Source: Rhodococcus sp. KBS0724
GTDB lineage: Bacteria > Actinomycetota > Actinomycetes > Mycobacteriales > Mycobacteriaceae
Direction of reading: 5' to 3'
Assembly (NCBI RefSeq): GCF_005938745.2
Contig: NZ_VCBX02000001.1
Coordinates: 1,693,501-1,757,500, forward strand
Length of the DNA: 64,000 nucleotides
In this document: positions 1 through 64,000 of the stretch, one piece after another
Layout of the letters: each line of letters begins with the position of its first letter
Position numbering within the stretch: position 1 is the first letter of the stretch
Notes under the pieces: generated by a model
What the model was told of the DNA's origin: nothing
The model's database searches: none
What the model saw: only the letters and a program-made list of their open reading frames with translations
Program-made: the position numbers and the translations under genes

Positions 1-1167
1 CCCCAACATGAGTGTTGTGGCGGGGTTGGGCGCAGCGGTATCGCCGGCCTCGTTGCCGAGTAGCTGGTTCTCGAGAAACATCAGCGCCGAGACTTCGTCC
101 GCGCCACCGGCGACCGGCATCAGATTGGTGCCCGAGCAGTACGCGCCCCGCTCATCCGCGTACTGCGGGCAATCCTCCCCCGTATAGGGGAGTGGATCGA
201 CAAACGTGGGAACAGCGGTGATGTTGAATTTTCCGGTGGCGAAGACCCGGGCACCGGCGGCGCCGAATGTATTGGCATTGGCCAAAGTGGAGCGTAGACC
301 CTCAGGATTGGCCGCTGTTGTTGCGAGTATCTTTCCGGCCGAGTCGATGACGGTGATGACGTTGCCGGTGTTCTCTGCGACGAAGTTGTCGAGCGTCGCG
401 GTGAAGACCGCAGCCGCACTTATCGACCTCTCGAGGTTGCTGCGGTTCGCCACCATGGTGTTCGAGACGGATGTGGCTGCTGCCAAGGTATCGAGTATGT
501 CTGGAGTGGCGCGGTCCAACGCCTCGATCACCGACGTGAATTCCGGTGTCGAATCAAGGAATTGGTGTGCTGCCGGGCTCAGCACCACCGAGGCGGCACT
601 GAGATTGTCGATGGTAGTGCCGATCTTGGCTCCGTTTCCGTCCAGCGCCTGACCCAGCGCGGTCAGGGCGGTGTGCATTTTCTCCGGTCGCATTGCGGTG
701 AGGACAGAGACCAATTGGGTGTAGACGTCGTAGAGTGCGACGGCTTCGGGACCGGTGTCCATGGAGATGGTGTCGCCCGCCGCGAGTGTTGCCTGGCCCT
801 GGGCATTCGGATTGTCGACAAGTTGCAGGTAAATGTCGCCGAAGAATGTTCGAGGTACCACCCGCGCCATGACGGTTGCTGGGATTTTCGACGTTTCACC
901 GGTGTCGATCTGCAGTTGCACCACCGATTCTGTGGTGCCCGAATCGATATCGCCGATGCGGCCGATGTTCACCCCGTGGTATCTGACCGGGGCCTCGCCA
1001 CTGATCAGGCCGGCGTTGGCGGGGACGGCAACGTAGATGTCGGTGCTGCGTTCGAGATTGCCCGAGCCGCGCAGCACCATGGTGACTGCGGCGACGACGG
1101 CCACCACTATGGCGACCGCTCCGCGTAGGGCGTAGGCGATCTTGGTGCGCGTAGTGAGTCTGTCCAC
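1..1167 (-). CDS. MCE family (MlaD-domain) lipid-transport protein, 3' end outside window
   Basis: Substrate-binding subunit of an Mce lipid importer that works with the YrbE permeases encoded just upstream. The frame is open from a GTG at 1167 to base 1 (389 codons seen) and runs off the window, so the C-terminus is missing. A hydrophobic anchor covers about residues 14-32. It is followed by an MCE domain (about 38-115) with the typical stretch VRYHGVNIGRIGDI, and then a long Ala/Thr-rich helical region. The start lies 3 nt after the YrbE stop, so the two are translated as one operon. It is the first mce gene after the two yrbE genes and so sits in the mceA position. The substrate (sterol, fatty acid or other) cannot be told from sequence. 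Confidence 0.88.
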   Translation of the reverse strand, partial: MDRLTTRTKIAYALRGAVAIVVAVVAAVTMVLRGSGNLERSTDIYVAVPANAGLISGEAPVRYHGVNIGRIGDIDSGTTESVVQLQIDTGETSKIPATVMARVVPRTFFGDIYLQLVDNPNAQGQATLAAGDTISMDTGPEAVALYDVYTQLVSVLTAMRPEKMHTALTALGQALDGNGAKIGTTIDNLSAASVVLSPAAHQFLDSTPEFTSVIEALDRATPDILDTLAAATSVSNTMVANRSNLERSISAAAVFTATLDNFVAENTGNVITVIDSAGKILATTAANPEGLRSTLANANTFGAAGARVFATGKFNITAVPTFVDPLPYTGEDCPQYADERGAYCSGTNLMPVAGGADEVSALMFLENQLLGNEAGDTAAPNPATTLMLG

Positions 1168-1170
1168 GGC

Positions 1171-2028
1171 TCAGACCCCCATTCCCGGGATTTGGGGAAC
1201 AAGACCCCACAGGCCGAAAGTCATGATGACATCCAGGATTCCGATCGCCAGGATCGCAGTTCGGAGGGCCCGGCCGGCGGCCTGACCCACACCCGCTGGT
1301 CCGCCTGATGCGTAGTACCCGTAGGCGCAGTGCACCAGTGCGACAACGGCTGCGAAGACCACGGCTTTGAGGCCGGAGTACAGAAGGTCCTGCGGCGAAA
1401 TCGCGAGATGGAAGAAGTAGTCGTACGTTCCCGCAGACGCGCCGTTGAAGAAGACGACAACCAGGCGCGTTGACAAGTAGCTGGCCAGCAGACCGATCAT
1501 GTAAATCGGGATGACACAGATCATTGCCGCAACAACCCGGGTGCCGGCCAGGAAAGGAATGGATCTGATGGCCATGGAGTCCAAGGCATCGATCTCGTCG
1601 GAGATGCGCATGGCGCCGATCTGCGCGGTAAAGCCGGTTCCGACCTTGGCGGCCAACGCAATTGCAACAACAACCGGTGCAAGTTCACGCGTGTTGGCCA
1701 CGGCCGACAGCATTCCGGACAGTGAGGTCATCCCCACCAGTTCCAGTCCGCGATGCATTTCGACGCCCAGCATCATTGCAGCCGCCAGGGACATCGCGAA
1801 CACGATGCCAATGGTTCCGCCGCCGGAAAGTAGAGAGTTCGTGCCGAAGCTGACTTCGCTGATCTGACTGAGCACATGCTTGCGATATTTGGTGAGGGCA
1901 AACGGAATTGATGCGACCGTGCGGACGTAGAACGTCACATGCTGACCGAGTGAAACCAAACCGTCGCCGACGGTGCGTAGCGGTCGGCTTGCCTGGTGGG
2001 CTCTGATCCGGAGATCGACGAGCGACAT
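1171..2028 (-). CDS. YrbEB-type ABC transporter permease (MlaE family)
   Basis: Integral membrane permease, 285 aa, of the MlaE/YrbE family. Several hydrophobic helices surround the conserved central block with EIDALDSMAIRSI-type sequence. Paired with the preceding YrbE it forms the inner-membrane channel of an Mce lipid transporter. Its ATG overlaps the stop of the upstream yrbE gene (TGATG at 2026-2030), indicating translational coupling, and it is followed after 3 nt by the MCE gene. The family assignment is firm; the transported lipid is unknown. Confidence 0.9.
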   Translation of the reverse strand: MSLVDLRIRAHQASRPLRTVGDGLVSLGQHVTFYVRTVASIPFALTKYRKHVLSQISEVSFGTNSLLSGGGTIGIVFAMSLAAAMMLGVEMHRGLELVGMTSLSGMLSAVANTRELAPVVVAIALAAKVGTGFTAQIGAMRISDEIDALDSMAIRSIPFLAGTRVVAAMICVIPIYMIGLLASYLSTRLVVVFFNGASAGTYDYFFHLAISPQDLLYSGLKAVVFAAVVALVHCAYGYYASGGPAGVGQAAGRALRTAILAIGILDVIMTFGLWGLVPQIPGMGV

Positions 2029-2837
2029 CAGAATTCACCGACTGCCGGAACTATCACGGTGTACAGCGCAGACAGGACGGTGTTCGCGATGAATACCAGA
2101 GCAAAAGCGATGACGACGGCTTCGTTGACGGCATCGGCGACTCCGCGGGGGCCGCCTTTGGCGTGGAGGCCTTTGAATGTGGCGACCAAAGTTGAAGCGA
2201 GGCCGAAGATCGCAGCCTTCACCAAGGCCATGACAAAGTCGGATGATCGCCCGTACTGGCTGAACGTCGCCATGAATGTTCCGGCGGGAAGATGCTGAAC
2301 ATAGATGTGGTACAGGTAGCACGCGATGACGCCGCCGAAGGTGACCATGGAGCACAGGGCAAGAGAAACGATCACCGCTGCAACCAATCTCGGTGCAACG
2401 AGACGCTCGATGACGTCGATTCCCATGACTTCCATCGCGTCGATCTCTTCGCGGATCTTGCGTGAACCGAGATCGGTGCAGATGGCCGATCCGGCAACGC
2501 CCGCCATCATCAGTGCACACACCAGAGCCGCTGCCTGACCCACGATGATGAATGCGACAACTGCGCCGGAGTAACCGCCGGCTCCGATTCGGCCGGCGAG
2601 CTCACCCACCGACACCGCGATGAAGACGCCGATCGGGATCATGAGCAGCAGGGATGGGCCGGTACTGACTCTGCCGATGAACAGGGTTTGAGTTATCGTC
2701 TCGTGCAACGAGAGTCGCCTGCGAATAATGGCCGTGAACAGGCCGAACAGGGCCTGAACGGAGAACCCGATCAGATAACCGCCCTCGAGCGCTACGTCCC
2801 GTACCGGGCCTTTCGGGGCTGGTAGTTCGTACGTCAC
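2028..2837 (-). CDS. YrbEA-type ABC transporter permease (MlaE family)
   Basis: First gene of the mce operon, 269 aa, with a GTG start. It carries the MlaE/YrbE signature around REEIDAMEVMGIDVIERLVAPR (read in two parts: REEIDAMEVMG and IDVIERLVAPR) and about five to six membrane segments. It pairs with the next permease (1-nt overlap) as the heterodimeric membrane part of a lipid importer. The upstream region to 3130 is shared with a divergent tandem-TetR gene and holds two clear palindromes, so local control is likely. Confidence 0.9.
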   Translation of the reverse strand: MTYELPAPKGPVRDVALEGGYLIGFSVQALFGLFTAIIRRRLSLHETITQTLFIGRVSTGPSLLLMIPIGVFIAVSVGELAGRIGAGGYSGAVVAFIIVGQAAALVCALMMAGVAGSAICTDLGSRKIREEIDAMEVMGIDVIERLVAPRLVAAVIVSLALCSMVTFGGVIACYLYHIYVQHLPAGTFMATFSQYGRSSDFVMALVKAAIFGLASTLVATFKGLHAKGGPRGVADAVNEAVVIAFALVFIANTVLSALYTVIVPAVGEF

Positions 2838-2895
2838 CGGATTCTATTCCTCTGCAGCTCAAGTTCTTTCAATGAAGATATCGAGTGTGTTCAGG

Positions 2896-2913
2896 CATCG
2901 AAACGGGTCGATG
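2896..2913. promoter_or_regulatory. Inverted repeat CATCGA-N6-TCGATG, candidate operator
   Basis: Perfect 6-bp arms separated by 6 nt, lying 59-76 bp upstream of the first yrbE start codon. Its position between the mce operon and the tandem-TetR gene suggests an operator. Which protein binds is inferred from location only. Confidence 0.4.
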
Positions 2914-2940
2914 TGATGCGTGCGGTCGTTGCGGATGGTG

Positions 2941-2956
2941 TGTGAATCATTTCACA
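2941..2956. promoter_or_regulatory. Inverted repeat TGTGAA-N4-TTCACA, candidate TetR operator
   Basis: Perfect 6-bp arms with a 4-nt spacer, plus another TGTGAA half-site at 2981-2986. The size and symmetry suit a TetR-type regulator, and the neighbouring regulator gene is the obvious candidate. Confidence 0.5.
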
Positions 2957-3130
2957 GTGGTTCCCGTGCGGCAAGACTTATGTGAATGGAAATTCTTCCT
3001 ACAATTGGCCCGTCTGGCGTCTCAGGCTTGATATAACTACAGTTGAAAGCCATATCACCGTGCGTATTGCCAGTGGATGCGCGCACGATGTGTACGAATA
3101 TTCTCAATACAGGGAAGCAGGCCGGAGATA

Positions 3131-4372
3131 GTGACAACAAGAGACCTGAGGGTTGCTCCGGCCGTCGGTCGGAGCCGTGCGGCCGAAGTGAAGAAGAGGC
3201 CGAAAGACCGTAAAGCTCAAATTGCGGCCGCGGCAGCGATTGCCTTCAGTGAACGCGGCTATCACGGTGTCAGTGTCGAAGACATCGCGTCGTCGGTGGG
3301 TATCTCGCCCTCGGCGCTCTACCGTCATTTTCCGAAGAAGTATGCACTGTTTCAGTATTCGGCGCTGTCGTTGATGGAAGCGCTTACCGAGGCCCTCGAT
3401 TCGGAGGAAAGCAACGGGCCGGACGCCGATCCGCTTCGGCGAGATGTGCTGGCCGTAATCCGAACCACCGTACGTAATCGCCGGACCGCCGGCATCTACC
3501 GGTGGGAGAGCAGGTTCCTCGAACCCTCGGATCGGGCGGTGATTCGCGAACATTCGATTCTGCTCAATCGCCGTGTGGGTGACCATTTGTCACCGTCGGA
3601 GACTCCGATCGGTGAGCACGACACAAAGCTTGTGGTGGCCGCGATGTTCAGTGCGATCGGAAGTATCACTGCACACAACCTTGTATTGCCGCAGAAGACA
3701 ATTGAACGCATCCTGCTGAGCGCGTGTGTGGCAATAGATCGGACGAGATTTGCCTGCGGGCGCCAGGGCGCTCCACTGAGCCGCCGTTCGGTGCTTGCGC
3801 CGCTGGGGGACAACAAGCGGGAACGTCTTCTGCACGAAGCGGTTCAGCTCTTCGACTTCCACGGTTACCACGACGTCAAGATCGAAGAGATTGCTGCCGC
3901 GGCTGGTTTGAATGCGTCCGGCATGTACCGGTACTTCGCAAGCAAAGCCGATCTCCTCTCCGCCATCTTCTACCGGGCCGCAGACCGCTTGGACGTTGCT
4001 ACGGTGTCGGTACTGGACGCGTCGGATTCGCCGGCCGAGGCACTGGCATCGCTTTCGCTGATGTACGTCGACTTGTCTTTTGCGCAACACGAGTTGATGT
4101 CGATCTACTTTTCCGAGATGCACAATCTGCTGCCGAGTCATCGAAATGACTTGAAGAGTCGGCAAAAGCTCTACGTGGCCGAGTGGGCGCGGTTGCTCCG
4201 TGAGATCCGATCAGAACTCACGGAACCCGAAAGCATCTTCATCGTGCATGCCGCGCTGAACGTGGTTCCCGATGTCGGCCGTCTGCTCGGATTTGATCCC
4301 GAACCCGAGAACGTGTGGAAAGTTCACTGCTTGGTTTCGGCGGTTCTGTTCGGTGGACCGACCGAACCGTGA
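3131..4372 (+). CDS. Tandem TetR/AcrR-type regulator with two DNA-binding domains
   Basis: The protein has two complete TetR_N helix-turn-helix domains in one chain. The first is about residues 28-75 (ISPSALYRHFPKK) and the second about 228-275 (LNASGMYRYFASK), each followed by an all-helical segment. At about 413 aa it is twice the usual TetR length. The GTG at 3131 is chosen because the first domain follows soon after it. An in-frame ATG at 3077 and a GTG at 3188 are alternatives, and no start has an ideally spaced ribosome site. It is divergent from the mce operon and probably controls it. Two different palindromes in the shared intergenic region match the idea of two DNA-reading heads. 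The ligand is unknown. Confidence 0.85.
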   Translation: MTTRDLRVAPAVGRSRAAEVKKRPKDRKAQIAAAAAIAFSERGYHGVSVEDIASSVGISPSALYRHFPKKYALFQYSALSLMEALTEALDSEESNGPDADPLRRDVLAVIRTTVRNRRTAGIYRWESRFLEPSDRAVIREHSILLNRRVGDHLSPSETPIGEHDTKLVVAAMFSAIGSITAHNLVLPQKTIERILLSACVAIDRTRFACGRQGAPLSRRSVLAPLGDNKRERLLHEAVQLFDFHGYHDVKIEEIAAAAGLNASGMYRYFASKADLLSAIFYRAADRLDVATVSVLDASDSPAEALASLSLMYVDLSFAQHELMSIYFSEMHNLLPSHRNDLKSRQKLYVAEWARLLREIRSELTEPESIFIVHAALNVVPDVGRLLGFDPEPENVWKVHCLVSAVLFGGPTEP

Positions 4373-4376
4373 CGCG

Positions 4377-5045
4377 TCAGTTGAAGACGACGAGCCAGAC
4401 GGCGATGTAGTGGCAGATAGCCGCGACGACCGTTGCGGCGTGGAAGAACTCGTGATGCCCGAACGTCGTGGGCCACGGGTTCGGCCATTTGGTGGCGTAG
4501 AGAATTGCCCCGACGCTGTAGAGGATTCCGCCGATGAGGAGCAGCACCATGGGTGCCACTCCTACCTGATGGGTCAGCTCGCCCACGACGGGCACGATGG
4601 CCCATCCCAGAATTAGGTACAGCGGCACGCCCACCCATTTCGGGGCTGTCGGCCACAGCATCTTGAGTGCGACGCCGGCCAATGCTCCGGCCCAGACGAC
4701 CGCAAGCACGATAGTGCCGGTTTCACTGGGCAAGCCCAGCATCGCAAACGGTGTGTAGCTGCCGGCGATGAACAGGAAGATCATCGAATGGTCGGCTCGC
4801 TTCATCCAGATGCGAGCGTCGACGGTCTTCCAGTGGATGCGGTGGTAGGTCGCGCTGATGCCGAAGAGGCCGCAGATGGTGACGCTGTAGATCGCGGTGG
4901 CCAAGGCTGCCTTGGCGCCGACTTGAGCGCCGGCCACGGAGACGAGAACGATACCCGCGACGACCGAGACGCAGAGTGCCCACAGATGGATCCATCCGCG
5001 CATGCGTGGTTTGACCGGAAGTGCGTCCAACTCGATTGCTGTCAT
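4377..5045 (-). CDS. trhA: Hemolysin III / TrhA family (PAQR) membrane protein
   Basis: 222-aa seven-helix membrane protein of the hemolysin III/TrhA branch of the PAQR superfamily. The family's conserved polar residues are present: SATYH (64-68), the RADHSMI segment (about 83-89) and HHEFFH near the C-terminus (197-202). These probably bind a metal inside the membrane. Bacterial relatives are linked to membrane-energy homeostasis; haemolysis is a historical label. It is the counterpart of M. tuberculosis Rv1085c and is divergent from the prenyl synthase as there. A strong palindrome lies about 30-50 bp upstream. Confidence 0.88.
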
Positions 5046-5074
5046 CCGTTGTCTCCTCTCGGCAACTCCACCAG

Positions 5075-5094
5075 AACCTACGACACCGTAGGTT
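5075..5094. promoter_or_regulatory. Perfect inverted repeat AACCTACG-N4-CGTAGGTT upstream of trhA
   Basis: Eight-bp perfect arms with a 4-nt spacer, 30-49 bp upstream of the trhA start. A further AACCTAC half-site lies at 5110-5116, near a TATGCT -10-like hexamer read on the minus strand. The layout suits a repressor site; no regulator gene is adjacent. Confidence 0.45.
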
Positions 5095-5180
5095 ACGTGT
5101 CAGTAGCATAACCTACCTGCGGCTTTTCGACGCGCTTGTAAAGCGTGACGGCGCTCGCAGGTGGGGCCAAGGTCCCGGCG

Positions 5181-5212
5181 TAGTCTTTGTCACCATGGTG
5201 ATGTCACGGTGA
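5181..5212 (+). promoter_or_regulatory. Candidate leaderless promoter and 5-codon upstream reading frame before the prenyl synthase
   Basis: A TAGTCT hexamer (5181-5186) is followed after 8 nt by an ATG that opens a five-codon frame (MVMSR). Its TGA stop (5210-5212) overlaps the GTG start of the synthase (5209-5211) as GTGA. The synthase has no clear ribosome site of its own, so translation may depend on termination and restart here. Confidence 0.4.
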
Positions 5213-5976
5213 AGGTGCGCGGACTGCTGTACAGCATCTACGAACGACGGCTCTTGAAGCATTTGGATGGACTCACCCATCCGAGGCATGTCGCGGTGAT
5301 GTGTGACGGCAATCGGCGCTGGGCGCGCGAGAACGGTTTCACGGACGTCAGTCACGGGCACCGGATGGGCGCACTCAAGATTTCCGAGCTACTCGACTGG
5401 TGCGATGCCGCCGGAATCGAGATGGCCACGATCTATCTACTTTCCACCGAGAATCTGCGCCGCGACCCCGAGGAGTTGGACACTCTCCTCGAAATCATCA
5501 CGGATGTGGTCGAGGAAATTTCCGGGCCGAGTAAGAACTGGAGCGTGCAGATCGTCGGCGCTCTGGATCTGCTCCCGGCCGAACAGTCACGGCGCCTTCG
5601 TCAGGCTGCGGACGGAACCGACGGCCGCACCGGCACTCACGTCAACATCGCGATCGGATACGGCGGTCGCCAGGAGATCGCCGACGCGGTCCAGTCGCTG
5701 TTGAGTGAGAAGCTCAGCGAGGGACTCAGCGGCGACGACCTGGTTCAGGCGATCACCGTCGACGGCATCGACAGCCACCTCTACACGTCGGGTCAGCCCG
5801 ATCCCGACCTGGTGATCCGCACGTCGGGGGAGCAGCGACTCTCTGGATTCCTGTTGTGGCAGAGCGCCTATTCGGAGATTTGGTTCACCGAGGCGTATTG
5901 GCCCGAGTTCCGCCGGGTCGACTTCCTCCGCGCACTGCGTGACTACGCCGCCAGGCACCGCAGGTTTGGTGTCTGA
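5209..5976 (+). CDS. Short-chain Z-isoprenyl diphosphate synthase (cis-prenyltransferase, UppS family)
   Basis: Adds isopentenyl units in cis to an allylic diphosphate. The place in the gene order corresponds to Rv1086, the Z-farnesyl diphosphate synthase that starts decaprenyl phosphate synthesis for the cell wall. The N-terminal catalytic motif DGNRRWA (33-39) has the Asp that binds the diphosphate, and the C-terminal signature RTSGEQRLSGFLLWQ is intact. The length of 255 aa is normal. The start is placed at the GTG overlapping the small upstream frame; a GTG at 5161 is possible but would add residues not expected in the family. The short Z-chain product is inferred from synteny. Confidence 0.88.
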   Translation: MKVRGLLYSIYERRLLKHLDGLTHPRHVAVMCDGNRRWARENGFTDVSHGHRMGALKISELLDWCDAAGIEMATIYLLSTENLRRDPEELDTLLEIITDVVEEISGPSKNWSVQIVGALDLLPAEQSRRLRQAADGTDGRTGTHVNIAIGYGGRQEIADAVQSLLSEKLSEGLSGDDLVQAITVDGIDSHLYTSGQPDPDLVIRTSGEQRLSGFLLWQSAYSEIWFTEAYWPEFRRVDFLRALRDYAARHRRFGV

Positions 5977-5982
5977 GCAGTA

Positions 5983-6915
5983 TCAGAGCTTGCGCAGGCG
6001 AAGTCGATTGATCGTGTGATCGGAATCCTTGCGCAACACCAGCGTTGCTCGCGGACGGGTGGGGAGGATGTTCTCCACCAGGTTCGGAAGGTTGATCGAA
6101 TTCCAGATGTCCTTGGCCGCACTGGTCGCGTCACGGTCCGACAATCCCGAGTAGTGGTGAAAATGAGCGCTCGGGTCGGCAAACGCCGTCTTCCGTAGCG
6201 CCAGGAATCGTTCGATGTACCAGGCTTCGATGTCCTCGATCCGGGCGTCGACGTAAATCGAGAAGTCGAACAGATCCGAGACCATCAGACGGGGCCCCGT
6301 CTGCAGCACGTTGAGGCCCTCGATGATGAGGATATCCGGCTGGCGGATCAGGTGGAACTGACCGGGGATGACGTCGTACAAAGTATGTGAATAGACCGGT
6401 GCCGCTACCTCTTCGGCACCCGACTTCACTTCGGTCACGAATCGCAGGAGCTTGCGGCGATCGTAGCTTTCGGGAAAACCCTTGCGGTGCATGATGCCCC
6501 GACGGTCCAGTTCCTTGGTGGAGTACAGGAAGCCGTCGGTCGTCACGAGATCGACGCGGGGGTGGTGGTCCCAGCGAGCCAGGAGTGCTTGCAGCACACG
6601 GGCGGTCGTGGATTTACCGACAGCCACCGAACCGGCCACGCCGATTACGAAGGGAACTTGTCGATCGGGATGTTTCTCACCGAGGAACGTCGCGGTAGCG
6701 GCAAACAGGCGCTGGCGTGCTGCAACCTGCAGGTGGATAAGTCGAGCCAGCGGGAGATAGACCTCGGCAACTTCCTCGAGGTCGATCTGCTCACCGAGGC
6801 CACGGAGGCCGTACAGTTCGTCCTCCGTCAGGACCAGGGGAGTCGACTTACGCAGTGTGCGCCACTGCTTGCGATCGAACTCGACATACGGGCTGGATTC
6901 GCCGGCGCGTGCCAT
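5983..6915 (-). CDS. coaA: Type I pantothenate kinase
   Basis: Phosphorylates pantothenate in the first step of coenzyme A synthesis, in the cytoplasm. The 310-aa length and the P-loop [12 protein letters not shown] (92-103) are typical of the bacterial CoaA (PanK-I) type. It also has the DGFLYS and [13 protein letters not shown] blocks of the family. It is convergent with the prenyl synthase (6 nt apart) and divergent from the DUF885 gene, as at Rv1092c. Confidence 0.96.
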
Positions 6916-7073
6916 CAGCCCAGCTCACCGGCGCCGAGGAACTGCGATGCCGTGGGTACGGGCGAAGCGTGCGAGCAAGCCAGGCGCGAGTGCGCACGAT
7001 CCAAGTGCATATCCGAATTGTGCTTGGTGCCACGTAAGGAGTTGTCGTCGGGTCGCATTCCGGGCGCGGGCGC

Positions 7074-7079
7074 TAGGCT
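7074..7079 (+). promoter_or_regulatory. Candidate leaderless -10 hexamer (TAGGCT) for the DUF885 gene
   Basis: TAGGCT ends 8 nt before the ATG at 7088 and there is no ribosome site in that gap. This is the arrangement of leaderless actinobacterial mRNAs. Confidence 0.4.
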
Positions 7080-7087
7080 TGTGCCTT

Positions 7088-8359
7088 ATGGATCCAGACT
7101 CGCTCGTTCGCCGATATCTGCTGCTGGGACTAGGTTTCGATCGACTCGAGGAAGGGTTTGTCGACGCGTTCACCGGCGATCCCGCTCTGCGTCGGCACGT
7201 AGAGAATGCACCGAAGCCGGACCCGCTCGTACTCGCCCGCACCGCTCGCGAACTCCGTGCCGAATTACCGGCAAGTGGTCTGAACGCCGAGCGGGCTCAC
7301 TTCATCGACGTGCATCTCCGTGCTCTCGAATGCTCCGGACGCAAGTTCGCCGGCGAGGAAATCGGGTTTGTCGACGAGGTCGAGGCCTACTTCGACGTCC
7401 GGATTTCCAAGGGAAACGAAGATGAATACGCCGATGCGCATCGCCTGATGGGTGAAGTGCTACCTGGCCCGGGAACGCTGGCGGAGCGCGTGCAAGCGCA
7501 TCGCAAGGACGACGAGATTCCCGCTGCCAAACTGGCCGAGTGCGTCGACGCGATGTCAAGCGCCCTGCGTGATCTGGTGCGCGGCACGTTCCCGTTGCCT
7601 GCTTCGGAAACCGTCGAATACGAAGTGGTGGGCGACAAGCCGTGGTCCGGGTTCAACTATTACCTCGGTGACTATCGCTCCAAAGTGGCGATCAATTCCG
7701 ATCTTCCGCAGTTCATGGCCAACCTGCCGAGACTGATTGCTCACGAGTCGTATCCCGGTCATCACACCGAGCACTGCCGTAAGGAAGCCGGATTGGTGGG
7801 CGCCGGGCAGCTCGAGCAGACGCTCTTCCTGGTGAACACGCCGCAGTGCCTCATGGCGGAAGGCCTGGCGGATCTCGCGCTCGAAGCGATAGTCGGCCGC
7901 GACTGGGGCCTGTGGGCGCAGGAGATCTACGCCGATCTGGGGCTGGCGTTCGACGGCGAGAAGGCGCAGCGGCTGTCGGCGGCGTCCGGTCAGTTGATCA
8001 GCGTCCGGCAAGATGCCGCGCTGATGCTGCACGACGAGGGACGCAGCCACGACGACGTTGCCGGATTCCTCGAACGGTGGTCACTGTCGACACCGGAGCG
8101 GGCGCGGCAGTCGCTACGATTCCTGTCCTCGCCGCTCTGGCGGGCATACACCAGCACCTACGTCGAGGGATATCGGTTGCTCGGCGGGTGGCTCGATCAG
8201 GCTGCAACGCCGTCCGACCGCACCGACCGATTCCGGCGTCTGCTGGACGAACCGCTTGTACCGAGCTCACTGCGTTCGGCACCGGGTGGAGATGGCGGGA
8301 GCGAACTTCGTAGACTGGACGCATTCGATTCCGCATCCACCTTGGAGATTCCTCGATGA
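7088..8359 (+). CDS. DUF885 family putative metallopeptidase
   Basis: 423-aa protein of the DUF885 family, whose members are thought to be zinc-dependent peptidases. The hallmark HESYPGHH motif is at about 219-226 and supplies metal ligands and the general base. There is no signal peptide, so it should be cytoplasmic. The ATG at 7088 is preferred over the in-frame upstream GTG at 6857 because the family's conserved N-terminus starts here and a -10-like hexamer lies just before it. The stop overlaps the glyA start (ATGA), so the two are probably co-translated. The substrate is unknown. Confidence 0.86.
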
Positions 8360-9663
8360 CCGCTGTGCCTGGCTCCGACGTCAACTCTGCACCACTCGCC
8401 GAACTCGACCCCGAGGTCGCCGAAGCGATGGCGGGTGAATTGGCTCGTCAGCGCGACACTCTCGAGATGATCGCGTCGGAGAACTTCGTCCCACGCTCGG
8501 TTCTGCAGGCTCAGGGCAGCGTCCTGACCAACAAGTATGCCGAGGGATACCCGGGACGCCGTTACTACGGCGGCTGCGAGAACGTCGACATCATCGAGGA
8601 CCTCGCGCGTAACCGCGCCAAGGAACTGTTCGGCGCCGAGTTCGCCAACGTGCAGCCGCACTCCGGCGCACAGGCAAACGCAGCCGTTCTGATGGCACTG
8701 ATGAACCCGGGTGAGAAGCTGCTCGGCCTCGACCTCGCTCACGGCGGTCACCTCACGCACGGCATGAAGCTCAACTTCTCGGGCAAGTTGTACGACGTCG
8801 CGTCCTACGGCGTCAGCAAGGAAGATCATCGCATCGACATGGACGAGGTGCGTTCCATCGCCCTCGCCGAGAAGCCGAAGGTCATCGTCGCCGGTTGGTC
8901 CGCCTACCCGCGTCAGCAGGACTTCGCTGCCTTCCGCGCCATCGCCGACGAGGTCGGTGCGTACCTGTGGGTCGACATGGCGCACTTCGCCGGTCTGGTT
9001 GCCGCTGGTCTGCATCCGTCGCCCGTTCCGTACGCAGACGTCGTGTCCTCGACCGTCCACAAGACCCTCGGTGGCCCGCGCTCCGGTCTGATCCTGGCGA
9101 AGAAGGAATGGGCCAAGAAGCTCAACTCCGCTGTCTTCCCCGGCCAGCAGGGTGGACCGCTCATGCACGCCATCGCAGCCAAGGCCGTCACCTTCAAGAT
9201 CGCTGCCGGTGAAGAGTTCAAGGACCGTCAGGCACGCACCCTCTCCGGTGCACGCATCCTCGCCGAGCGTCTGGGCAACAAGGACGTCGCAGATCAGGGC
9301 ATCAGCGTTCTGACCGGCGGCACCGACGTCCACCTCGTTCTCGTGGACCTGCGCAACTCGAAGCTCGACGGCCAGCAGGGTGAGGATCTTCTGCACGAGG
9401 TCGGCATCACCGTCAACCGCAACGCAGTTCCGTTCGACCCGCGCCCGCCGATGACCACCTCCGGTCTGCGTATCGGTACCGCAGCCCTGGCCACCCGCGG
9501 ATTCGGCGACGCCGAGTTCACCGAGGTCGCCGACATCATCGGTACCGCCCTGGCCGGCAATGCCGATCTGGTTGCCCTGCGCGCCCGCGTCGCCAAGCTC
9601 GCTCTCGACGTTCCGTTGTACGACGGACTCGAGGACTGGGGCCTGCTCAGCAAGAACGTCTAA
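8356..9663 (+). CDS. glyA: Serine hydroxymethyltransferase
   Basis: Pyridoxal-phosphate enzyme that interconverts serine and glycine and loads one-carbon units on tetrahydrofolate. The 435-aa length is normal. The cofactor lysine lies in [13 protein letters not shown] (Lys236), and the N-terminal ASENF and [13 protein letters not shown] blocks are present. A TTGGAG ribosome site precedes the ATG, which overlaps the previous stop. Codon use is strongly biased towards C-ending codons, as expected of a highly expressed gene. It is the counterpart of Rv1093. A hairpin follows at 9681-9706. Confidence 0.97.
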
Positions 9664-9680
9664 GCATTCCTTCACTGACG

Positions 9681-9706
9681 GCCCGGTACCCGTTGCGGTG
9701 CCGGGC
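9681..9706. terminator. Hairpin after glyA
   Basis: Ten-bp arms (GCCCGGTACC / GGTGCCGGGC, one G-T pair) around a 6-nt loop, 18 nt after the glyA stop. There is no strong U-run, so it is a terminator-like hairpin rather than a textbook one. Confidence 0.5.
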
Positions 9707-9739
9707 TGTCGGCGTTCCTGCGGCGCCTACGATGGTCGG

Positions 9740-10699
9740 ATGGCGCAGTCTCGGACAGTTGCATTGGCACTCGGTTCCGGTGGCGCCCGCGGCTACGCGC
9801 ACATCGGTGTCATCCAAGTGCTCGAGGAGCGTGGCTACTCGATAGTCGGGGTGGCAGGTTCGTCGATGGGCGCGTTGATCGGTGGGTTGTATGCAGCCGG
9901 AAAGCTCGATGAATTCACCGAGTGGGCCATGACGCTGAAGGCTCGCGACGTTGTTCGATTGCTCGACGTATCCATGTCGGCGCCAGGGGCTATCCACGCG
10001 GAGAAGGTGCTGGGGCGGGTACGAGAGATCCTGGGTGAGACGCATATCGAGGACATGCGCATCCCCTTCACCGCCGTTGCCACCGATCTGGCCGCGGGTA
10101 GGTCGGTGTGGTTTCAGCACGGGCCCGTCGACGCAGCGATCCGTGCCTCTATTGCGATCCCCGGCGTCATCACACCACTGGTTCTGAACGGCCGGGTGCT
10201 GGTGGACGGCGGCATCCTCGATCCGCTTCCCGTCGCGCCGACGCTGTCGATTCGCGCAGACCTGACGATCGGTGTCAGCTTGGGTGCGGAGGCACGAGAA
10301 AGTCGAACGCCCGCCCGAGTGGGAACGGAACCACGTCCCGTCGACGAGTGGGTGGGCCGATTCAAACGGGGCACCGCGCAGTTTCTCGACCGCGAGACGG
10401 TGAAGTCCGTGGTGTCTCGATTCGGTGGGCACTCGACGGGCATCGGTTTGGACGAGGTGAGCCTGGACGAGGCGGGCCCTGACATTGCTCCGAAGATCGG
10501 GCGCTTGGAGATCATGGGGCGATCACTCGAGGTTGTGCAGTCTGCGCTGGCCAGGTACCAGCTCGCCGTGTATCCGCCGGACATCCTTATCCAGGTGCCC
10601 CGCAAATCGGCACGGAGTCTCGACTTTGCGCGAGCCACCGAGATGATCGCGATCGGCCGGGCGCTGACCGAGTCCGCGCTTGATGCCGAGGTTTTCTGA
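9740..10699 (+). CDS. Patatin-like phospholipase family protein
   Basis: 319-aa cytoplasmic serine hydrolase of the patatin/RssA type. It has the oxyanion loop GSGGARG (12-18), the nucleophile elbow GSSMG with Ser42, and the catalytic Asp in VDGG (about Asp156), so the Ser-Asp dyad is complete. The likely role is hydrolysis of lipid acyl esters; the true substrate is unknown. The ATG at 9740 is chosen because the family N-terminus starts here and TACGAT lies 6 nt upstream, suggesting a leaderless start. An upstream in-frame start at 9560 would run into glyA. Confidence 0.88.
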   Translation: MAQSRTVALALGSGGARGYAHIGVIQVLEERGYSIVGVAGSSMGALIGGLYAAGKLDEFTEWAMTLKARDVVRLLDVSMSAPGAIHAEKVLGRVREILGETHIEDMRIPFTAVATDLAAGRSVWFQHGPVDAAIRASIAIPGVITPLVLNGRVLVDGGILDPLPVAPTLSIRADLTIGVSLGAEARESRTPARVGTEPRPVDEWVGRFKRGTAQFLDRETVKSVVSRFGGHSTGIGLDEVSLDEAGPDIAPKIGRLEIMGRSLEVVQSALARYQLAVYPPDILIQVPRKSARSLDFARATEMIAIGRALTESALDAEVF

Positions 10700-10750
10700 G
10701 CGCACGAGTCGACGCTGTTGGCGGCGTCGAAAAAGTACCTCTGGGGTCGT

Positions 10751-10770
10751 AAATGACACGAGTGGCATTT
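10751..10770. promoter_or_regulatory. Imperfect palindrome AAATGACAC / GTGGCATTT
   Basis: Nine-bp arms with one mismatch around 2 nt, 249-268 bp before the phoH start. It is a possible operator; no binding protein can be named. Confidence 0.3.
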
Positions 10771-10884
10771 TGTAACCTGGCGTTCACGCATTGTGCGTCC
10801 GATTTCGTGGCGGGATGGACCGAAGCACAGTACCGTCGGCAGTATCGAGTAGCGCAGAAGTTACTTGTGCGGGAGGTTCTGATC

Positions 10885-10938
10885 GTGACTGAAAAACTCA
10901 GTTCGAGGGGGCCGGCGCCCGGCCCTTGTTTCAGCTGA
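10885..10938 (+). CDS. Possible 17-residue leader peptide upstream of phoH
   Basis: A GTG at 10885 preceded by GGGAGG (10871-10876, 8-nt spacing) opens a frame for VTEKLSSRGPAPGPCFS, ending in TGA at 10936-10938. A stable GC hairpin (10909-10925) with TTGTTT after it lies inside the frame. A peptide this short with a strong ribosome site and an internal terminator-like hairpin fits a leader for attenuation, but no regulated amino acid is obvious. The Pro-rich Pro-Ala-Pro-Gly-Pro stretch could slow ribosomes. Confidence 0.35.
   Translation: MTEKLSSRGPAPGPCFS
10909..10931 (+). terminator. Hairpin with T-rich tail in the phoH leader (possible attenuator)
   Basis: GGGCCGG-CGC-CCGGCCC stem-loop followed directly by TTGTTT, about 90 nt before the phoH start codon. 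The position inside a leader rather than after a gene suggests attenuation. Confidence 0.4.
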
Positions 10939-11018
10939 CACAGCGTCACCTGACACCAGAGCCGACCGGTCCAGCGAGAACGAGTTTGTGCGGCGTAGCG
11001 CAGACCTAGGAGCCCACC

Positions 11019-12398
11019 GTGACTGCATCACGCTCCGTTTCTGCCCACTCGGTTCCGGGCAGTATTTCAGCCGGCAAATCAGCCGGGAGTCATTCGGTAG
11101 ATGCACTTCGCACGTACGTCCTGGATACTTCGGTCTTACTGTCCGATCCGTGGGCTGTCACAAGATTCGCCGAGCACAACGTGATCCTTCCCTTGATCGT
11201 GGTCAGTGAACTCGAAGGTAAAAGGCATCATCCCGAACTGGGATGGTTTGCCCGAGAAGCACTCCGCATGCTCGACGATCTGCGTATCGAGTTCGGTCGC
11301 CTCGACCGGCCGGTACCGATCGGAACTGAGAACGGCACGCTGCAGGTAGAACTCAATCACACCGACCCTGCGGTCCTTCCAGTCGGATTCCGCACGGACA
11401 GTAACGATTCGAGAATTCTTGCCTGCGCGCTCAATCTTGCAGCCGAGGGCAGGGATGTAGTTCTTGTCAGCAAGGACACTCCGCTGCGAGTCAAAGCGGG
11501 AGCCGTTGGCCTGCCCGCTGACGAATACCATGCTCATGACGTCGTGCCCTCCGGGTGGACCGGCATGACTGAGTGTGATGTCGCGTCGACGGATATCGAC
11601 GAGCTGTTCTCCGAGGGCTTCCTCGATCTCGAGGAGGGGCGAGACCTTCCCTGTCACACCGGGGTTCGGTTGCTCGGCGGTTCGTCGAGTGCCTTGGGGA
11701 GGGTGACACCCGACAAGCGGATTCAGCTTGTTCGCGGCGAGCGCGAAGCATTCGGTCTGCACGGCCGCAGTGCCGAGCAGCGGATCGCACTGGAGTTGTT
11801 GATGGACGAAAGTATCGGAATCGTTTCTCTCGGCGGCAAAGCGGGCACCGGAAAGTCGGCGCTGGCGTTGACCGCGGGGCTCGAAGCGGTGCTGGAGCGT
11901 CGAAGTCAACGCAAGGTTGTAGTGTTCCGGCCACTGTATGCCGTTGGCGGACAGGAGCTTGGATATCTCCCGGGCAGTGAGAGTGAGAAGATGGGCCCGT
12001 GGGCTCAGGCAGTCTTCGACACGCTCGACGGATTGGCGTCACCGGAAGTTCTCGAAGAAGTGCAGGCCAGAGGGATGCTGGAAGTATTGCCGCTCACACA
12101 TATTCGTGGACGTTCGTTGCACGATTCGTTCGTGATCGTCGACGAGGCGCAGTCCCTCGAACGAAATGTGTTGCTGACGGTGCTTTCTCGACTCGGAACC
12201 GGATCTCGAGTGGTGTTGACGCACGATGTTGCGCAGCGCGACAACCTGCGAGTGGGCCGCCACGACGGTGTGGCCGCCGTGATCGAAAAGCTCAAGGGGC
12301 ATCCACTGTTCGCGCACATCACGCTCACGCGAAGCGAGCGTTCGCCGATCGCCGAATTGGTTACCGAAATGTTGGAGGAGTTCGGACCGACTCCCTGA
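11019..12398 (+). CDS. phoH2: PhoH family protein with N-terminal PIN domain (PhoH2)
   Basis: 459-aa fusion of a PIN ribonuclease domain (about 28-165; acidic residues in YVLDTSVLL and SNDSRILA) with a PhoH ATPase domain. The Walker A is [13 protein letters not shown], near residue 272, and the Walker B segment is [11 protein letters not shown]. Such PIN-PhoH proteins are ATP-dependent RNA helicase-nucleases; the M. tuberculosis counterpart is Rv1095. The GTG start has an AGGAG site at 11008-11012. No antitoxin-like gene is evident directly upstream, only the short leader frame. Confidence 0.93.
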
Positions 12399-12404
12399 GA
12401 ATTG

Positions 12405-12440
12405 TTCTCCCCGTGCGGCACTCGTGCCGCGCGGGGAGAA
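12405..12440. terminator. Bidirectional hairpin between phoH and the CMD-like gene
   Basis: A 17-bp stem with one G-T pair and a 2-nt loop, starting 6 nt after the phoH stop and ending just before the minus-strand gene's stop. It probably serves both convergent genes. Confidence 0.6.
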
Positions 12441-12442
12441 GC

Positions 12443-12847
12443 TCAGTTCTCCAGCGGTCCCAATTCTGCGTTGAGGACTTCCTGGACCACGCGCATCGCG
12501 GCGAGTCCGGCCGGGGCGCCGCAGTACGCGCTGGCATGTATCACGGTTTCGACGATCTCGGTGCGCGTCAAGCCATTTCGCAACGCGCCGCGGACGTGGC
12601 CTTTCAGTTCGTTCTCCGCGCGCAGGGCGATCAGCATTCCCAGATTGATCAGGCTGCGGCTGCGTCGATCGAGACCGGGACGCGTCCAGACCGATCCCCA
12701 GACGTTGGCCGTCACGAAGTTCTGCAATTCTTCGCCGTCGGTTCCTCGCGTGCGCTCGAACGCTGCGTCGACAAAATCGGCGCCCATGACTTCTGTCCGC
12801 ACGGCCAGTCCGGCGTCGAAGGAATCGGATGTGTTGTTTTCGGTCAT
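12443..12847 (-). CDS. Carboxymuconolactone decarboxylase family protein
   Basis: 134-aa all-helical protein close in length and pattern to gamma-carboxymuconolactone decarboxylase (PcaC), which acts in protocatechuate breakdown. It has VTANVWGSVWTRPGL and the H-A-x-x-YCG-x-PA segment near the C-terminus (HASAYCGAPAG). No other beta-ketoadipate genes are nearby, so it may be a paralogue with another role. It is followed by no linked gene; a SnoaL-like gene lies upstream on the same strand. Confidence 0.78.
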   Translation of the reverse strand: MTENNTSDSFDAGLAVRTEVMGADFVDAAFERTRGTDGEELQNFVTANVWGSVWTRPGLDRRSRSLINLGMLIALRAENELKGHVRGALRNGLTRTEIVETVIHASAYCGAPAGLAAMRVVQEVLNAELGPLEN

Positions 12848-12877
12848 CGGGCGATTGCTCTCTTCCGGCAGGTGTTG

Positions 12878-13306
12878 TCAGGCCGGAGCCAGCCTACTGC
12901 GAGAGCCCAGGCCCAACACTGCCTGCCCGATTGCGGTCACCACACCCCACGCAACGTCGCGCAGCGAGAAGTAGTCCCGCCATACGGCGATCTTGCCGTC
13001 GCGTAATTCGAAGGTTCCACACACCCAGAACTCGATGCGCAGTGGCCCGACGGTCAGGATGTCGGTGCGTTCGGTGAGGACGGTGAACTCGTCGCCGACG
13101 ATGTGGTGCATGTCGGCCTCGAACTTGAGCGACGGCTTCGTGACCATCCGAAGCGCTCGGACCACGGTCTTTCTCCCGCGCAGCGTCGGTAGTGAGACGT
13201 TCTGCCAGATGATGTCCTCGGTCATCAACTCGGCTGCGCCATCCACATCGAAATCGGTGAGGGCGCGGAACATCTTTCGAACTGTCGTGACCGAATCAGT
13301 GTTCAT
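12878..13306 (-). CDS. Limonene-1,2-epoxide hydrolase / SnoaL-like protein
   Basis: 142-aa alpha+beta-barrel protein of the NTF2-like superfamily, closest in look to the limonene-epoxide-hydrolase type (MTEDIIWQN, SLPTLRG, FELRDGKIAVWRDYF). Catalysis in that family uses an Asp-Arg-Asp set; candidate residues are present but cannot be assigned with certainty. The ATG at 13306 is chosen because AGGGGA lies 6-12 nt upstream; an in-frame start at 13348 would overlap the next gene. It probably shares an operon with the beta-lactamase-fold gene upstream (13-nt gap). Confidence 0.72.
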   Translation of the reverse strand: MNTDSVTTVRKMFRALTDFDVDGAAELMTEDIIWQNVSLPTLRGRKTVVRALRMVTKPSLKFEADMHHIVGDEFTVLTERTDILTVGPLRIEFWVCGTFELRDGKIAVWRDYFSLRDVAWGVVTAIGQAVLGLGSRSRLAPA

Positions 13307-13319
13307 CTCGATCCCCTGT

Positions 13320-14945
13320 TCATCGCGGTGCTCTGACAAATGTGCCAAAACCGTCGCTGTCGAAGTATTCCAAGGTTAGCGAGTTTCCGTCGAAAATGGC
13401 TCGAGAAATGGTTCCGATCGGTGCGTTCTCGGTGGCAAGGGCAAAGGTGAAGGTGTTGCCGTCCCAGTGGGTCAACGGATATGTGGTCCGCGCTGGTCCC
13501 ATGGTCAATGTCAGCCCGCCGTTGAGCTCGGTGACTTCCGCGCCGCCCCAGTACGGATTGTCGTAGGTCCCTGCCAGCGCCTCGAGGGGCGCAGACGGTG
13601 CCGGATTGGCGGGTGGGCTCTGACCGGCCAGCTCGCCTTCTGGTTCCAGCTGCGCGGAGAGCATCGCCTTGTACGGTGTGCGCCAGTCGCGAGTGATCTC
13701 GCCGAATTGAACGAGGTCCGCAAATTCGGCCGTCAGCGTCTCGGGAACTCCGGTAGGGCTGCCGTTGGTCAGGGCGATGATCCCGACATCCGCCGACGGA
13801 ATCATCAGCATGTGGGTGGCAGCACCGAGAATGAACGCTCCGGAGTGTCCGAGGGTGACGCGTCCGGTCGAACTGTCGGACACGTTGAAGCCGAAACCGT
13901 AGAAGCCTGCGCGCTCACCGAGTTCAGCGGGATGACGAGAGACGATCTCCGGGCTGACCGCCGGAACCAAGGCTTCCGTTTCGACGACCTGCTTGCCGCC
14001 CGACTCACCGCCGCCGAGGACCATGTCCATCCACTTCGCCATATCGTTCACCGACGACGTCACGCCCCCAGCGGGCGATTGAGCATCCGGCTGGCGTACG
14101 ACGCCGGCCGTGTATTCACCGTCATGCAATTGGTGGCCGACGGCGCGGTTCGCGCGAGCTTGATAGTCGGCAAAGCTCGACGACGTCGATGTCATCCCCA
14201 GCGGTCCGTAGATGGTGTTCTGGGACAGCGATTCCCAGCTTGTACCGGCCGCGGCCGCGACAGCCTCGGCACCCACGGTGACTCCGAAGTTCGTGTATTC
14301 GTAGGTGACCCGGAACGGTTCGAGGGGGAGTTGGCGAAGCTTGTCGAGTATTTGCGCCCGGTCGTAACCGATATCCTCGAGCGCGTCACCGGCATGGTCG
14401 GGCAGCCCGGATCTGTGCGCGTAGAGATCGGAAATCATCAGGTGATCCGTCACCCACGGATCACTCAACGCGAAGTTCGGCAGTTCGGACTTCACGAGCG
14501 TGTCCCACTCGACCGTTCCGACACCCACCTCGTGGGCGACAACCGTAGCACCGACCGGCTTGGACAGTGATGCGAGCTGGAAGACGGTATCGGCGTCGAC
14601 GGGAGCGTCCTTGCCTTGCTCTCGGATGCCAAAGCCCTTGGCGTACACGGTCTTGCCGCCATGGACGACGGCGATTGCCATGCCGGGTACGCCGGAACTC
14701 TCCATGAGTTCCTGTGCCAAGCCATCGAGTTTTCCGACGGCTGAGTCGATCTGACCGTCGGGGATCGGGACGCCGACATCGAGACCGGGATTCGTATCGT
14801 TGATCTGTGGGCCAGGCGCCGGCTCGTTCGGCGAGTTGTCCGACGCGCACCCCGCGAGCAAGGTAACCGTCAGTGCGACAGAAACCGTCGCAGCGGACAG
14901 TCGTGAGCCGCTTCTACCGGTGATGGACACGCAGATCTCCCTCAT
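13320..14945 (-). CDS. Serine hydrolase lipoprotein (class C beta-lactamase / penicillin-binding-protein fold)
   Basis: 541-aa exported protein. The N-terminus has a signal sequence ending in a lipobox (LLAGC, Cys33), so it should be a lipoprotein. Catalytic motifs of the class C/esterase fold are complete: S126-L-S-K129, Y217-T-N and a C-terminal LGHSG. A further beta-rich domain (from about 440) resembles the C-terminal extension seen in many such esterases. The substrate may be peptide, ester or beta-lactam; no evidence favours resistance. Confidence 0.86.
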   Translation of the reverse strand: MREICVSITGRSGSRLSAATVSVALTVTLLAGCASDNSPNEPAPGPQINDTNPGLDVGVPIPDGQIDSAVGKLDGLAQELMESSGVPGMAIAVVHGGKTVYAKGFGIREQGKDAPVDADTVFQLASLSKPVGATVVAHEVGVGTVEWDTLVKSELPNFALSDPWVTDHLMISDLYAHRSGLPDHAGDALEDIGYDRAQILDKLRQLPLEPFRVTYEYTNFGVTVGAEAVAAAAGTSWESLSQNTIYGPLGMTSTSSSFADYQARANRAVGHQLHDGEYTAGVVRQPDAQSPAGGVTSSVNDMAKWMDMVLGGGESGGKQVVETEALVPAVSPEIVSRHPAELGERAGFYGFGFNVSDSSTGRVTLGHSGAFILGAATHMLMIPSADVGIIALTNGSPTGVPETLTAEFADLVQFGEITRDWRTPYKAMLSAQLEPEGELAGQSPPANPAPSAPLEALAGTYDNPYWGGAEVTELNGGLTLTMGPARTTYPLTHWDGNTFTFALATENAPIGTISRAIFDGNSLTLEYFDSDGFGTFVRAPR

Positions 14946-15018
14946 GGGGCTGTCGTCGGTACCGCCGTCAGTCCAGTATCGGGGAATCCGGTCTGGGTAT
15001 CAGGACAAATCGGAAACT

Positions 15019-16626
15019 CTATTTTGGTGTCTTGGGCGCCAAACTGCTCAGGATCGATCCGTCGGTGGTGGGTTTCCAGGGGAGGAACAACGCCACCAGC
15101 AGGGCAGTGACCAACGCCGCGCCAACCGTGAAGTACGACGCGATGGCGAATCCGTCCAGGCACGCGGTCTTCATCGTGAGGATCAGACTTTCCTTCTGCT
15201 GCTCGAAGAGCGGGCTGATGTCGCGGGAGCGAATCTCGATGACGCTGAGCACAGACTCGCGTGCGAAGCCCTTCTCCTGGGCGGACATCACGGCGTCGGG
15301 GATTGCGTCGACTATCGGGGCCACCTTGGATGTGTAATACGAGGCAACGATCGAACCGATCACTGCGACGCCCAGGGTTCCACCCAGTTCACGAGTGGTG
15401 TCGTTGACGGCCGAGCCGGCGCCGGCTTCGTCGAGAGGAACCGAAGACATGATGGAGTCGGTCGCGGGGCCCTGGACGATCGCGAGGCCGAGGCCCATGA
15501 GCACCATCGAGATTACGACGGGCCCGAGATAGGGGGTGTCGACGGTCGTCTGGCCTGCCAGGAACATTCCGCCGCTGAGGACGAGGAGGCCGAACACCAT
15601 CACTGCGGTCGTACCGAGTTTCTGTGCCGCCAAGGTGGCGACTGGTGCGCCGACGGCAACGGCGGCAGCGAAAGGCAAAGAGTGGATGCCGAATTCAAGC
15701 GGGGAATACTCGCGAACTCCCTGGAAGTACTGCGTGATCAAGAACAAGAATCCGAACATGCTGAAGTAGCTGACGGCAATGGCCAAGGCGGGGAACGAAA
15801 AACGCCGGATCCGGAAGAGATTCATATTGAGGATCGGTGAATCGGTACGCAGTTCCCACACTACGAAAGCGGCCAACAGCACTGTCGCAGAAAGGTATCC
15901 CGTGATGCTCAACGTCGATACCCATCCGCGATGCGGCGCGTCGATGATGGTCCACACCAGAATGACGATGCCGAGAAGCGAGAGAATTGTTCCGACGAAG
16001 TCGAATCGGCCGACGTGGAACGCCTTCGACTCCGGAACAACCAGCAGCACGCCGACGATGACCAACAAAGCGGCTGGAACGTTCATCCAGAACACCGAGT
16101 GCCAGGAGAAGTGCTCGAGCAGCCAACCGCCTGCCGTCGGTCCGATGGCAATCGCAAAGCCGGCCATTGCGGTCCAGGCCGCGATGGCAATCGCTCGTTC
16201 TTTGGCGTCGGTGAAGATGTTCGTGATCATGGCCAAAGTAGCCGGAAAGACCGCTGCGGCAAAGACACCCATAGCGGCTCGCGCCATGATTACCTGTTCG
16301 AGGTTGGAAGCCAAGGCGCCGACGAGCGACATCGCACCGACGCCGATCAAGCCGATAATCATCACTCGGCGGCGTCCGAAGCGGTCACCCAGGTGGCCGA
16401 AAGTGAGTAGGAACCCGGCGAAGGTCAACGTGTACGCGTCGACGATCCATTGCAGGTCGCTGACGCCGGCGAACAGGTCGACGCTCATCGTCGGCAGCGC
16501 GACGTTGACCACCGTGTTGTCCAGCACGACAAGGAGTTCGGCGAGGCAGATGAAGATCAGTGCGGTGAATCGGCGGGATTTTGTCATCATGGGCGCCGAG
16601 AGCGCCGGTGCAAGTGTATGAGACAT
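15019..16626 (-). CDS. DHA2-family MFS drug exporter (EmrB/QacA type)
   Basis: 535-aa proton-driven exporter with about 14 membrane helices. It shows DNTVVNVALP in helix 1, GHLGDRFGRRRVM (motif A) between helices 2 and 3, and a motif-C-like GPTAGGWLLEHFSW. It resembles the LfrA/QacA group that exports lipophilic cations and dyes. It lies directly downstream of, and on the same strand as, a TetR gene of the LmrA/YxaF type, the usual arrangement for a self-contained efflux unit. Confidence 0.9.
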   Translation of the reverse strand: MSHTLAPALSAPMMTKSRRFTALIFICLAELLVVLDNTVVNVALPTMSVDLFAGVSDLQWIVDAYTLTFAGFLLTFGHLGDRFGRRRVMIIGLIGVGAMSLVGALASNLEQVIMARAAMGVFAAAVFPATLAMITNIFTDAKERAIAIAAWTAMAGFAIAIGPTAGGWLLEHFSWHSVFWMNVPAALLVIVGVLLVVPESKAFHVGRFDFVGTILSLLGIVILVWTIIDAPHRGWVSTLSITGYLSATVLLAAFVVWELRTDSPILNMNLFRIRRFSFPALAIAVSYFSMFGFLFLITQYFQGVREYSPLEFGIHSLPFAAAVAVGAPVATLAAQKLGTTAVMVFGLLVLSGGMFLAGQTTVDTPYLGPVVISMVLMGLGLAIVQGPATDSIMSSVPLDEAGAGSAVNDTTRELGGTLGVAVIGSIVASYYTSKVAPIVDAIPDAVMSAQEKGFARESVLSVIEIRSRDISPLFEQQKESLILTMKTACLDGFAIASYFTVGAALVTALLVALFLPWKPTTDGSILSSLAPKTPK

Positions 16627-16687
16627 GTTTGTACGCCATCTCTGCTCCTGCGCGAACGGCAGCAGCGATTGGAAGTAGAGGGGTCGG

Positions 16688-17254
16688 TCAGCTCGGGGCT
16701 GAGACCAGAGCCTTGAGGTGAGCGCCGATGCGATCGAGAGGCGCGGTGGTGTGCTGAGCTTTTGCCATCAGGGTCGCGCCTTCGATCGACGCGATGACGA
16801 CGGTTGCACACTGTGCTGCAGTCTCGGACGGGTGTCCCTGCTGCCAGAAGAACGACGTGAGAAGCGATTCCCACGAGGTGAAGGATTCTCCCGCGGCAAC
16901 CAGTGCCGCCGGCGTCGACGCGCCCTCCACCGCCGCGGCTGCAACCGGACAGGAGGAGGCGAAATCGCTCTCTACCAAGCTGTTTCGAAAAATGGTGACA
17001 ACCGCGTCGATGATCTCCGGTGGGGAAGACTGCGCGATCATCGAACTGATGGCTGCGCTGACTCCCCGGCCGAAGTACGCGACGGCTTCGCCGGCCAATT
17101 GTCCCTTACCCTCGGGGAAGTAGTGGTACACCGACCCGCGGGGTGCTCCGGACCGTTCGACGATCTCGCTGAGTGAAGTGGTGGCGATCCCGTGTTCGCG
17201 GAAGGCGTTGATGGCGCCGACCAGCATCAGAGTGCGGGAATCGGAGTCGGCCAT
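16688..17254 (-). CDS. TetR/AcrR repressor, LmrA/YxaF type
   Basis: 188-aa regulator with an N-terminal helix-turn-helix (TSLSEIVERSGAPRGSVYHYFP, quoted here in the parts TSLSEIVERSG and APRGSVYHYFP). Its C-terminal half has the SCPVAAAAVE motif of the LmrA/YxaF subgroup, which usually represses an adjacent DHA2 pump. The ATG at 17254 gives the normal family length; the longer frame to 17353 adds an unlikely N-terminus. It likely controls itself and the downstream exporter. Confidence 0.86.
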   Translation of the reverse strand: MADSDSRTLMLVGAINAFREHGIATTSLSEIVERSGAPRGSVYHYFPEGKGQLAGEAVAYFGRGVSAAISSMIAQSSPPEIIDAVVTIFRNSLVESDFASSCPVAAAAVEGASTPAALVAAGESFTSWESLLTSFFWQQGHPSETAAQCATVVIASIEGATLMAKAQHTTAPLDRIGAHLKALVSAPS

Positions 17255-17726
17255 CCCGCCATCGTATGCAATCGCGGCGCTGCTCGATTCCTTCGGTGCG
17301 CCCCACTTGCGGCGCGCTGCGGCGATCGGACACCGCGTTTGTGGGCTGGTCATGAGGATGAGGCGTCTTGAGGTGGGTTCATCTCTGCCTCCCGGTATGT
17401 CGATCGGTATAGGAACGAACCTGAGACTAGATGTAACTCGTAGATACAGTCAAGTGTTGCATGCAGGTAGTGTGCAGTAGCTGATGTTCTTAGTGGTAAA
17501 TCTCCGCGATCAGTGGTTATATCGTGCGATATAGAGATTGAGTTGACCGAGATCGAGACAGTGGGCCGGCGGACCGGATTACTCTCACGGCTGCGGGTGC
17601 AGACTTGTCAAGCAATGGAATCAACCGGAGTTGAAATGGCCGGTACGGAATGCCCGGATGTGTTGCCGTCGTTGACGAGTGCAGCAGTGGTGGAATCGCC
17701 AGTGCACGCAACGAAGGAGCAGGATC
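17255..17726. promoter_or_regulatory. Intergenic region between TetR gene and oxidoreductase
   Basis: 472 bp without a convincing gene. It should carry the divergent promoters for the TetR/exporter unit and the oxidoreductase. The one outstanding element is a perfect palindrome at 17518-17533. The stretch 17400-17540 is visibly AT-richer than the flanking genes. Confidence 0.5.
17518..17533. promoter_or_regulatory. Perfect palindrome TATATCG-TG-CGATATA, candidate operator
   Basis: Seven-bp perfect arms separated by 2 nt, about 195-210 bp before the oxidoreductase start. A related but weaker element occurs at 45261-45275. The binding factor is unknown. Confidence 0.45.
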
Positions 17727-18395
17727 ATGCGCATCGGAATCATCGGAGCCGGTCAGATCGGTGGAACGCTCACACGCAGGCTGACTGCGCTCGGTCACGA
17801 CGTGCGCGTCTCGAACTCTCGCACACCGGAAACGCTTGCAGAACTCGAGGCGGAAACCGGTGCAAAGGCGGTACTGAATACCGAAGCCGCCGAAGGTGCC
17901 GACCTGGTGATCGTGAGCATCCCGCAGAAGAACGTCGTGGACCTTCCCGCCGGCATCCTCGCGGGCGCGGCCGACGGCGCTCCGGTGATCGAGACCAACA
18001 ACTACTACCCGCAGCAGCGAGACGGTTTGATCGCCGCAATCGAAGACGGTCAGACTGAAAGCGATTGGGTGCAAGAGCACCTCGGCGTTCCGGTCTTCAA
18101 GGCATTCAACGGAATCTGGTGGAAGCACCTTCTCGAGAAGGGCCTACCGGAAGGCACGAGCGGCCGAATCGCGCTCCCGATCGCCGGTGACGACGAGCTG
18201 AAGAAGCAGGTTGTCTTCGACCTGATCAATCAACTCGGCTTCGACCCCGTCGACGCGGGCACCATCGAAGACTCCTGGCGCCAGCAGCCGGGAACCCCTG
18301 TCTACGGCAAGGACTTTGATCGGGACGCTACGTTGAAGGCACTTGCTCAGGCAACACCGGAGCGCACCGACGAGTGGCGTGCTGTCGCGGATTGA
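17727..18395 (+). CDS. NADPH-dependent F420 reductase-like oxidoreductase
   Basis: 222-aa Rossmann-fold protein. The dinucleotide motif GIIGAGQIGGTL starts at residue 4, and basic/serine residues after beta-2 (SNSRTPETL) point to NADP(H). It belongs to the F420-reductase/NAD(P)-binding family; true hydride exchange with F420 is not certain. The ATG at 17727 has an AAGGAG site 7 nt upstream. A strong hairpin follows. Confidence 0.8.
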   Translation: MRIGIIGAGQIGGTLTRRLTALGHDVRVSNSRTPETLAELEAETGAKAVLNTEAAEGADLVIVSIPQKNVVDLPAGILAGAADGAPVIETNNYYPQQRDGLIAAIEDGQTESDWVQEHLGVPVFKAFNGIWWKHLLEKGLPEGTSGRIALPIAGDDELKKQVVFDLINQLGFDPVDAGTIEDSWRQQPGTPVYGKDFDRDATLKALAQATPERTDEWRAVAD

Positions 18396-18406
18396 CGTGA
18401 CTTGCG

Positions 18407-18441
18407 CGAGCGGCGGTTCCCGAATACGGAACCGCCGCTCG
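18407..18441. terminator. Bidirectional hairpin between oxidoreductase and fumC
   Basis: Perfect 14-bp arms (CGAGCGGCGGTTCC and its complement) with a 7-nt loop, between two convergent genes. It lacks a long U-run. Confidence 0.65.
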
Positions 18442-18450
18442 GGCAGTGAA

Positions 18451-19854
18451 TTAGTCCTTGACCTTCGCCATCGCCAGTACGTCGAGACGCTTGTCGAGTT
18501 CGGCTTCGCTGAGCTTGTCCGGAACGAGTCCGCGCTCGACAACAACCTGCCGAATCGTCTTCTTCTCCTTCAGAGCCTGCTTTGCAACCGACGCGGCCTC
18601 CTCGTACCCGATCGCCGAGTTGAGCGGCGTCACGATCGACGGCGAAGATTCGGCGAGGGTCTTGAGGTGCTCCTCGTGCGCCACCAGTCCGCTGACGCAC
18701 TTGTCCGCGAACAACCGGGAAACATTGGCCAGCAACGTGAATGACTCGAGCAGGTTGCGTGCCATCATCGGGATGTAGACGTTGAGTTCGAACGCGCCGG
18801 CAGCGCCGCCCCACGCGATGGCCGCGTCATTTCCGATAACCTGCGCAGCTACCTGCGTAACAGCCTCCGGAAGAACGGGATTGACCTTGCCTGGCATGAT
18901 CGAGCTGCCTGGCTGCAAATCCGGGAGCGCTATCTCGCCGAGACCGGTCAACGGTCCCGAGCCCATCCAGCGAATGTCGTTGGCAATCTTCGTCAGCGAG
19001 ACCGCGATGGTGCGCAGGGCGCCCGACGCTTCCACCAGACCGTCACGGGCAGCCTGCGCCTCGAAGCTGTTCTTTGCCGGAACCAGCGCGTCGACCCCCG
19101 TCGACTTGACCAGCTCCGCAACAACTTTGGGCCCGAATCCGTCCGGTGCATTGAGTCCGGTACCCACCGCGGTGCCGCCGATCGGCAGTTCGCCGAGCCG
19201 GGGGAGTGTTGCCTTGATTCGTTCGATGCCGGCCTCGATCTGGCGTGCGTAACCGCCGAACTCCTGACCGAGGGTCACCGGAACCGCATCCATCAGGTGG
19301 GTGCGTCCGGACTTGACGACGGACTTCCACTCGGCGGATTTCGCGGCGAGCGCTGCGTGTAGATGCTCCAGAGCCGGAACAAGATCCGTGACGGCGGCTT
19401 CCGTCGCTGCGACATGCGTGGCCGTCGGGAATGTGTCGTTGGAGGACTGCGACATGTTGACGTCATCGTTCGGATGCACATCCACGTCGTTGGCCTGCGC
19501 GATCGACGCGATGACCTCGTTGGCGTTCATGTTGGAGCTGGTGCCCGAGCCGGTCTGAAAAACATCGATGGGGAACTGATCGTCGTGCTTGCCGTCGGCA
19601 ATCTCGTTGGCGGCCGAGATGATGGCATCGGCTTTGTCGGCGGCGAGAAGGCCAAGATCCTTGTTGACCTGCGCACACGCGGCTTTGAGAAGGCCCATCG
19701 CACGAATCTGAGTGCGTTCGAGGGGGCGGCCGCTGATCGGGAAATTCTCGACTGCGCGTTGGGTTTGTGCTCGCCACAACGCGTCGATGGGCACCCGAAC
19801 TTCACCCATGGTGTCGTGTTCGATTCGGAACTGCTGCTCGTTGCTTTCCGTCAT
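18451..19854 (-). CDS. fumC: Class II fumarate hydratase
   Basis: 467-aa iron-free fumarase of the TCA cycle, fumarate to malate. It has the aspartase/fumarase signature [10 protein letters not shown] and the [10 protein letters not shown] substrate-binding block. The start is placed at MTESNEQQ (19854); the longer frame to 19932 adds sequence not seen in the family. Counterpart of Rv1098c, next to glpX as in mycobacteria. A second, unrelated fumarase (class I, iron-sulfur) is at 48997-50697. Confidence 0.97.
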
Positions 19855-19898
19855 GTGTCCACAGTGCCACTTTCGGAGGGCCTGTAGGGGACTACGCA

Positions 19899-19946
19899 CC
19901 CTGTGCGTCGTTGTGGCAGTGCCGAACCACACAACGACGCACAGGG
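19899..19946. terminator. 17-bp perfect hairpin after glpX
   Basis: Perfect 17-bp arms with a 14-nt loop just after the glpX stop and upstream of fumC, on the minus strand. It probably ends glpX transcripts or protects their 3' end. Part of it may lie in the fumC leader. Confidence 0.55.
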
Positions 19947-19954
19947 CGAAGCCG

Positions 19955-20989
19955 TCAGAACGTCGGGGGAACTGCGCCCTCTTCGCCGTCGAAGTCCACC
20001 GAGCTGTACTCGCGGAGCTTCTCGAGACGGTGGTACGCGTCGATCATGCGGACAGTGCCGGACTTGCTGCGCATCACGATGGACTGCGTGCTGGCGCCGC
20101 CGCCGTAGTAGCGGACACCGCGCAGCAGATCACCATCGGTGACGCCCGTCGCGCAGAAGAAGACGTTCTCGCCCGAGACCAGATCTTCGGTGGTCAGGAT
20201 GCGATCGAGATCATGGCCGGCGTCGATGGCCTTCTGACGCTCTTCGTCGTCGGTGGGAGCCAGCTTGCCCTGCAACGATCCACCCATGCAGCGCATGGCC
20301 GCAGCGGCGATGATGCCCTCGGGCGTGCCGCCGATGCCGACCAGCATGTCCGTGCCGGACTCCGGACGCGCAGCGGCGATAGCGCCGGCAACGTCACCGT
20401 CGGAAATCAGACGGATACGAGCGCCCGTGTCGCGAACGTCCTGGATCAGCTGGTTGTGGCGCGGACGGTCCAGGATGCAGATCGTGATGTCGGAGACCGA
20501 CGCCTTCTTGACCTTCGCGACGCGCTTGATGTTCTCGGCAATCGGGGCGCTGATGTCGATGACATCCGCAGCGTCCGGTCCGACAGCGATCTTCTCCATG
20601 TAGAACACAGCAGACGGATCGAACATCGCGCCGCGCTCGGCCACAGCCAACACCGAGATGGCGTTGGGCATGCCCTTGGACATCAGCGTGGTTCCGTCAA
20701 CCGGGTCGACAGCAAAGTCGCAGTCCGGGCCGTCGCCGTTGCCGACCTCTTCGCCGTTGAACAGCATCGGCGCTTCGTCCTTCTCGCCCTCGCCGATGAC
20801 AACGATGCCGCGCATGGACACCGAAGAAACAAGCTGACGCATCGCGTCGACGGCAGCACCGTCGCCGCCTTCCTTGTCGCCGCGTCCAACCCAGCGACCT
20901 GCAGCCATCGCGCCGGCTTCGGTGACTCGGACCAATTCGAGAGCGAGGTTACGGTCCGGGGTCTCACGATGAATGCTGCTGGCCGTCAT
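19955..20989 (-). CDS. glpX: Class II fructose-1,6-bisphosphatase
   Basis: 344-aa gluconeogenic enzyme removing the 1-phosphate of fructose 1,6-bisphosphate. It carries the metal-binding segments [11 protein letters not shown] and [19 protein letters not shown] (quoted as DPVDGTTL and [10 protein letters not shown]). It corresponds to Rv1099c, the main FBPase of M. tuberculosis. It is divergent from the DUF4245 gene and upstream of fumC. Confidence 0.96.
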
Positions 20990-21169
20990 GTGCGGTGCCT
21001 CCTGGCGCGGTCGCGGTCGACGGGGTGTGTCGACGCAAGTGGTTTCTTCAGGCGTGATTGTCCCAGATGGGAGCCACTGTGTGCGCTGCTGGGTCAGGGC
21101 CGTGGTGATTTGTCACGCTTAGGGGTACCGGGAATCGTTACAAGCGGCCGGTACCTGGATACTGGGAGT

Positions 21170-21739
21170 GTGGCATCGAAGAAACCCCGCATTCTCGAAG
21201 ACAACAAAGACATGGTCTGGTCTCTCGTACCGCTGGTGCTGTTCTGCATCATCATCGCGGGCATCGCCAGCCAGTGCACGTTCAGCCCGGGAGGCCCCAC
21301 TCAGGGACCGATCCCGAGCGTCGACATCGACGCAGCGCTGAACTACGACGCCAAAGAGTTGGGCTTCCCGATCCGCAAACCTGAAGTTCCCGAGGGCTGG
21401 ACCCCGAACTCGGGTAGCCGGAAAGTGATCACCGGCGACGGTGGCGGCGATTCCAGCACTGTGGGATTCATCACCTCGAACGGCAGCTACATTCAGCTGA
21501 CGCAGAGCAACGCCGAAGAATTTCCTCTGGTGTCCTACGTCGCCGGCGGTCAGCGTTTTGCGACGGGTGTCGAAGACATCGACGGCCACACCTGGAACGT
21601 CTTCGGCGGCGAGGGCGTCGAATCAATCTGGGTGACCGACGTAGACGGAGTTCGTCTCCTCATTACCGGTGCCGCGCCGGCCGAGGACTTCACGACCCTG
21701 GCGCGCAACGCCGGCCAGGCCGAGCCGATCGTCCCCTAG
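21170..21739 (+). CDS. DUF4245 membrane-anchored protein
   Basis: 189-aa protein with one N-terminal membrane helix (about 16-35) and an extracytoplasmic beta-rich domain, matching the mycobacterial Rv1100 family (DUF4245) in position and layout. The GTG at 21170 is chosen because a longer frame would cover the divergent glpX promoter. Function unknown; conservation next to glpX is by gene order only. Confidence 0.82.
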   Translation: MASKKPRILEDNKDMVWSLVPLVLFCIIIAGIASQCTFSPGGPTQGPIPSVDIDAALNYDAKELGFPIRKPEVPEGWTPNSGSRKVITGDGGGDSSTVGFITSNGSYIQLTQSNAEEFPLVSYVAGGQRFATGVEDIDGHTWNVFGGEGVESIWVTDVDGVRLLITGAAPAEDFTTLARNAGQAEPIVP

Positions 21740-21749
21740 ATTCCCGGGC

Positions 21750-21795
21750 CTATTCGTCCGACCCGGACAGCCTCTATTCGTCCGACCCGGACAGC
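21750..21795. repeat. 24-bp tandem duplication at the 3' end of xseB
   Basis: A 24-nt unit beginning CTATTCGTCCGACC occurs twice in tandem (from 21750 and from 21774). The second copy holds the last codons (SGSDE) and stop of xseB. The first is a non-coding duplicate just beyond the stop. Confidence 0.7.
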
Positions 21796-22004
21796 GCTGT
21801 CTCCACGCGAGCCCTAGCGCCCGCCAAGTGCTCCTCACATCGCTTGGCGAGCGCTTCGCCACGCTCCCACAAGGCCAATGAGGCATCGAGGTCCAGGCCG
21901 CCCTGCTCGAGGATCTTCACGACGCCCACCAGTTCGTCGCGGGCAGCTTCGTACCCGAGTTCGGTGATGTCGATGTCTGCGGGGTTGTTGTCGGCGTTGC
22001 TCAT
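21774..22004 (-). CDS. xseB: Exodeoxyribonuclease VII small subunit
   Basis: 76-aa helical subunit that binds XseA in multiple copies to form exonuclease VII, a single-strand DNA nuclease. The family pattern [18 protein letters not shown] and [14 protein letters not shown] is present. The ATG overlaps the xseA stop (ATGA), so the subunits are translationally coupled. The gene end is tandemly duplicated (see repeat). Confidence 0.95.
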
Positions 22005-23272
22005 TTTTCTCTTCCCATTACTGCGGCGCGAACAGCGCCGTCTGCAAGTCGAACTCGTATCTGAGTGCCAGGCGGCGCGTCCTCGACCGAGCGCAGTACT
22101 TCCGGATCGCCGTCCGCGATGATGCGCTGCACCACTGCATAGCCCCTGGCCAGCGTGGCTGCCGGACCAAGAGTTGTCAGGCGCGCCCGCAAATGCTCGA
22201 CGGTTCGCGATTCGGAGTCGATCAGTCTGCTGACATCGCGTCGGCCGGCGGCTTGGAGTCGTTCGACTTCCTCGGCCCGACGGTCGATGGCCAGCAGCGG
22301 CGACGCCATCACCGGGCGGGTGCGTAGTTGCTCGATGAGGTGCGACTCGCGCTTTACCCAACTGCGTAGCGCCGCGGCACTGCGATCGCGGAGTTCGGAA
22401 ACCAGCGCTGCTTCCGCAACGGCGTCGGGAACCACCCGCTTCGCGGCATCGGTCGGTGTGGCAGCGCGAAGGTCGGCGACGTGGTCGCTCAACGGACTGT
22501 CTGGTTCGTGGCCGATCGCACTGACGACGGGTGTCGTGCACGCCACGATGGCCCGGCACAGTGCCTCGTCGGAGAACGGAAGCAGATCTTCGACGCTTCC
22601 ACCGCCGCGCGCGAGGATGATGACATCCACTTCGGGGTTCGCGTCGAGGTCCTTCAACGCCTCGATGATCTGAGGCACGGCCGTCGGACCTTGAACTGCT
22701 GTGTTACGCACCGCAATTGCGACAGCGGGCCACCGTCGATGGGCGACGGACACGACGTCCTTCTCGGCGGCACTCGCCCGTCCGGTGATCAGCCCGATCG
22801 TTCCGGGCAAGAACGGCAGCGGACGCTTGAGCCGGGGATCGAACAGACCCTCAGCCGCCAACAGTGCGCGCAGTCGCTCGATCCGCGCGAGCAATTCACC
22901 GATGCCGACAGCCCGGATCTCGGTTACTCGCAGCGATACGGTGCCGCGTCCGGTGTAGAACGAGAGCTTCCCGAACATCACGACCCGAGAACCTTCCGTC
23001 AACGGGACGGGAGAGTTGTGCAGTAGTTGCGGTGAGCACGTCACGGACAACGACATGTCAGCCGACGGATCACGGAGAACCAGAAACGCAGTCCTGGTAC
23101 CGGGGCGCGCATTGATCTGGGTGATCTGACCCTCGACCCAGATACTGCCGAGACGATCGATCCAGCCGGCAACCTTGGCCGAGACGGTGCGAACCGGCCA
23201 CGGCTGTTCTGGGGAACTGGCACCCGAACCCGTCGGGCGTTGCTGTGCGGGGGGACGCTGGGCGGAAGTCAC
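22001..23272 (-). CDS. xseA: Exodeoxyribonuclease VII large subunit
   Basis: 423-aa catalytic subunit. An N-terminal OB fold (about 25-125; [19 protein letters not shown]) binds single-stranded DNA. It is followed by the catalytic domain with [14 protein letters not shown] and [13 protein letters not shown], then a helical part that binds XseB. The start is a GTG that overlaps the stop of the lipid-droplet gene (GTGA). Confidence 0.95.
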
Positions 23273-23856
23273 TTTGCCTTGGCTGTGGTGATGCGGTTGG
23301 TCAACATGGTCACGTACGGCGCACGCGAACGAGTTGCGTTCTCGTAGTCGAGGAGCGTCGTCAGATTGTCGACACTCAACGACTTGATACGGGCGCGCAG
23401 CTCCGCGAGCGTCAGGTTGGCGTAGTCGAGTTCGGCGACGATCGCAGGCTCGGACGCAGTGGTGTTGTCGGTATCACCATCCGGCGCGGTGTCTGCTTCG
23501 GACGCAGGGGTTGCACTGCCGGAAGTATCAGCTGTGGGATCGACCGAGTACAGAGCGAACCGACCGGCGTTAGTGGGGCTCTCCCGAGGCTTCGGCGGCG
23601 ACGGCTTCACATCCTCGTCGAACACTGCCCACTCCGGCTGCTCGTCGTCGCCGGACCAACTGAGCAGCGCAAACGCTTGATCGCCCTTGATTGCGAGGGA
23701 CGTGATGGACTGCTGCAGTCGCATGCTCGTCTGGAGCATCTGACTGACAGCGGTCATGGGCAGGGCGACTGCGGTAGTCGGAAGCTTCTTGGCTTCTTCC
23801 AACGCTGTGACTGCGAGTCCTGCGGCCACACGTGCCACGAACGGGGGTCGAATCAT
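23269..23856 (-). CDS. Lipid droplet-associated-type protein (Rv1109c family)
   Basis: 195-aa protein with an N-terminal helical, partly amphipathic region (to about 75), an acidic linker rich in Asp, Thr and Ser, and a C-terminal helical segment ([20 protein letters not shown], read as [10 protein letters not shown] and [10 protein letters not shown]). Actinobacterial relatives next to ispH and xseA are annotated as lipid-droplet associated. The ATG at 23856 is preferred; the longer frame overlaps ispH. It is first in an operon with xseA and xseB. Confidence 0.75.
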
Positions 23857-23953
23857 TCCAACAGCTTGCCGTAAACCACCGACAATCGGTAGCCGACTCG
23901 GCTGTATCGCGGAGGTAGACCTTCGCCGAAGTGTTGCACAGGGAAGCTGCCAG

Positions 23954-23959
23954 TAGGCT
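23954..23959 (+). promoter_or_regulatory. Candidate leaderless -10 hexamer (TAGGCT) for ispH
   Basis: TAGGCT ends 6 nt before the ispH ATG, leaving no room for a ribosome site. A TTGCAC element at 23934-23939 is a possible but closely spaced -35. Confidence 0.4.
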
Positions 23960-23965
23960 GGTGCC

Positions 23966-24979
23966 ATGTCTTCGGCTGTTCCACTCAATCTCGGCATCGC
24001 GCACTCCGCGGATTCGGCGTCCATTCGTAAGGGCACAGGCAAGCGGGTACTTCTCGCCGAGCCGCGCGGCTACTGCGCCGGCGTCGACCGGGCGGTGGAG
24101 ACCGTCGAAAAGGCGTTGGAGAAGCACGGCGCCCCCATTTTCGTGCGCAAGGAAATCGTTCACAACCGCCACGTCGTCGAGACCCTGGAAGATCAGGGTG
24201 TGATCTTCGTCGACGAAACCGACGAAGTTCCCGAGGGCTCGCTCCTCGTCTTCTCCGCGCACGGCGTCTCACCTGCCGTTCACGAATCGGCGGCCGAACG
24301 CAATCTGCGCACCATCGACGCGACGTGCCCACTGGTCACCAAAGTGCACCAGGAAGCAAAGCGGTTTGCGCGTGACGACTACGACATCCTGCTCATCGGC
24401 CACGAAGGTCATGAGGAAGTCGAAGGCACCGCAGGTGAGGCCCCCAATCACGTCACGATCGTCGACGGCCCCGCCTCGGTAGATGCCGTCACGGTTCGCG
24501 ACGAGAACAAAGTGATCTGGCTGTCGCAGACCACATTGAGCGTCGACGAGACGATGCAAACCGTCGCGCGTCTGCGAGATCGCTTCCCGAATCTGCAGGA
24601 TCCCCCGTCCGACGACATTTGCTACGCCACCCAGAACCGTCAGGTCGCGGTCAAGGCCATGGCGCCCGAATGCGATCTGGTGATCGTGGTCGGCTCGCGT
24701 AACTCCTCGAACTCGGTTCGGTTGGTCGAAGTCGCACTCGGGGCAGGCGCACGCGCGTCGTACCTGGTCGACTATGCCCGCGAAGTTGATCTGAGCTGGC
24801 TCGACGGCGTCGAGACAGTCGGAATCACGTCCGGCGCTTCCGTCCCGGAGGTGCTGGTTCGCGGAGTGATCGACCTATTGGCAGAGCACGGTTTCCACGA
24901 CGTGCAATCGGTGACCACCGCCAACGAGACTCTGGTGTTTGCGCTCCCACGCGAGCTGCGCGCTGCGCGCACCCAGTAG
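23966..24979 (+). CDS. ispH: 4-hydroxy-3-methylbut-2-enyl diphosphate reductase
   Basis: Last enzyme of the MEP pathway, reducing HMBPP to IPP and DMAPP with a 4Fe-4S cluster. The three cluster cysteines are present: Cys37 in RGYCAGV, Cys121 in DATCPLV and Cys219 in ICYATQNRQ. The length is 337 aa. It is the counterpart of Rv1110 (LytB2) and, with the prenyl synthase at 5209, belongs to isoprenoid supply. A strong bidirectional terminator follows. Confidence 0.97.
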
Positions 24980-24996
24980 GTACAACAGGTACTACG

Positions 24997-25032
24997 AAAA
25001 AATCCCGGACCTTCGCAGGTCCGGGATTTTTT
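24997..25032. terminator. Bidirectional rho-independent terminator after ispH
   Basis: Perfect 16-bp stem with a TCGC loop, A-run on the left and T-run on the right, between the convergent ispH and DUF6542 genes. It is the best textbook terminator in the window. Confidence 0.92.
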
Positions 25033-25046
25033 GTGGGCATTAAGTG

Positions 25047-26045
25047 TCAGCTCGGCGTTTCGTCGCGGTCGCGGTAGCGCACTCGAGGAGCCGGGTAAGC
25101 CGGAAGGTCGGCGCCTGCCGGACGTCGACGCGGGGGTAGCGGCACGTCGTCGGCTCCACCTGAGGCGAAGAACGGTTCCATGCGCTCCTCGGAGGGGCGA
25201 CCGGCTTCCGGGGTACGACGCTCGCTGTGGGAGGGGTACTCGCGACGCTCACGGTAGGACGGGGCATCGCTGCGTTCGCTCACCGGCTGGTTGCGCCGCG
25301 GCGGTTGGTAGCGATCGTGCTCGACCGGAGCGGAGCTACGACGCGGCGGTGTGCGGTCGGGCGCGGCAGCCGGACGGTACGACGGACGCTCGTTGTAGAC
25401 AGGGCGGTCGCTGTAGGCGGGGCGATCGGTGTCGCGTCGCCGGGGCTGCGGCGGAATCAGGTCAGTTGCCTCGGCCGCGTCCGGTCGGCTCGGTTCGGGG
25501 CGACGGCGCCGACGTTGCGCAGGATCGGAATTTTCGCTGGCACCACGCGAGTTCGTGGCGGGTGGAGTGTCTCGCCGGGTTCGGGTGGATCGAACCGGAC
25601 CGGTCGGCCGCTGCTGCAGCAGGAAGTAACGGACACAGCCGATGATCAGGACCACGATGCTGGTGGCCAGCATGACGGGGAAGCGGTCTACCAGTGGGTA
25701 TGCGATGTTGATGGCAATGTCGCGGAGTGAGGTGCTGTTGTCCTTGCCGATCATGGTCTGCGCAAGCGGTACCGCGACCAGAAGTAGGAGCGGAGGCTGC
25801 GCCATTGCCGTGAACAGAGATTTGTTTGCGGCAGCAACCACGGCGAAGAAGCAACCGAGGAAGTAGAACGTCGAGAAGACGGACGTCAGCTCGCCGCCGC
25901 CACCGGATGCATCGATCAGGACACCGATCGAAGTGACACCGGCAGCGAGCAGTACTACTCCCCACCAGGGCAGACCGGGGACCGTGACGACCAGAGATCG
26001 TTTGTCCAGCGGTACCCCGGAGCGAGCACGTTGGGTTGCAGACAC
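25047..26045 (-). CDS. DUF6542 membrane protein with Arg/Pro-rich tail
   Basis: 332-aa protein matching Rv1111c in position. The N-terminal 150 residues hold about four membrane helices. The C-terminal half is a low-complexity tail rich in Arg, Pro, Ser and Tyr, probably disordered and cytoplasmic. The function is unknown. Confidence 0.82.
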   Translation of the reverse strand: MSATQRARSGVPLDKRSLVVTVPGLPWWGVVLLAAGVTSIGVLIDASGGGGELTSVFSTFYFLGCFFAVVAAANKSLFTAMAQPPLLLLVAVPLAQTMIGKDNSTSLRDIAINIAYPLVDRFPVMLATSIVVLIIGCVRYFLLQQRPTGPVRSTRTRRDTPPATNSRGASENSDPAQRRRRRPEPSRPDAAEATDLIPPQPRRRDTDRPAYSDRPVYNERPSYRPAAAPDRTPPRRSSAPVEHDRYQPPRRNQPVSERSDAPSYRERREYPSHSERRTPEAGRPSEERMEPFFASGGADDVPLPPRRRPAGADLPAYPAPRVRYRDRDETPS

Positions 26046-26126
26046 ACATTGACATTAGCCGCTTTCTCGGCGTGAGCAGTGTTTGTGCCGGTCGTGGCTT
26101 CGGGTTTATCTGTCGGTGGGGTCCTC

Positions 26127-26132
26127 TACCGT
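26127..26132 (+). promoter_or_regulatory. Candidate leaderless -10 hexamer (TACCGT) for sbcD
   Basis: TACCGT ends 7 nt before the ATG at 26140, with no ribosome site in between. Confidence 0.35.
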
Positions 26133-26139
26133 CACTGGA

Positions 26140-27315
26140 ATGAAGATCTTGCACACCTCCGATTGGCACATAGGTCGCACTTTTCACGGTGTGGACTTGT
26201 TGGCCGATCAGGCGAGTGTGTTGAGCGCCATCGCTGCTCTCGTCCGTGAGCACGGCGTGGACGTCGTGGTTGTTCCGGGCGATATCTACGATCGCTCCAT
26301 TCCGAGTTCCGACGCGGTCACGGTGTGCAATCGAGGGTTCGAGGCTATTCGTGATGCCGGAGCGGTCATCGTCGCCACGTCGGGCAATCATGATTCGGCT
26401 GTGCGCTTGGGTGCCGGCGCGTCGTTTGCCGCGGCCGGCGGGCTGCACCTGATCACTCGGGTCGGTCAGGTCGATTCACCGGTTGTGGTCGACGACGAGT
26501 TCGGCCCGGTGGTGTTCTACGGAATTCCGTATCTCGAACCGGAGATCACGAGAGTCGAGTTGGACGTGCCGCGTGCGCGTAGCCACTCGGACGTTCTGGG
26601 GGCCGCTATGGCTCGGGTGCGGGCAGACCTGACGGGTCGGCTGGAGAGTGACCCTAAGACTCGGTCGGTGCTCTTGGCGCATGCCTTTGTTGTCGGCGGT
26701 GAAGCGACGGGTGAGGAGCGCTCCATTTCGGTGGGCGGCGTCGAGACGGTGGCGGCCGGCGAGTTCGACGGTGTCGACTACGTTGCGTTGGGGCATCTCC
26801 ATTCGCCACAGATGTTGTCGGATCGGGTCTGGTATTCGGGTTCACCGTTGCCGTACTCGTTCGGTGAGCGCAGCCACAAGAAGGCGGCGCTGTTGGTCGA
26901 ACTCGACGGCGCCGGCCTCGTCTCGACGTCGCGTCTCGACCTTCCCGTTGTTCGAGGGTTGCGGCAGTTGACGGGCACTCTCGAAGATTTGCTCAACTCG
27001 CCGGACTACGTCGATGCCGAGGATTGTTACGTCTCGGCGCTGCTCACCGATCCGGTTCGCCCGATCGATGCAATGCGCGCGTTGCACACGAGGTTCCCGT
27101 TTGCCGTCCACCTCGAATGGCAGCGGCCGGAAGGTAATTCGGAGCTCAAGTACCGCGACGCTATGAGTGGCCGAGACGACATGGAGATCGCCCGGGGGTT
27201 TGTCGCCGCGGTCCGGAGCGAACCCACCGAGGGTGAAATTTCTCTGATGGAAGCTGCACTCGGTTCCGCTGATCGAGCTGAGGAAGTCACAGCTGAACTG
27301 GGAGTCACTGCGTGA
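26140..27315 (+). CDS. sbcD: Exonuclease SbcD (Mre11-like subunit)
   Basis: 391-aa metallophosphoesterase nuclease. Together with SbcC it cuts hairpins and protein-blocked DNA ends. The metal motifs are present: D8-W-H10, GDIYD and SGNHDS, and GHLH in YVALGHLHSP. The ATG at 26140 begins the conserved MKILHTSDWHIGR. The stop overlaps the sbcC GTG by 4 nt. Confidence 0.94.
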   Translation: MKILHTSDWHIGRTFHGVDLLADQASVLSAIAALVREHGVDVVVVPGDIYDRSIPSSDAVTVCNRGFEAIRDAGAVIVATSGNHDSAVRLGAGASFAAAGGLHLITRVGQVDSPVVVDDEFGPVVFYGIPYLEPEITRVELDVPRARSHSDVLGAAMARVRADLTGRLESDPKTRSVLLAHAFVVGGEATGEERSISVGGVETVAAGEFDGVDYVALGHLHSPQMLSDRVWYSGSPLPYSFGERSHKKAALLVELDGAGLVSTSRLDLPVVRGLRQLTGTLEDLLNSPDYVDAEDCYVSALLTDPVRPIDAMRALHTRFPFAVHLEWQRPEGNSELKYRDAMSGRDDMEIARGFVAAVRSEPTEGEISLMEAALGSADRAEEVTAELGVTA

Positions 27316-30290
27316 GGCTTCATACGCTCGAAATCACGGCCTTCGGTCCGTTCGCCGACACCGTCAAGGTGGACTTCGACAGGTTGGGGGCCGACGGCCT
27401 TTTCCTGCTGCACGGCGATACCGGCGCGGGAAAGACTACCGTCCTCGACGCCGTTGCCTTTGCGTTGTACGGCAGAGTGCCGGGTGCTCGAAACGAGGGT
27501 AAGCGGTTGCTGTCCGATCACGCTCCGGTTGGTTCGGTACCGCAGGTGACCCTCGAAGCCACCATCAGTGGTCGACGCCTCAAACTTGTTCGCAGTCCGG
27601 AGTTTTCCCGTCCGAAAAAACGTGGATCCGGTTCGATCGTCGAGAATGCCAAGGCGACCCTGACGTGGCTCGACGGCCGCGGCGAGAACCTCTCACGCAT
27701 CCCGGACATCGGTGACGAGATCAACCGTCTGATGGGGATGAGCGCCGATCAGTTCTTCCAGGTTGTCCTGCTACCGCAGGGGGAGTTCGCCAAGTTCCTG
27801 CGAGCCGAGAACGATGAACGCGGAAAGTTGCTCGAGCGACTCTTCGACACCAAGAAGTTCGTGTCGGTGGAGGCGTGGTTCGACGAGAAGAAAAAAGCCA
27901 GTACCAGTGCTCTCGCGGACAGGGAGCAGGCTGTGCAGGTTTTACTTGCACGGGTCGAGACTGCGGCGGGTTTGGAAGTGGGAGCGGAAGCGCATCCGCT
28001 CGAATGGTCGCGCAAGTTGCTCGCGGAGGCGCAAGACGGCCGCGATTTGGCAAACGGAGTGCTCGAGAAGTCCAAAGCTGCGGCAGCGGAGGCCCATCGA
28101 GTGCTCGGCGTTGCCGAGCGTACTGCGGATTTGGTGCGTCGCCGCGACCGTGCGCGCGCAGAGATCATTGCATTGGACGAGGGGTCGGCAGATCTGGCCC
28201 TCATTGCGGATGAGTTGGCTACAGCCGCACGGGCGCAACCTGTTTCGGTAATTTCGCAGGATTCGGACGCGGTGCAGCGCGTGGTGGCGTCGGCACTCGC
28301 GCTTGCCGAGAAGGCGGTGACGCAGTACTCGGCGCACGGTGGTCCCGACATCTTCGGCGGGGGAGTGTGGCCGCCGCGAGACGGTGAGCGCGACGCGGTC
28401 TTGGCTCAGGTCAGAGACTGGCGAGACGAGATCGTGCGACTGGATTCGGTGGCCGAGCAGGCACGGATCGCGGATTCGGCAGAGTCGGAGATCGGCACAC
28501 TGTCGGCGCGGCATGCCGCGATGGCCGCCCGCACCGAGGGCATCGCGCGTGAGCGTGCGCAGCTACCTGAGCAATTGAGCTCTGCCGCATCAGAACTCGC
28601 CGATGCGCAGCGCTGTGAGGCGTCGTTGCCGGGTCTTCGGACTGCTTACGCGGCAGCAGCAGACAGAGCTGCGGCAGCACACGAGATCGGCCGCGCGCGT
28701 GTGAAGGCCGAGGCGATGCGTGCCACAGTGCTCGATGCGCGCGACGTCCATCAGGCGGCTCGCGGGCGTTGGCTCGATCGGGTGCACACACGCATCGAGG
28801 GGATGGCCGCGGAGCTGGCGGGTTCTCTCAAACCGGGCGACGCGTGTCAGGTGTGTGGTTCGCCGGAGCATCCCGCTCCCGCACAGCCCGGAACCGACAC
28901 TGTGACTGAGGCTGACGTCGAGAAAGCCGCAGTTCGCGAACGCGCCGCAGAAGGTGCCTTGACGGTTGTTCTCGAGCAGGAGAGCGCCCTGGCGTTGGAG
29001 ATCGATCGATTGATCGCTCGCGGCGGCGACGGTGACGTCACAGAACTCGAAGTAGCGCGCGAACATGCGCAGTCGACTCTCGAGAGCGCGCAGTCGAAGG
29101 CCGACCAAGCAGCGAGTGTCGCGGCGCGGGTTGCGGAACTCAGTGGCCGAGACAACGCACTCGAGCAGGAGTCTGCAGCGTTGGCCACGGAAGCGGCCAC
29201 CGTCGTCGAGCGCATCTCAGCTCTGACGCTGCGAGCACGGGAAATTCGGGCCGCGATTGTCTCTGCGGCGGGGGAGGATTCGAGCATCTCGGCGAGGCGG
29301 GCCCGGTTCGAGACTTGGGCAACCGCGGCTACGACGGCGTCGGAAGCTCGCGACGACGCGGCCCGGGCACAAGCTCGAGCTGTCGAGTTGTCGACAAAGC
29401 TGGTTGATGCGGCACTCTCCGCTGGTTTCGAGTCGGCTCCGGCCGCGCTGGCAGCTGTTCGGACGCCGGCACGCATCGTAGCCATCGAGGCAGAGGTTTC
29501 GCGGGCACGTGATCGAGGAGTGGCTGCGCGTTCAGTTCTCGACGACCCGGATGTTGCTGCTACGGCTGATGTTGCGACTGTGGACGTGGAAGGACCTGGA
29601 CTTGCTGCGCGTGAATGCACAGCGGCCGTCAACGAGGCAGTTGCAGCGGCGTCGCTGGCGGAAAATCGGGTTGCGGACCTCGAACGCCTCAACGGCCAGC
29701 TCGAGAAAGCATACGAGGCAATTGCACCGCAGCGTGCGCGTCACGACGAGTTGGCGGCGCTGGCAGATGTGATCGCCGGCAAGGGGCAGAACAGCCGCAA
29801 GATGTCTTTGCGGTCGTATGTGTTGGCGTCTCGGCTCGAGGAAGTTGCACTGTCCGCGTCGGTTCGGTTGCGTCGAATGTCCGGTGGGCGATACGAATTC
29901 GTTCACAGTGACGAAGCCGGATCCCGTGGTCGGCGCGGTGGCCTCGGCCTCGACATCCGTGACGATTTCACCGGCGTCGTGCGGTCGGCAAAAACACTCT
30001 CGGGTGGTGAGTCCTTCCTGGCGTCATTGTCTTTGGCGTTGGGGCTTGCCGACGTTGTTGCCGCTGAATCCGGTGGTGTTGTGCTCGACACCATGTTCAT
30101 CGACGAGGGATTCGGAACCCTCGATGCCGACACCCTCGATTCGGTGATGGGTGTGCTCGACGAGCTTCGCGACGGTGGACGTGTTGTCGGGATAGTCAGT
30201 CACGTCGACGAAATGCGGCAGCGAATCCCGAGTCGCCTGCACGTCATTCGTGGACGTGCAGGCTCCTCGGTAGAAGTGATTGCGGGCTGA
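27312..30290 (+). CDS. sbcC: Exonuclease SbcC (Rad50-like SMC ATPase)
   Basis: 992-aa SMC-type ATPase partner of SbcD. The Walker A is GDTGAGKTT (35-43). Long Ala/Glu-rich coiled coils flank a zinc-hook Cys512-x-x-Cys515. The C-terminal ABC signature is SGGESFLASLSLALG, with Walker B FIDEGFGTLD. All parts of a working Rad50-like protein are present. The GTG start overlaps sbcD, giving a two-gene operon. Confidence 0.94.
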   Translation: MRLHTLEITAFGPFADTVKVDFDRLGADGLFLLHGDTGAGKTTVLDAVAFALYGRVPGARNEGKRLLSDHAPVGSVPQVTLEATISGRRLKLVRSPEFSRPKKRGSGSIVENAKATLTWLDGRGENLSRIPDIGDEINRLMGMSADQFFQVVLLPQGEFAKFLRAENDERGKLLERLFDTKKFVSVEAWFDEKKKASTSALADREQAVQVLLARVETAAGLEVGAEAHPLEWSRKLLAEAQDGRDLANGVLEKSKAAAAEAHRVLGVAERTADLVRRRDRARAEIIALDEGSADLALIADELATAARAQPVSVISQDSDAVQRVVASALALAEKAVTQYSAHGGPDIFGGGVWPPRDGERDAVLAQVRDWRDEIVRLDSVAEQARIADSAESEIGTLSARHAAMAARTEGIARERAQLPEQLSSAASELADAQRCEASLPGLRTAYAAAADRAAAAHEIGRARVKAEAMRATVLDARDVHQAARGRWLDRVHTRIEGMAAELAGSLKPGDACQVCGSPEHPAPAQPGTDTVTEADVEKAAVRERAAEGALTVVLEQESALALEIDRLIARGGDGDVTELEVAREHAQSTLESAQSKADQAASVAARVAELSGRDNALEQESAALATEAATVVERISALTLRAREIRAAIVSAAGEDSSISARRARFETWATAATTASEARDDAARAQARAVELSTKLVDAALSAGFESAPAALAAVRTPARIVAIEAEVSRARDRGVAARSVLDDPDVAATADVATVDVEGPGLAARECTAAVNEAVAAASLAENRVADLERLNGQLEKAYEAIAPQRARHDELAALADVIAGKGQNSRKMSLRSYVLASRLEEVALSASVRLRRMSGGRYEFVHSDEAGSRGRRGGLGLDIRDDFTGVVRSAKTLSGGESFLASLSLALGLADVVAAESGGVVLDTMFIDEGFGTLDADTLDSVMGVLDELRDGGRVVGIVSHVDEMRQRIPSRLHVIRGRAGSSVEVIAG

Positions 30291-31490
30291 TCAGGCCTTC
30301 TGGTCTTCGTCCGTGGTGGCCGCGTCGTTCTCGGATTGTTCGACCAGGTCGGAGGCGTTGCCCTTCGGCATAGGTTCGTTGTCCGTTGCGCGTTCGTCGA
30401 TCTGCTCGCCGATGTAGCGGATGACGACGGCGGCGACAGCGGCCACGGGAACTGCGAGGAAGGCGCCGACGATTCCGTAGAGGGAGCTACCCGCAGCGAC
30501 GGCAAGAAGCACGATAACCGCGTGGAGTTTCATCGACTTGCTTTGCAGGACAGGTTGAAGGACGTTTCCTTCGATCTGCTGCACCAGCAGGATGATGATC
30601 AACACGATGATCGCCGTGGTCAAGCCGTTGGCTACCAACGCAACCAGCACTGCAAGGGCGCCGGCAACAAATGCGCCCACAATCGGAATGAAGCCGCCGA
30701 TGAATGTCAGAATCGCGAGCACCGGTGCCAGGGGGACGCCGAGGATCAGCAGTCCGGCGCCGATGAACACTGCGTCGATCAGACTCACCAGAGCCTGGGT
30801 GCGGATGAATCCGCCGAGGGTGTCCCACATACGCGTCAGAACTTCTTCGAGGTGCCTGCCGGCCTTTCCGCCGCCCACTGCGTGGAGCCACGGGATGAAG
30901 CGCGGGCCGTCCTTGATGAAGAAGAACGACAGAACCAGAACGAGGCCCAGCGTGACCAGCAGGGAACCGGCGGTGCTCACACCACTGAAAACGCCTGAGG
31001 CGATAGCTGTTCCGCTCTCCTGGACCTTGGCGACAACTGAATGGATAGCATTGTCGATCTGATCATCCTGGAGGTTGAGCGGTGGTCCTTGCATCCAGTC
31101 CTGGACCTGGTTGATGCCCTCGGTTGTTTTGTTTGCCAGTTCGGGGGCTTGCCCGACGACGGACGGGATGATGCCCGCGATCACGCCGGCCAGCACACCG
31201 ATCGACAGCACCAAGGTGATGGCTGCTGCCGCTGCCGGCGGCAGTCCTCGTTTGACCATTTCGCGGGTGGGCGGCCACATGACAGTCGCGAGGACGATCG
31301 CCAGGGCAACGGGCAGCACGATTACCCACAACTTTTCGACGAGCCAACCAAATATCAGTGCGCCGATCGAAATGGATGCCAGCACCAACGACCACTTGGC
31401 GAGCCACATGCCGCCCTGTCCGATGATCTCGCCGCGGTCGCGTTTACGCGTGGGAGTCGGCCCAGTTACCTCGTTGCCTTGCTCGCTCAC
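30291..31490 (-). CDS. AI-2E family (PerM-like) transporter
   Basis: 399-aa membrane protein with about eight helices and the family's central gap region. C-terminal blocks such as IGGFIPIVGAFVAGALAVLVAL (quoted as IGGFIPIVGAF and VAGALAVLVAL) and QQIEGNVLQPVL are present. Family members export small molecules or ions; AI-2 export itself is not implied. The GTG at 31490 has an AGGAC site about 5 nt upstream. An in-frame start at 31808 would add an unrelated N-terminus. Confidence 0.87.
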   Translation of the reverse strand: MSEQGNEVTGPTPTRKRDRGEIIGQGGMWLAKWSLVLASISIGALIFGWLVEKLWVIVLPVALAIVLATVMWPPTREMVKRGLPPAAAAAITLVLSIGVLAGVIAGIIPSVVGQAPELANKTTEGINQVQDWMQGPPLNLQDDQIDNAIHSVVAKVQESGTAIASGVFSGVSTAGSLLVTLGLVLVLSFFFIKDGPRFIPWLHAVGGGKAGRHLEEVLTRMWDTLGGFIRTQALVSLIDAVFIGAGLLILGVPLAPVLAILTFIGGFIPIVGAFVAGALAVLVALVANGLTTAIIVLIIILLVQQIEGNVLQPVLQSKSMKLHAVIVLLAVAAGSSLYGIVGAFLAVPVAAVAAVVIRYIGEQIDERATDNEPMPKGNASDLVEQSENDAATTDEDQKA

Positions 31491-31634
31491 TGATCGTCCT
31501 TTCGGTCGGCGTGGGACTACTCCCCGCCGATGTATTTGACGTGATCTCGCTTGCCTGATCGTATCGCTGTCCGAATTACTGCAGTCCACAGGACGTTGAC
31601 CGGTGATCGGTATTCGGTGGTCGGGGTGCGCGAC

Positions 31635-31640
31635 TACCAT
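31635..31640 (+). promoter_or_regulatory. Candidate leaderless -10 hexamer (TACCAT) for the small lipoprotein gene
   Basis: TACCAT ends 7 nt before the ATG at 31648 with no ribosome site between. Confidence 0.4.
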
Positions 31641-31647
31641 TTCCGTT

Positions 31648-32052
31648 ATGAAAATTGCAGCAGCAGTTGTGGCAGCAACAATCGTCGTTCTGGGTCTCAC
31701 CGCGTGCAGCGAGGAGCAGACGAACGATGCACAGGACAAGGTGAACAGCGCGATCACCAGTGGACAGCAGGCTTTGGAGACCGCAAAAGAGTCAGCGGGA
31801 AATGCCATCGATCAGGGGAAAACTGCTCTGTTCGTGGCGACGTTCCGTGGTGCGTACGCGCCGTTGGCGGCTGATCGTGATGATGCGGACATCGAGAAGA
31901 TCCTGACGACAACGTGTGATGAAGTCGCGAAGGGCACCGACGAGGCAGCGGTGAAGGCGGAGATCATCACTCTGGCGGAGAACAACGGAACTGTTCCGAC
32001 TCAGGAGCAGGCCGGCCACATTTACTCTCTGGCCAAGGCCGCCTGCCCCTGA
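31648..32052 (+). CDS. Small lipoprotein of unknown function
   Basis: 134-aa exported protein. The signal sequence ends in a lipobox GLTAC (Cys20). An acidic, Ala/Thr-rich helical region (about 21-60) is followed by a compact domain with two further cysteines (in TTTCDEV and AKAACP) that could pair. No family is recognised. It lies convergent to ybdD/cstA with little space between. Confidence 0.72.
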   Translation: MKIAAAVVAATIVVLGLTACSEEQTNDAQDKVNSAITSGQQALETAKESAGNAIDQGKTALFVATFRGAYAPLAADRDDADIEKILTTTCDEVAKGTDEAAVKAEIITLAENNGTVPTQEQAGHIYSLAKAACP

Positions 32053-32059
32053 TCGTGAG

Positions 32060-32254
32060 TCAGCAGCAGCGGGCACCCGGATTGTTGTCCGCTGCTGCGT
32101 GACGGCGACGCCAGAACTCTCGTTCGCTCAAGAGCGGCGCATCGCTGTGGTTCCGCCGGGTGTGCTCGACGTATCGGGCGTAGTCCAGATCGCCCATCAC
32201 CGAGCGGATCCACCACAGGATGCCGCGCAATGTTGTTCCGACTCGAGCGGTCAT
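32060..32254 (-). CDS. ybdD: YbdD/YjiX family small protein
   Basis: 64-aa cytoplasmic protein with the family core GDLDYARYVEH and a C-terminal FWRRRH-type segment. Genes of this family sit directly after CstA/BtsT peptide or pyruvate transporters and are thought to assist them. Here it begins 2 nt after the cstA stop, so the two form an operon. Confidence 0.9.
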   Translation of the reverse strand: MTARVGTTLRGILWWIRSVMGDLDYARYVEHTRRNHSDAPLLSEREFWRRRHAAADNNPGARCC

Positions 32255-32256
32255 GG

Positions 32257-34539
32257 TCAGTGCCCACCTGCATGCGCGGCGCCAGGTGCGCGGACCTTAC
32301 CGGCCTTGATGAGCTCATCCCATTCCTTCTGAACTTCCTTCTCGGCCGGTGTGGGGATGAAGCTCGCGGGACCGAAGATCTTCGACGGTTCCTCGGGGGA
32401 TTCGGTAGTGGGTAGGCCCCCGACCCTGATTGCCTTGATGCACACGATGATTCCGGCAATCACCACGACGATGACAAGCGACGCGAAGATGATCGACAAC
32501 GTGCCCTGAATGAACGTATTGCGAATAACGGCATCGATTGCTTCCGGTGTCTTGGCGGAGCCGTGGGACGTCTCGCCGGCGGCTTTGGCGTCCTTGAACA
32601 CGTTGTGCTGAGCCCAGTATCCGATAGCCGGATTGTCGGAGAAGATCTTCTGCCACGACGCTGTCATGGTGACGATCAAGTCCCACACCAACGGAACTCC
32701 GGGGATCCAGGCCCACTTGAACAGTCCCTTTTTCATCACGATCGTCATGACCACTGTCAGCGCGATGGCCGCGAGCAGCTGATTGGCGATGCCGAACAAG
32801 GGGAAGAGCGTGTTGATGCCGCCGAGGGGATCGGTGACACCCATCAGCAGGATTGCGCCCCAGGCCGCAACAACGATCAGCGAGCACAGCCACGCGCCGA
32901 TACGCCACGACGGGTCCTTGAACTTCTTTGCAGGACCGCCGAAATTGCCCAGCGAATCCGACAGCATGAACCGCGCAACGCGGGTGCCGGCGTCGATGGT
33001 CGTGAGGATGAAGAGCGCTTCGAACATGATCGCGAAGTGATACCAGAACGATTTCAGTGAGTCGCCGCCAAAAACGTCGCTGAGGACTTCGGACATGCCG
33101 AACGCCAGCGTCGGAGCGCCGCCCGTTCGCGAGATGATCGATTCCTCTCCGACGGCCTCAGCTGCCTGGGACAGGACGTCGGGGGAGATCGGAGCGATGC
33201 CGAGGGGCAGGTTGTTGACGTATTCTGCTGCGGTTTCCGGTGTTCCACCGGTCAGTGCGGCGGGAGCGTTGAGTGCGAAGTACAGGTGCTGATCGAGGAT
33301 GCAGGCGGTGACCAGGGCCATGATGGCGACAAACGATTCGGTCAGCATGCCGCCGTACCCGATCATCCTGGTCTGGCTTTCCTTTTCGAGGAGCTTCGGT
33401 GTTGTTCCCGACGCGATCAGTGCGTGGAACCCCGAGAGTGCGCCGCAGGCGATGGTGATGAACAGGAACGGGAACAGAGTGCCGGCAAAGGCAGGCCCCT
33501 CTCCGTTGGACGCGAACGGCGTTACCGCAGGCATGTTCAATACCGGTCGTGCAACGAGGATTCCGATGGCGAGCAAGGCAATTGTGCCGACCTTCATGAA
33601 TGTCGACAGGTAGTCGCGGGGCGCGAGCAGAAGCCACACGGGCAGGACCGAGGCGGCAAATCCGTACGCGATCATCAGCCACGCGATGGTGACCTTGGAG
33701 AGCGTGAACCAGTCTGCGCCCCAACCGGTGTCGGCGACCCAGCCGCCGGAAACGATGGCCAGCAGCAGCAGGACTACACCGATCAGCGAGACCTCGGAGA
33801 CCTTGCCGGGCCGAAGGTAACGCAGGTAGACGCCCATGAACAGTGCGATGGGGATGGTCATCGCGATAGAGAAGACGCCCCAAGGACTTTCGGCGAGTGC
33901 GTTGACCACCACGAGCCCGAGAACGGCGATGAGGATGATCATGATGACAAAGACGCCGATCAGCGCCGCGACGCCGCCGACGAGGCCAAGTTCTTCACGG
34001 GCCATCTGACCGAGACTGCGGCCGCGCCGTTTGGACGAGATCCACAGAACCAGGAAATCCTGTACTGCACCGGCAAAGACAACTCCGATGATGATCCACA
34101 AAGTGCCTGGCAGATATCCCATTTGCGCTGCCAGGACGGGGCCGACGAGTGGGCCGGCTCCGGCGATGGCGGCAAAGTGATGGCCGAAGAGAACCCGTCG
34201 ATCCGTCGGCATGTAATCGGCGCCGTTTTCCATGATCTCGGCGGGCGTAGCGACGTCGTCACGCGGCTTGACGAGTTTGCGTTCGATCAACCGCGCGTAG
34301 AACCGATAAGCGATCAGGTAGGTACAGATCGCGGCCAACACGAACCAGACGGCGCTGATGTGTTCATTTCGAACTATCGCAATCATGTACCAGGCGAGGC
34401 CGCCCACCAGTCCGATGACCAGGAAGACAAAGCGAGCCGTCGGCGAGATGGGGGTGCGGTCCACCACGCCGACGGGTGGCAGGTCAGGGTCTGTTCTCAG
34501 GTACTCGACATTCGGTTCCGGCGCCGTCGTCAGGCTCAT
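32257..34539 (-). CDS. cstA: Carbon starvation protein CstA family transporter
   Basis: 760-aa membrane protein with about 16-18 helices and the family's GAGPLVGPVLAAQMGYLPG block (quoted as GAGPLVGPVLA and AQMGYLPG). Relatives import peptides or pyruvate when carbon runs low. The ATG at 34539 starts the usual N-terminus; a frame to 34590 is possible but unlikely. A CRP/GlxR-like site is centred about 35 bp upstream of the start codon, matching known cAMP control of cstA in other bacteria. ybdD follows. Confidence 0.93.
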   Translation of the reverse strand: MSLTTAPEPNVEYLRTDPDLPPVGVVDRTPISPTARFVFLVIGLVGGLAWYMIAIVRNEHISAVWFVLAAICTYLIAYRFYARLIERKLVKPRDDVATPAEIMENGADYMPTDRRVLFGHHFAAIAGAGPLVGPVLAAQMGYLPGTLWIIIGVVFAGAVQDFLVLWISSKRRGRSLGQMAREELGLVGGVAALIGVFVIMIILIAVLGLVVVNALAESPWGVFSIAMTIPIALFMGVYLRYLRPGKVSEVSLIGVVLLLLAIVSGGWVADTGWGADWFTLSKVTIAWLMIAYGFAASVLPVWLLLAPRDYLSTFMKVGTIALLAIGILVARPVLNMPAVTPFASNGEGPAFAGTLFPFLFITIACGALSGFHALIASGTTPKLLEKESQTRMIGYGGMLTESFVAIMALVTACILDQHLYFALNAPAALTGGTPETAAEYVNNLPLGIAPISPDVLSQAAEAVGEESIISRTGGAPTLAFGMSEVLSDVFGGDSLKSFWYHFAIMFEALFILTTIDAGTRVARFMLSDSLGNFGGPAKKFKDPSWRIGAWLCSLIVVAAWGAILLMGVTDPLGGINTLFPLFGIANQLLAAIALTVVMTIVMKKGLFKWAWIPGVPLVWDLIVTMTASWQKIFSDNPAIGYWAQHNVFKDAKAAGETSHGSAKTPEAIDAVIRNTFIQGTLSIIFASLVIVVVIAGIIVCIKAIRVGGLPTTESPEEPSKIFGPASFIPTPAEKEVQKEWDELIKAGKVRAPGAAHAGGH

Positions 34540-34565
34540 CGTCGAACTCCGTCCACTAGTACAAA

Positions 34566-34581
34566 TGTGGCCGCCGTCACA
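34566..34581. promoter_or_regulatory. CRP/GlxR-like site upstream of cstA
   Basis: TGTGG-N6-TCACA differs from the CRP-family consensus TGTGA-N6-TCACA by one base. It lies 27-42 bp upstream of the cstA start codon. The role is inferred from the motif and from carbon-starvation genes elsewhere. Confidence 0.5.
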
Positions 34582-34641
34582 GCGGGCCATCTGTCACTGT
34601 AGGACTAGAAGTGTGAATCCGCGCGGCACCTGGCCGGTATT

Positions 34642-36243
34642 TCAGAATCGATGGGCGTCGGCGTCGATCCAGTCGGTGAGCCAGCTTTGTGGCGGGGAGT
34701 CGAGGAGTTCGCCAGGCATGAGCCAGTCGAACAGATCGGCATAGGTCCGCGTCGTGAGGCCGTCGATCCGGCGGTTGAGCATCGCCGGTTCCAGCTGATC
34801 GAAGGAGTCGATACCCATCGATGCGATCATCTGTTGCGCGCTTGCGACGGTTGCCTTCTGGAATCGATACACGCGTTCGCTCTTGTCGGGGATGTCGAGG
34901 GCGCGGGTGCGGGCCGGGTCTTGAGTCGCAACGCCGACGGGACAGCGGTTGGTGTGGCACATCTGGGCCTGAATACAGCCAACGGCAAACATCATGGCGC
35001 GGGCGGCCATCGTGAAATCGGCTCCCTGAATGATGCGTTTGACGATGTCGGAGCCGCTGGCAACCTTGCCGGACGCGCCGACCTTCACGAGACCCCGTAA
35101 TCCCGTCCCCACCAACGCATTGTGGACCAGCATCAATCCCTCGGTCAGCGGCATACCCATGTGGTCCTCGAACTCGACCGGACCTGCTCCGGTTCCGCCC
35201 TCGGAACCGTCGACGATGATGAAGTCGGGCGTGATGCCGCGCTCGATCATCGCCTTGCAGATGCCGAGGAACTCACGACGCGAGCCCACGCAGAGTTTCA
35301 GTCCGACCGGCTTGCCACCGGACAATGTCCGCAGAGTGTGAACGAAGTCGACCAGTTCGACGGGGGTGCTGAATGTGGTGTGCGCAGGCGGCGATATGAC
35401 GGTCCGGCCGACGGGAACGCCTCGGGTGTCGGCGATTTCGGGGGTGACCTTGACCCCGGGAAGTACCCCACCCAATCCGGGCTTGGCGCCTTGCGAGAGT
35501 TTGATCGAAATAGCTTTCACCTGGTCCAAGGTTGCGCGTTCGGCAAAGCGTTCCGGATCGAATTGCCCGTCCTCGGTTCGGCATCCGAAGTAGCCGGACG
35601 CGATTTCCCAGATCAGGTCGCCACCGTGTTTGCGGTGATACGGACTGATGGCACCTTCTCCGGTGTCATGGGCAAAACCGCCCTTCGCGGCGTCCGCGTT
35701 GAGCGCCTCGATTGCGTTGGCGGACAACGATCCGAAGCTCATCGCGGACACGTTCAGAAGAGCGATGTCGTACGGTTTGGTGCAATCGCGTCCGCCGAGG
35801 CGAACTCGCGGAACAGTGTCGGGGGCGGTGCGGGCCCGGATCGAATGTGTCATGAACTCGTAGCCGATCGCATTGACATCGCGCTCGGTTCCGAAAGGTT
35901 CCTCGGCCAGCGTTCCCTTTGCGCGCTCGTACACCAGATCGCGTGTCTCCCGATCGAATGGCGTTCCATCGGTGGATGATTCGACGAAGTACTGCTGAAT
36001 CTCCGGTCGGATTTTCTCGAGCAGGAATCGTGCGTGGCCGATAATCGGGTAGTTACGCAGAATGCTGTGCCGCCGCTGAGTCAGATCGTAGGTACCCACC
36101 GCAGCCAGTGCGAGTGCGACAACCGCGATCACCCACCATCCCGGCGAGACGACGCTCGCGAGCGTCGCCGTTCCGAGTCCGACAATCCATATGGCGAGCA
36201 CAATCAGCATCCGAGTCACTTCGAGAGCGTAGGCGCTCACCAC
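34642..36243 (-). CDS. FMN-binding glutamate synthase family protein
   Basis: 533-aa protein with two N-terminal membrane helices (about 12-45), followed by a GltS-like FMN/Fe-S barrel. It shows AMSFGSLSANAIEALN, IKLSQGAKPGLGG, DGSEGGTGAGP and CxxxxCP cysteines in CHTNRCPVGVATQDP. It lacks the amidotransferase domain of true glutamate synthase. The reaction is unknown; relatives are membrane-attached and widespread. GTG codons at 36243 and 36240 and an ATG at 36210 are alternative starts. Confidence 0.85.
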   Translation of the reverse strand: MVSAYALEVTRMLIVLAIWIVGLGTATLASVVSPGWWVIAVVALALAAVGTYDLTQRRHSILRNYPIIGHARFLLEKIRPEIQQYFVESSTDGTPFDRETRDLVYERAKGTLAEEPFGTERDVNAIGYEFMTHSIRARTAPDTVPRVRLGGRDCTKPYDIALLNVSAMSFGSLSANAIEALNADAAKGGFAHDTGEGAISPYHRKHGGDLIWEIASGYFGCRTEDGQFDPERFAERATLDQVKAISIKLSQGAKPGLGGVLPGVKVTPEIADTRGVPVGRTVISPPAHTTFSTPVELVDFVHTLRTLSGGKPVGLKLCVGSRREFLGICKAMIERGITPDFIIVDGSEGGTGAGPVEFEDHMGMPLTEGLMLVHNALVGTGLRGLVKVGASGKVASGSDIVKRIIQGADFTMAARAMMFAVGCIQAQMCHTNRCPVGVATQDPARTRALDIPDKSERVYRFQKATVASAQQMIASMGIDSFDQLEPAMLNRRIDGLTTRTYADLFDWLMPGELLDSPPQSWLTDWIDADAHRF

Positions 36244-36310
36244 GACACAGCGACGCGCGCTTCCATTAGGTTCTGCGGTAGAGAACCGAAACCGAATCTT
36301 TGGGGGATTG

Positions 36311-36757
36311 ATGACCGAACCGCAGGAACCGAAACCGACCTACGGCGAGATACCGAGCTACGACCAATCAGCCGCCGCCGCCGGCCAGCAGTATCAGCAG
36401 TATCCGACCGAGCAGTACCCGACGGGCCAGCAGTACGGCGCGCCGCAGCAATATGCAGCCCCGCAGACCTACGCGCAGCCGCAATACGGTCCGCCCAAGT
36501 CCAATGCAGGCTGGGCCGTCGCGTCGATCATCTTCTTCTGGCCGGTCGCGTTTGCCGCGTTCAACCACCTGCACGACATCTATCCCAAGTGGGCGATGGG
36601 CGATCACCAGGGCGCTCAGTACGCGTCGGAGCGGGTGAAGAAGCTCGGGCAGATCGCGCTCTTGATCGCTGTCATCGGATGGGTTCTGCTCATCGCGTTC
36701 TACGTCATCTTCCTGGTCGCGATCGTGGCGTCCGTCGACAGCTACAACTACAACTGA
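36311..36757 (+). CDS. CD225/dispanin family membrane protein
   Basis: 148-aa protein. The N-terminal half is rich in Gln, Tyr and Pro (repeats such as QQYPTEQYPTGQQYG) and likely disordered. The C-terminal half has two membrane helices with the CD225 pattern SNAGWAVASIIFFWPVAF and a cytoplasmic loop holding YASERVKKLGQIAL. Bacterial dispanins are of unknown function. The ATG at 36311 has a GGGGG site 6 nt upstream. Confidence 0.85.
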   Translation: MTEPQEPKPTYGEIPSYDQSAAAAGQQYQQYPTEQYPTGQQYGAPQQYAAPQTYAQPQYGPPKSNAGWAVASIIFFWPVAFAAFNHLHDIYPKWAMGDHQGAQYASERVKKLGQIALLIAVIGWVLLIAFYVIFLVAIVASVDSYNYN

Positions 36758-36763
36758 TCACCT

Positions 36764-36805
36764 GCGGCGACGTGACGGTGGGGCGAGTACCCGTCACGTC
36801 GCCGC
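36764..36805. terminator. Hairpin between dispanin gene and ychF
   Basis: Perfect 15-bp arms (GCGGCGACGTGACGG and complement) with a 12-nt loop, starting just after the dispanin stop. There is no U-run. Confidence 0.6.
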
Positions 36806-36827
36806 GAGGCCGTAGAATCCACAGACC

Positions 36828-37907
36828 GTGAGCCTTACCCTCGGAATCGTCGGACTGCCCAACGTCGGCAAGTCCACCCTTTTCAATGCACTGACCAACA
36901 ACGACGTGTTGGCTGCGAACTACCCGTTCGCGACCATCGAACCCAACGTCGGCCTGGTCGAGCTGCCCGATCCGCGGCTGCAGAAGCTCGCCGAGATCTT
37001 CGGCTCCGAGCGCATCCTTCCCGCGACCGTGTCTTTCGTCGACATCGCCGGAATCGTGAAGGGCGCCTCCGAGGGCGCGGGCCTTGGCAACAAGTTCCTC
37101 GCCAACATTCGTGAAGCCGACGCAATCTGCCAGGTAGTGCGCGTTTTCGCCGACGACGACGTCATTCACGTCGACGGCAAGGTCGATCCCGCCTCGGACA
37201 TCGAGGTCATCGAAACCGAGCTCGTGATCGCCGACATGCAGACTCTCGAGAAGGCTCTGCCGCGTCTGGACAAGGAAGCTCGCAAGAACAAGGAGCTCAA
37301 GCCGGCCCACGACGAGGCGCTCAAGGCTCAGGCTTTCCTCAATGAGGGCACGACGCTCTTCAGCGTCAAGGACAAGCTCGACTTCTCCTTGCTGCGCGAG
37401 CTGAGCCTGCTCACCACCAAGCCCTTCCTGTACGTCTTCAACGCAGACGAATCGGTGCTCACCGACGCCGCGAAGATCGCCGAACTGCGCGCTTCCGTCG
37501 CTCCGGCCGACGCCGTGTTCCTCGACGCCAAGGTGGAGCAGGAACTCCTCGAACTCGACGAGGAAGACCGCCAGGAAATGCTCGACTCGATCGGCCAAAC
37601 CGAGCCCGGCCTGCATGCTCTCGCGCGTACCGGTTTCCACACCCTCGGGCTGCAGACCTACCTGACGGCTGGTCCGAAGGAAGCTCGCGCCTGGACCATC
37701 CACAAGGGCGATACTGCGCCCCAGGCTGCCGGTGTCATTCACACCGACTTCGAGCGTGGCTTCATCAAGGCTGAAATCGTGTCCTTCGACGATCTCGTCG
37801 AGGCAGGTTCCATGGCTGCAGCCAAGGCTGCCGGCAAGGTCCGCATGGAGGGCAAGGACTACATCATGGCCGACGGCGATGTGGTGGAGTTCCGCTTCAA
37901 CGTGTAG
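36828..37907 (+). CDS. ychF: Redox-regulated ATPase YchF (Obg-like)
   Basis: 359-aa Obg-family P-loop protein that prefers ATP. It has the P-loop [12 protein letters not shown] (9-20), switch motif DIAGIVKGA, a NADE-type specificity block and the C-terminal TGS-like domain. Full length and intact; GTG start with TAGAAT 9 nt upstream. The counterpart of Rv1112. A second, truncated copy of its last two thirds lies at 40043-40762, about 96% identical in the 3' part by eye. Confidence 0.96.
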
Positions 37908-38036
37908 CGACAGCGCGTATTGAGGCGCTAGTACAGTAAAAGCGCCCCAGCGGCGTAATCTGCTATGGACCAGAGGCCGATCGGGGGCGCTGTGACAAGT
38001 ATAGCGCTTAGAGTCAACTGAGATCGTGGGGAGCTA

Positions 38037-39157
38037 TTGACTGATCCGACCGCGTGGATCACCCAACGTCGCTTCGACGAGTACCTGGTGGCGGCCAACC
38101 ACGATCCCGTCGCTGCGCGCGAACTTTACGAGTGGAACGTAGCTATCTCGGCGGCATTCTTCGAGTTGATTTCTCATGTCGAGGTTGCGCTACGTAACGC
38201 TGTCGACGTGGTGCTCCGGCCTCTCGAGACTCCGGAGTCGGCCCGAGTTGCCCCCTGGCAGGGTGGTGGTTCGCGAATCCGGCATTCTTGGCTGACCACG
38301 ACTTGGAGTTCCACCGAACGGCACGCAGGCATCTGGGTCCCCGGGCGGACGGAGCCTCGCGCGATAAGTTTCTGGCATCTGTGACATTTGGTCTCTGGGA
38401 AAGCGTTTTTGGCCCAAAATACGAGCAATTGTTTCGGAGACACCTCGTCTACGCGTTCCCGAACAGGGCCAGGGCGGGTTTTAAGCGTGACACTGTGCAT
38501 AAGAACGTGCTCGCGCTTAAGACGCTGCGCAACCGCGTCGCTCACCATCAGGCAATCTTCGATCTTCCTCTCGAAGAGCGATTCGAACAAGCGATGGATC
38601 TGCTCAGATGGATCGACGCTGATTTGGAGCGATGGGTCTCGAGCTTGTGCAGAGTGCCAACTCTGTTGGACGTGCGCCCGAAGGCAGCCGAATCCATCGC
38701 CGTCGTCGTGCCCGCACGTAAAGCATGGCCGTTCTATCTGGCGCACGGTGCCTATGTTTGCCAACCCGGCAGATACATTCGACAGGTCAGTCACGTCGCG
38801 TTCTATGCCGATGCTGCGGTGCAGCGCGAGGTACCAAAGGTACTTGAAAGGATTGACCACATCGTCTGGACGCCCGAGGAGATTGGTCGAAGGATGGTCT
38901 CGGGCACCGAAGAAGATAAGCGTATCGCGGGAATTATCAAGGGTGCCCGGGACCTTGGCTGGGAGGGGAACGAGTATCAGCTCTTTCTCCTCACTCATCC
39001 CGACGATGAGGGGCGGAGACTGGGGCACGTGACGTTGGGCACCGAGCTTCGGCGACAGGGAAGCGGGCGAGGAAGCGCGTGGGTGCAACGACAGCGATAC
39101 GCGGTTGTTGCTGCAATGTCGGCGGCGCGGACTCTGGGCGACCTCGATCAGTTGTAG
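38037..39157 (+). pseudogene. Abi family protein gene, split by a frameshift
   Basis: Two frames together make one protein of about 373 aa. The first (38037 TTG, GGGGAG site, to about 38265) encodes the start of an Abi domain (RRFDEYLVAAN, AALRNAVDVVL). The second continues in the -1 frame with WWFANPAF and carries LRNRVAHHQAIF, the conserved R-x4-H-like core, to 39157. After residue about 215 comes an extra domain (AYVCQPGRYIRQVSHVAFYA and VPKVLERIDHIVWTP) that is not part of Abi. The break lies in the GGTGGTGG tract near 38260-38275. Abi proteins act in phage abortive infection. It may be a recent mutation or a sequencing error, as the rest of the frame is well kept. Confidence 0.7.
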
Positions 39158-39286
39158 GGAGAATCTGTCGAAAATCCCTTCCCTGTCTCCGCATTGGCGG
39201 TTCGTCGATGCGGAGGCTGCTCAACGATTGGTTAACGATGGGACGTGGTGGGGTCCTGATTGATGCTTAACCCAGTAGTGGATCAC

Positions 39287-40000
39287 TCAGTCTTCTCCGT
39301 AGTAGTCGCCGAGCCTGCGTGCAGCGTAACGCACTTGGACCTTGATCCGATTCTGCAACTGTTCCAAGCTCGAGGCGTTGTCGTGGGAGGTGTTTACTCG
39401 GACGTTGAAGGCTGAGCCTGTGCATCGTGAACACCAGGGGCGGTCGATAACATCTTCAGCCACCAGCGGTTGGCCGAAGATGTGCAGGGCGACGGGCCCT
39501 ATATGCGGCGAGGCTGGACCCCCGTCGCTGTCGATTATGTAATCGACAGCTTGGCAGCCAAAGGGGCTACCCCAGTGTTTGACTCGTCCCCCTCCGCCTT
39601 TCGAGTTGACCACCTCGGGGCACGGTGCCTGGACGCAATACAGAGTCGGTTCACCATAGATGTTTGGCGCTATGAAATGCATATGGGGATCTGTCAATCC
39701 ACATCGTTGGCACCAAGCCTGGGCTGCTCCCGTTGCGAGAGCGAGCGCCAAAACCCGGTCGTCGTCGGTGGGTACGTCTACCGTCCCTGCAGTGTCTGGT
39801 GACTGTCGCCATCCGTCGCGAGAGTAGTCGCGATTGCGAATCCACGCGGTGTGCTCCAGCGACCATTTGACCCTCATACCGCCGCCTCGATCGTGATCCA
39901 AAACCACTGCATACAGCTTTGAAAATGCATCAAGTGGATTGGTTATGCCCATGGGTCGATCCTGCACCAGATCGCGGAACCGGCGTGGGGGTTTGGGCAT
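39287..40000 (-). CDS. Unknown protein with three cysteine-pair motifs
   Basis: 237-aa protein not recognised. It contains CQRCGL (about 97-102), CVQAPC (about 124-129) and CSRCTG near the C-terminus, spaced as in zinc-ribbon or treble-clef folds. His residues lie nearby (DPHMHF and ASPHIG). There is no membrane segment or signal. It is convergent with the Abi-like gene and ends 27 nt upstream of the ychF fragment, inside the lower-GC insert. The coding case rests on the intact frame and the ordered cysteine pairs. Confidence 0.6.
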
Positions 40001-40042
40001 GATTCGATCGAGTGCATCGTGGCGCTGGTCCGTCCCGCTTCC

Positions 40043-40762
40043 GTGTCATTCGTCGACATCGCCGGAATCGTGAAGGTCGTCTCCGAGGGCGCCGGCCTTG
40101 GCAACAAGTTCCTGGCCAACATTCGTGAAGCTGATGCAATCTGCCAGGTAGTGTGCGTTTTCGCCGCCGACGACGACGTCATTCACGTCGACGGCAAGGT
40201 CGATCCGGCCTGGGACATCGAGGTCATCGAGACCGAGCTCGTGATCGCCGACATGCAGACACTGGAGAAGGCTAAGCCCTTCCTGTACGTGTTCAACGCC
40301 GACGAGTCGGTGCTCACCGACGCGGCGAAGGTCGCTGAATTGCGCGCATCCGTCGCTCCGGCCGACGCCGTGTTCCTCGACGCCAAGGTGGAACAAGAAC
40401 TCCTCGAACTCGACGAGGAAGACCGCCAGGAAATGCTCGACTCGATCGGCCAGACCGAGCCCGGCCTGCACGCTCTCGCGCGTACCGGTTTCCACACCCT
40501 CGGACTGCAGACCTACCTGACGGCTGGTCCGAAGGAAGCTCGCGCCTGGACCATCCACAAGGGCGATACCGCTCCCCAGGCTGCCGGCGTCATTCACACC
40601 GACTTCGAGCGCGGCTTCATCAAGGCTGAAATCGTGTCCTTCGACGATCTCGTCGAGGCGGGTTCCATGGCTGCAGCCAAGACTGCCGGCAAGGTCCGCA
40701 TGGAGGGCAAGGACTACATCATGGCCGACGGCGATGTGGTGGAGTTCCGCTTCAACGTCTAA
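40043..40762 (+). pseudogene. Truncated second copy of ychF
   Basis: Homologous to the intact ychF from base 37029 onward, lacking the first 67 codons including the P-loop. It also has an in-frame 162-nt deletion (the counterpart of 37257-37418) and a 3-nt insertion. The reading frame stays open from a GTG at 40019 (247 aa), but without the nucleotide site it cannot be a YchF ATPase. Differences from the intact copy are mostly synonymous in the 3' part but change residues in the 5' part (RVF to CVF, GAS to VVS). A large hairpin follows, likely the original ychF terminator. Confidence 0.88.
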
Positions 40763-40776
40763 ATCCGTCGTACTGT

Positions 40777-40836
40777 CGCAGGGCAATTGTGCAGCCGCAG
40801 GGAGAACTATCCTCGCGGCTGCACAATTGCCCTGCG
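40777..40836. terminator. 22-bp perfect hairpin after the truncated ychF
   Basis: Arms at 40777-40798 and 40815-40836 are perfectly complementary with a 16-nt loop. It lacks a U-run. Its left arm shares the string GGGCAATT-n-TGCAG-n-CGCAGGG with the hairpin at 43280-43325, so the two may belong to one repeat family. Confidence 0.6.
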
Positions 40837-40872
40837 GCGTCTCACCCGCGCCTTCCGGCGGGCGCTCAGCAG

Positions 40873-41838
40873 TTAGACGGGCATCTCGCTGAGTGTCCGA
40901 TGTGTGACGAACCGCCGCGGCCTCCCCGACAACGGATCGGTGAATTCGAGTTCCCGCGCGAGCAATTGGAGTGGGAGGGAATGATCGTCCGGCGCATCGG
41001 GCAGTAGGTCGGGGTATCGCCGGTCGCCCAGGATTCCGGCGCCGAGAGCCGCCAAATGTACCCGCAACTGGTGCATCCGACCGGAGTGCGGACGTAGAAC
41101 CGTGTGCAGCACAGTGCGTCCGGAGGCGCTCACGCCCGTCCCTCGTGCCTCGATCATGGTCTCGGAGTTAGGTTCACGGCTGTCGTCGACGAGGACCCGC
41201 AACTCGCCGCGCCGAGCTTCGATGTGGTTGCGGTAGACGAGGGGACCGTCGGATTCGGCGAGCCCCGGTGCGCCCTGGCCACAGGGCGGTCGTGCTGACA
41301 CCGCCTCGTAGACCTTCGTGACCTGACGCTTCTCGAACAGTGACTGGTACGCACCGCGCGTCGCGGGGCGGGCCGAGAACATCACCACCCCTGCGGTGCC
41401 GCGGTCGAGTCGATGGATCGGGGTCAGATCCGGGTTGTCGAGGCGGACCCGCAGTCGGACGAGCGCCGACTCACGCAGGTAGCGCCCGCTGGGTGTGGTC
41501 GGGAGAAAATGTGGTTTGTCGATCACGACGAGATCGTCGTCGACGTGCAGGATCTCCTCGTGGAACGGCACCGGGTCCTCCGCCGGCAACTCACGGTAGT
41601 ACCAGACAAACTGGTGCGCGCTGAACTCTGTGCTCCGGCAGATCGGGTGGCCGTCGATACCCACGAACTCGCCGTCGTCGAACCGCCGATACAGGTTTTC
41701 GGCGTCCAGATGGTCGAACTTCGCCACGACGTACTCAGCGATTGTCGCCCACGGCCCGGACGGTGGGATGCGTAGGCGCGTCGGGCCAACGCCGTTCTTG
41801 ACGGGCAGCGGTGGGGGCATTGGCACGCAGGCAATCAT
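40873..41838 (-). CDS. RluA-family pseudouridine synthase
   Basis: 321-aa RNA pseudouridine synthase. The catalytic HRLDRGTAG (Asp in the motif) and the C-terminal HSGRMHQLRVHLAALG block are intact. No S4 domain is evident at the N-terminus, which instead has a leader of about 90 residues. The target RNA is unknown. The start may be the ATG at 41838 or at 41820. Confidence 0.88.
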   Translation of the reverse strand: MIACVPMPPPLPVKNGVGPTRLRIPPSGPWATIAEYVVAKFDHLDAENLYRRFDDGEFVGIDGHPICRSTEFSAHQFVWYYRELPAEDPVPFHEEILHVDDDLVVIDKPHFLPTTPSGRYLRESALVRLRVRLDNPDLTPIHRLDRGTAGVVMFSARPATRGAYQSLFEKRQVTKVYEAVSARPPCGQGAPGLAESDGPLVYRNHIEARRGELRVLVDDSREPNSETMIEARGTGVSASGRTVLHTVLRPHSGRMHQLRVHLAALGAGILGDRRYPDLLPDAPDDHSLPLQLLARELEFTDPLSGRPRRFVTHRTLSEMPV

Positions 41839-41959
41839 CCCATCGACTGCTGATCAGCGATGATTCGGTGTGGCGTCGACGGGGACGTCCCCGCGGGGAC
41901 GCGGGGATTCATCTCGGAGCGTGGTCGCCGCAACCCAGAGACCGTCGAGTTACCGACAC

Positions 41960-42112
41960 CTACGCGCAACGACCCGAGGCCCGCAGCCTGGCCAGCTGTT
42001 CAACCAACCTGAGGCGATGTTCTCTGAACCGCCGAGCAGCATCGCCGTTGCCCATGAGTTCCGCGTCAGCTAGTAGGTATTCGCAGTTGTCCAGCTGATC
42101 CGTCAAGGTCAT
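41960..42112 (-). CDS. Small 50-residue protein of unknown function
   Basis: A short frame starting ATG at 42112 (or the GTG at 42115), with GAGAGGTGA 8-16 nt upstream. The peptide begins MTLTDQLDNCEYLLADAELM, is helical and acidic at first and Arg/Leu-rich later (RRFREHRLRLVEQLARLR), and ends GRCA. Codon third positions look coding. It occupies part of an otherwise empty 460-bp interval (41839-42300). No family is recognised. Confidence 0.5.
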   Translation of the reverse strand: MTLTDQLDNCEYLLADAELMGNGDAARRFREHRLRLVEQLARLRASGRCA

Positions 42113-42300
42113 CACCGGAAATCACCTCTCATTGCCCGAATAAGTACCTGTCAAGGATGCGGGCGGGGGAGGCTGGAGACATCCGCTGAACTACCTATGC
42201 AGGTACCTATCCGGCGCGACCACACCGCCGTCTGTAACGATCCAGATACACCTGCGGCCAATGTTGCGCATGGTGCGCTTGCGTCGTAGATACTTCACCG

Positions 42301-43266
42301 GTGAATCCGACAAAACGGACCGTCCTTTCCGCCATATCGATGGTGACGCTCGTTATCGCAGGATTGCTGGTCGCGGCCCCGGCCAGCGGCGCTGAACCGC
42401 CGGCCTGGCGGTACACGATGGTGGCGTTCAGCAATGGCAGCGACCGCGACATGGATGTATACGAGTCCGCGGACGGCACTGGATTCCAACTCGTCAAACC
42501 GTCGGCGTATCGGCCTCCGTCCGGGCTGGTTCGTGATCCGAGCATCTTCCGGAATACAGACGGAATGTATTACCTCACCTACACAACGGGCGGAACGAGT
42601 ATCGGCTTCGCACGCAGTAGCGACCGCATCACCTGGACACCTCTGGCGAACTATTCGCTCCCGTTCTGCTGTGCCTTCATGCCAGGCACCGGGGACGGCA
42701 CGGGTTCAGCGAGCCCGCCGGGCTTCTCGGGGTCGGCCGGCTTCAGCGACGGCCCGTCGTTGTCACCGTTCGTCACCAAAGCCTGGGCGCCCGAGTGGTT
42801 CGTCGACGGCGGCCGCGTCAACGTCATCGTGTCTATGTCGACCGGTGGAGGATTTGTGCCGTATCTGATGACGGCACTGGAACCGTCGCTGCGGCTGTGG
42901 AGCCTGCCTGTTCCGCTCGCCGGGATCGGTGCGGACCATATCGATACCACCGTGGTCAAGGTGGGGTCGACCTATCATGCGTTCACCAAGAACGAGACGA
43001 CGAAGGTTGTCGAGCATGCGGTCGCGCCGTCGGCAACGGGCCCCTATTCCTTTGTCCCGAACGGAAATTGGGGAACGTTTGTGGAAGGTCCGGCGCTGGC
43101 TCAGCTGCCGAACGGCGACTGGCGAATCTATCTCGACGCCTATGTCGAAGGAAAGTACCTGTATTCCGACAGCTCCGATGGGCTGAACACCTGGTCGCCC
43201 GTGCAAGAGCTTCCCGGCCTTTCCGGTACGGCCCGCCACGTTGGCGTAATGGCAGAGCCGGCATAA
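42301..43266 (+). CDS. Secreted GH43-like five-bladed propeller protein
   Basis: 321-aa exported protein with a signal sequence cut near ASGA (about residue 30). Glycoside hydrolase family 43 features are visible: RDPSIFRNTDGMYYLTYTT with the general-base-type Asp, KAWAPEWFVDGG, and EGPALAQLPNGDWRIYLDAY with the Glu in the acid position. Members cut arabinan, xylan or related glycans; in this organism cell-wall arabinogalactan is a possible substrate (inference). GTG start; a hairpin follows. Confidence 0.82.
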   Translation: MNPTKRTVLSAISMVTLVIAGLLVAAPASGAEPPAWRYTMVAFSNGSDRDMDVYESADGTGFQLVKPSAYRPPSGLVRDPSIFRNTDGMYYLTYTTGGTSIGFARSSDRITWTPLANYSLPFCCAFMPGTGDGTGSASPPGFSGSAGFSDGPSLSPFVTKAWAPEWFVDGGRVNVIVSMSTGGGFVPYLMTALEPSLRLWSLPVPLAGIGADHIDTTVVKVGSTYHAFTKNETTKVVEHAVAPSATGPYSFVPNGNWGTFVEGPALAQLPNGDWRIYLDAYVEGKYLYSDSSDGLNTWSPVQELPGLSGTARHVGVMAEPA

Positions 43267-43289
43267 CGACGACTACCTGGAGGGCAATT

Positions 43290-43325
43290 CTGCAGACGCA
43301 GGGGTAACTGGCCCTGCGTCTGCAG
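43290..43325. terminator. Hairpin between GH43-like gene and lysin-B-like gene
   Basis: Perfect 14-bp arms (CTGCAGACGCAGGG and complement) with an 8-nt loop between convergent genes. Sequence-related to the hairpin at 40777-40836. Confidence 0.6.
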
Positions 43326-43327
43326 AT

Positions 43328-44179
43328 TCAGGCTGCGGCGGGGAGCAGCTTGACATCCTGAGCCTGTGCCATCATCCAATCGGCCAGCAGTTGGCAACCC
43401 GTGCGTCCGCTGGAGTCGAGGGGTTCGCTCGCGTAGCTGACATGCCGCCCGCCGCGGGGGTTCCGGATCTGAAAGCGTCGCCAGCTCACTCGGCTGGGTA
43501 GGTATCCCAGGACTTCGAGGAATGCCGTCTGGAGGCGTCGTAGATCTTTGCGCCACTGCTTCGGGCTGAAGTGAGTTTTCTGCGCGTTCTGAAAAGTGTT
43601 GCTTCGGAGCAGTTCCCACACCTTGTTTGCCCATACTCTCGCCTGGGTGAAGGACATCCAGCCGGTGAGGTCGGCGATGTCACGAATGTAGCTGTCGTCG
43701 CTGGCGTTACAGATCAAGTCTTGCGGGTGTCCGATCCATTTGACCGGGATCCAGGACGGAATTTCCGGTCCGTCGCCGGCGACGCCATACCCCTCGCAAC
43801 CCGTGAGAACCCCGACTGGTTGTTGCGGATCGGAGATCAACCCGATCCCGATGATGTTGCTGCCGTTCACTTTCGGTAGGGCGGCGCGAATGACCGAGCA
43901 TCCTTGTGAGTAGCCGATGAGCATGACGGGTCCGCGGACCTCGGCGAGAGCCACCACAAGCGCCTGGGCGCCCATTTCGGTGCTGTGACGGAAACTCGAG
44001 CCGCCGTCGGCAACAGGTCCGTACGACGCGGGGTAGGGCACCCACGTGGCGTCGAATCGATCGTCGAGTTCACGTGTCACCGCGCTCAGCAGTCCGACTA
44101 CGTGGGTGCGGGTGTCACCGTCGTACGACTCGCCGGTGCCGCCGACTGCAAAAACCGTTACCTCTGCCATGTCCACCAT
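43328..44179 (-). CDS. Cutinase/lysin-B-like alpha/beta hydrolase
   Basis: 283-aa hydrolase with the nucleophile elbow GYSQG, an N-terminal FAVGGTGES turn, WVPYPASYGP and a late His in IGHPQDLIC. This set is shared by cutinases, PE-PPE-domain hydrolases and phage lysin B enzymes that cut the mycolyl-arabinogalactan ester bond. Unlike most cutinases it has no signal sequence, which is more like lysin B. The start at 44179 is preferred; 44170 is also possible. No phage genes surround it. Confidence 0.62.
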   Translation of the reverse strand: MVDMAEVTVFAVGGTGESYDGDTRTHVVGLLSAVTRELDDRFDATWVPYPASYGPVADGGSSFRHSTEMGAQALVVALAEVRGPVMLIGYSQGCSVIRAALPKVNGSNIIGIGLISDPQQPVGVLTGCEGYGVAGDGPEIPSWIPVKWIGHPQDLICNASDDSYIRDIADLTGWMSFTQARVWANKVWELLRSNTFQNAQKTHFSPKQWRKDLRRLQTAFLEVLGYLPSRVSWRRFQIRNPRGGRHVSYASEPLDSSGRTGCQLLADWMMAQAQDVKLLPAAA

Positions 44180-44279
44180 GGTGTACGGCAATTCTGAGAG
44201 GTCTGCGATCAAAGCCTGAGAGAACGCTGGCAATCCCGATACCCTGCGAAATCGTTATAAATGGCGCACCATCAAAGCT

Positions 44280-45245
44280 ATGACGACGGCATATCGCTCT
44301 CGGAAGAAGAAGGTTTCCATCGTCGGCGCCGGCAGTGTCGGCACGGCCATCGCTTATGCGTGCCTCATCCGTGGATCAGCGGACGTACTGGCCCTCTACG
44401 ACACGAACGCCGCGAAGGTGCGTGCGGAGGTGCTCGATCTCAACCACGGCACTCAATTCACCCCACCGTGCTCGGTGGATGGTGGTGACGACATCGCCGT
44501 GACGGCAGGGTCCGATCTGGTGGTGGTGACAGCCGGGGCCAAGCAGAAACCCGGGCAGTCTCGTCTCGAGTTGGCAGCGGTCAACGTGAAGATTGCGCAG
44601 ACTTTGACGGAGCAACTTCTCTCGCAGTCGCCCGAAGCGATCATTCTTTTTGTCAGCAATCCCGTCGACATCGCGACGTACGCCGCGGTTCAGGCCGCGG
44701 GTCCGCCGTACCGTCACCGGATCTTCGGATCTGGGACGGTGCTGGACACGGCACGCCTGCGCTTTCTCATGGCGTCGAAGTTGGGCGTTGCAGTCGAGAA
44801 TGTGCACGCGTTCATCGTCGGCGAGCACGGTGACTCCGAAATTCCGTTGTGGTCCAGCGCCACCATCGGCGGTGTTCCGGCGACGGCATTTGTGGGTCCT
44901 TCGGGGAACACACTCGACAGCACGATCCGCGACGAGGTCGCGACTGCGGTGGTGCAAAGCGCGTATCAGATCATCGAAGGCAAGGGCGCGACGAACCTTG
45001 CAATCGGGTTGTCGAGCGCCTTCATGGTCGAGGTGGTGCTGCGCGACGAGCAGAGGGTTCTGCCGATTTCGACTCTGCAGAACGGGGTGCACGATCTGGA
45101 CGGGGTATGCCTGTCGTTGCCGACATTGGTCGGCGGGGCGGGCGCCGGCCGCGTACTGGAAGTGCCGTTATCGGAGTGTGAGCGCGCGGGTCTGCATGCG
45201 TCAGCGCGAACGTTGCGCGATGTTCAACATTCTCTCGGATTGTGA
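44280..45245 (+). CDS. ldh: L-lactate dehydrogenase
   Basis: 321-aa NAD-dependent enzyme interconverting pyruvate and lactate. It has the Rossmann motif GAGSVGTAIAY, the substrate Arg and proton-relay Asp in GTVLDTARLRF, and catalytic His in GEHGDSEIPLWS. The Gln (TAGAKQKPGQSR) in the substrate loop favours lactate over malate. It is monocistronic by spacing. Confidence 0.95.
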   Translation: MTTAYRSRKKKVSIVGAGSVGTAIAYACLIRGSADVLALYDTNAAKVRAEVLDLNHGTQFTPPCSVDGGDDIAVTAGSDLVVVTAGAKQKPGQSRLELAAVNVKIAQTLTEQLLSQSPEAIILFVSNPVDIATYAAVQAAGPPYRHRIFGSGTVLDTARLRFLMASKLGVAVENVHAFIVGEHGDSEIPLWSSATIGGVPATAFVGPSGNTLDSTIRDEVATAVVQSAYQIIEGKGATNLAIGLSSAFMVEVVLRDEQRVLPISTLQNGVHDLDGVCLSLPTLVGGAGAGRVLEVPLSECERAGLHASARTLRDVQHSLGL

Positions 45246-45280
45246 AGTACTGCCATGTCGTATATCGGGCATATAGGATC

Positions 45281-45295
45281 AGCTAATGATTAGCT
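45281..45295 (+). promoter_or_regulatory. Palindrome enclosing the start codon of the holin-like gene
   Basis: AGCTAAT-G-ATTAGCT has perfect 7-bp arms and contains the ATG at 45286. It might hide the start codon in a weak hairpin or bind a protein. Confidence 0.3.
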
Positions 45296-45669
45296 TTTTG
45301 ATTCGCGCCGCGATTTTCCTGGGGTCTGCGGCCGTCGGACTTCTTGTTGCGTCGTTGATTCTTTCGGGCTTCTCGGCACCCACATCAGGATTCATCGTGG
45401 CGGTCGTGATCTTTGCGATTGCGCAATCGGTTCTGGCGCCGTTCATCGCCAAGATGGCAAAGCGCCATGCCCCGGCATTCCTCGGCGGAATCGGATTGGT
45501 GTCGACATTTGTTGCTCTGCTCCTGGCATCGGTTTTCTCCGACCTGTCGATCTCCGGTGTCTCGACGTGGATTCTGGGAACGGTCGTCGTCTGGCTGGTA
45601 ACCGCAGTTGCGACGCTGGTGCTTCCACTGTTGTTCGTGCGTAAGAAAGTGCAGGAGCGGAAGGCTTAG
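45286..45669 (+). CDS. Small four-helix membrane protein (phage holin family 4-like)
   Basis: 127-aa protein with four membrane helices and a basic C-terminal tail (RKKVQERKA). It matches the layout of the mycobacterial 4-TMS 'phage holin' superfamily, which is common on chromosomes without any link to phage lysis. It is followed after 2 nt by a VOC-family gene, so the two are probably co-transcribed. Confidence 0.75.
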   Translation: MISFLIRAAIFLGSAAVGLLVASLILSGFSAPTSGFIVAVVIFAIAQSVLAPFIAKMAKRHAPAFLGGIGLVSTFVALLLASVFSDLSISGVSTWILGTVVVWLVTAVATLVLPLLFVRKKVQERKA

Positions 45670-45671
45670 CC

Positions 45672-46034
45672 GTGCGCCCGACTATCGGAATGGATTACAC
45701 AGTCCTGGACTGTCCGGATCCGGCTGCGCTGGCACGCTTCTACGAACAAGTACTCGGGTGGAGAACCATACGCGCCGAGGATGATTGGCACGTGATCGAA
45801 GGGGCGCCGGGCCAGCGCCTGGCATTTCAGCTCGCCCCGGATTTCGTTCCGGTGGACTGGCCGAACGTGGGCGTGGGAATCCACCTCGATCTCGTCGTCG
45901 ACGCTTTGGATCCCGCCGAAGAGTGGGTACTGAGTCTCGGTGCGGAGCGCGTCGACGCAACCCCCGAGCATCCGACTTTCCGCGTCTACCGCGACCCGGT
46001 CGGCCATCACTTCTGTCTATGCCTGCGCGATTGA
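45672..46034 (+). CDS. VOC superfamily (glyoxalase-like) protein
   Basis: 120-aa single-module VOC protein with the paired beta-alpha-beta-beta-beta pattern: MDYTVLDCPDPAALARFY at the start and RVYRDPVGHHFCLC at the end. VOC proteins bind metals in dioxygenases, glyoxalases and resistance proteins; the specific role is not evident. GTG start 2 nt after the previous stop. Confidence 0.8.
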   Translation: MRPTIGMDYTVLDCPDPAALARFYEQVLGWRTIRAEDDWHVIEGAPGQRLAFQLAPDFVPVDWPNVGVGIHLDLVVDALDPAEEWVLSLGAERVDATPEHPTFRVYRDPVGHHFCLCLRD

Positions 46035-46111
46035 GTTCTGTCTCGACGGCGTCAGCGTCAGCATGGATAATTCCGGAGACTGATCGCCTCTAGAACTTTG
46101 GAGAGAAGACT

Positions 46112-46588
46112 ATGGCTTCACCGAATTCCGACGAGTTTCTGGTCGAACGCTCCGCCGTTGTCAATGCGGAGGCCGCTACTGTCTTCGATCTGATCAACGA
46201 CTTCCACCATTGGACCGCTTGGTCCCCGTGGGAGGGCCTGGACCCGGCGATGCAGCGGACGTACTCGGGACCCGATTCCGGCGTGGGTGCGTCGTACGCC
46301 TGGTCTGGCAACAAAAAGGCCGGTTCGGGTTCGATGAAGATTACGGAATCGGTTCCGGGTAGCCGTGTCGTGCTGGATCTTTCCTTCCTCAAACCGTTCA
46401 AAGCTCAGAACGTCACAACCTTTCTTCTGGAACCGCAGAACAGTGGCGTGCGAGTGACGTGGCAAATGACAGGGAAGAAGAACTTCTTCTTCAAAATTTT
46501 CGGATTCATTTTCAGCATGGACAAGATGGTGGGCAAGGACTTCGAGAAGGGCCTCGCGCAGTTGAAAGCCGAAGCCGAAAAGGGTTGA
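46112..46588 (+). CDS. SRPBCC family protein (polyketide cyclase/dehydrase-like)
   Basis: 158-aa START-like protein with the pattern VVNAEAATVFDLINDFHHWTAWSPWE (quoted as AEAATVFDLI and HHWTAWSPWE) typical of this family. Such proteins hold hydrophobic ligands in a deep pocket. Its stop overlaps the ATG of the next gene (TGATG), so it probably acts with the WS/DGAT-like acyltransferase. The ligand is unknown. Confidence 0.85.
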   Translation: MASPNSDEFLVERSAVVNAEAATVFDLINDFHHWTAWSPWEGLDPAMQRTYSGPDSGVGASYAWSGNKKAGSGSMKITESVPGSRVVLDLSFLKPFKAQNVTTFLLEPQNSGVRVTWQMTGKKNFFFKIFGFIFSMDKMVGKDFEKGLAQLKAEAEKG

Positions 46589-47958
46589 TGCCGCGGTGGT
46601 ACCGTCACCCGGTGTTACGGATGACGCCCACCGACGCCCAAACATTCTGGATTTCGGAAAAGATCCCCAACGATCAACTCCTGCTGTACTGCTTCGAGGG
46701 GCAAACGGAATCGCTCGAGGATGTACGACGCGCGGTCCTCGATCGCGCGTCGTCGATGCCGGATTTGAGTGTGCGGATTCGTGAAGTGCCGTGGCATCTG
46801 GATTATCCGCTGTGGGAACCGATGCCGGTCAACGAGTCGTTGGTCGTGACGCATCGACTTCAGTACTCTTCGTGGGACGAGTGCATCAACGCGATCGAAG
46901 TGCTGCTCGAGAATCACGTCAACCCGCGCGTGACCCCATGGCTCCTCCATCTTTTCGAGGGTGTGCGCGGCGCGCCACGCTGCGATGGGCCTGCGCTGAT
47001 TGCCGTTCTGCAGGTGGCTCATTCATTGGCGGACGGCAAGCGGGCGAGCGCCATTGCCCGCACGCTCTTCGCAGCAGACGAGCCGAAACGTGAAGAGATC
47101 GACCGGCGTTCGAGCAGTTCGGCAGAAATACTCGCCCGTGCGGCGCTGCGACTGCCCGGTCAGATCTACCACCTTTTCCGTGACGGTCGCGCCGGTCATC
47201 GGGCTCAGCTACAACTGGAGGCCGACACGGAAGCGGGAGTTGTTGCGCCGCAGGCTCCCAACCGGCCGAAGGTTACCTCGAACATTCCCCCCAATGCGCA
47301 CCGGTTGGTGCGCATGGTGGTGCGCGACGCGGCAGATCTTCGAGCAGAAGGCGTGTCCGTGACGGTGGGGGCGATGACGGCGATCTCGGTGGCCATGACC
47401 AAGTATCTGCAGGCGGCCGATGGCGTTGTACCTCCCGAGCTAGGCGCCGAAGTGACCATCGCGAAGGACGGAAAACCGAAATCGCGCAATCACTTCCGCA
47501 ACGCCGGTGTAGGCCTGTTCCCGGAGGTAGTGGATCTTCGCGAGCGTGCCCACCGCATCACGGAATCCTTGGCCGAGCGCCGGGCGAGAGCAGCGCACCC
47601 ATCCAGTGCGGCGTCGGACCGGGCGCTGGAGGCTGTCCCGGGGCCGCTCATTCGTTGGGGTGTACAGCAATACGATTTCACGGCGATTCCCGAGACGGTG
47701 ACGGGCAATACAGTGGTGTCGAGTGTGGCCCGCGGTGCCGCTGATCTGGTGTTCGGCGGCGCGACGGTGCGATTCACTGCCGGTTTTCCTAGTCTGTCGC
47801 CGGTCATGTCACTCACACACGGTGTGCACGGTATCGGTGACACCGTGACCATCAGCATCACAACCAGTCCGTCGGCGATTGCGGATATCGACCACTACGA
47901 ACAACTGATGCATGACGCGATCGACGAGGTGCGCGATACCTTTGCGCGACGGGTCTGA
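46588..47958 (+). CDS. WS/DGAT-like acyltransferase
   Basis: 456-aa protein of the wax ester synthase/diacylglycerol acyltransferase type. The active-site motif is AHSLADGKR (His145, Asp149), matching HHxxxDG except that the first His is Ala. A C-terminal PSLSPVMSLTHGVHGIG stretch and FTAIPETVTG match the second family block. In Rhodococcus these enzymes make triacylglycerols or wax esters, though several paralogues lack activity. Co-translated with the SRPBCC gene. Confidence 0.75.
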   Translation: MPRWYRHPVLRMTPTDAQTFWISEKIPNDQLLLYCFEGQTESLEDVRRAVLDRASSMPDLSVRIREVPWHLDYPLWEPMPVNESLVVTHRLQYSSWDECINAIEVLLENHVNPRVTPWLLHLFEGVRGAPRCDGPALIAVLQVAHSLADGKRASAIARTLFAADEPKREEIDRRSSSSAEILARAALRLPGQIYHLFRDGRAGHRAQLQLEADTEAGVVAPQAPNRPKVTSNIPPNAHRLVRMVVRDAADLRAEGVSVTVGAMTAISVAMTKYLQAADGVVPPELGAEVTIAKDGKPKSRNHFRNAGVGLFPEVVDLRERAHRITESLAERRARAAHPSSAASDRALEAVPGPLIRWGVQQYDFTAIPETVTGNTVVSSVARGAADLVFGGATVRFTAGFPSLSPVMSLTHGVHGIGDTVTISITTSPSAIADIDHYEQLMHDAIDEVRDTFARRV

Positions 47959-47970
47959 TGTACTGGCCCT

Positions 47971-48534
47971 ATGGGATTCACGCGCGCGGAGTTGGAGTCG
48001 TATCGCGACGCCGAGATTGACGATCTGATCGGACCGGGCTGCCGATTGCTGTTCGTGGGCATCAATCCGGGATTGTGGACGGCGGCAACGGGTGCACATT
48101 TCGCGAGGCCGGGTAATCGTTTCTATCCGGCGTTGTTGCGGGCCGGCATCATCGAGCGGCCGATAGATCCGTCGGACGGTATGTCGGCAGCAGACACACA
48201 ACACCTGATCGACCGGGGAGTGGGCATCACCAATCTCGCGGTGCGGGCAACGGCGCGGGCAGATGAATTGACGTCGGAGGAACTCGCGGCCGGCGGCGTT
48301 CGGGTGCGAAACGTCGTGCGGGAAACGAAGCCCGTAGTGGTTGCCTTCGCCGGGATCACTGCCTATCGAACAGCTTTCGGCAAGAAGAAGGCCAAGGCCG
48401 GTCGTCAGGACCACGATTTCGAAGGCTCGAAGCTCTGGATCGTGCCCAATCCCAGTGGACTCAATGCGCACGAAACGGTGGACACGCTCGCTGCCAAATA
48501 TCGCGATGCGGCACGAGACGCCGGAATCTTGTAA
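47971..48534 (+). CDS. mug: G/U mismatch-specific DNA glycosylase (Mug/TDG family)
   Basis: 187-aa uracil-DNA-glycosylase superfamily enzyme that removes uracil or ethenocytosine opposite guanine. The catalytic GINPG (30-34, with the Asn typical of Mug/TDG) and the NPSGLNAH intercalation loop are intact. Confidence 0.92.
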   Translation: MGFTRAELESYRDAEIDDLIGPGCRLLFVGINPGLWTAATGAHFARPGNRFYPALLRAGIIERPIDPSDGMSAADTQHLIDRGVGITNLAVRATARADELTSEELAAGGVRVRNVVRETKPVVVAFAGITAYRTAFGKKKAKAGRQDHDFEGSKLWIVPNPSGLNAHETVDTLAAKYRDAARDAGIL

Positions 48535-48574
48535 TCGATATCGGAGTTCAGTAAAAGCGGCGCAAATTAGGCGC

Positions 48575-48580
48575 TACAGT
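48575..48580 (+). promoter_or_regulatory. Candidate leaderless -10 hexamer (TACAGT)
   Basis: TACAGT ends 6 nt before the ATG at 48587 of the small membrane protein gene. Confidence 0.35.
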
Positions 48581-48586
48581 GCAGGT

Positions 48587-48937
48587 ATGTCATTTCTTTA
48601 CAATGTCTTTGTAGTCATTCACCTGCTCGGTATGGCGGCCCTTGTCGGTAGTTATTTCACAGTCCTGAAGGCTCCCACGGTTACCGAGGTGATGGTCTGG
48701 GGAGCGCGCCTGCAGTTCCTGTCGGGCCTCATCATCGTCGGACTCGGGGAAGGCGCTCTGGACAAGAACTACATTCACGCGAAAATTGCTGTGAAGCTGG
48801 TACTTTCACTGGTCATCGTCGCGCTGGCGGAGATCACGCGGGCCAGGCAGAAGAAGGGGCAGCCCAACCCCAACCTCGTGCACGTCGTCGGTGGACTGTC
48901 CATCGTGACCGTCTTTGTGGCCGCACTCTGGACCTGA
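48587..48937 (+). CDS. Small four-helix membrane protein
   Basis: 116-aa protein with four predicted membrane helices (first: LYNVFVVIHLLGMAALVGSY, read as VFVVIHLLGMAALV). His and Arg in the loops recall small quinone- or haem-associated membrane proteins, but no specific family can be named. A strong terminator follows. Confidence 0.72.
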   Translation: MSFLYNVFVVIHLLGMAALVGSYFTVLKAPTVTEVMVWGARLQFLSGLIIVGLGEGALDKNYIHAKIAVKLVLSLVIVALAEITRARQKKGQPNPNLVHVVGGLSIVTVFVAALWT

Positions 48938-48946
48938 CAAACACAC

Positions 48947-48982
48947 AAGAGCCCCGGCGAATCGAAAATCGCCGGGGCTCTT
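48947..48982. terminator. Bidirectional terminator between membrane protein and class I fumarase
   Basis: Perfect 14-bp stem (AAGAGCCCCGGCGA and complement) with an 8-nt loop; short A/T flanks on each side. It serves two convergent genes. Confidence 0.8.
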
Positions 48983-48996
48983 TGCTGTTGACGTGT

Positions 48997-50697
48997 CTAC
49001 AGACCCGGACGCTTGCCGATCGTCAGAGTTACCTCACCGGTATGAGCAAAGAAGTCGTTGCCCTTGTCGTCGACCACGATGAACGCGGGGAAGTCCTCGA
49101 CGTCGATCTTCCAGACAGCTTCCATCCCCAGTTCGGCGTACTCGAGGATGTCGACCTTCTTGATGCAGTCGAGGGCCAGACGAGCGGCCGGTCCACCGAT
49201 GGATCCGAGGTAGAAACCGCCGTGTGTGTTGCATGCGTCGGTGACCTGCTTGGACCGGTTTCCCTTGGCCAGCATGATCATCGAGCCGCCGGCGGCCTGG
49301 AACTGCTCGACGTACGAGTCCATGCGGCCGGCCGTGGTGGGTCCGAAGGAACCGGAAGCCATGCCGTCGGGTGTCTTGGCGGGGCCGGCGTAGTACACCG
49401 GGTGATCCTTGAGGTACTGCGGCATTTCCTCGCCGGCGTCGAGGCGTTCCTTGATCTTGGCGTGCGCGATGTCGCGGGCCACGACCAACGGGCCGGTGAG
49501 CGACAGACGCGTCTTCACCGGGTGCTTGGAGAGCTCGGCGAGGATTTCGGCCATGGGCTTGGTGAGGTCGATCTTGACCGCTGCGCCCTTGCCGGTTCCG
49601 GAGATTCCGTCGGTGTCGGCGTCGAGCTGTGCGTCGGTGACCTCGGGCAGGAAACGGCCCGGGTTGAATTCGAGCTGCTCCAGGAAGACACCCTCGGGCG
49701 TGATCTTGGCCTTGGCCTGACGGTCTGCGGAGCACGACACGGCAATGGCAACGGGCAATGAAGCGCCGTGGCGGGGGAGCCGGACGACACGGACGTCGTG
49801 GCAGAAGTACTTACCGCCGAACTGTGCGCCGATGCCGATCTTCTGGGTGAGCTCGAAGACCTTCTTCTCGAGTTCGTGATCGCGGAAGCCGCGGCCCGTG
49901 ATGGCGCCTTCGGTGGGGAGCTCGTCGAGGTAGTGCGCCGACGCGTACTTCGCGGTCTTCATCGCGAACTCGGCCGACGTGCCGCCGACGACGATCGCGA
50001 GGTGGTACGGCGGGCACGCTGCGGTGCCGAGCGAGCGGATCTTCGCCTCGAGGAACTGCATCATCGAGTCGGGGTTCAGGATCGCCTTGGTCTCCTGGTA
50101 CAGGTAGGACTTGTTGGCGCTGCCGCCGCCCTTGGCCATGAACAGGAATTTGTACGAGTTCTCGTGTCCGGCAGCAGTATCGGCATACAGCTCGATCTGT
50201 GCGGGCAGGTTGTTTCCGGTGTTCTTCTCGTCCCACATCGTGATGGGGGCGTTCTGCGAGTAACGCAGGTTGAGGCGTGTGTACGCGTCGTAGACACCAC
50301 GGGCGATGGACTGCTCGTCGTCACCGGGGGTGAGGACGTGCTGTCCGCGCTTGCCCATGACGATGGCGGTGCCGGTGTCCTGGCACATCGGGAGAACACC
50401 CGCGGCGGCGATGTTTGCGTTCTTCAGGAGATCGAGGGCAACGAACTTGTCGTTGTTGGACGCCTCGGGATCGTCGAGGATGCTCGCCAGCTGCGTCAGG
50501 TGGTCGGTGCGCAGGTAATGGGAGATGTCGTGCAGAGCCGTTTCGGTCAGCAGACGCATCGCTTCGGGCTCGACCTTCAGGAAGGTCCTGCCGTCCGGAC
50601 CTTCGACTGTCGACACCCCTTCAGTGGTGAGCAGTCGGTACTCGGTGGTGTCCTCACCGATCGGCAACAGGTCCTCATAGAGGAAGTCGGCCATCAT
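48997..50697 (-). CDS. fumA: Class I fumarate hydratase (4Fe-4S)
   Basis: 566-aa iron-sulfur fumarase with N-terminal ([23 protein letters not shown] with a cluster Cys) and C-terminal halves fused in one chain as in FumA/FumB. Other cluster Cys candidates are in [11 protein letters not shown] and SCSADRQAK. It is unrelated to the class II enzyme at 18451-19854, so the organism has both. The start is ATG at 50697 or 50694. Confidence 0.95.
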
Positions 50698-50866
50698 TTC
50701 TCCTGAACAAGGGTGCGTGCGAAGGTCTCGTTCAGGTTATCGTTGGGGGTTTTCCTCGATTACGCCGGGAGGTCGGACGGTGGTGGTGACTGAGTCGTTC
50801 GCCCTCGAAGCGGAACATTTCGGGCAATAATGTCCGTCTGTGCTCGGTGACTAGGGGGACGGTTCG

Positions 50867-51901
50867 ATGAGAGGTATCCGGACAGTGGGCGGATTGATCG
50901 CTGCGGCGATTCTCCTGGCCGCGCCGTCGACGGCTGTGGCCGCCGGTCCGGCCGCGTACGGCGCAGAATCCGACGGTCCGCGAGTGATCAGTGCCGTGCC
51001 CGGCGAAGGTCGCCTCGTCGACGTCGTCGTCTACTCACCGTCGATGGATCGCGGAATTCCGGTCCAGGTGCTTCGTCCGGCCGACACGTCGACGCCGGCG
51101 CCGACGCTGTATCTGCTCAACGGGGTAGACGGTGGGAAGAACGACGCGACGTGGTCGGTGCGCACGGATGTCCCGGAGTTCTTCGCCGACAAGCACGTCA
51201 ACGTCGTCACCCCGTTGGACGGCGCGTTCAGCTATTACACCGATTGGCTCAGGCCGGACCCGGGTCTCGCGAGGATCAACGAGAACAACGGTGTGAACAT
51301 GTGGACCACGTTCCTCACCGCGGAACTGCCACACGTGATCGACGAGTATTTCGACACGACAGGGGAGAACGCACTCGGCGGGATCTCCATGGCGGGCACG
51401 TCGGTGTTGAACCTGGCGATGGCTGCGCCGACGGTCTACAACAGTGTCGGTTCGTTCAGCGGCTGCGCGATGACCAGTCCCGGTCCGGGGCAGGACTTCG
51501 TGAAGGTGGTCGTCGGAATCGGCGGCGGCAATGCCGAGAACATGTGGGGGCCGTACAACGACCCGGCGTGGGTGGAACACGATCCGGTGGTGAATGCGGA
51601 GAAGCTACCGCGAATTCCGATGTACATCACGACGGCGACGGGCATTCCCGGTCAGTACGACACGTTGGCCGATCCGCGGATCGACAACAGTGTCGCGGCG
51701 TTGGCCGCAACCCTGGCTCTGGGAGGGGGCATCGAGGCTGCCACGCACTTCTGCACAACGCAGTTGGCGGATCGGACCACTGCACTGGGTATGGATAACA
51801 TCCGATACAACATCAAACCGGCCGGTACCCACTCGTGGGGTTACTGGCAGGACGACCTGCACGATTCGTGGCCGATGTTTGCCGCGTCCCTCGGCCTGTA
51901 A
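50867..51901 (+). CDS. Antigen 85-like esterase/mycolyltransferase 1
   Basis: 344-aa exported alpha/beta hydrolase. The signal sequence is cleaved near AVAA (about 25). It has the Ag85-like nucleophile GISMAG (Ser174) and a late catalytic His in GTHSWGYW. The fold and export match mycolyltransferases that put mycolates on trehalose or arabinogalactan; an esterase role is also possible. An AGGGGGA site precedes the ATG. It is the first of a tandem pair. Confidence 0.85.
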   Translation: MRGIRTVGGLIAAAILLAAPSTAVAAGPAAYGAESDGPRVISAVPGEGRLVDVVVYSPSMDRGIPVQVLRPADTSTPAPTLYLLNGVDGGKNDATWSVRTDVPEFFADKHVNVVTPLDGAFSYYTDWLRPDPGLARINENNGVNMWTTFLTAELPHVIDEYFDTTGENALGGISMAGTSVLNLAMAAPTVYNSVGSFSGCAMTSPGPGQDFVKVVVGIGGGNAENMWGPYNDPAWVEHDPVVNAEKLPRIPMYITTATGIPGQYDTLADPRIDNSVAALAATLALGGGIEAATHFCTTQLADRTTALGMDNIRYNIKPAGTHSWGYWQDDLHDSWPMFAASLGL

Positions 51902-51911
51902 GGACTTTTGC

Positions 51912-52919
51912 ATGCGTATCTCTCATATCGCACTGGCATGCGCCGTGTCGCTGGCGTCGGTGGTAGCCCTCCCGGTTATTGCGGCCGCCGACGAATCGGC
52001 ACCGCCGGCCTACACCGTGTCCGCAGACGCGTCGCCGCGAATCGCTGCCACCACCCCGGTCTCGGATCGGGAAGTGCTGCTCGACGTCGACAGTCCGGCA
52101 ATGCAGCGCACGATGCAGGTCAGAGTGTTTCTCCCGGCTGATGGTTCGGAGCCTCGCCCCGTGGTGTATCTGCTCGACGGAAACTCGGGCCAGATCGAGG
52201 ACAACAACTGGTTCGATCCGAAGAAGGGCAACGCGCGGGAGTTCTTCGCGGACAAGAATGTGTTTGTGGTGGCGCCGATCGGTGGAACCGGAACCATGTA
52301 CACCGATTGGCAGGAAGACCACCCGAAATTCGGCAAGCTCAAGTGGGAGACCTTCCTGACCAAGGAATTGCCGCCGTTGATCGACGGGGCTTTCGACACC
52401 AGCGGGCGCAACGCAATCGGTGGCATCTCGATGGGTGCAGAGGCTGCGCTGATGCTTGCTCAACGCGCACCGGATCTGTACGACGCCGTAGCTGCTTACA
52501 GCGGGTGCTACACGACGGTAGGCGGTTTCGGTAAGGCACTGACAGACCTTGTCGTCATCAACGGAATGGCTACGTCGGAGCAGATGTGGGGTCCGGTCGA
52601 CAGTCCCGCGTGGCGCGAACACGACATCTTCGCCAACGCGGACAAGCTGCGCGGCACCACGGTGTATCTGTCCTCGGGGACAGGTTTGCCGGGTCCTCAC
52701 GAAACCCTCGAGACGCCCGAGCTTGCTCGGGTTGTGATCGTCGGCGGTGTCATGGAACTGGGCTCCAATCTGTGCACCGATCAGATTGCGGGTGTACTGC
52801 GCAGCCAGGGCGTCGACGTCACACGAAGTGCGCAACCGGTGGGCACACACGGCTGGCCGTACTGGCACGACGAACTGGTGCGTTCGTGGCCGGTGATCGA
52901 GTCGGCTCTGCTCGACTGA
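51912..52919 (+). CDS. Antigen 85-like esterase/mycolyltransferase 2
   Basis: 335-aa paralogue of the previous gene with a signal sequence (cleaved near VIAAA), nucleophile GISMGAE (Ser173) and late His in GTHGWPYW. It starts 10 nt after the upstream stop with no strong ribosome site, so it is probably translated from the same mRNA. The pair look like a local duplication that diverged strongly. Confidence 0.85.
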   Translation: MRISHIALACAVSLASVVALPVIAAADESAPPAYTVSADASPRIAATTPVSDREVLLDVDSPAMQRTMQVRVFLPADGSEPRPVVYLLDGNSGQIEDNNWFDPKKGNAREFFADKNVFVVAPIGGTGTMYTDWQEDHPKFGKLKWETFLTKELPPLIDGAFDTSGRNAIGGISMGAEAALMLAQRAPDLYDAVAAYSGCYTTVGGFGKALTDLVVINGMATSEQMWGPVDSPAWREHDIFANADKLRGTTVYLSSGTGLPGPHETLETPELARVVIVGGVMELGSNLCTDQIAGVLRSQGVDVTRSAQPVGTHGWPYWHDELVRSWPVIESALLD

Positions 52920-53003
52920 AACGTGCGCGATGATTTAACGGGCGCGATGATTTCCGGCGGCCACGACGGTCTATCCCTACGTATACCGACGTAAGGAGTA
53001 GTC

Positions 53004-53477
53004 ATGCCATCGATCACCCCGTGCCTGTGGTTCGACACGCAAGCGGAGGAAGCAGCACATTTTTACATCTCGGTGTTCGGAAGCGGGAAAATCCTCGAAA
53101 TCGAGCGATACGGAGAGGGATCGCCGTCCGGTCAACCGGCAGGGTCGGTGATGACGGTGGTGTTCGAACTGGATGGTCAGCGGTTCACCGGGTTGAACGG
53201 CGGACCGATGTTCACGTTTTCCGAGGCGGTGTCCTTCGAGATTCCCTGTGCCGATCAGGCGGAGGTCGACCACTACTGGTCGGCTCTGACGGAGGGCGGC
53301 GAGGAAAGTCAGTGCGGGTGGCTCAAGGACAAGTTCGGTCTGTCCTGGCAGGTCGTTCCGAGCCGATTGCTTGAATTGATGCACGATCCGGATCGCGCAA
53401 AAGCCCAGCGTGTGATGGACGCGATGATGCAGATGAAGAAGATCGACGTGGCAGAACTCGAGCGCGCCGCACTCTGA
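53004..53477 (+). CDS. VOC family protein (PhnB / 3-demethylubiquinone methyltransferase-like)
   Basis: 157-aa VOC protein of the PhnB-like subgroup: TPCLWFDTQAEEAAHFY at the start, LNGGPMFTFSEAVSF, and the C-terminal WQVVPSRLLELM block. The '3-demethylubiquinone' label is historical; the activity is unknown. An AAGGAG site precedes the ATG. Confidence 0.85.
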   Translation: MPSITPCLWFDTQAEEAAHFYISVFGSGKILEIERYGEGSPSGQPAGSVMTVVFELDGQRFTGLNGGPMFTFSEAVSFEIPCADQAEVDHYWSALTEGGEESQCGWLKDKFGLSWQVVPSRLLELMHDPDRAKAQRVMDAMMQMKKIDVAELERAAL

Positions 53478-53552
53478 GACAGCACTCTGAGAGTCGACTG
53501 TGAGTGTCGACGCAATCATGGCGGTCACCGCGGTGGCGTCGGTACACTTGAA

Positions 53553-53571
53553 TTAGTGAATTTTCAGCTAA
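53553..53571. promoter_or_regulatory. MarR-like partial palindrome upstream of the CPBP gene
   Basis: TTAG-TGAA-TT-TTCA-G-CTAA is symmetric apart from one extra base. It lies 26-44 bp before the CPBP start codon, in a short AT-rich stretch. Confidence 0.3.
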
Positions 53572-53596
53572 CTGCGGCGATGGGTGACGGCCTGAT

Positions 53597-54364
53597 ATGA
53601 GTTTTTCAACCGTGTCTGATGCCGGCGTGCTCAACACGGCACCGTCCAACCCACGCTTTCCGCACGTCCACGCGTACATCGACATCGCAGTGGTCATCGC
53701 AGTCCTCGTGGGCACCAACCTGATTGCGCACTTCACCACGGTGTGGGCGAGCATCGCGACGGTTCCGATCTCGGCGCTCGTGCTCCTTGCCATGAGCAAG
53801 CGCAGAGGGCTGGGTTGGGCGGAACTCGGCCTGTCCCCGAAGCATCTCAAGAGCGGTTCGAAGTACGCGCTCATCGCGGTCGGACTAGTCCTGACCGTCG
53901 TGGCGGTCGGCGCGTTGTTGCCGCTGACCAGGCCGTTCTTCATGGCTGATCGTTACGCCACCATCTCGGGCGCCATCATCGCGTCGATGATCATCATTCC
54001 TCTGCAAACGGTCATTCCCGAGGAATTGGCATTCCGCGGTGTCCTGCACGGGACGCTCAACCGGGTCAGCGGATTCCGGGGCGTCGCCGCAGCGGGTTCT
54101 TTGACGTTCGGACTGTGGCACATCGCGTCGTCGATGGGGTTGACCAGTGGAAACGCCGGTCTGTCCGGCTTCCTCGGCAACGGGGTCGTCGGTCAGATCG
54201 CCGGTATTCTCGGCGCGGTTCTGGCCACTGCAGCCGCCGGGCTCGTCTTCACGTGGCTTCGCCATCGAAGTGGCAGTCTTCTTGCCCCGATTGCATTGCA
54301 CTGGTCTTTGAACGGCGCGGGCGCTTTGGCCGCAGCGTTCGTGTGGCACGCCACCATGAACTGA
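53597..54364 (+). CDS. CPBP family intramembrane metalloprotease
   Basis: 255-aa membrane protein with about seven helices and the CAAX/bacteriocin-processing motifs: E142-E143-x3-R147 (PEELAFRG), then FGLWHIAS with His, and a late H in IALHWSLN. Roles in this family include protein processing and bacteriocin immunity. Nothing nearby shows a bacteriocin. Confidence 0.88.
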   Translation: MSFSTVSDAGVLNTAPSNPRFPHVHAYIDIAVVIAVLVGTNLIAHFTTVWASIATVPISALVLLAMSKRRGLGWAELGLSPKHLKSGSKYALIAVGLVLTVVAVGALLPLTRPFFMADRYATISGAIIASMIIIPLQTVIPEELAFRGVLHGTLNRVSGFRGVAAAGSLTFGLWHIASSMGLTSGNAGLSGFLGNGVVGQIAGILGAVLATAAAGLVFTWLRHRSGSLLAPIALHWSLNGAGALAAAFVWHATMN

Positions 54365-54415
54365 CCCGGACAATTCGAACGCGCGGTATCGCCCCGACTG
54401 TGATTTGCTCAATGA

Positions 54416-55816
54416 GTGATACAGCTGCATCGGGGCCATATCTTCCACATTTCCGGTAGCCCAACAGTCGAAGGCGCAGCCGACGCGCTCGTCTCCCTTC
54501 CTGACGGTGTGCTCGCGATCGACGACGCCGGTGTCGTGGCATTCTGTGGTGAATTCGACGCGTTGCCGCAGCATCTGCGCAGCGACGACGTCCACGATCA
54601 TCGTCCAGGGTTTCTGCTCCCCGGATTCATCGACACCCACGTTCACTTTCCCCAGATCTACGCCGGCGATGCCTACGGCGGCGGACAACTTCTCGAGTGG
54701 CTCGATCTCTGCGTGTTCCCGTCGGAATCGCGACTGTCCGATCCGGAATTTGCGACCCACGCTGCGGCCGCTTTCTGCGCCCGCCGAATAGCCACCGGAA
54801 CTACTGCGGCCATGGTCTTCGGTTCCGCTTTTCCGCACGCGCAGGACGCGCTGTTCGCGGAAACTCAGCGAACCGGCCTTCGCATCGTCAGTGGCCGTGG
54901 CATCCAAACCACGGGGCCCGAATCTGCAGCCGCGCTCATCACTTCCGAGGACGATGCGATCACGCTGACCCGCGACGAGATCGATCGCTGGCACGGAGCC
55001 GACACCGGTGATGTCGACACTGCTCTGCTGCACGTTGCCGTCGTACCGCGGTTTTCCTTGGCCGTGACGACGGAGACCCTGAAGAACCTGGGGGAGTTGT
55101 ACGACTCGGTTCGAGACCGTGGCGTGTACTTCCACAGTCATCTCAATGAGAACAACAGGCCGGGTACCGGCGAGGTGGCAACGACGCTCGAGCGCTACCA
55201 GGTTCAGTCGTACCTCGATACGTACGACGGCAAGTTTCTGCCGGGCTCAGAGGTCGGTGGCAAGTCGTTCCTCGGGCCGCGCGCCATTCTCGCGCACTCC
55301 GTCCACTGTCAGGATTCGGAATTGGCGCGGATGGCGGAGACCGGAACGTCGATTGCGCATTGCCCGACTTCGCAGCAGTTCCTCGGTTCCGGCACGATGC
55401 CGTGGAAGCGAACGTTGGCGGCGGGAGTCAACATCGCGATCGGTTCGGACTTCGGCGGCGGCGACGAATTCCTCCTCTCACGGGTTCTGGGCGATGCATT
55501 CAAAGTGCATATTTCGGAGGACGGGGACAGCGCGCTTTCGCTGCACCCGGCCGAATTGCTGTTCACGGGCACACTGGCCGGCGCGCGTGCGCTGGACCTG
55601 GAGAACCGCATCGGAAACCTCGACGCCGGTAAGGAAGCAGATTTCCTCGTCATTGATCCTGCCGGGTGGCCGGCGCTGGGCAATCTGATCAACTTCGGCA
55701 CGCGGTCGTCGGATCCGATTCTCGCGCGTGATCAGACGCTGTTCGGCTTGTTGATGGCGATGCGTGAGCCGGCGATCTCGCACGTCTACGTCCAGGGCCG
55801 CAGGGTTTCGACCTGA
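54416..55816 (+). CDS. guaD: Guanine deaminase
   Basis: 466-aa amidohydrolase converting guanine to xanthine. It has zinc ligands H75-V-H77 (DTHVHFP), HSHLNEN, AHSVHCQ and SDFGGGD, the guanine-deaminase order. GTG start at 54416. The next gene starts 1 nt after its stop. Confidence 0.93.
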   Translation: MIQLHRGHIFHISGSPTVEGAADALVSLPDGVLAIDDAGVVAFCGEFDALPQHLRSDDVHDHRPGFLLPGFIDTHVHFPQIYAGDAYGGGQLLEWLDLCVFPSESRLSDPEFATHAAAAFCARRIATGTTAAMVFGSAFPHAQDALFAETQRTGLRIVSGRGIQTTGPESAAALITSEDDAITLTRDEIDRWHGADTGDVDTALLHVAVVPRFSLAVTTETLKNLGELYDSVRDRGVYFHSHLNENNRPGTGEVATTLERYQVQSYLDTYDGKFLPGSEVGGKSFLGPRAILAHSVHCQDSELARMAETGTSIAHCPTSQQFLGSGTMPWKRTLAAGVNIAIGSDFGGGDEFLLSRVLGDAFKVHISEDGDSALSLHPAELLFTGTLAGARALDLENRIGNLDAGKEADFLVIDPAGWPALGNLINFGTRSSDPILARDQTLFGLLMAMREPAISHVYVQGRRVST

Positions 55817-55817
55817 C

Positions 55818-56777
55818 GTGCCCGGTTCGGCGACGGTTGTCACGGCCTTTCACCGCCCCGAAAACGGCGACGGTGAGGTGTTCGCTGGGTGGACCGCGCA
55901 GGCCGTCAGTGCAGCGAAGGCGGCTCGCGGCTATCTCGGCAGTGCTGTCAGCGACGGCTTCGGGCTATCCGATTACGGTGTGTCCCATACCTTTTCCAGC
56001 GTCGAAGAGTTGCACGGCTGGCTCGACTCGCCAGCGCATTCACGTGTCCAGGCGCAAGGCATCGAGTGCGGAGTTCGGGCCAAGAGTTCTGATCTGGTAC
56101 TGGTGGAAGACGCCGCGCCCCCACCGGGCATCGGAGTGTACGACCACACGGTAGTTGCCGGACGGCAGGACGAATTTCTGCGGACCCAACATCTCTTGAT
56201 CGCCGAAAGTTCACTGTTCTCGGGCTACGAGAGTGCGTTGCTGTTGTGTTCAACCGCTGATGCGACGCGGTGGCAATCGGTTCTGCGGTTCCGGACCGAG
56301 CCGCAGCTGGCAGCATGGATGCACTCGGAGCAGCGGGCGGCGGTGTTGCCTGCGCTACGCGAGGAGTTGGCGGAAGACTTCACCGAATCCGTGCGCTCCA
56401 CACCTTTCGGCACGATCTTGCGCACCGAGAACGGGCAGACGCGGGCGACTCCGAACTGGAAGACCGCGATGATCGTTCTCCTGGTCCTCTACCCGACAGT
56501 GATGACGTTGTCGCGATTTCTCGGACCGGTGCTCGACGACGCAGGCGCACCGCCCTGGCTGTCGATGTGGCTGAGCCAGATCATCAGCGTTGGGGCGATG
56601 ACGTGGTTCCTGATGCCGGCGGCAACGCGATGGTTCGGTCGGTGGCTCGACCCGTTCGACGGCGCGAAATTACGCGCGAACGTCCTGGGTACCGCCGCTG
56701 TCCTGGCGATATATGTCGGGACGCTCGCGCTGTTCGCGTCTGTGAAGTGGTTGCAGTTCTGGGATTACTTCGACTGA
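55818..56777 (+). CDS. Antibiotic-biosynthesis-monooxygenase-fold protein with membrane tail
   Basis: 319-aa protein. The N-terminal 200 residues look like two ABM-type alpha+beta modules (VVTAFHRPENGDGEVFAGW and IGVYDHTVVAGRQDEF, quoted in short form). The C-terminal third has three membrane helices. This fusion is known in actinobacteria and cyanobacteria, without a settled function. It is coupled to guaD (1 nt between stop and GTG). The last 13 nt overlap the convergent small gene. Confidence 0.78.
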   Translation: MPGSATVVTAFHRPENGDGEVFAGWTAQAVSAAKAARGYLGSAVSDGFGLSDYGVSHTFSSVEELHGWLDSPAHSRVQAQGIECGVRAKSSDLVLVEDAAPPPGIGVYDHTVVAGRQDEFLRTQHLLIAESSLFSGYESALLLCSTADATRWQSVLRFRTEPQLAAWMHSEQRAAVLPALREELAEDFTESVRSTPFGTILRTENGQTRATPNWKTAMIVLLVLYPTVMTLSRFLGPVLDDAGAPPWLSMWLSQIISVGAMTWFLMPAATRWFGRWLDPFDGAKLRANVLGTAAVLAIYVGTLALFASVKWLQFWDYFD

Positions 56778-56992
56778 ATCCTGCCGCGCTTGAAGTACGT
56801 GATCGGTCCGAAAAAGTTGATCGCGATGATCGCTGCCCATTTGGCCTTGCTGCCGTTGACCGACGCACGATCGCGCTTCGCGAGGTCGGCCCAGGCGGTG
56901 ATAGCCAGAATCGACTGGATCGTGCCCATCACGATCACGACGCGACGTTGGCGCGGTGAGAGTTCACTCCATGACTTTTTGTTGCGGTTCAT
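56765..56992 (-). CDS. Small membrane protein with PLDc_N-like domain
   Basis: 75-aa protein with two membrane segments and the phospholipase-D-nuclease N-terminal pattern (SKAKWAAIIAINFFGPITYF). These small proteins lack the catalytic part and have no known function. It overlaps the convergent ABM-fold gene by 13 nt. Confidence 0.75.
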   Translation of the reverse strand: MNRNKKSWSELSPRQRRVVIVMGTIQSILAITAWADLAKRDRASVNGSKAKWAAIIAINFFGPITYFKRGRIQSK

Positions 56993-57519
56993 AAGTCAAC
57001 TGTGCCCGATCCCTCTGCATCAGCCCGCCAATGCAGTGTGAATAGCATCACGTTCGCGAGAGGGCGGGGGGTTTCAGGTCCGTTGCCGACCGGCCGGGGG
57101 CGTCGTCAATGTTCTGTTAATTGCTGCCGTGGCTGGAGAGTTGCACGGCGTAGCAAATGTGGACTGACCGGGTTCGCACGGAATTGTCTCATTCCTGGTC
57201 AGGGCGACGATAGTGCTGAAACAGGAGTTCTGAAGTAAGGCTTACCAACATAAATTGGCTGGATTCGAAGATTGCGAACTAATAACCATTAATGGAAATC
57301 GTGTTCGGATATCGTCAAGAAATGGGCAAATTATCTCGATCGGATCACGCACTCCGAGCGTTACCTGTGAATATGCGTTTGCCGGGTAGGCCCGGAGATG
57401 TAACGTCCCGGACACATTTGGTGTCGCGGAAGTAACGGAAGACCTCTACTCTTAGCCCAGCAGGTCAGCAAGTCGGCCTGTAAGACCACTGATGTTTCAT
57501 CTTCGACAGGAGTACACAC
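56993..57519. other. 527-bp interval with little recognisable content
   Basis: AT-rich by local standards, particularly 57230-57330. It contains a short palindrome GTAAG-G-CTTAC (57235-57245) and GACAC-N5-GTGTC (57412-57426). No convincing gene was found. The end must carry the promoter and ribosome site of the small peptide gene at 57520. Confidence 0.5.
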
Positions 57520-57624
57520 ATGACCAGCGCTGAACTCTCGGGCCAGTTCTCTTTCATCACCGACCTCCTCAGCAACGCAACTGACCTGTTCAGTGCTCTG
57601 ACGTTCTTCACGTCGCTCAGCTGA
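57520..57624 (+). CDS. 34-residue hydrophobic peptide
   Basis: ATG preceded by ACAGGAG (57506-57512, 7-nt spacing). The peptide starts MTSAELSGQFSFITDLLSNA and ends FFTSLS; it is amphipathic, rich in Leu, Phe, Ser and Thr, with no cysteine. A strong U-tailed terminator follows, so the unit is a complete one-gene transcript. Its size and make-up recall small O-mycolated envelope peptides (PorA/PorH type) of corynebacteria. That is analogy only; no sequence family is recognised. Confidence 0.6.
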   Translation: MTSAELSGQFSFITDLLSNATDLFSALTFFTSLS

Positions 57625-57650
57625 TAGCTTCCGGCCGCTACGGCCGATAA

Positions 57651-57693
57651 CGATGGCCCTCGAAACGAAAGTTTCGGGGGCCATCGTTTTTGT
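57651..57693 (+). terminator. Rho-independent terminator after the 34-residue peptide gene
   Basis: Sixteen-bp arms (57651-57666 and 57671-57686, one mismatch) with a GAAA loop, followed by TTTTTGTT. Confidence 0.88.
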
Positions 57694-57832
57694 TGTCGCT
57701 GGTCACGATGGTGGTGTGACTGGTGTTGATCAAGTGCCAGGCGGTGGCGTTGTGACTGTGGTGCAATCGAGTGAAGAAAGAAACTCGACTTTCCGCCTAG
57801 ATCGGGCGGGATACGCCGATGATCGGAGCAGC

Positions 57833-58597
57833 GTGCACGTCTCACGAAGAAATCTGTTCAAGTACGCGGCCGCAGGTTCTGCCGCCGCAGGACTGGCCGC
57901 GCTCAGCGGCACGGCGACGGTGGCCAATGCCGGCTCGCTCGGAACTCTGCTCGACTACTCTGCCGGAGTCCCGTCGGCGCAATCGATTCGTGCGGGCGGC
58001 TACGCGGGCGCGATCCGTTACGTCTCCGACCGCCGCCCCGACGCGAACTGGATGGTGGGCAAGCCGGTCAAGGCGGGCGAAGTGAACGCACTGACCGCAG
58101 CGGGACTGCAGGTCGTGTCCTGCTATCAGTTCGGAAAAGGTGCGACGGCTGACTGGCGTGAAGGCCGCGAAGGCGGCAAGAGGCATGCAACACGGGGCCT
58201 GGAATTGCACCGCCAGGCCGGCGGACCTGAGGGGCGTCCGATCTACGCGTCGATCGACGACAACCCGACGACAACCGAGATCAACAATCTCATCCGGCCG
58301 TACCTCGAGGGATGGGCGTCGGTGGTCGGCAATCAGAATCTCGGTATCTACGGAAACACGCGTGTGCTCGACGCGATGATCGGCGCGGGTGTCGGAACCT
58401 GGTACTGGCAACACAATTGGGGATCGCCGGCGGGGTATGTCCATCCACGGGCGCACCTGCATCAATTCGAGATCGACAAGCGCAAGGTTGACGGTATCGG
58501 CGTCGACCTGAATTCGATCCTGGCGCTGGACTACGGGCAGTGGTCACTCGCCGGGTCTGTCGTACCGAATATTCCGATCGGCTCTATCGCACCATAG
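57833..58597 (+). CDS. Tat-exported DUF1906 (Rv2525c-like) protein
   Basis: 254-aa protein. The N-terminus has a twin-arginine signal (SRRNLFK, then a hydrophobic stretch to ANA near residue 34). The rest is a glycoside-hydrolase-like TIM barrel of the DUF1906 family, seen in Rv2525c, which affects cell-wall properties in mycobacteria. Acidic residues in IYASIDDNP and GIYGN occupy likely active-site positions. The GTG at 57833 has GGAG 4 nt upstream. Its end overlaps the convergent SnoaL-like gene by 14 nt. Confidence 0.85.
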   Translation: MHVSRRNLFKYAAAGSAAAGLAALSGTATVANAGSLGTLLDYSAGVPSAQSIRAGGYAGAIRYVSDRRPDANWMVGKPVKAGEVNALTAAGLQVVSCYQFGKGATADWREGREGGKRHATRGLELHRQAGGPEGRPIYASIDDNPTTTEINNLIRPYLEGWASVVGNQNLGIYGNTRVLDAMIGAGVGTWYWQHNWGSPAGYVHPRAHLHQFEIDKRKVDGIGVDLNSILALDYGQWSLAGSVVPNIPIGSIAP

Positions 58598-59084
58598 CGC
58601 CGAATTTTGCCAACCAGGCGCGGGCATCCTCGGGGAGGTTGCCCGCGGCTTCGGCGGCCAGGCACCAGGCTTTGGTCATCGCCAGGAAATTCATCGGGTT
58701 GTATGCGTCTTCCTCGCGTGAGAACAATCCGTCTCCGGCGTAGTGCAGGATCGTGATGTTTGCGGCGCCGTGAGTCGATCCGTCGCCCGGATCCTCCATG
58801 GGATTGTCGATCTCGCAGATGATCCACCCGCGCTCCTCGTCGATCACGTACCAGTTTGCGGGGAACTCCGTCATTCGTTTTCCCGGGAACTCGGTCATCG
58901 TGCGGGTGACCCACTTACGCACGGCCTCACGGCCGTTGAGAGTTCCGAAGGCATGTTCGACGTACACGACATCTTCGGTGAACATGTCGGCAAACGCATT
59001 CCAATCGCCACTGCGGGTGCATTCGACGACGGTGTTCTGGAAACCTGCAAAGGCCTGATCGAGTTCAGCGCGTGTCCATGCCAT
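58584..59084 (-). CDS. NTF2/SnoaL-like protein
   Basis: 166-aa NTF2-fold protein (FADMFTEDVVYVEHAFGTLNGREAV, quoted as FADMFTEDVVY and GTLNGREAV). Members include ketosteroid isomerase-like and polyketide cyclase proteins. A GAGGAG site precedes the ATG. A KstR-like palindrome sits 35-46 bp upstream, suggesting a link to sterol breakdown; no other sterol genes are adjacent. Confidence 0.8.
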   Translation of the reverse strand: MAWTRAELDQAFAGFQNTVVECTRSGDWNAFADMFTEDVVYVEHAFGTLNGREAVRKWVTRTMTEFPGKRMTEFPANWYVIDEERGWIICEIDNPMEDPGDGSTHGAANITILHYAGDGLFSREEDAYNPMNFLAMTKAWCLAAEAAGNLPEDARAWLAKFGAMVR

Positions 59085-59118
59085 GTGTGACTCCTCGGGT
59101 AGACGACCGAGTCAAATT

Positions 59119-59130
59119 AGAACATGTTCT
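59119..59130. promoter_or_regulatory. KstR-like palindrome AGAACATGTTCT
   Basis: Perfect 12-bp palindrome that fits the core of the KstR operator (TnnAACnnGTTnnA), with one mismatch at the outermost base. It is placed 35-46 bp upstream of the SnoaL-like gene's start, a normal repressor position. Confidence 0.5.
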
Positions 59131-59219
59131 CGCGGCCGGGTGGTGGGGATTCGACCGATCTCGTGTGTGCGGTACCGTCGTTGCCGGGTCGGGACCCGTA
59201 TTGCGAGAGGAAATATTTC

Positions 59220-59300
59220 ATGGAGTTTCTCATCGACTTCATCTACACCCTGCTGTCGAAGCTGCAGATTGCCGGCAGCATCGACTCTTCGGAGAAGTAA
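59220..59300 (+). CDS. 26-residue amphipathic peptide
   Basis: ATG at 59220 after GAGAGG (59205-59210, 9-nt spacing). The peptide begins [20 protein letters not shown] and ends in an acidic/basic tail SSEK. The first 17 residues would form an amphipathic helix. A GC hairpin follows at 59318-59342. It resembles the peptide at 57520 in size and in having a one-gene transcript form. Function unknown. Confidence 0.5.
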
Positions 59301-59317
59301 CACCTCCCGCAGTTCTT

Positions 59318-59342
59318 GCGGCCGTGTGATCAAAGCGGCCGC
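59318..59342. terminator. Hairpin after the 26-residue peptide gene
   Basis: GCGGCCG and CGGCCGC arms with an 11-nt loop; overlaps the 3' end of the convergent exporter gene. No U-run. Confidence 0.45.
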
Positions 59343-60790
59343 GACGTGGTTGATTCCCTGTGCGGCGCTGTCCGTTTGGGAATCAACCACGCGAAGATCA
59401 TCGACACCGCCGCGGCAACGATCGAGATCACGAACGTGGCCTTGAACATGTCGAGCGTGGGGTAGATACGGTCGTGGACCACGATCGTGGCGCCGGCAAG
59501 CACAACACTGACCACGGCGGCGGAACTCGACGTCCCGATCGATCGCATCAGTGAGTTCAAACCGTTGGCTGCGGCTGATTCGGTGATCGGAACCGAACTC
59601 ATGATGAGTGCCGGCATCGCCGAGAATGTCAGTCCCACACCCGCTCCGATCACCATTCCGGCAAGCGCGACAAGCCAGACGGCGGATGTCGCGAAGTAGG
59701 CTGTGACGTAACCGAGTCCGATGACGAGCGCTCCCGTCAGCAAGGTGATCCGCGGACCTTTCCAGTCCGAGATGCGCGCGGACACGGGGGAGAGCGCCAT
59801 CATCACCAGCCCGGCGGGAGCGAGTACCAGACCGGTGGTCACCATCGACAAACCGAAACCGTAGCCGGTGTCCTTCGGAGCCATGAGAAGTTGCGGTAGC
59901 GACAGTGAATTTCCGTACATGGCAAAGCCGACGGCAATGGAGGCGAGGTTGGTGAACAGCACCTGTTTGCGTGCCGCGATTCGCAGATTCACCAGTGGTG
60001 CACCGCGTCTGAGTTCCCAGAAGCCCCACGCCACGAAGATCACGACGGACGACGCCAGCAGTCCGAGCGTCTTGGGATCGGACCATCCCCACGTGCCACC
60101 CTTGGTGATCGGCAGGAGAAGCGCGATCAAGCCGGCGGCGAGTCCGAGTGCGCCCACGAAGTCGAAACGTCCCGGCTTGCGGATGGTGGACTCGGGAATG
60201 ACAAAGAACACCAACAACATACACAGGCCACCGAGAGCCGCGGACACGACGAACAGGAAGTGCCAATCGGCGCTTTGAGCGATGATCGCCGCGATGGGCA
60301 GACCGACAGCGCCGCCGACGCCCAGGGTGGCGCTCATGACGGCCATTGCGCCGCCGACCTTCTTCGGTGGCAGGACGTCGCGCAGGATGGCAATGCCGAG
60401 AGGGATGGCACCAACGGAGGCGCCCTGTAGTGCGCGTCCGATCACCAGTCCGATGAGCGACGAAGACAAGGCGCAGATAACGGAACCGAGGACCACCAGA
60501 CCGAGGCTCACCAGGATCATGCGTTTCTTGCCGAACATGTCGCCGAGGCGGCCACTGATCGGGGTGATGACCGCAGCGGCGAGCAGCGTCGCGGTGATGG
60601 CCCACGACGTGTCCGCTGGTGACGCGTTCAGCAAGCTCGGAAGCTGGGGGATGATCGGGACGACCAGCGTTTGCATGAGGGCGACGACGATCCCGCACAG
60701 ACCGAGGACGGTGAGGATCAGTCGTGGACGTGGGGACACTGTCGCGTCGACGACTGTATCCGCGTTCGACGGATGGGCGTGAACGGACAT
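59330..60790 (-). CDS. MFS exporter, DHA2 type
   Basis: 486-aa transporter with about 14 helices, motif A GRLGDMFGKKRMIL, and the motif-C-like stretch GVGGAVGLPIAAI. It probably exports a drug or metabolite by proton antiport. It is divergent from a MarR-type regulator with a palindrome between the two starts, the usual form of a ligand-controlled pump. Confidence 0.88.
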   Translation of the reverse strand: MSVHAHPSNADTVVDATVSPRPRLILTVLGLCGIVVALMQTLVVPIIPQLPSLLNASPADTSWAITATLLAAAVITPISGRLGDMFGKKRMILVSLGLVVLGSVICALSSSLIGLVIGRALQGASVGAIPLGIAILRDVLPPKKVGGAMAVMSATLGVGGAVGLPIAAIIAQSADWHFLFVVSAALGGLCMLLVFFVIPESTIRKPGRFDFVGALGLAAGLIALLLPITKGGTWGWSDPKTLGLLASSVVIFVAWGFWELRRGAPLVNLRIAARKQVLFTNLASIAVGFAMYGNSLSLPQLLMAPKDTGYGFGLSMVTTGLVLAPAGLVMMALSPVSARISDWKGPRITLLTGALVIGLGYVTAYFATSAVWLVALAGMVIGAGVGLTFSAMPALIMSSVPITESAAANGLNSLMRSIGTSSSAAVVSVVLAGATIVVHDRIYPTLDMFKATFVISIVAAAVSMIFAWLIPKRTAPHRESTTSRPL

Positions 60791-60839
60791 TCGGCTCCCG
60801 AAGTATGTGGGCGGCGCCTGCCACCTTTTCTGTGCACGC

Positions 60840-60854
60840 TACACATTTTGTGTA
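60840..60854. promoter_or_regulatory. Inverted repeat TACACA-TTT-TGTGTA between exporter and MarR genes
   Basis: Perfect 6-bp arms around 3 nt, 12 bp before the MarR start and 50 bp before the exporter start. Its position and form suit a MarR operator controlling both directions. Confidence 0.55.
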
Positions 60855-60865
60855 TCCTGCACAAC

Positions 60866-61372
60866 GTGACGAATGCGCGCGGAGAAATCCCGGCCACTGA
60901 GCGTGAACCTGTGGACCGCGACCTTGTCGACGTCGAATACGAACTGACGCTGCTGTCGCGATATCACGCACTGGCGCAACGCTCGGACCTTCATCTGGAC
61001 CGCTCGGCGTACCTCTTGCTCGGCCGCCTCGAACTGCAACAACCGATGAGTCTGAAAGAACTGTCCTGCGCGTTCAGACTGGACATCTCGACCATCAACC
61101 GACAGATCGGCGCCCTCCGTCGACAAGGCTTGGTCGAACGCGTCGAAGACCCGGCTGGCGGATTGGCGAGAAAGGTCCGCCCCACCGCGTCCGGTCTGGC
61201 CCAGCTGCGGGCAGACCGCGTACATTCGACTGCCGGAGTGGGGAAGGTGTTGCGGGACTGGACGCCGGAGTCGCGTCGGGCATTGGGTGAGCTACTGCGG
61301 CAATTCAATCAATCGGTGGAAGATATCGAAGGCCGGGCGTGGCCGCGCCCGACGCCCGACGATCACGTCTGA
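60866..61372 (+). CDS. MarR family regulator
   Basis: 168-aa winged-helix protein with LKELSCAFRLDISTINRQIGALRRQGLVER (quoted as LKELSCAFRLDIST and QIGALRRQGLVER) and wing DPAGGLARKVRPT. The GTG at 60866 is chosen so the gene does not run into the operator. It probably represses itself and the divergent exporter. Its last 10 nt overlap the convergent repeat-protein frame. Confidence 0.85.
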   Translation: MTNARGEIPATEREPVDRDLVDVEYELTLLSRYHALAQRSDLHLDRSAYLLLGRLELQQPMSLKELSCAFRLDISTINRQIGALRRQGLVERVEDPAGGLARKVRPTASGLAQLRADRVHSTAGVGKVLRDWTPESRRALGELLRQFNQSVEDIEGRAWPRPTPDDHV

Positions 61373-61662
61373 GTGTGAGCCAGGGTCGAATCCGGTTCCG
61401 GCGCAATGACAACCAGTTTCGGTCGATCTTCCGGCGACGAGTGGTTTCCGCGCCACGACATCAGTGACCATCGAGACAGTGCGGAAAATGCCGATCCGAG
61501 ACTGGCAAAGGAACCGGAGCTCAGGATCGAGCCGGCTGATCCGATGCTGCCGATCGACAATATCGAGAATGCGCTGCCGATCGACAATATCGAGTGAGTG
61601 CTACCGATCGAGAGAATTGATCCTTCTGAACGGATCGACAGAATTGATCTGGAATGTCCCAT
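61363..61662 (-). CDS. Serine tripeptide-repeat protein
   Basis: 99-aa frame in which every third residue from about 4 to 69 is serine: units such as ILS, IGS, AFS, THS, with a nonapeptide ILSIGS-x-x-S repeated at least three times. The C-terminal 30 residues are non-repetitive and charged. The strict period and hydrophobic partners suggest a beta-helix or amphipathic stack rather than disorder. ATG 61662 has no good ribosome site; GATAAA ends 7 nt upstream, allowing a leaderless start. No family is recognised. It lies just after the terminator of the secreted-protein gene on the same strand. Confidence 0.55.
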   Translation of the reverse strand: MGHSRSILSIRSEGSILSIGSTHSILSIGSAFSILSIGSIGSAGSILSSGSFASLGSAFSALSRWSLMSWRGNHSSPEDRPKLVVIAPEPDSTLAHTQT

Positions 61663-61692
61663 TCCCTGGTTTATCACGAGCACCGGACGCAC

Positions 61693-61728
61693 AAAAGAGG
61701 CCCGCCGAAAATTCGGCGAGCCTCTTTC
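61693..61728. terminator. Terminator after the secreted protein gene
   Basis: AAAGAGGC..CGCCGAA stem with one mismatch, AATT loop and TTT/TTTT runs on either side. It ends the minus-strand gene at 61742 and precedes the repeat-protein frame. Confidence 0.82.
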
Positions 61729-61741
61729 AAGCAATTGTGGA

Positions 61742-62521
61742 TCAAGCCACTGCGAACATACCCACGGTCGGCAGGAAGCTGCAGGTGATGCGATCTGCGC
61801 CTTCAGACTGGGTGGTCAGCGAACCGCTGATCACGGACAGCACACGTCCCGGGCCGGTGTCGGCGATAACCGACAGGGTGGCGGGGCCGTCCGGGTTGAT
61901 GTGAGCGGCCGTCGTGAGGTTCTGCGTTGCGCTACGACCGTTGTCGATGTTGATCCAGGTGACCGTCAGCGGGACGGGCTGGTCGTCGGTGGCCGGAGCA
62001 GTGCCGAGTGCGGTGAAAACAAATCCGGCCTGACCTGCGGCAGGTCCCGGAGGCGGCAGGTGCGCCGGGCCGGGAACGGCAAGTGCGGTGCCGACGGAAT
62101 CAGCCGTTGCGGAGATGCAGCCCTTACCCAGCGTCGGGTACAGGAACTGTGCGATGACGGGTGCGTTCTCGTCCGGAATCGCCGGTCCGCCGCCGCCGCT
62201 GCCGTCGAGGAAGGTGATGACCTTCTCGAGCGTCGCCTTGATCTCAGGCGGGAGGCCGGCAGAATTGAGAATGGCGCGAGCCTGAGCGAGGAGATCGGCC
62301 TGCGGATTGCCGGCAACCTGGGTGACACCCTGGGCGTCGACGGGGCCTGCAGCTGCGCCGATGATGGCGGGAGCAAAGGATGCCAGGAACTCGATCGGCA
62401 CACTGTCCGGTGTGGGGGCGGGAGCCGGATCGGCCATTGCCTGTGCCGGCAATGCGAGTCCTGCTGCTGCGGCAATTGCGACGGCGGTGAACGCCCTACG
62501 CATACCTCGGGTTCGAAGCAC
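61742..62521 (-). CDS. Secreted protein of unknown function
   Basis: 259-aa exported protein: signal sequence cut near AQAMA (about residue 31), then a helical region rich in Ala and Pro, and a beta-rich C-terminal domain (VPLTVTWINIDNGRSATQNL, quoted as VTWINIDNGRS) with two cysteines (GKGCIS and TCSFLP) that could form a disulfide. Similar proteins are common in Mycobacteriales without a known role. The GTG at 62521 has GGGGAAA 3-9 nt upstream. Confidence 0.78.
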   Translation of the reverse strand: MLRTRGMRRAFTAVAIAAAAGLALPAQAMADPAPAPTPDSVPIEFLASFAPAIIGAAAGPVDAQGVTQVAGNPQADLLAQARAILNSAGLPPEIKATLEKVITFLDGSGGGGPAIPDENAPVIAQFLYPTLGKGCISATADSVGTALAVPGPAHLPPPGPAAGQAGFVFTALGTAPATDDQPVPLTVTWINIDNGRSATQNLTTAAHINPDGPATLSVIADTGPGRVLSVISGSLTTQSEGADRITCSFLPTVGMFAVA

Positions 62522-62765
62522 TGTTTCCCCATCCTTAGTCAGACCGCGCAGGCGCCGTAGCGACCGCGTTGACGGCTCGAGGGGTCACTCTATGTAAGTG
62601 AGCCCCGGGTTGTACAGCCGTTCAGTTTCTGAGCAGCTACGGATCCCGGTGGAGTCTATTACATGACTGGCCTCGAAATGATTGCTTGCCGACCATACCC
62701 TGTGACAGAAGTGATCAATGTGAATATTGATGCAACTGTTATGTCGGTTTAGGCGGTTTCAGACG

Positions 62766-63065
62766 TCAGCTTTTTGCCGCATCGGCGACGAGCGCATCGA
62801 TTTTCCGAGCAAACTTCACGTCGAGTTCGGTGATGCCGCCAGCTGAATGTGTCGACAGCGAATAGGTGACTTTTCGCCACCGGACGTCCATGTCTGGATG
62901 ATGATCGGCGGCTTCGGCAGCTGCGGCGACGTCCTGAAGCAATGCGATAGCTTCGGGAAATGTCGGAGATTCGACCACCCGCGTAATCGCGTTGTCGGTT
63001 CGCTGCCAGTCGGGCAGTTCCTCGAGTGCGGCGTCGATCGCGGAATCGGACATCACGGAAGCCAT
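62766..63065 (-). CDS. 4a-hydroxytetrahydrobiopterin (pterin-4a-carbinolamine) dehydratase
   Basis: 99-aa PCD family protein with the catalytic DHHPDMDVRW and the conserved LSTHSAGGITELD segment. It dehydrates hydroxylated pterin formed by aromatic amino-acid hydroxylases. No such hydroxylase is in the window, so another pterin-related role is possible. It is divergent from the Nudix gene with 16 nt between starts. Confidence 0.93.
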   Translation of the reverse strand: MASVMSDSAIDAALEELPDWQRTDNAITRVVESPTFPEAIALLQDVAAAAEAADHHPDMDVRWRKVTYSLSTHSAGGITELDVKFARKIDALVADAAKS

Positions 63066-63081
63066 ACTCCATCATGGTGTC

Positions 63082-63525
63082 ATGAGCGACGAGGCTGCAA
63101 GGGGCGGCGAAGCTGCCGACGAGTACGAGATAGTCGCCGGCGCGATTTTCCGCGACGGCCGGTTGTTGCTCGCGCAGCGCATCTGCCCGCCTGAGTTGGC
63201 GGGGATGTGGGAGCTTCCCGGTGGCAAAGTCGAGGCACTCGAGACGCCGCAACAGGCTCTCGAGAGGGAACTGGCAGAAGAATTAGGTGTTGTAGTCCGG
63301 TGCGGGCGCAGAATCGGCGTCGACGTTGCACTGGGGAGCCGACGAGTTCTGCGGGCGTATCGAGTCGAAATTCTGGCCGGGGAACCGGCGGCACTCGATC
63401 ACGCGCAGCTCGCGTGGGTGGACGGGGACGCTTTGGAAAAGTTCGACGTGGTGGGCAACGATCGGGCCTGGATCCCGGACCTGCTCGCCGAATTGCGCAG
63501 GCTCAGGCAGCCCGAGCCATCTTGA
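63082..63525 (+). CDS. MutT-type Nudix hydrolase
   Basis: 147-aa (deoxy)nucleoside triphosphate pyrophosphohydrolase. The Nudix box is complete: G-x5-E-x7-RE-x2-EE-x-G (ELPGGKVEA, then ALERELAEELGV). Probable role: removing oxidised nucleotides such as 8-oxo-dGTP (family knowledge). Its end overlaps the convergent small gene by 23 nt. Confidence 0.9.
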   Translation: MSDEAARGGEAADEYEIVAGAIFRDGRLLLAQRICPPELAGMWELPGGKVEALETPQQALERELAEELGVVVRCGRRIGVDVALGSRRVLRAYRVEILAGEPAALDHAQLAWVDGDALEKFDVVGNDRAWIPDLLAELRRLRQPEPS

Positions 63526-63679
63526 GGCCGACCTTCAGTTCCTTCTTGGAGGCGCCGTTGTTCTCGAGCTTCCGCATCCGCATGATCACGACCGGGCACT
63601 TCACGCAGCGAGTCTTCTTGCGGCAGCACTTTTTCTTGGGCTTGAGCTGCGAGACTTTGCTTGGCTTAACTTTTCCCAT
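63503..63679 (-). CDS. Small basic cysteine-rich protein
   Basis: 58-aa protein with about one third Lys/Arg and four cysteines (KKKCCRKKTRCVKCPVV), a probable metal-binding knuckle. Ribosomal or nucleic-acid binding is plausible. The ATG at 63679 is chosen; a longer frame (63733) would run into an IdeR-type box. That box, 53-69 bp upstream, suggests iron control. Confidence 0.7.
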   Translation of the reverse strand: MGKVKPSKVSQLKPKKKCCRKKTRCVKCPVVIMRMRKLENNGASKKELKVGLKMARAA

Positions 63680-64000
63680 GTGGCACTGCGTCTTTCCTTC
63701 AGCGGCGATGGCGGAGAACCGCACTGCAAACAAGGTTAGCGTAACCTTAAAAGTGCTGAATTACCAGCAAAAGTTTTAACCCATGTCATAGTGGCGAAAA
63801 TCACTATCTGCAGGTCGTAGCCGTGATAGAGGACGCACTTTGCGCGAGCAGTCGTTCGGAGCGAGTAGTATTTACTAGGCCGCGGTGCCTTCTCGAGGCG
63901 ATTCGTGCACGTACTCGGATCACACATTCGTGCAGCGGCCACCAGAAGAGCCGTGCGATGCGAGTTTCGCGTGGCCGAATTAGCCGAATTACTCAGCCAG
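63680..64000. other. 321-bp end region with palindromes
   Basis: Contains the iron box (63732-63748), ATAGTG-N8-CACTAT (63788-63807) and TAGTA-TT-TACTA (63866-63877). A plus-strand frame from GTG 63906 is open to the window end (its last codons read VAELAELLSQ) and could be the start of a gene, but too little is present to call it. Confidence 0.4.
63732..63748. promoter_or_regulatory. IdeR/DtxR-type iron box
   Basis: AAGGTTA-GCG-TAACCTT has perfect 7-bp arms. It matches the core of the actinobacterial iron-box consensus AGGTTAGSCTAACCT at 14 of 15 places. It lies 53-69 bp upstream of the small cysteine-rich gene on the minus strand, and could also serve a plus-strand gene beyond the window. 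Confidence 0.75.

Follow-up and report, generated by a model that had tools for sequence, protein, structure and literature searches.

Integrative elements that restore the 3′ end of the gene they enter are well known, their targets being tRNA genes, guaA, rpsI, prfC and the like. Hotspots of defence islands are known as well, for instance those of the E. coli pan-genome and of phage satellites, and integron gene cassettes are small units that share a recombination site and are arranged in tandem. Here, we describe the 3′ end of the coding gene ychF in Mycobacteriales, which has something of all three. Like the 3′-end elements, the elements at ychF carry a gene ending, have a direct repeat at their far end and an adjacent tyrosine integrase, and accrete in tandem; unlike them, they target ychF, many inserts are 0.4–5 kb long with no integrase detected, and the repeats reach as far as 23 kb. 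As in a defence-island hotspot, a fixed chromosomal place holds variable defence cargo, the difference being that here the place and its recombination signature are defined for ychF in Mycobacteriales. Finally, the ychF cassettes share with integron cassettes their small size, tandem order and common recombination site, whereas their site is the end of a coding gene, no integron integrase was seen, and movement in trans is hypothetical.

Insertions beside ychF have been described in pneumococci, where, according to the available excerpts of two papers (PMC6375853, PMC8637289), a prophage uses a 14-bp attB between dnaN and ychF and alters the ychF promoter. The neighbouring gene is the same, but that attB lies upstream of ychF, whereas the site described here is the coding 3′ end. 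A survey of Actinobacteria mentions prophage integration hotspots in general, as far as its accessible text goes (PMC9903846). In the literature searched, with most subscription papers lying outside it, integration at the ychF 3′ end was not described before.

The window, a stretch of 64,000 nucleotides from Rhodococcus sp. KBS0724, is part of a 6.69-Mb contig in a genome of 7.25 Mb and three contigs. Its ychF locus (Table 1), together with the loci of other genomes, makes it quite likely that insertions across Mycobacteriales recur at the 3′ end of ychF, a hotspot at which the gene is restored, and that the window records a recombination anchored in ychF that moved a hotspot cassette. Elements would recombine into the last 15–30 nt of ychF and carry that stretch themselves. 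Because they bring their own copy of it, ychF would be restored and the old ending pushed downstream, and repeated insertion would build tandem cassette arrays, each closed by a displaced ychF ending.

Table 1. The ychF locus, in window coordinates
Feature	Position	Strand	Details
Intact ychF	36828–37907	+	359 aa; MMR_HSR1 and YchF-GTPase_C domains; 3′ part is the putative incoming allele
15-nt stretch GTTCCGCTTCAACGT in the end of intact ychF	37889–37903	+	
PD-T4-5/Abi-like defence gene	38037–39157	+	pieces 38037–38384 and 38288–39157
Rare 237-aa protein	39287–40000	−	two invariant CxxC pairs; single ORF
ychF tail, presumed displaced	~40034–40762	+	5′-truncated; without codons 144–197; one extra codon
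Second GTTCCGCTTCAACGT, in the end of that tail	40744–40758	+	
Terminator-like hairpin	40774–40839	+	native to ychF in the window's clade
Pseudouridine synthase gene	40873–41838	−	PF00849; native right flank

In the window, an intact ychF and a second ychF tail are separated by 2.1 kb. The alignment of the second copy starts at about codon 65, and an in-frame block of 54 codons is missing, so that the remnant spans roughly codons 65–143 and 198–359 and is not limited to the repeat. This arrangement was recognised correctly in the original prediction, which did not mention the added codon. Across their last 486 nt the two tails are 95.9% identical (20 differences), and from codon 67 onward they differ at 34 nucleotides, 26 of which are third codon positions; the changed codons comprise 27 synonymous and seven non-synonymous ones, in agreement with the earlier estimate of about 20 mostly synonymous differences in the last part. 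The predicted downstream flank, a hairpin (−59.5 kcal/mol, z = −10) and a pseudouridine synthase gene behind the truncated copy, is likewise confirmed. The insert is lower in GC than its surroundings, as had been stated, though only slightly (~0.57–0.60 vs 0.59–0.68 in 500-nt windows). The 15-nt stretch GTTCCGCTTCAACGT is the repeat that a ychF-linked integrase clade uses in other genomes. An insertion site of the tRNA type was dropped, the window having neither tRNA nor tmRNA. No integrase or integrase relic was detected in the insert or behind the window's ychF, for which reason the insert is not classed as an integrase element; elsewhere in the same genome, only integrases distant from the ychF-linked clade were found (best E 6e-14).

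The cargo of the window consists of two genes. In the present assembly, the Abi-like gene is split by a frameshift near position 38270, and the pieces of its broken frame match the PADLOC PD-T4-5 family at E-values of 1e-5 and 0.0085. The protein is 36% identical to a 362-aa protein at the same place in another locus (L173), where the related gene lies between ychF and a ychF piece, has an intact frame and matches PD-T4-5 at 6e-13. It also contains the motif RNRVAHH, which we take to be a HEPN signature; motif and PD-T4-5 match together point to a probable HEPN-type ribonuclease acting in abortive infection. Since the gene is broken as assembled, this strain's cassette may not be functional. 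The second gene encodes a cysteine protein with 11 relatives besides itself in a collection of 5.8 billion proteins. Its sequence matches no PDB entry at E ≤ 0.1, and its model (mean pLDDT 68) gave no hit in a fold search at E ≤ 0.001. This protein probably binds metal, and may be a partner of the Abi-like protein or the product of a separate gene. A plasmid or phage as source of the cargo was considered and gave no match in the two collections searched, and the 27 other genomes of the genus that were searched held no relative of the cargo DNA. The window's own genome contains one further 32-nt match to it.

How often ychF endings are repeated was determined by comparing the final 60 nt of each ychF with the 10 kb on either side of it (ungapped score ≥ 18). 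A repeat lies downstream on the same strand in 22 of 108 distinct loci, a panel biased towards ychF genes close to that of the window, while the downstream opposite strand and both upstream strands gave none. Other 60-nt windows of ychF had any match in 1–4 of the 108 loci. Without seven loci (the window itself and those fetched for a second ychF piece), 18 of the remaining 101 unselected loci repeat their ychF end, again with 0, 0 and 0 in the three controls, while in these 101 loci other long ORFs (at least 300 codons, GC3 ≥ 0.75, at least 3 kb downstream) have their ends repeated downstream in 4 of 508 cases. These counts, with the integrase and cassette data below, bear out the proposal that ychF serves as a gene-restoring insertion site, with foreign DNA bringing its own ychF ending.

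A second sample, 101 whole genomes of the family searched with a degenerate 24-nt ychF-end pattern (up to two mismatches), gave a match in 90 genomes and two or more in 17. For 16 of these 17, the extra matches (27 in all) lie on the contig and strand of ychF, 0.76–23 kb downstream; the exception, G041, has its extra match on another contig. The reversed pattern matched twice in the 101 genomes, and in G052 the pattern match lies 6.5 kb downstream of ychF. Several genomes have two or three ychF-end repeats in succession. With a related motif, 53 downstream matches on the same strand stand against one on the other strand in 142 loci, a set that includes loci chosen for their repeats or integrases and so gives a contrast, not a rate. 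Where displaced and resident endings differ, 20 of 32 differences fall at third codon positions (22 loci, p = 7e-4), as do 17 of 28 when only the 18 unselected loci are counted (p = 0.003), which indicates that the displaced endings were coding before their displacement. The recurrent, shared target is the last 15–30 nt of ychF, which encode VEFRFNV and the stop codon.

Several cassettes carry a ychF ending of their own. HigB is encoded at the same offset behind ychF in six loci (L042, L097, L100, L104, L109 and L125), and in L247 the same HigBA unit starts exactly after a displaced ychF ending. The phenylalanine codon of the terminal FNV-stop is TTT in all six loci with HigB beside ychF and in 6 of 134 others (p = 1e-7); among these 140 loci, eight have a misplaced gene end, of which one (L082) is among the six TTT loci of the second group and the other seven are non-TTT. 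The restored ychF ending is thus supplied by the incoming DNA, the TTT codon coming with HigB. Another cassette of 428–430 nt, with a Cys_rich_CPCC gene, stands first in L069 and second in L257.

Whether such cassettes moved between lineages was addressed by comparing their identity with that of ychF, and the outcome is mixed. Between L186 and L259 the cassette is 98% identical over 2.4 kb and ychF 91%; a cassette more alike than its ychF speaks for transfer. Cassette and ychF are both 85% identical between L069 and L257, for which descent followed by a later insertion fits as well as transfer, and between L085 and L257 the values are 75% for the cassette vs 91% for ychF. Among the HigBA pairs, the cassette is more alike than ychF in five of eight and less alike in the three that involve L125.

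The shared cassettes are bounded by the ychF end as a common recombination site, as the units of an integron-like system would be. A tentative reading, for which we would not claim better than a minority chance, is that a recombinase working in trans added small defence and toxin–antitoxin cassettes singly next to ychF, with the ychF tail copy of each cassette as its recombination site, in the manner of an integron founded on a conserved housekeeping gene. If so, loss of a cassette's tail would damage the ychF of the host.

Next to a number of ychF genes lies a tyrosine integrase. In L103, L075 and L105, an integrase gene (PF00589) lies directly behind the ychF stop codon in convergent orientation. 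A search of 397 genomes of the order, in which the best four candidates per genome were scored, yielded at least 33 genomes with a relative at E ≤ 1e-70. The ychF 3′ end adjoins the integrase in 22 of the 30 loci examined (from 37 listed matches): in 22 of 23 with an integrase of at least 55% identity and in none of the seven at or below 52%. The one exception, L210, is a fragment and has the integrase with no ychF nearby. When about 15 kb downstream were searched in each of 19 integrase elements (in one, 2.2 kb only), the exact 15-mer GTTCCGCTTCAACGT was found at the far end in 11 and a near match, derived from the same position within the end of ychF, in four; the repeat is absent in the other four, one of which is on the contig that ends after 2.2 kb. 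The best minus-strand control scores were 10–14. Integrase relics lie behind ychF in L179 and L185 and also in three loci from the clade of the window (L120, L121 and L122). By its association with ychF and by the end repeats, a single tyrosine-integrase clade appears to use the ychF 3′ end. An integrase adjoins the target end in this clade, not in most of the small cassettes; these, having no integrase of the clade, are probably decayed or were moved in trans.

The interval in which the cargo accumulates varies widely. From ychF to the pseudouridine synthase gene, other Rhodococcus have 25 nt (two genomes), 97 nt, 356 nt or about 0.85 kb (two genomes), and others 3.3, 3.7, 5.4 kb and more. 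A scan of chosen ORFs matched the cargo to a PD-T4-6-like kinase (L118), a PDC-S56 protein (L119, E 4e-246), a helicase with Mko-like matches (L120), AbiD/Abi_2 (L108), a PD-T4-5-like protein as in the window (L173), GmrSD_N with an NsnA match plus HEPN (L175), HNH plus an ATPase (L103), PDC-S56 plus a PDC-S58/Cas13-ApeA-like protein (L254), type I restriction–modification with an RmrA-like gene (L251, with alignable DNA in L252), HEPN (L256), PIN (L085, L247 and L257) and HigB (L042). Other cargo, such as Trypsin_2 (L106) and PEMT (L110), gave no defence match. The expectation that other cargo would be found at the same place is therefore borne out in other species; that the cargo is defensive holds in so far as defence and toxin–antitoxin genes are often found at the site, while the Abi-like gene of the window itself is frameshifted as assembled.

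Relatives of the window strain indicate which of its two copies is native. G003, of the same clade, has the 'empty' layout that the original prediction had called for: a hairpin of the window's kind follows ychF, and the pseudouridine synthase gene comes next, the two genes being 97 nt apart; G001 and G002 have the gap of 25 nt, and in G013 ychF and the same kind of hairpin are followed by other cargo. The truncated copy in the window ends in TAAATCC plus hairpin, as in G003 and G013, while the ending of the intact gene is unrelated to this usual ending of the clade. From this linkage to flank and terminator, we infer that the truncated copy is the displaced tail of the resident gene and that the intact gene has an incoming tail. 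The two alleles had been thought to come from different lineages, and a tree to place them with different species. Instead, the window tails group together as sisters, and neither has a closer match in the panel than the other (95.9%; weak support of 86/76, in a tree with little resolution overall), which makes the same species or a sister species a likelier source than a different one.

In 401 genomes of the family, a second ychF match was found in eight, and in five of these it is a long piece downstream of an intact ychF: the window genome, G014 (561 nt, 99.5% identity), G376 (323 nt, 91%), G380 (208 nt, 98.6%, without the 3′ end) and G352 (96 nt plus a 33-nt piece). Left out were G023, with ychF across two contigs, G207, with two abutting ychF matches, and G195, with a 44-aa piece at a contig end. 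Some of the long copies have internal deletions. A native-type terminator stands behind the ychF piece in G352, as in the window, and behind the intact copy in G376, the reverse of the window. The starts of the long pieces differ, lying near codon 65 in the window and near codons 174, 250, 239 and 226 in the others, for which reason codon 67 was rejected as the insertion site: the entry point near codon 67 that had been proposed is private to the window genome, and the shared site is the end of the gene. In the erythropolis clade, synonymous conservation drops beyond codon 62; this drop was also considered as an attachment signature and set aside, since other Rhodococcus and Nocardia have a 5′ excess too, though a milder one.

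Simple action of an integrase does not explain the long remnants of the five genomes; these would agree better with a single crossover, or with homologous recombination in ychF whose second junction was irregular. For the window, because the remnant is long, the breakpoint private and the integrase absent, we read the event as a recombination anchored in ychF, probably homologous within the gene at the left and with an irregular junction at the right, moving a hotspot cassette. An incoming ychF tail linked to the Abi-like and cysteine genes would have joined the 5′ portion of the resident gene, whose own tail, as its flank suggests, would have been left behind with its native terminator and then decayed.

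A Campbell-type single crossover, in which circular DNA with the cargo and an already 5′-truncated ychF recombined within ychF, is a possible but less favoured account of the window alone. It would yield a full and a truncated gene with the cargo between them, fits the observed order of full copy, truncated copy and native flank, requires no integrase and suits the private breakpoints of the five long-copy genomes; however, neither of the two collections searched contained a plasmid or phage relative of the cargo, and the short repeats and the link to an integrase elsewhere would stay unexplained. An ordinary tandem duplication of ychF in the window strain, with unrelated DNA inserted later between the copies, is improbable: the two tails are indeed each other's closest panel match, but from codon 67 onward they show 34 mostly third-position differences, and they end differently, and many other genomes have cargo and ychF ends at the same site. 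Slightly more improbable still is that the short repeats are decayed long duplicates from homologous recombination and the ychF end no recombinase site. The long, in part internally deleted copies of the five genomes speak for it, but the repeats concentrate at the 3′ end as against other parts of ychF, in several genera the stop codon is directly followed by the start of the HigBA cassette, and an integrase adjoins the same end. An assembly artefact in the window is scarcely credible, given the megabase-sized contig, two ychF alleles that clearly differ at many sites and the long pieces in four other genomes, even if a base-calling error could account for the frameshift in the Abi-like gene.

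A gene-restoring hotspot at the end of ychF, as we favour it, has consequences beyond this locus. As far as the available part of one study shows, Rhodococcus trees have been built with ychF as a marker (PMC5726852); a 3′ end that incoming DNA can replace calls for caution in this use. The integrase clade, with its predictable site, could become an integration tool in GC-rich hosts. Among the insertions, that of the window is distinguished by the unusually long leftover of the old gene. For the Mycobacteriales, the end of ychF would be a fixed address, recognisable by a coding motif of 15–24 nt, at which actinobacterial defence and toxin–antitoxin cassettes are placed, and because the address is fixed, new systems may be mined downstream of ychF.

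At the 5′ end of ychF, synonymous sites are nearly invariant among species of the erythropolis clade, with a third-position identity of 0.95–0.96 over codons 1–62. This value drops to 0.69 across the 30 codons that follow and then settles at ~0.8. The contrast is milder in other Rhodococcus and in Nocardia than in the erythropolis clade.

Features at the 5′ side of ychF (window coordinates)
Feature	Position	Remark
CD225-domain membrane protein gene	36308–36757	immediately upstream of ychF
ychF codons 1–62	36828–37013	conserved 5′ segment

Downstream of ychF, the PADLOC defence candidate PDC-S56 is found as cargo in two different genera (locus L119, E 4e-246; locus L254, E 1e-248). In genome G113, two ychF-end repeats (displaced downstream copies of the ychF ending) lie head-to-tail, ~3180 and ~3203 nt past the ychF stop, and abut without intervening DNA, an arrangement that resembles an empty cassette slot (L256). 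In genome G023, ychF is interrupted by a contig break whose two ends (L113 and L114) share a short overlap; a repeat at this locus may be masked by the break and its overlapping ends. A fragment of an integrase belonging to the ychF-linked clade of tyrosine integrases (~70% identity) is present in genome G510 (L210/L246), and ychF is absent from the 17.5 kb of surrounding sequence examined.

In L042, L100 and L109, where the HigBA toxin–antitoxin cassette follows directly after the ychF stop, the ychF tail and the cassette start jointly form the inverted repeat TAACG-TCTAG-CGTTA. The end of ychF may therefore double as the HigBA operator.
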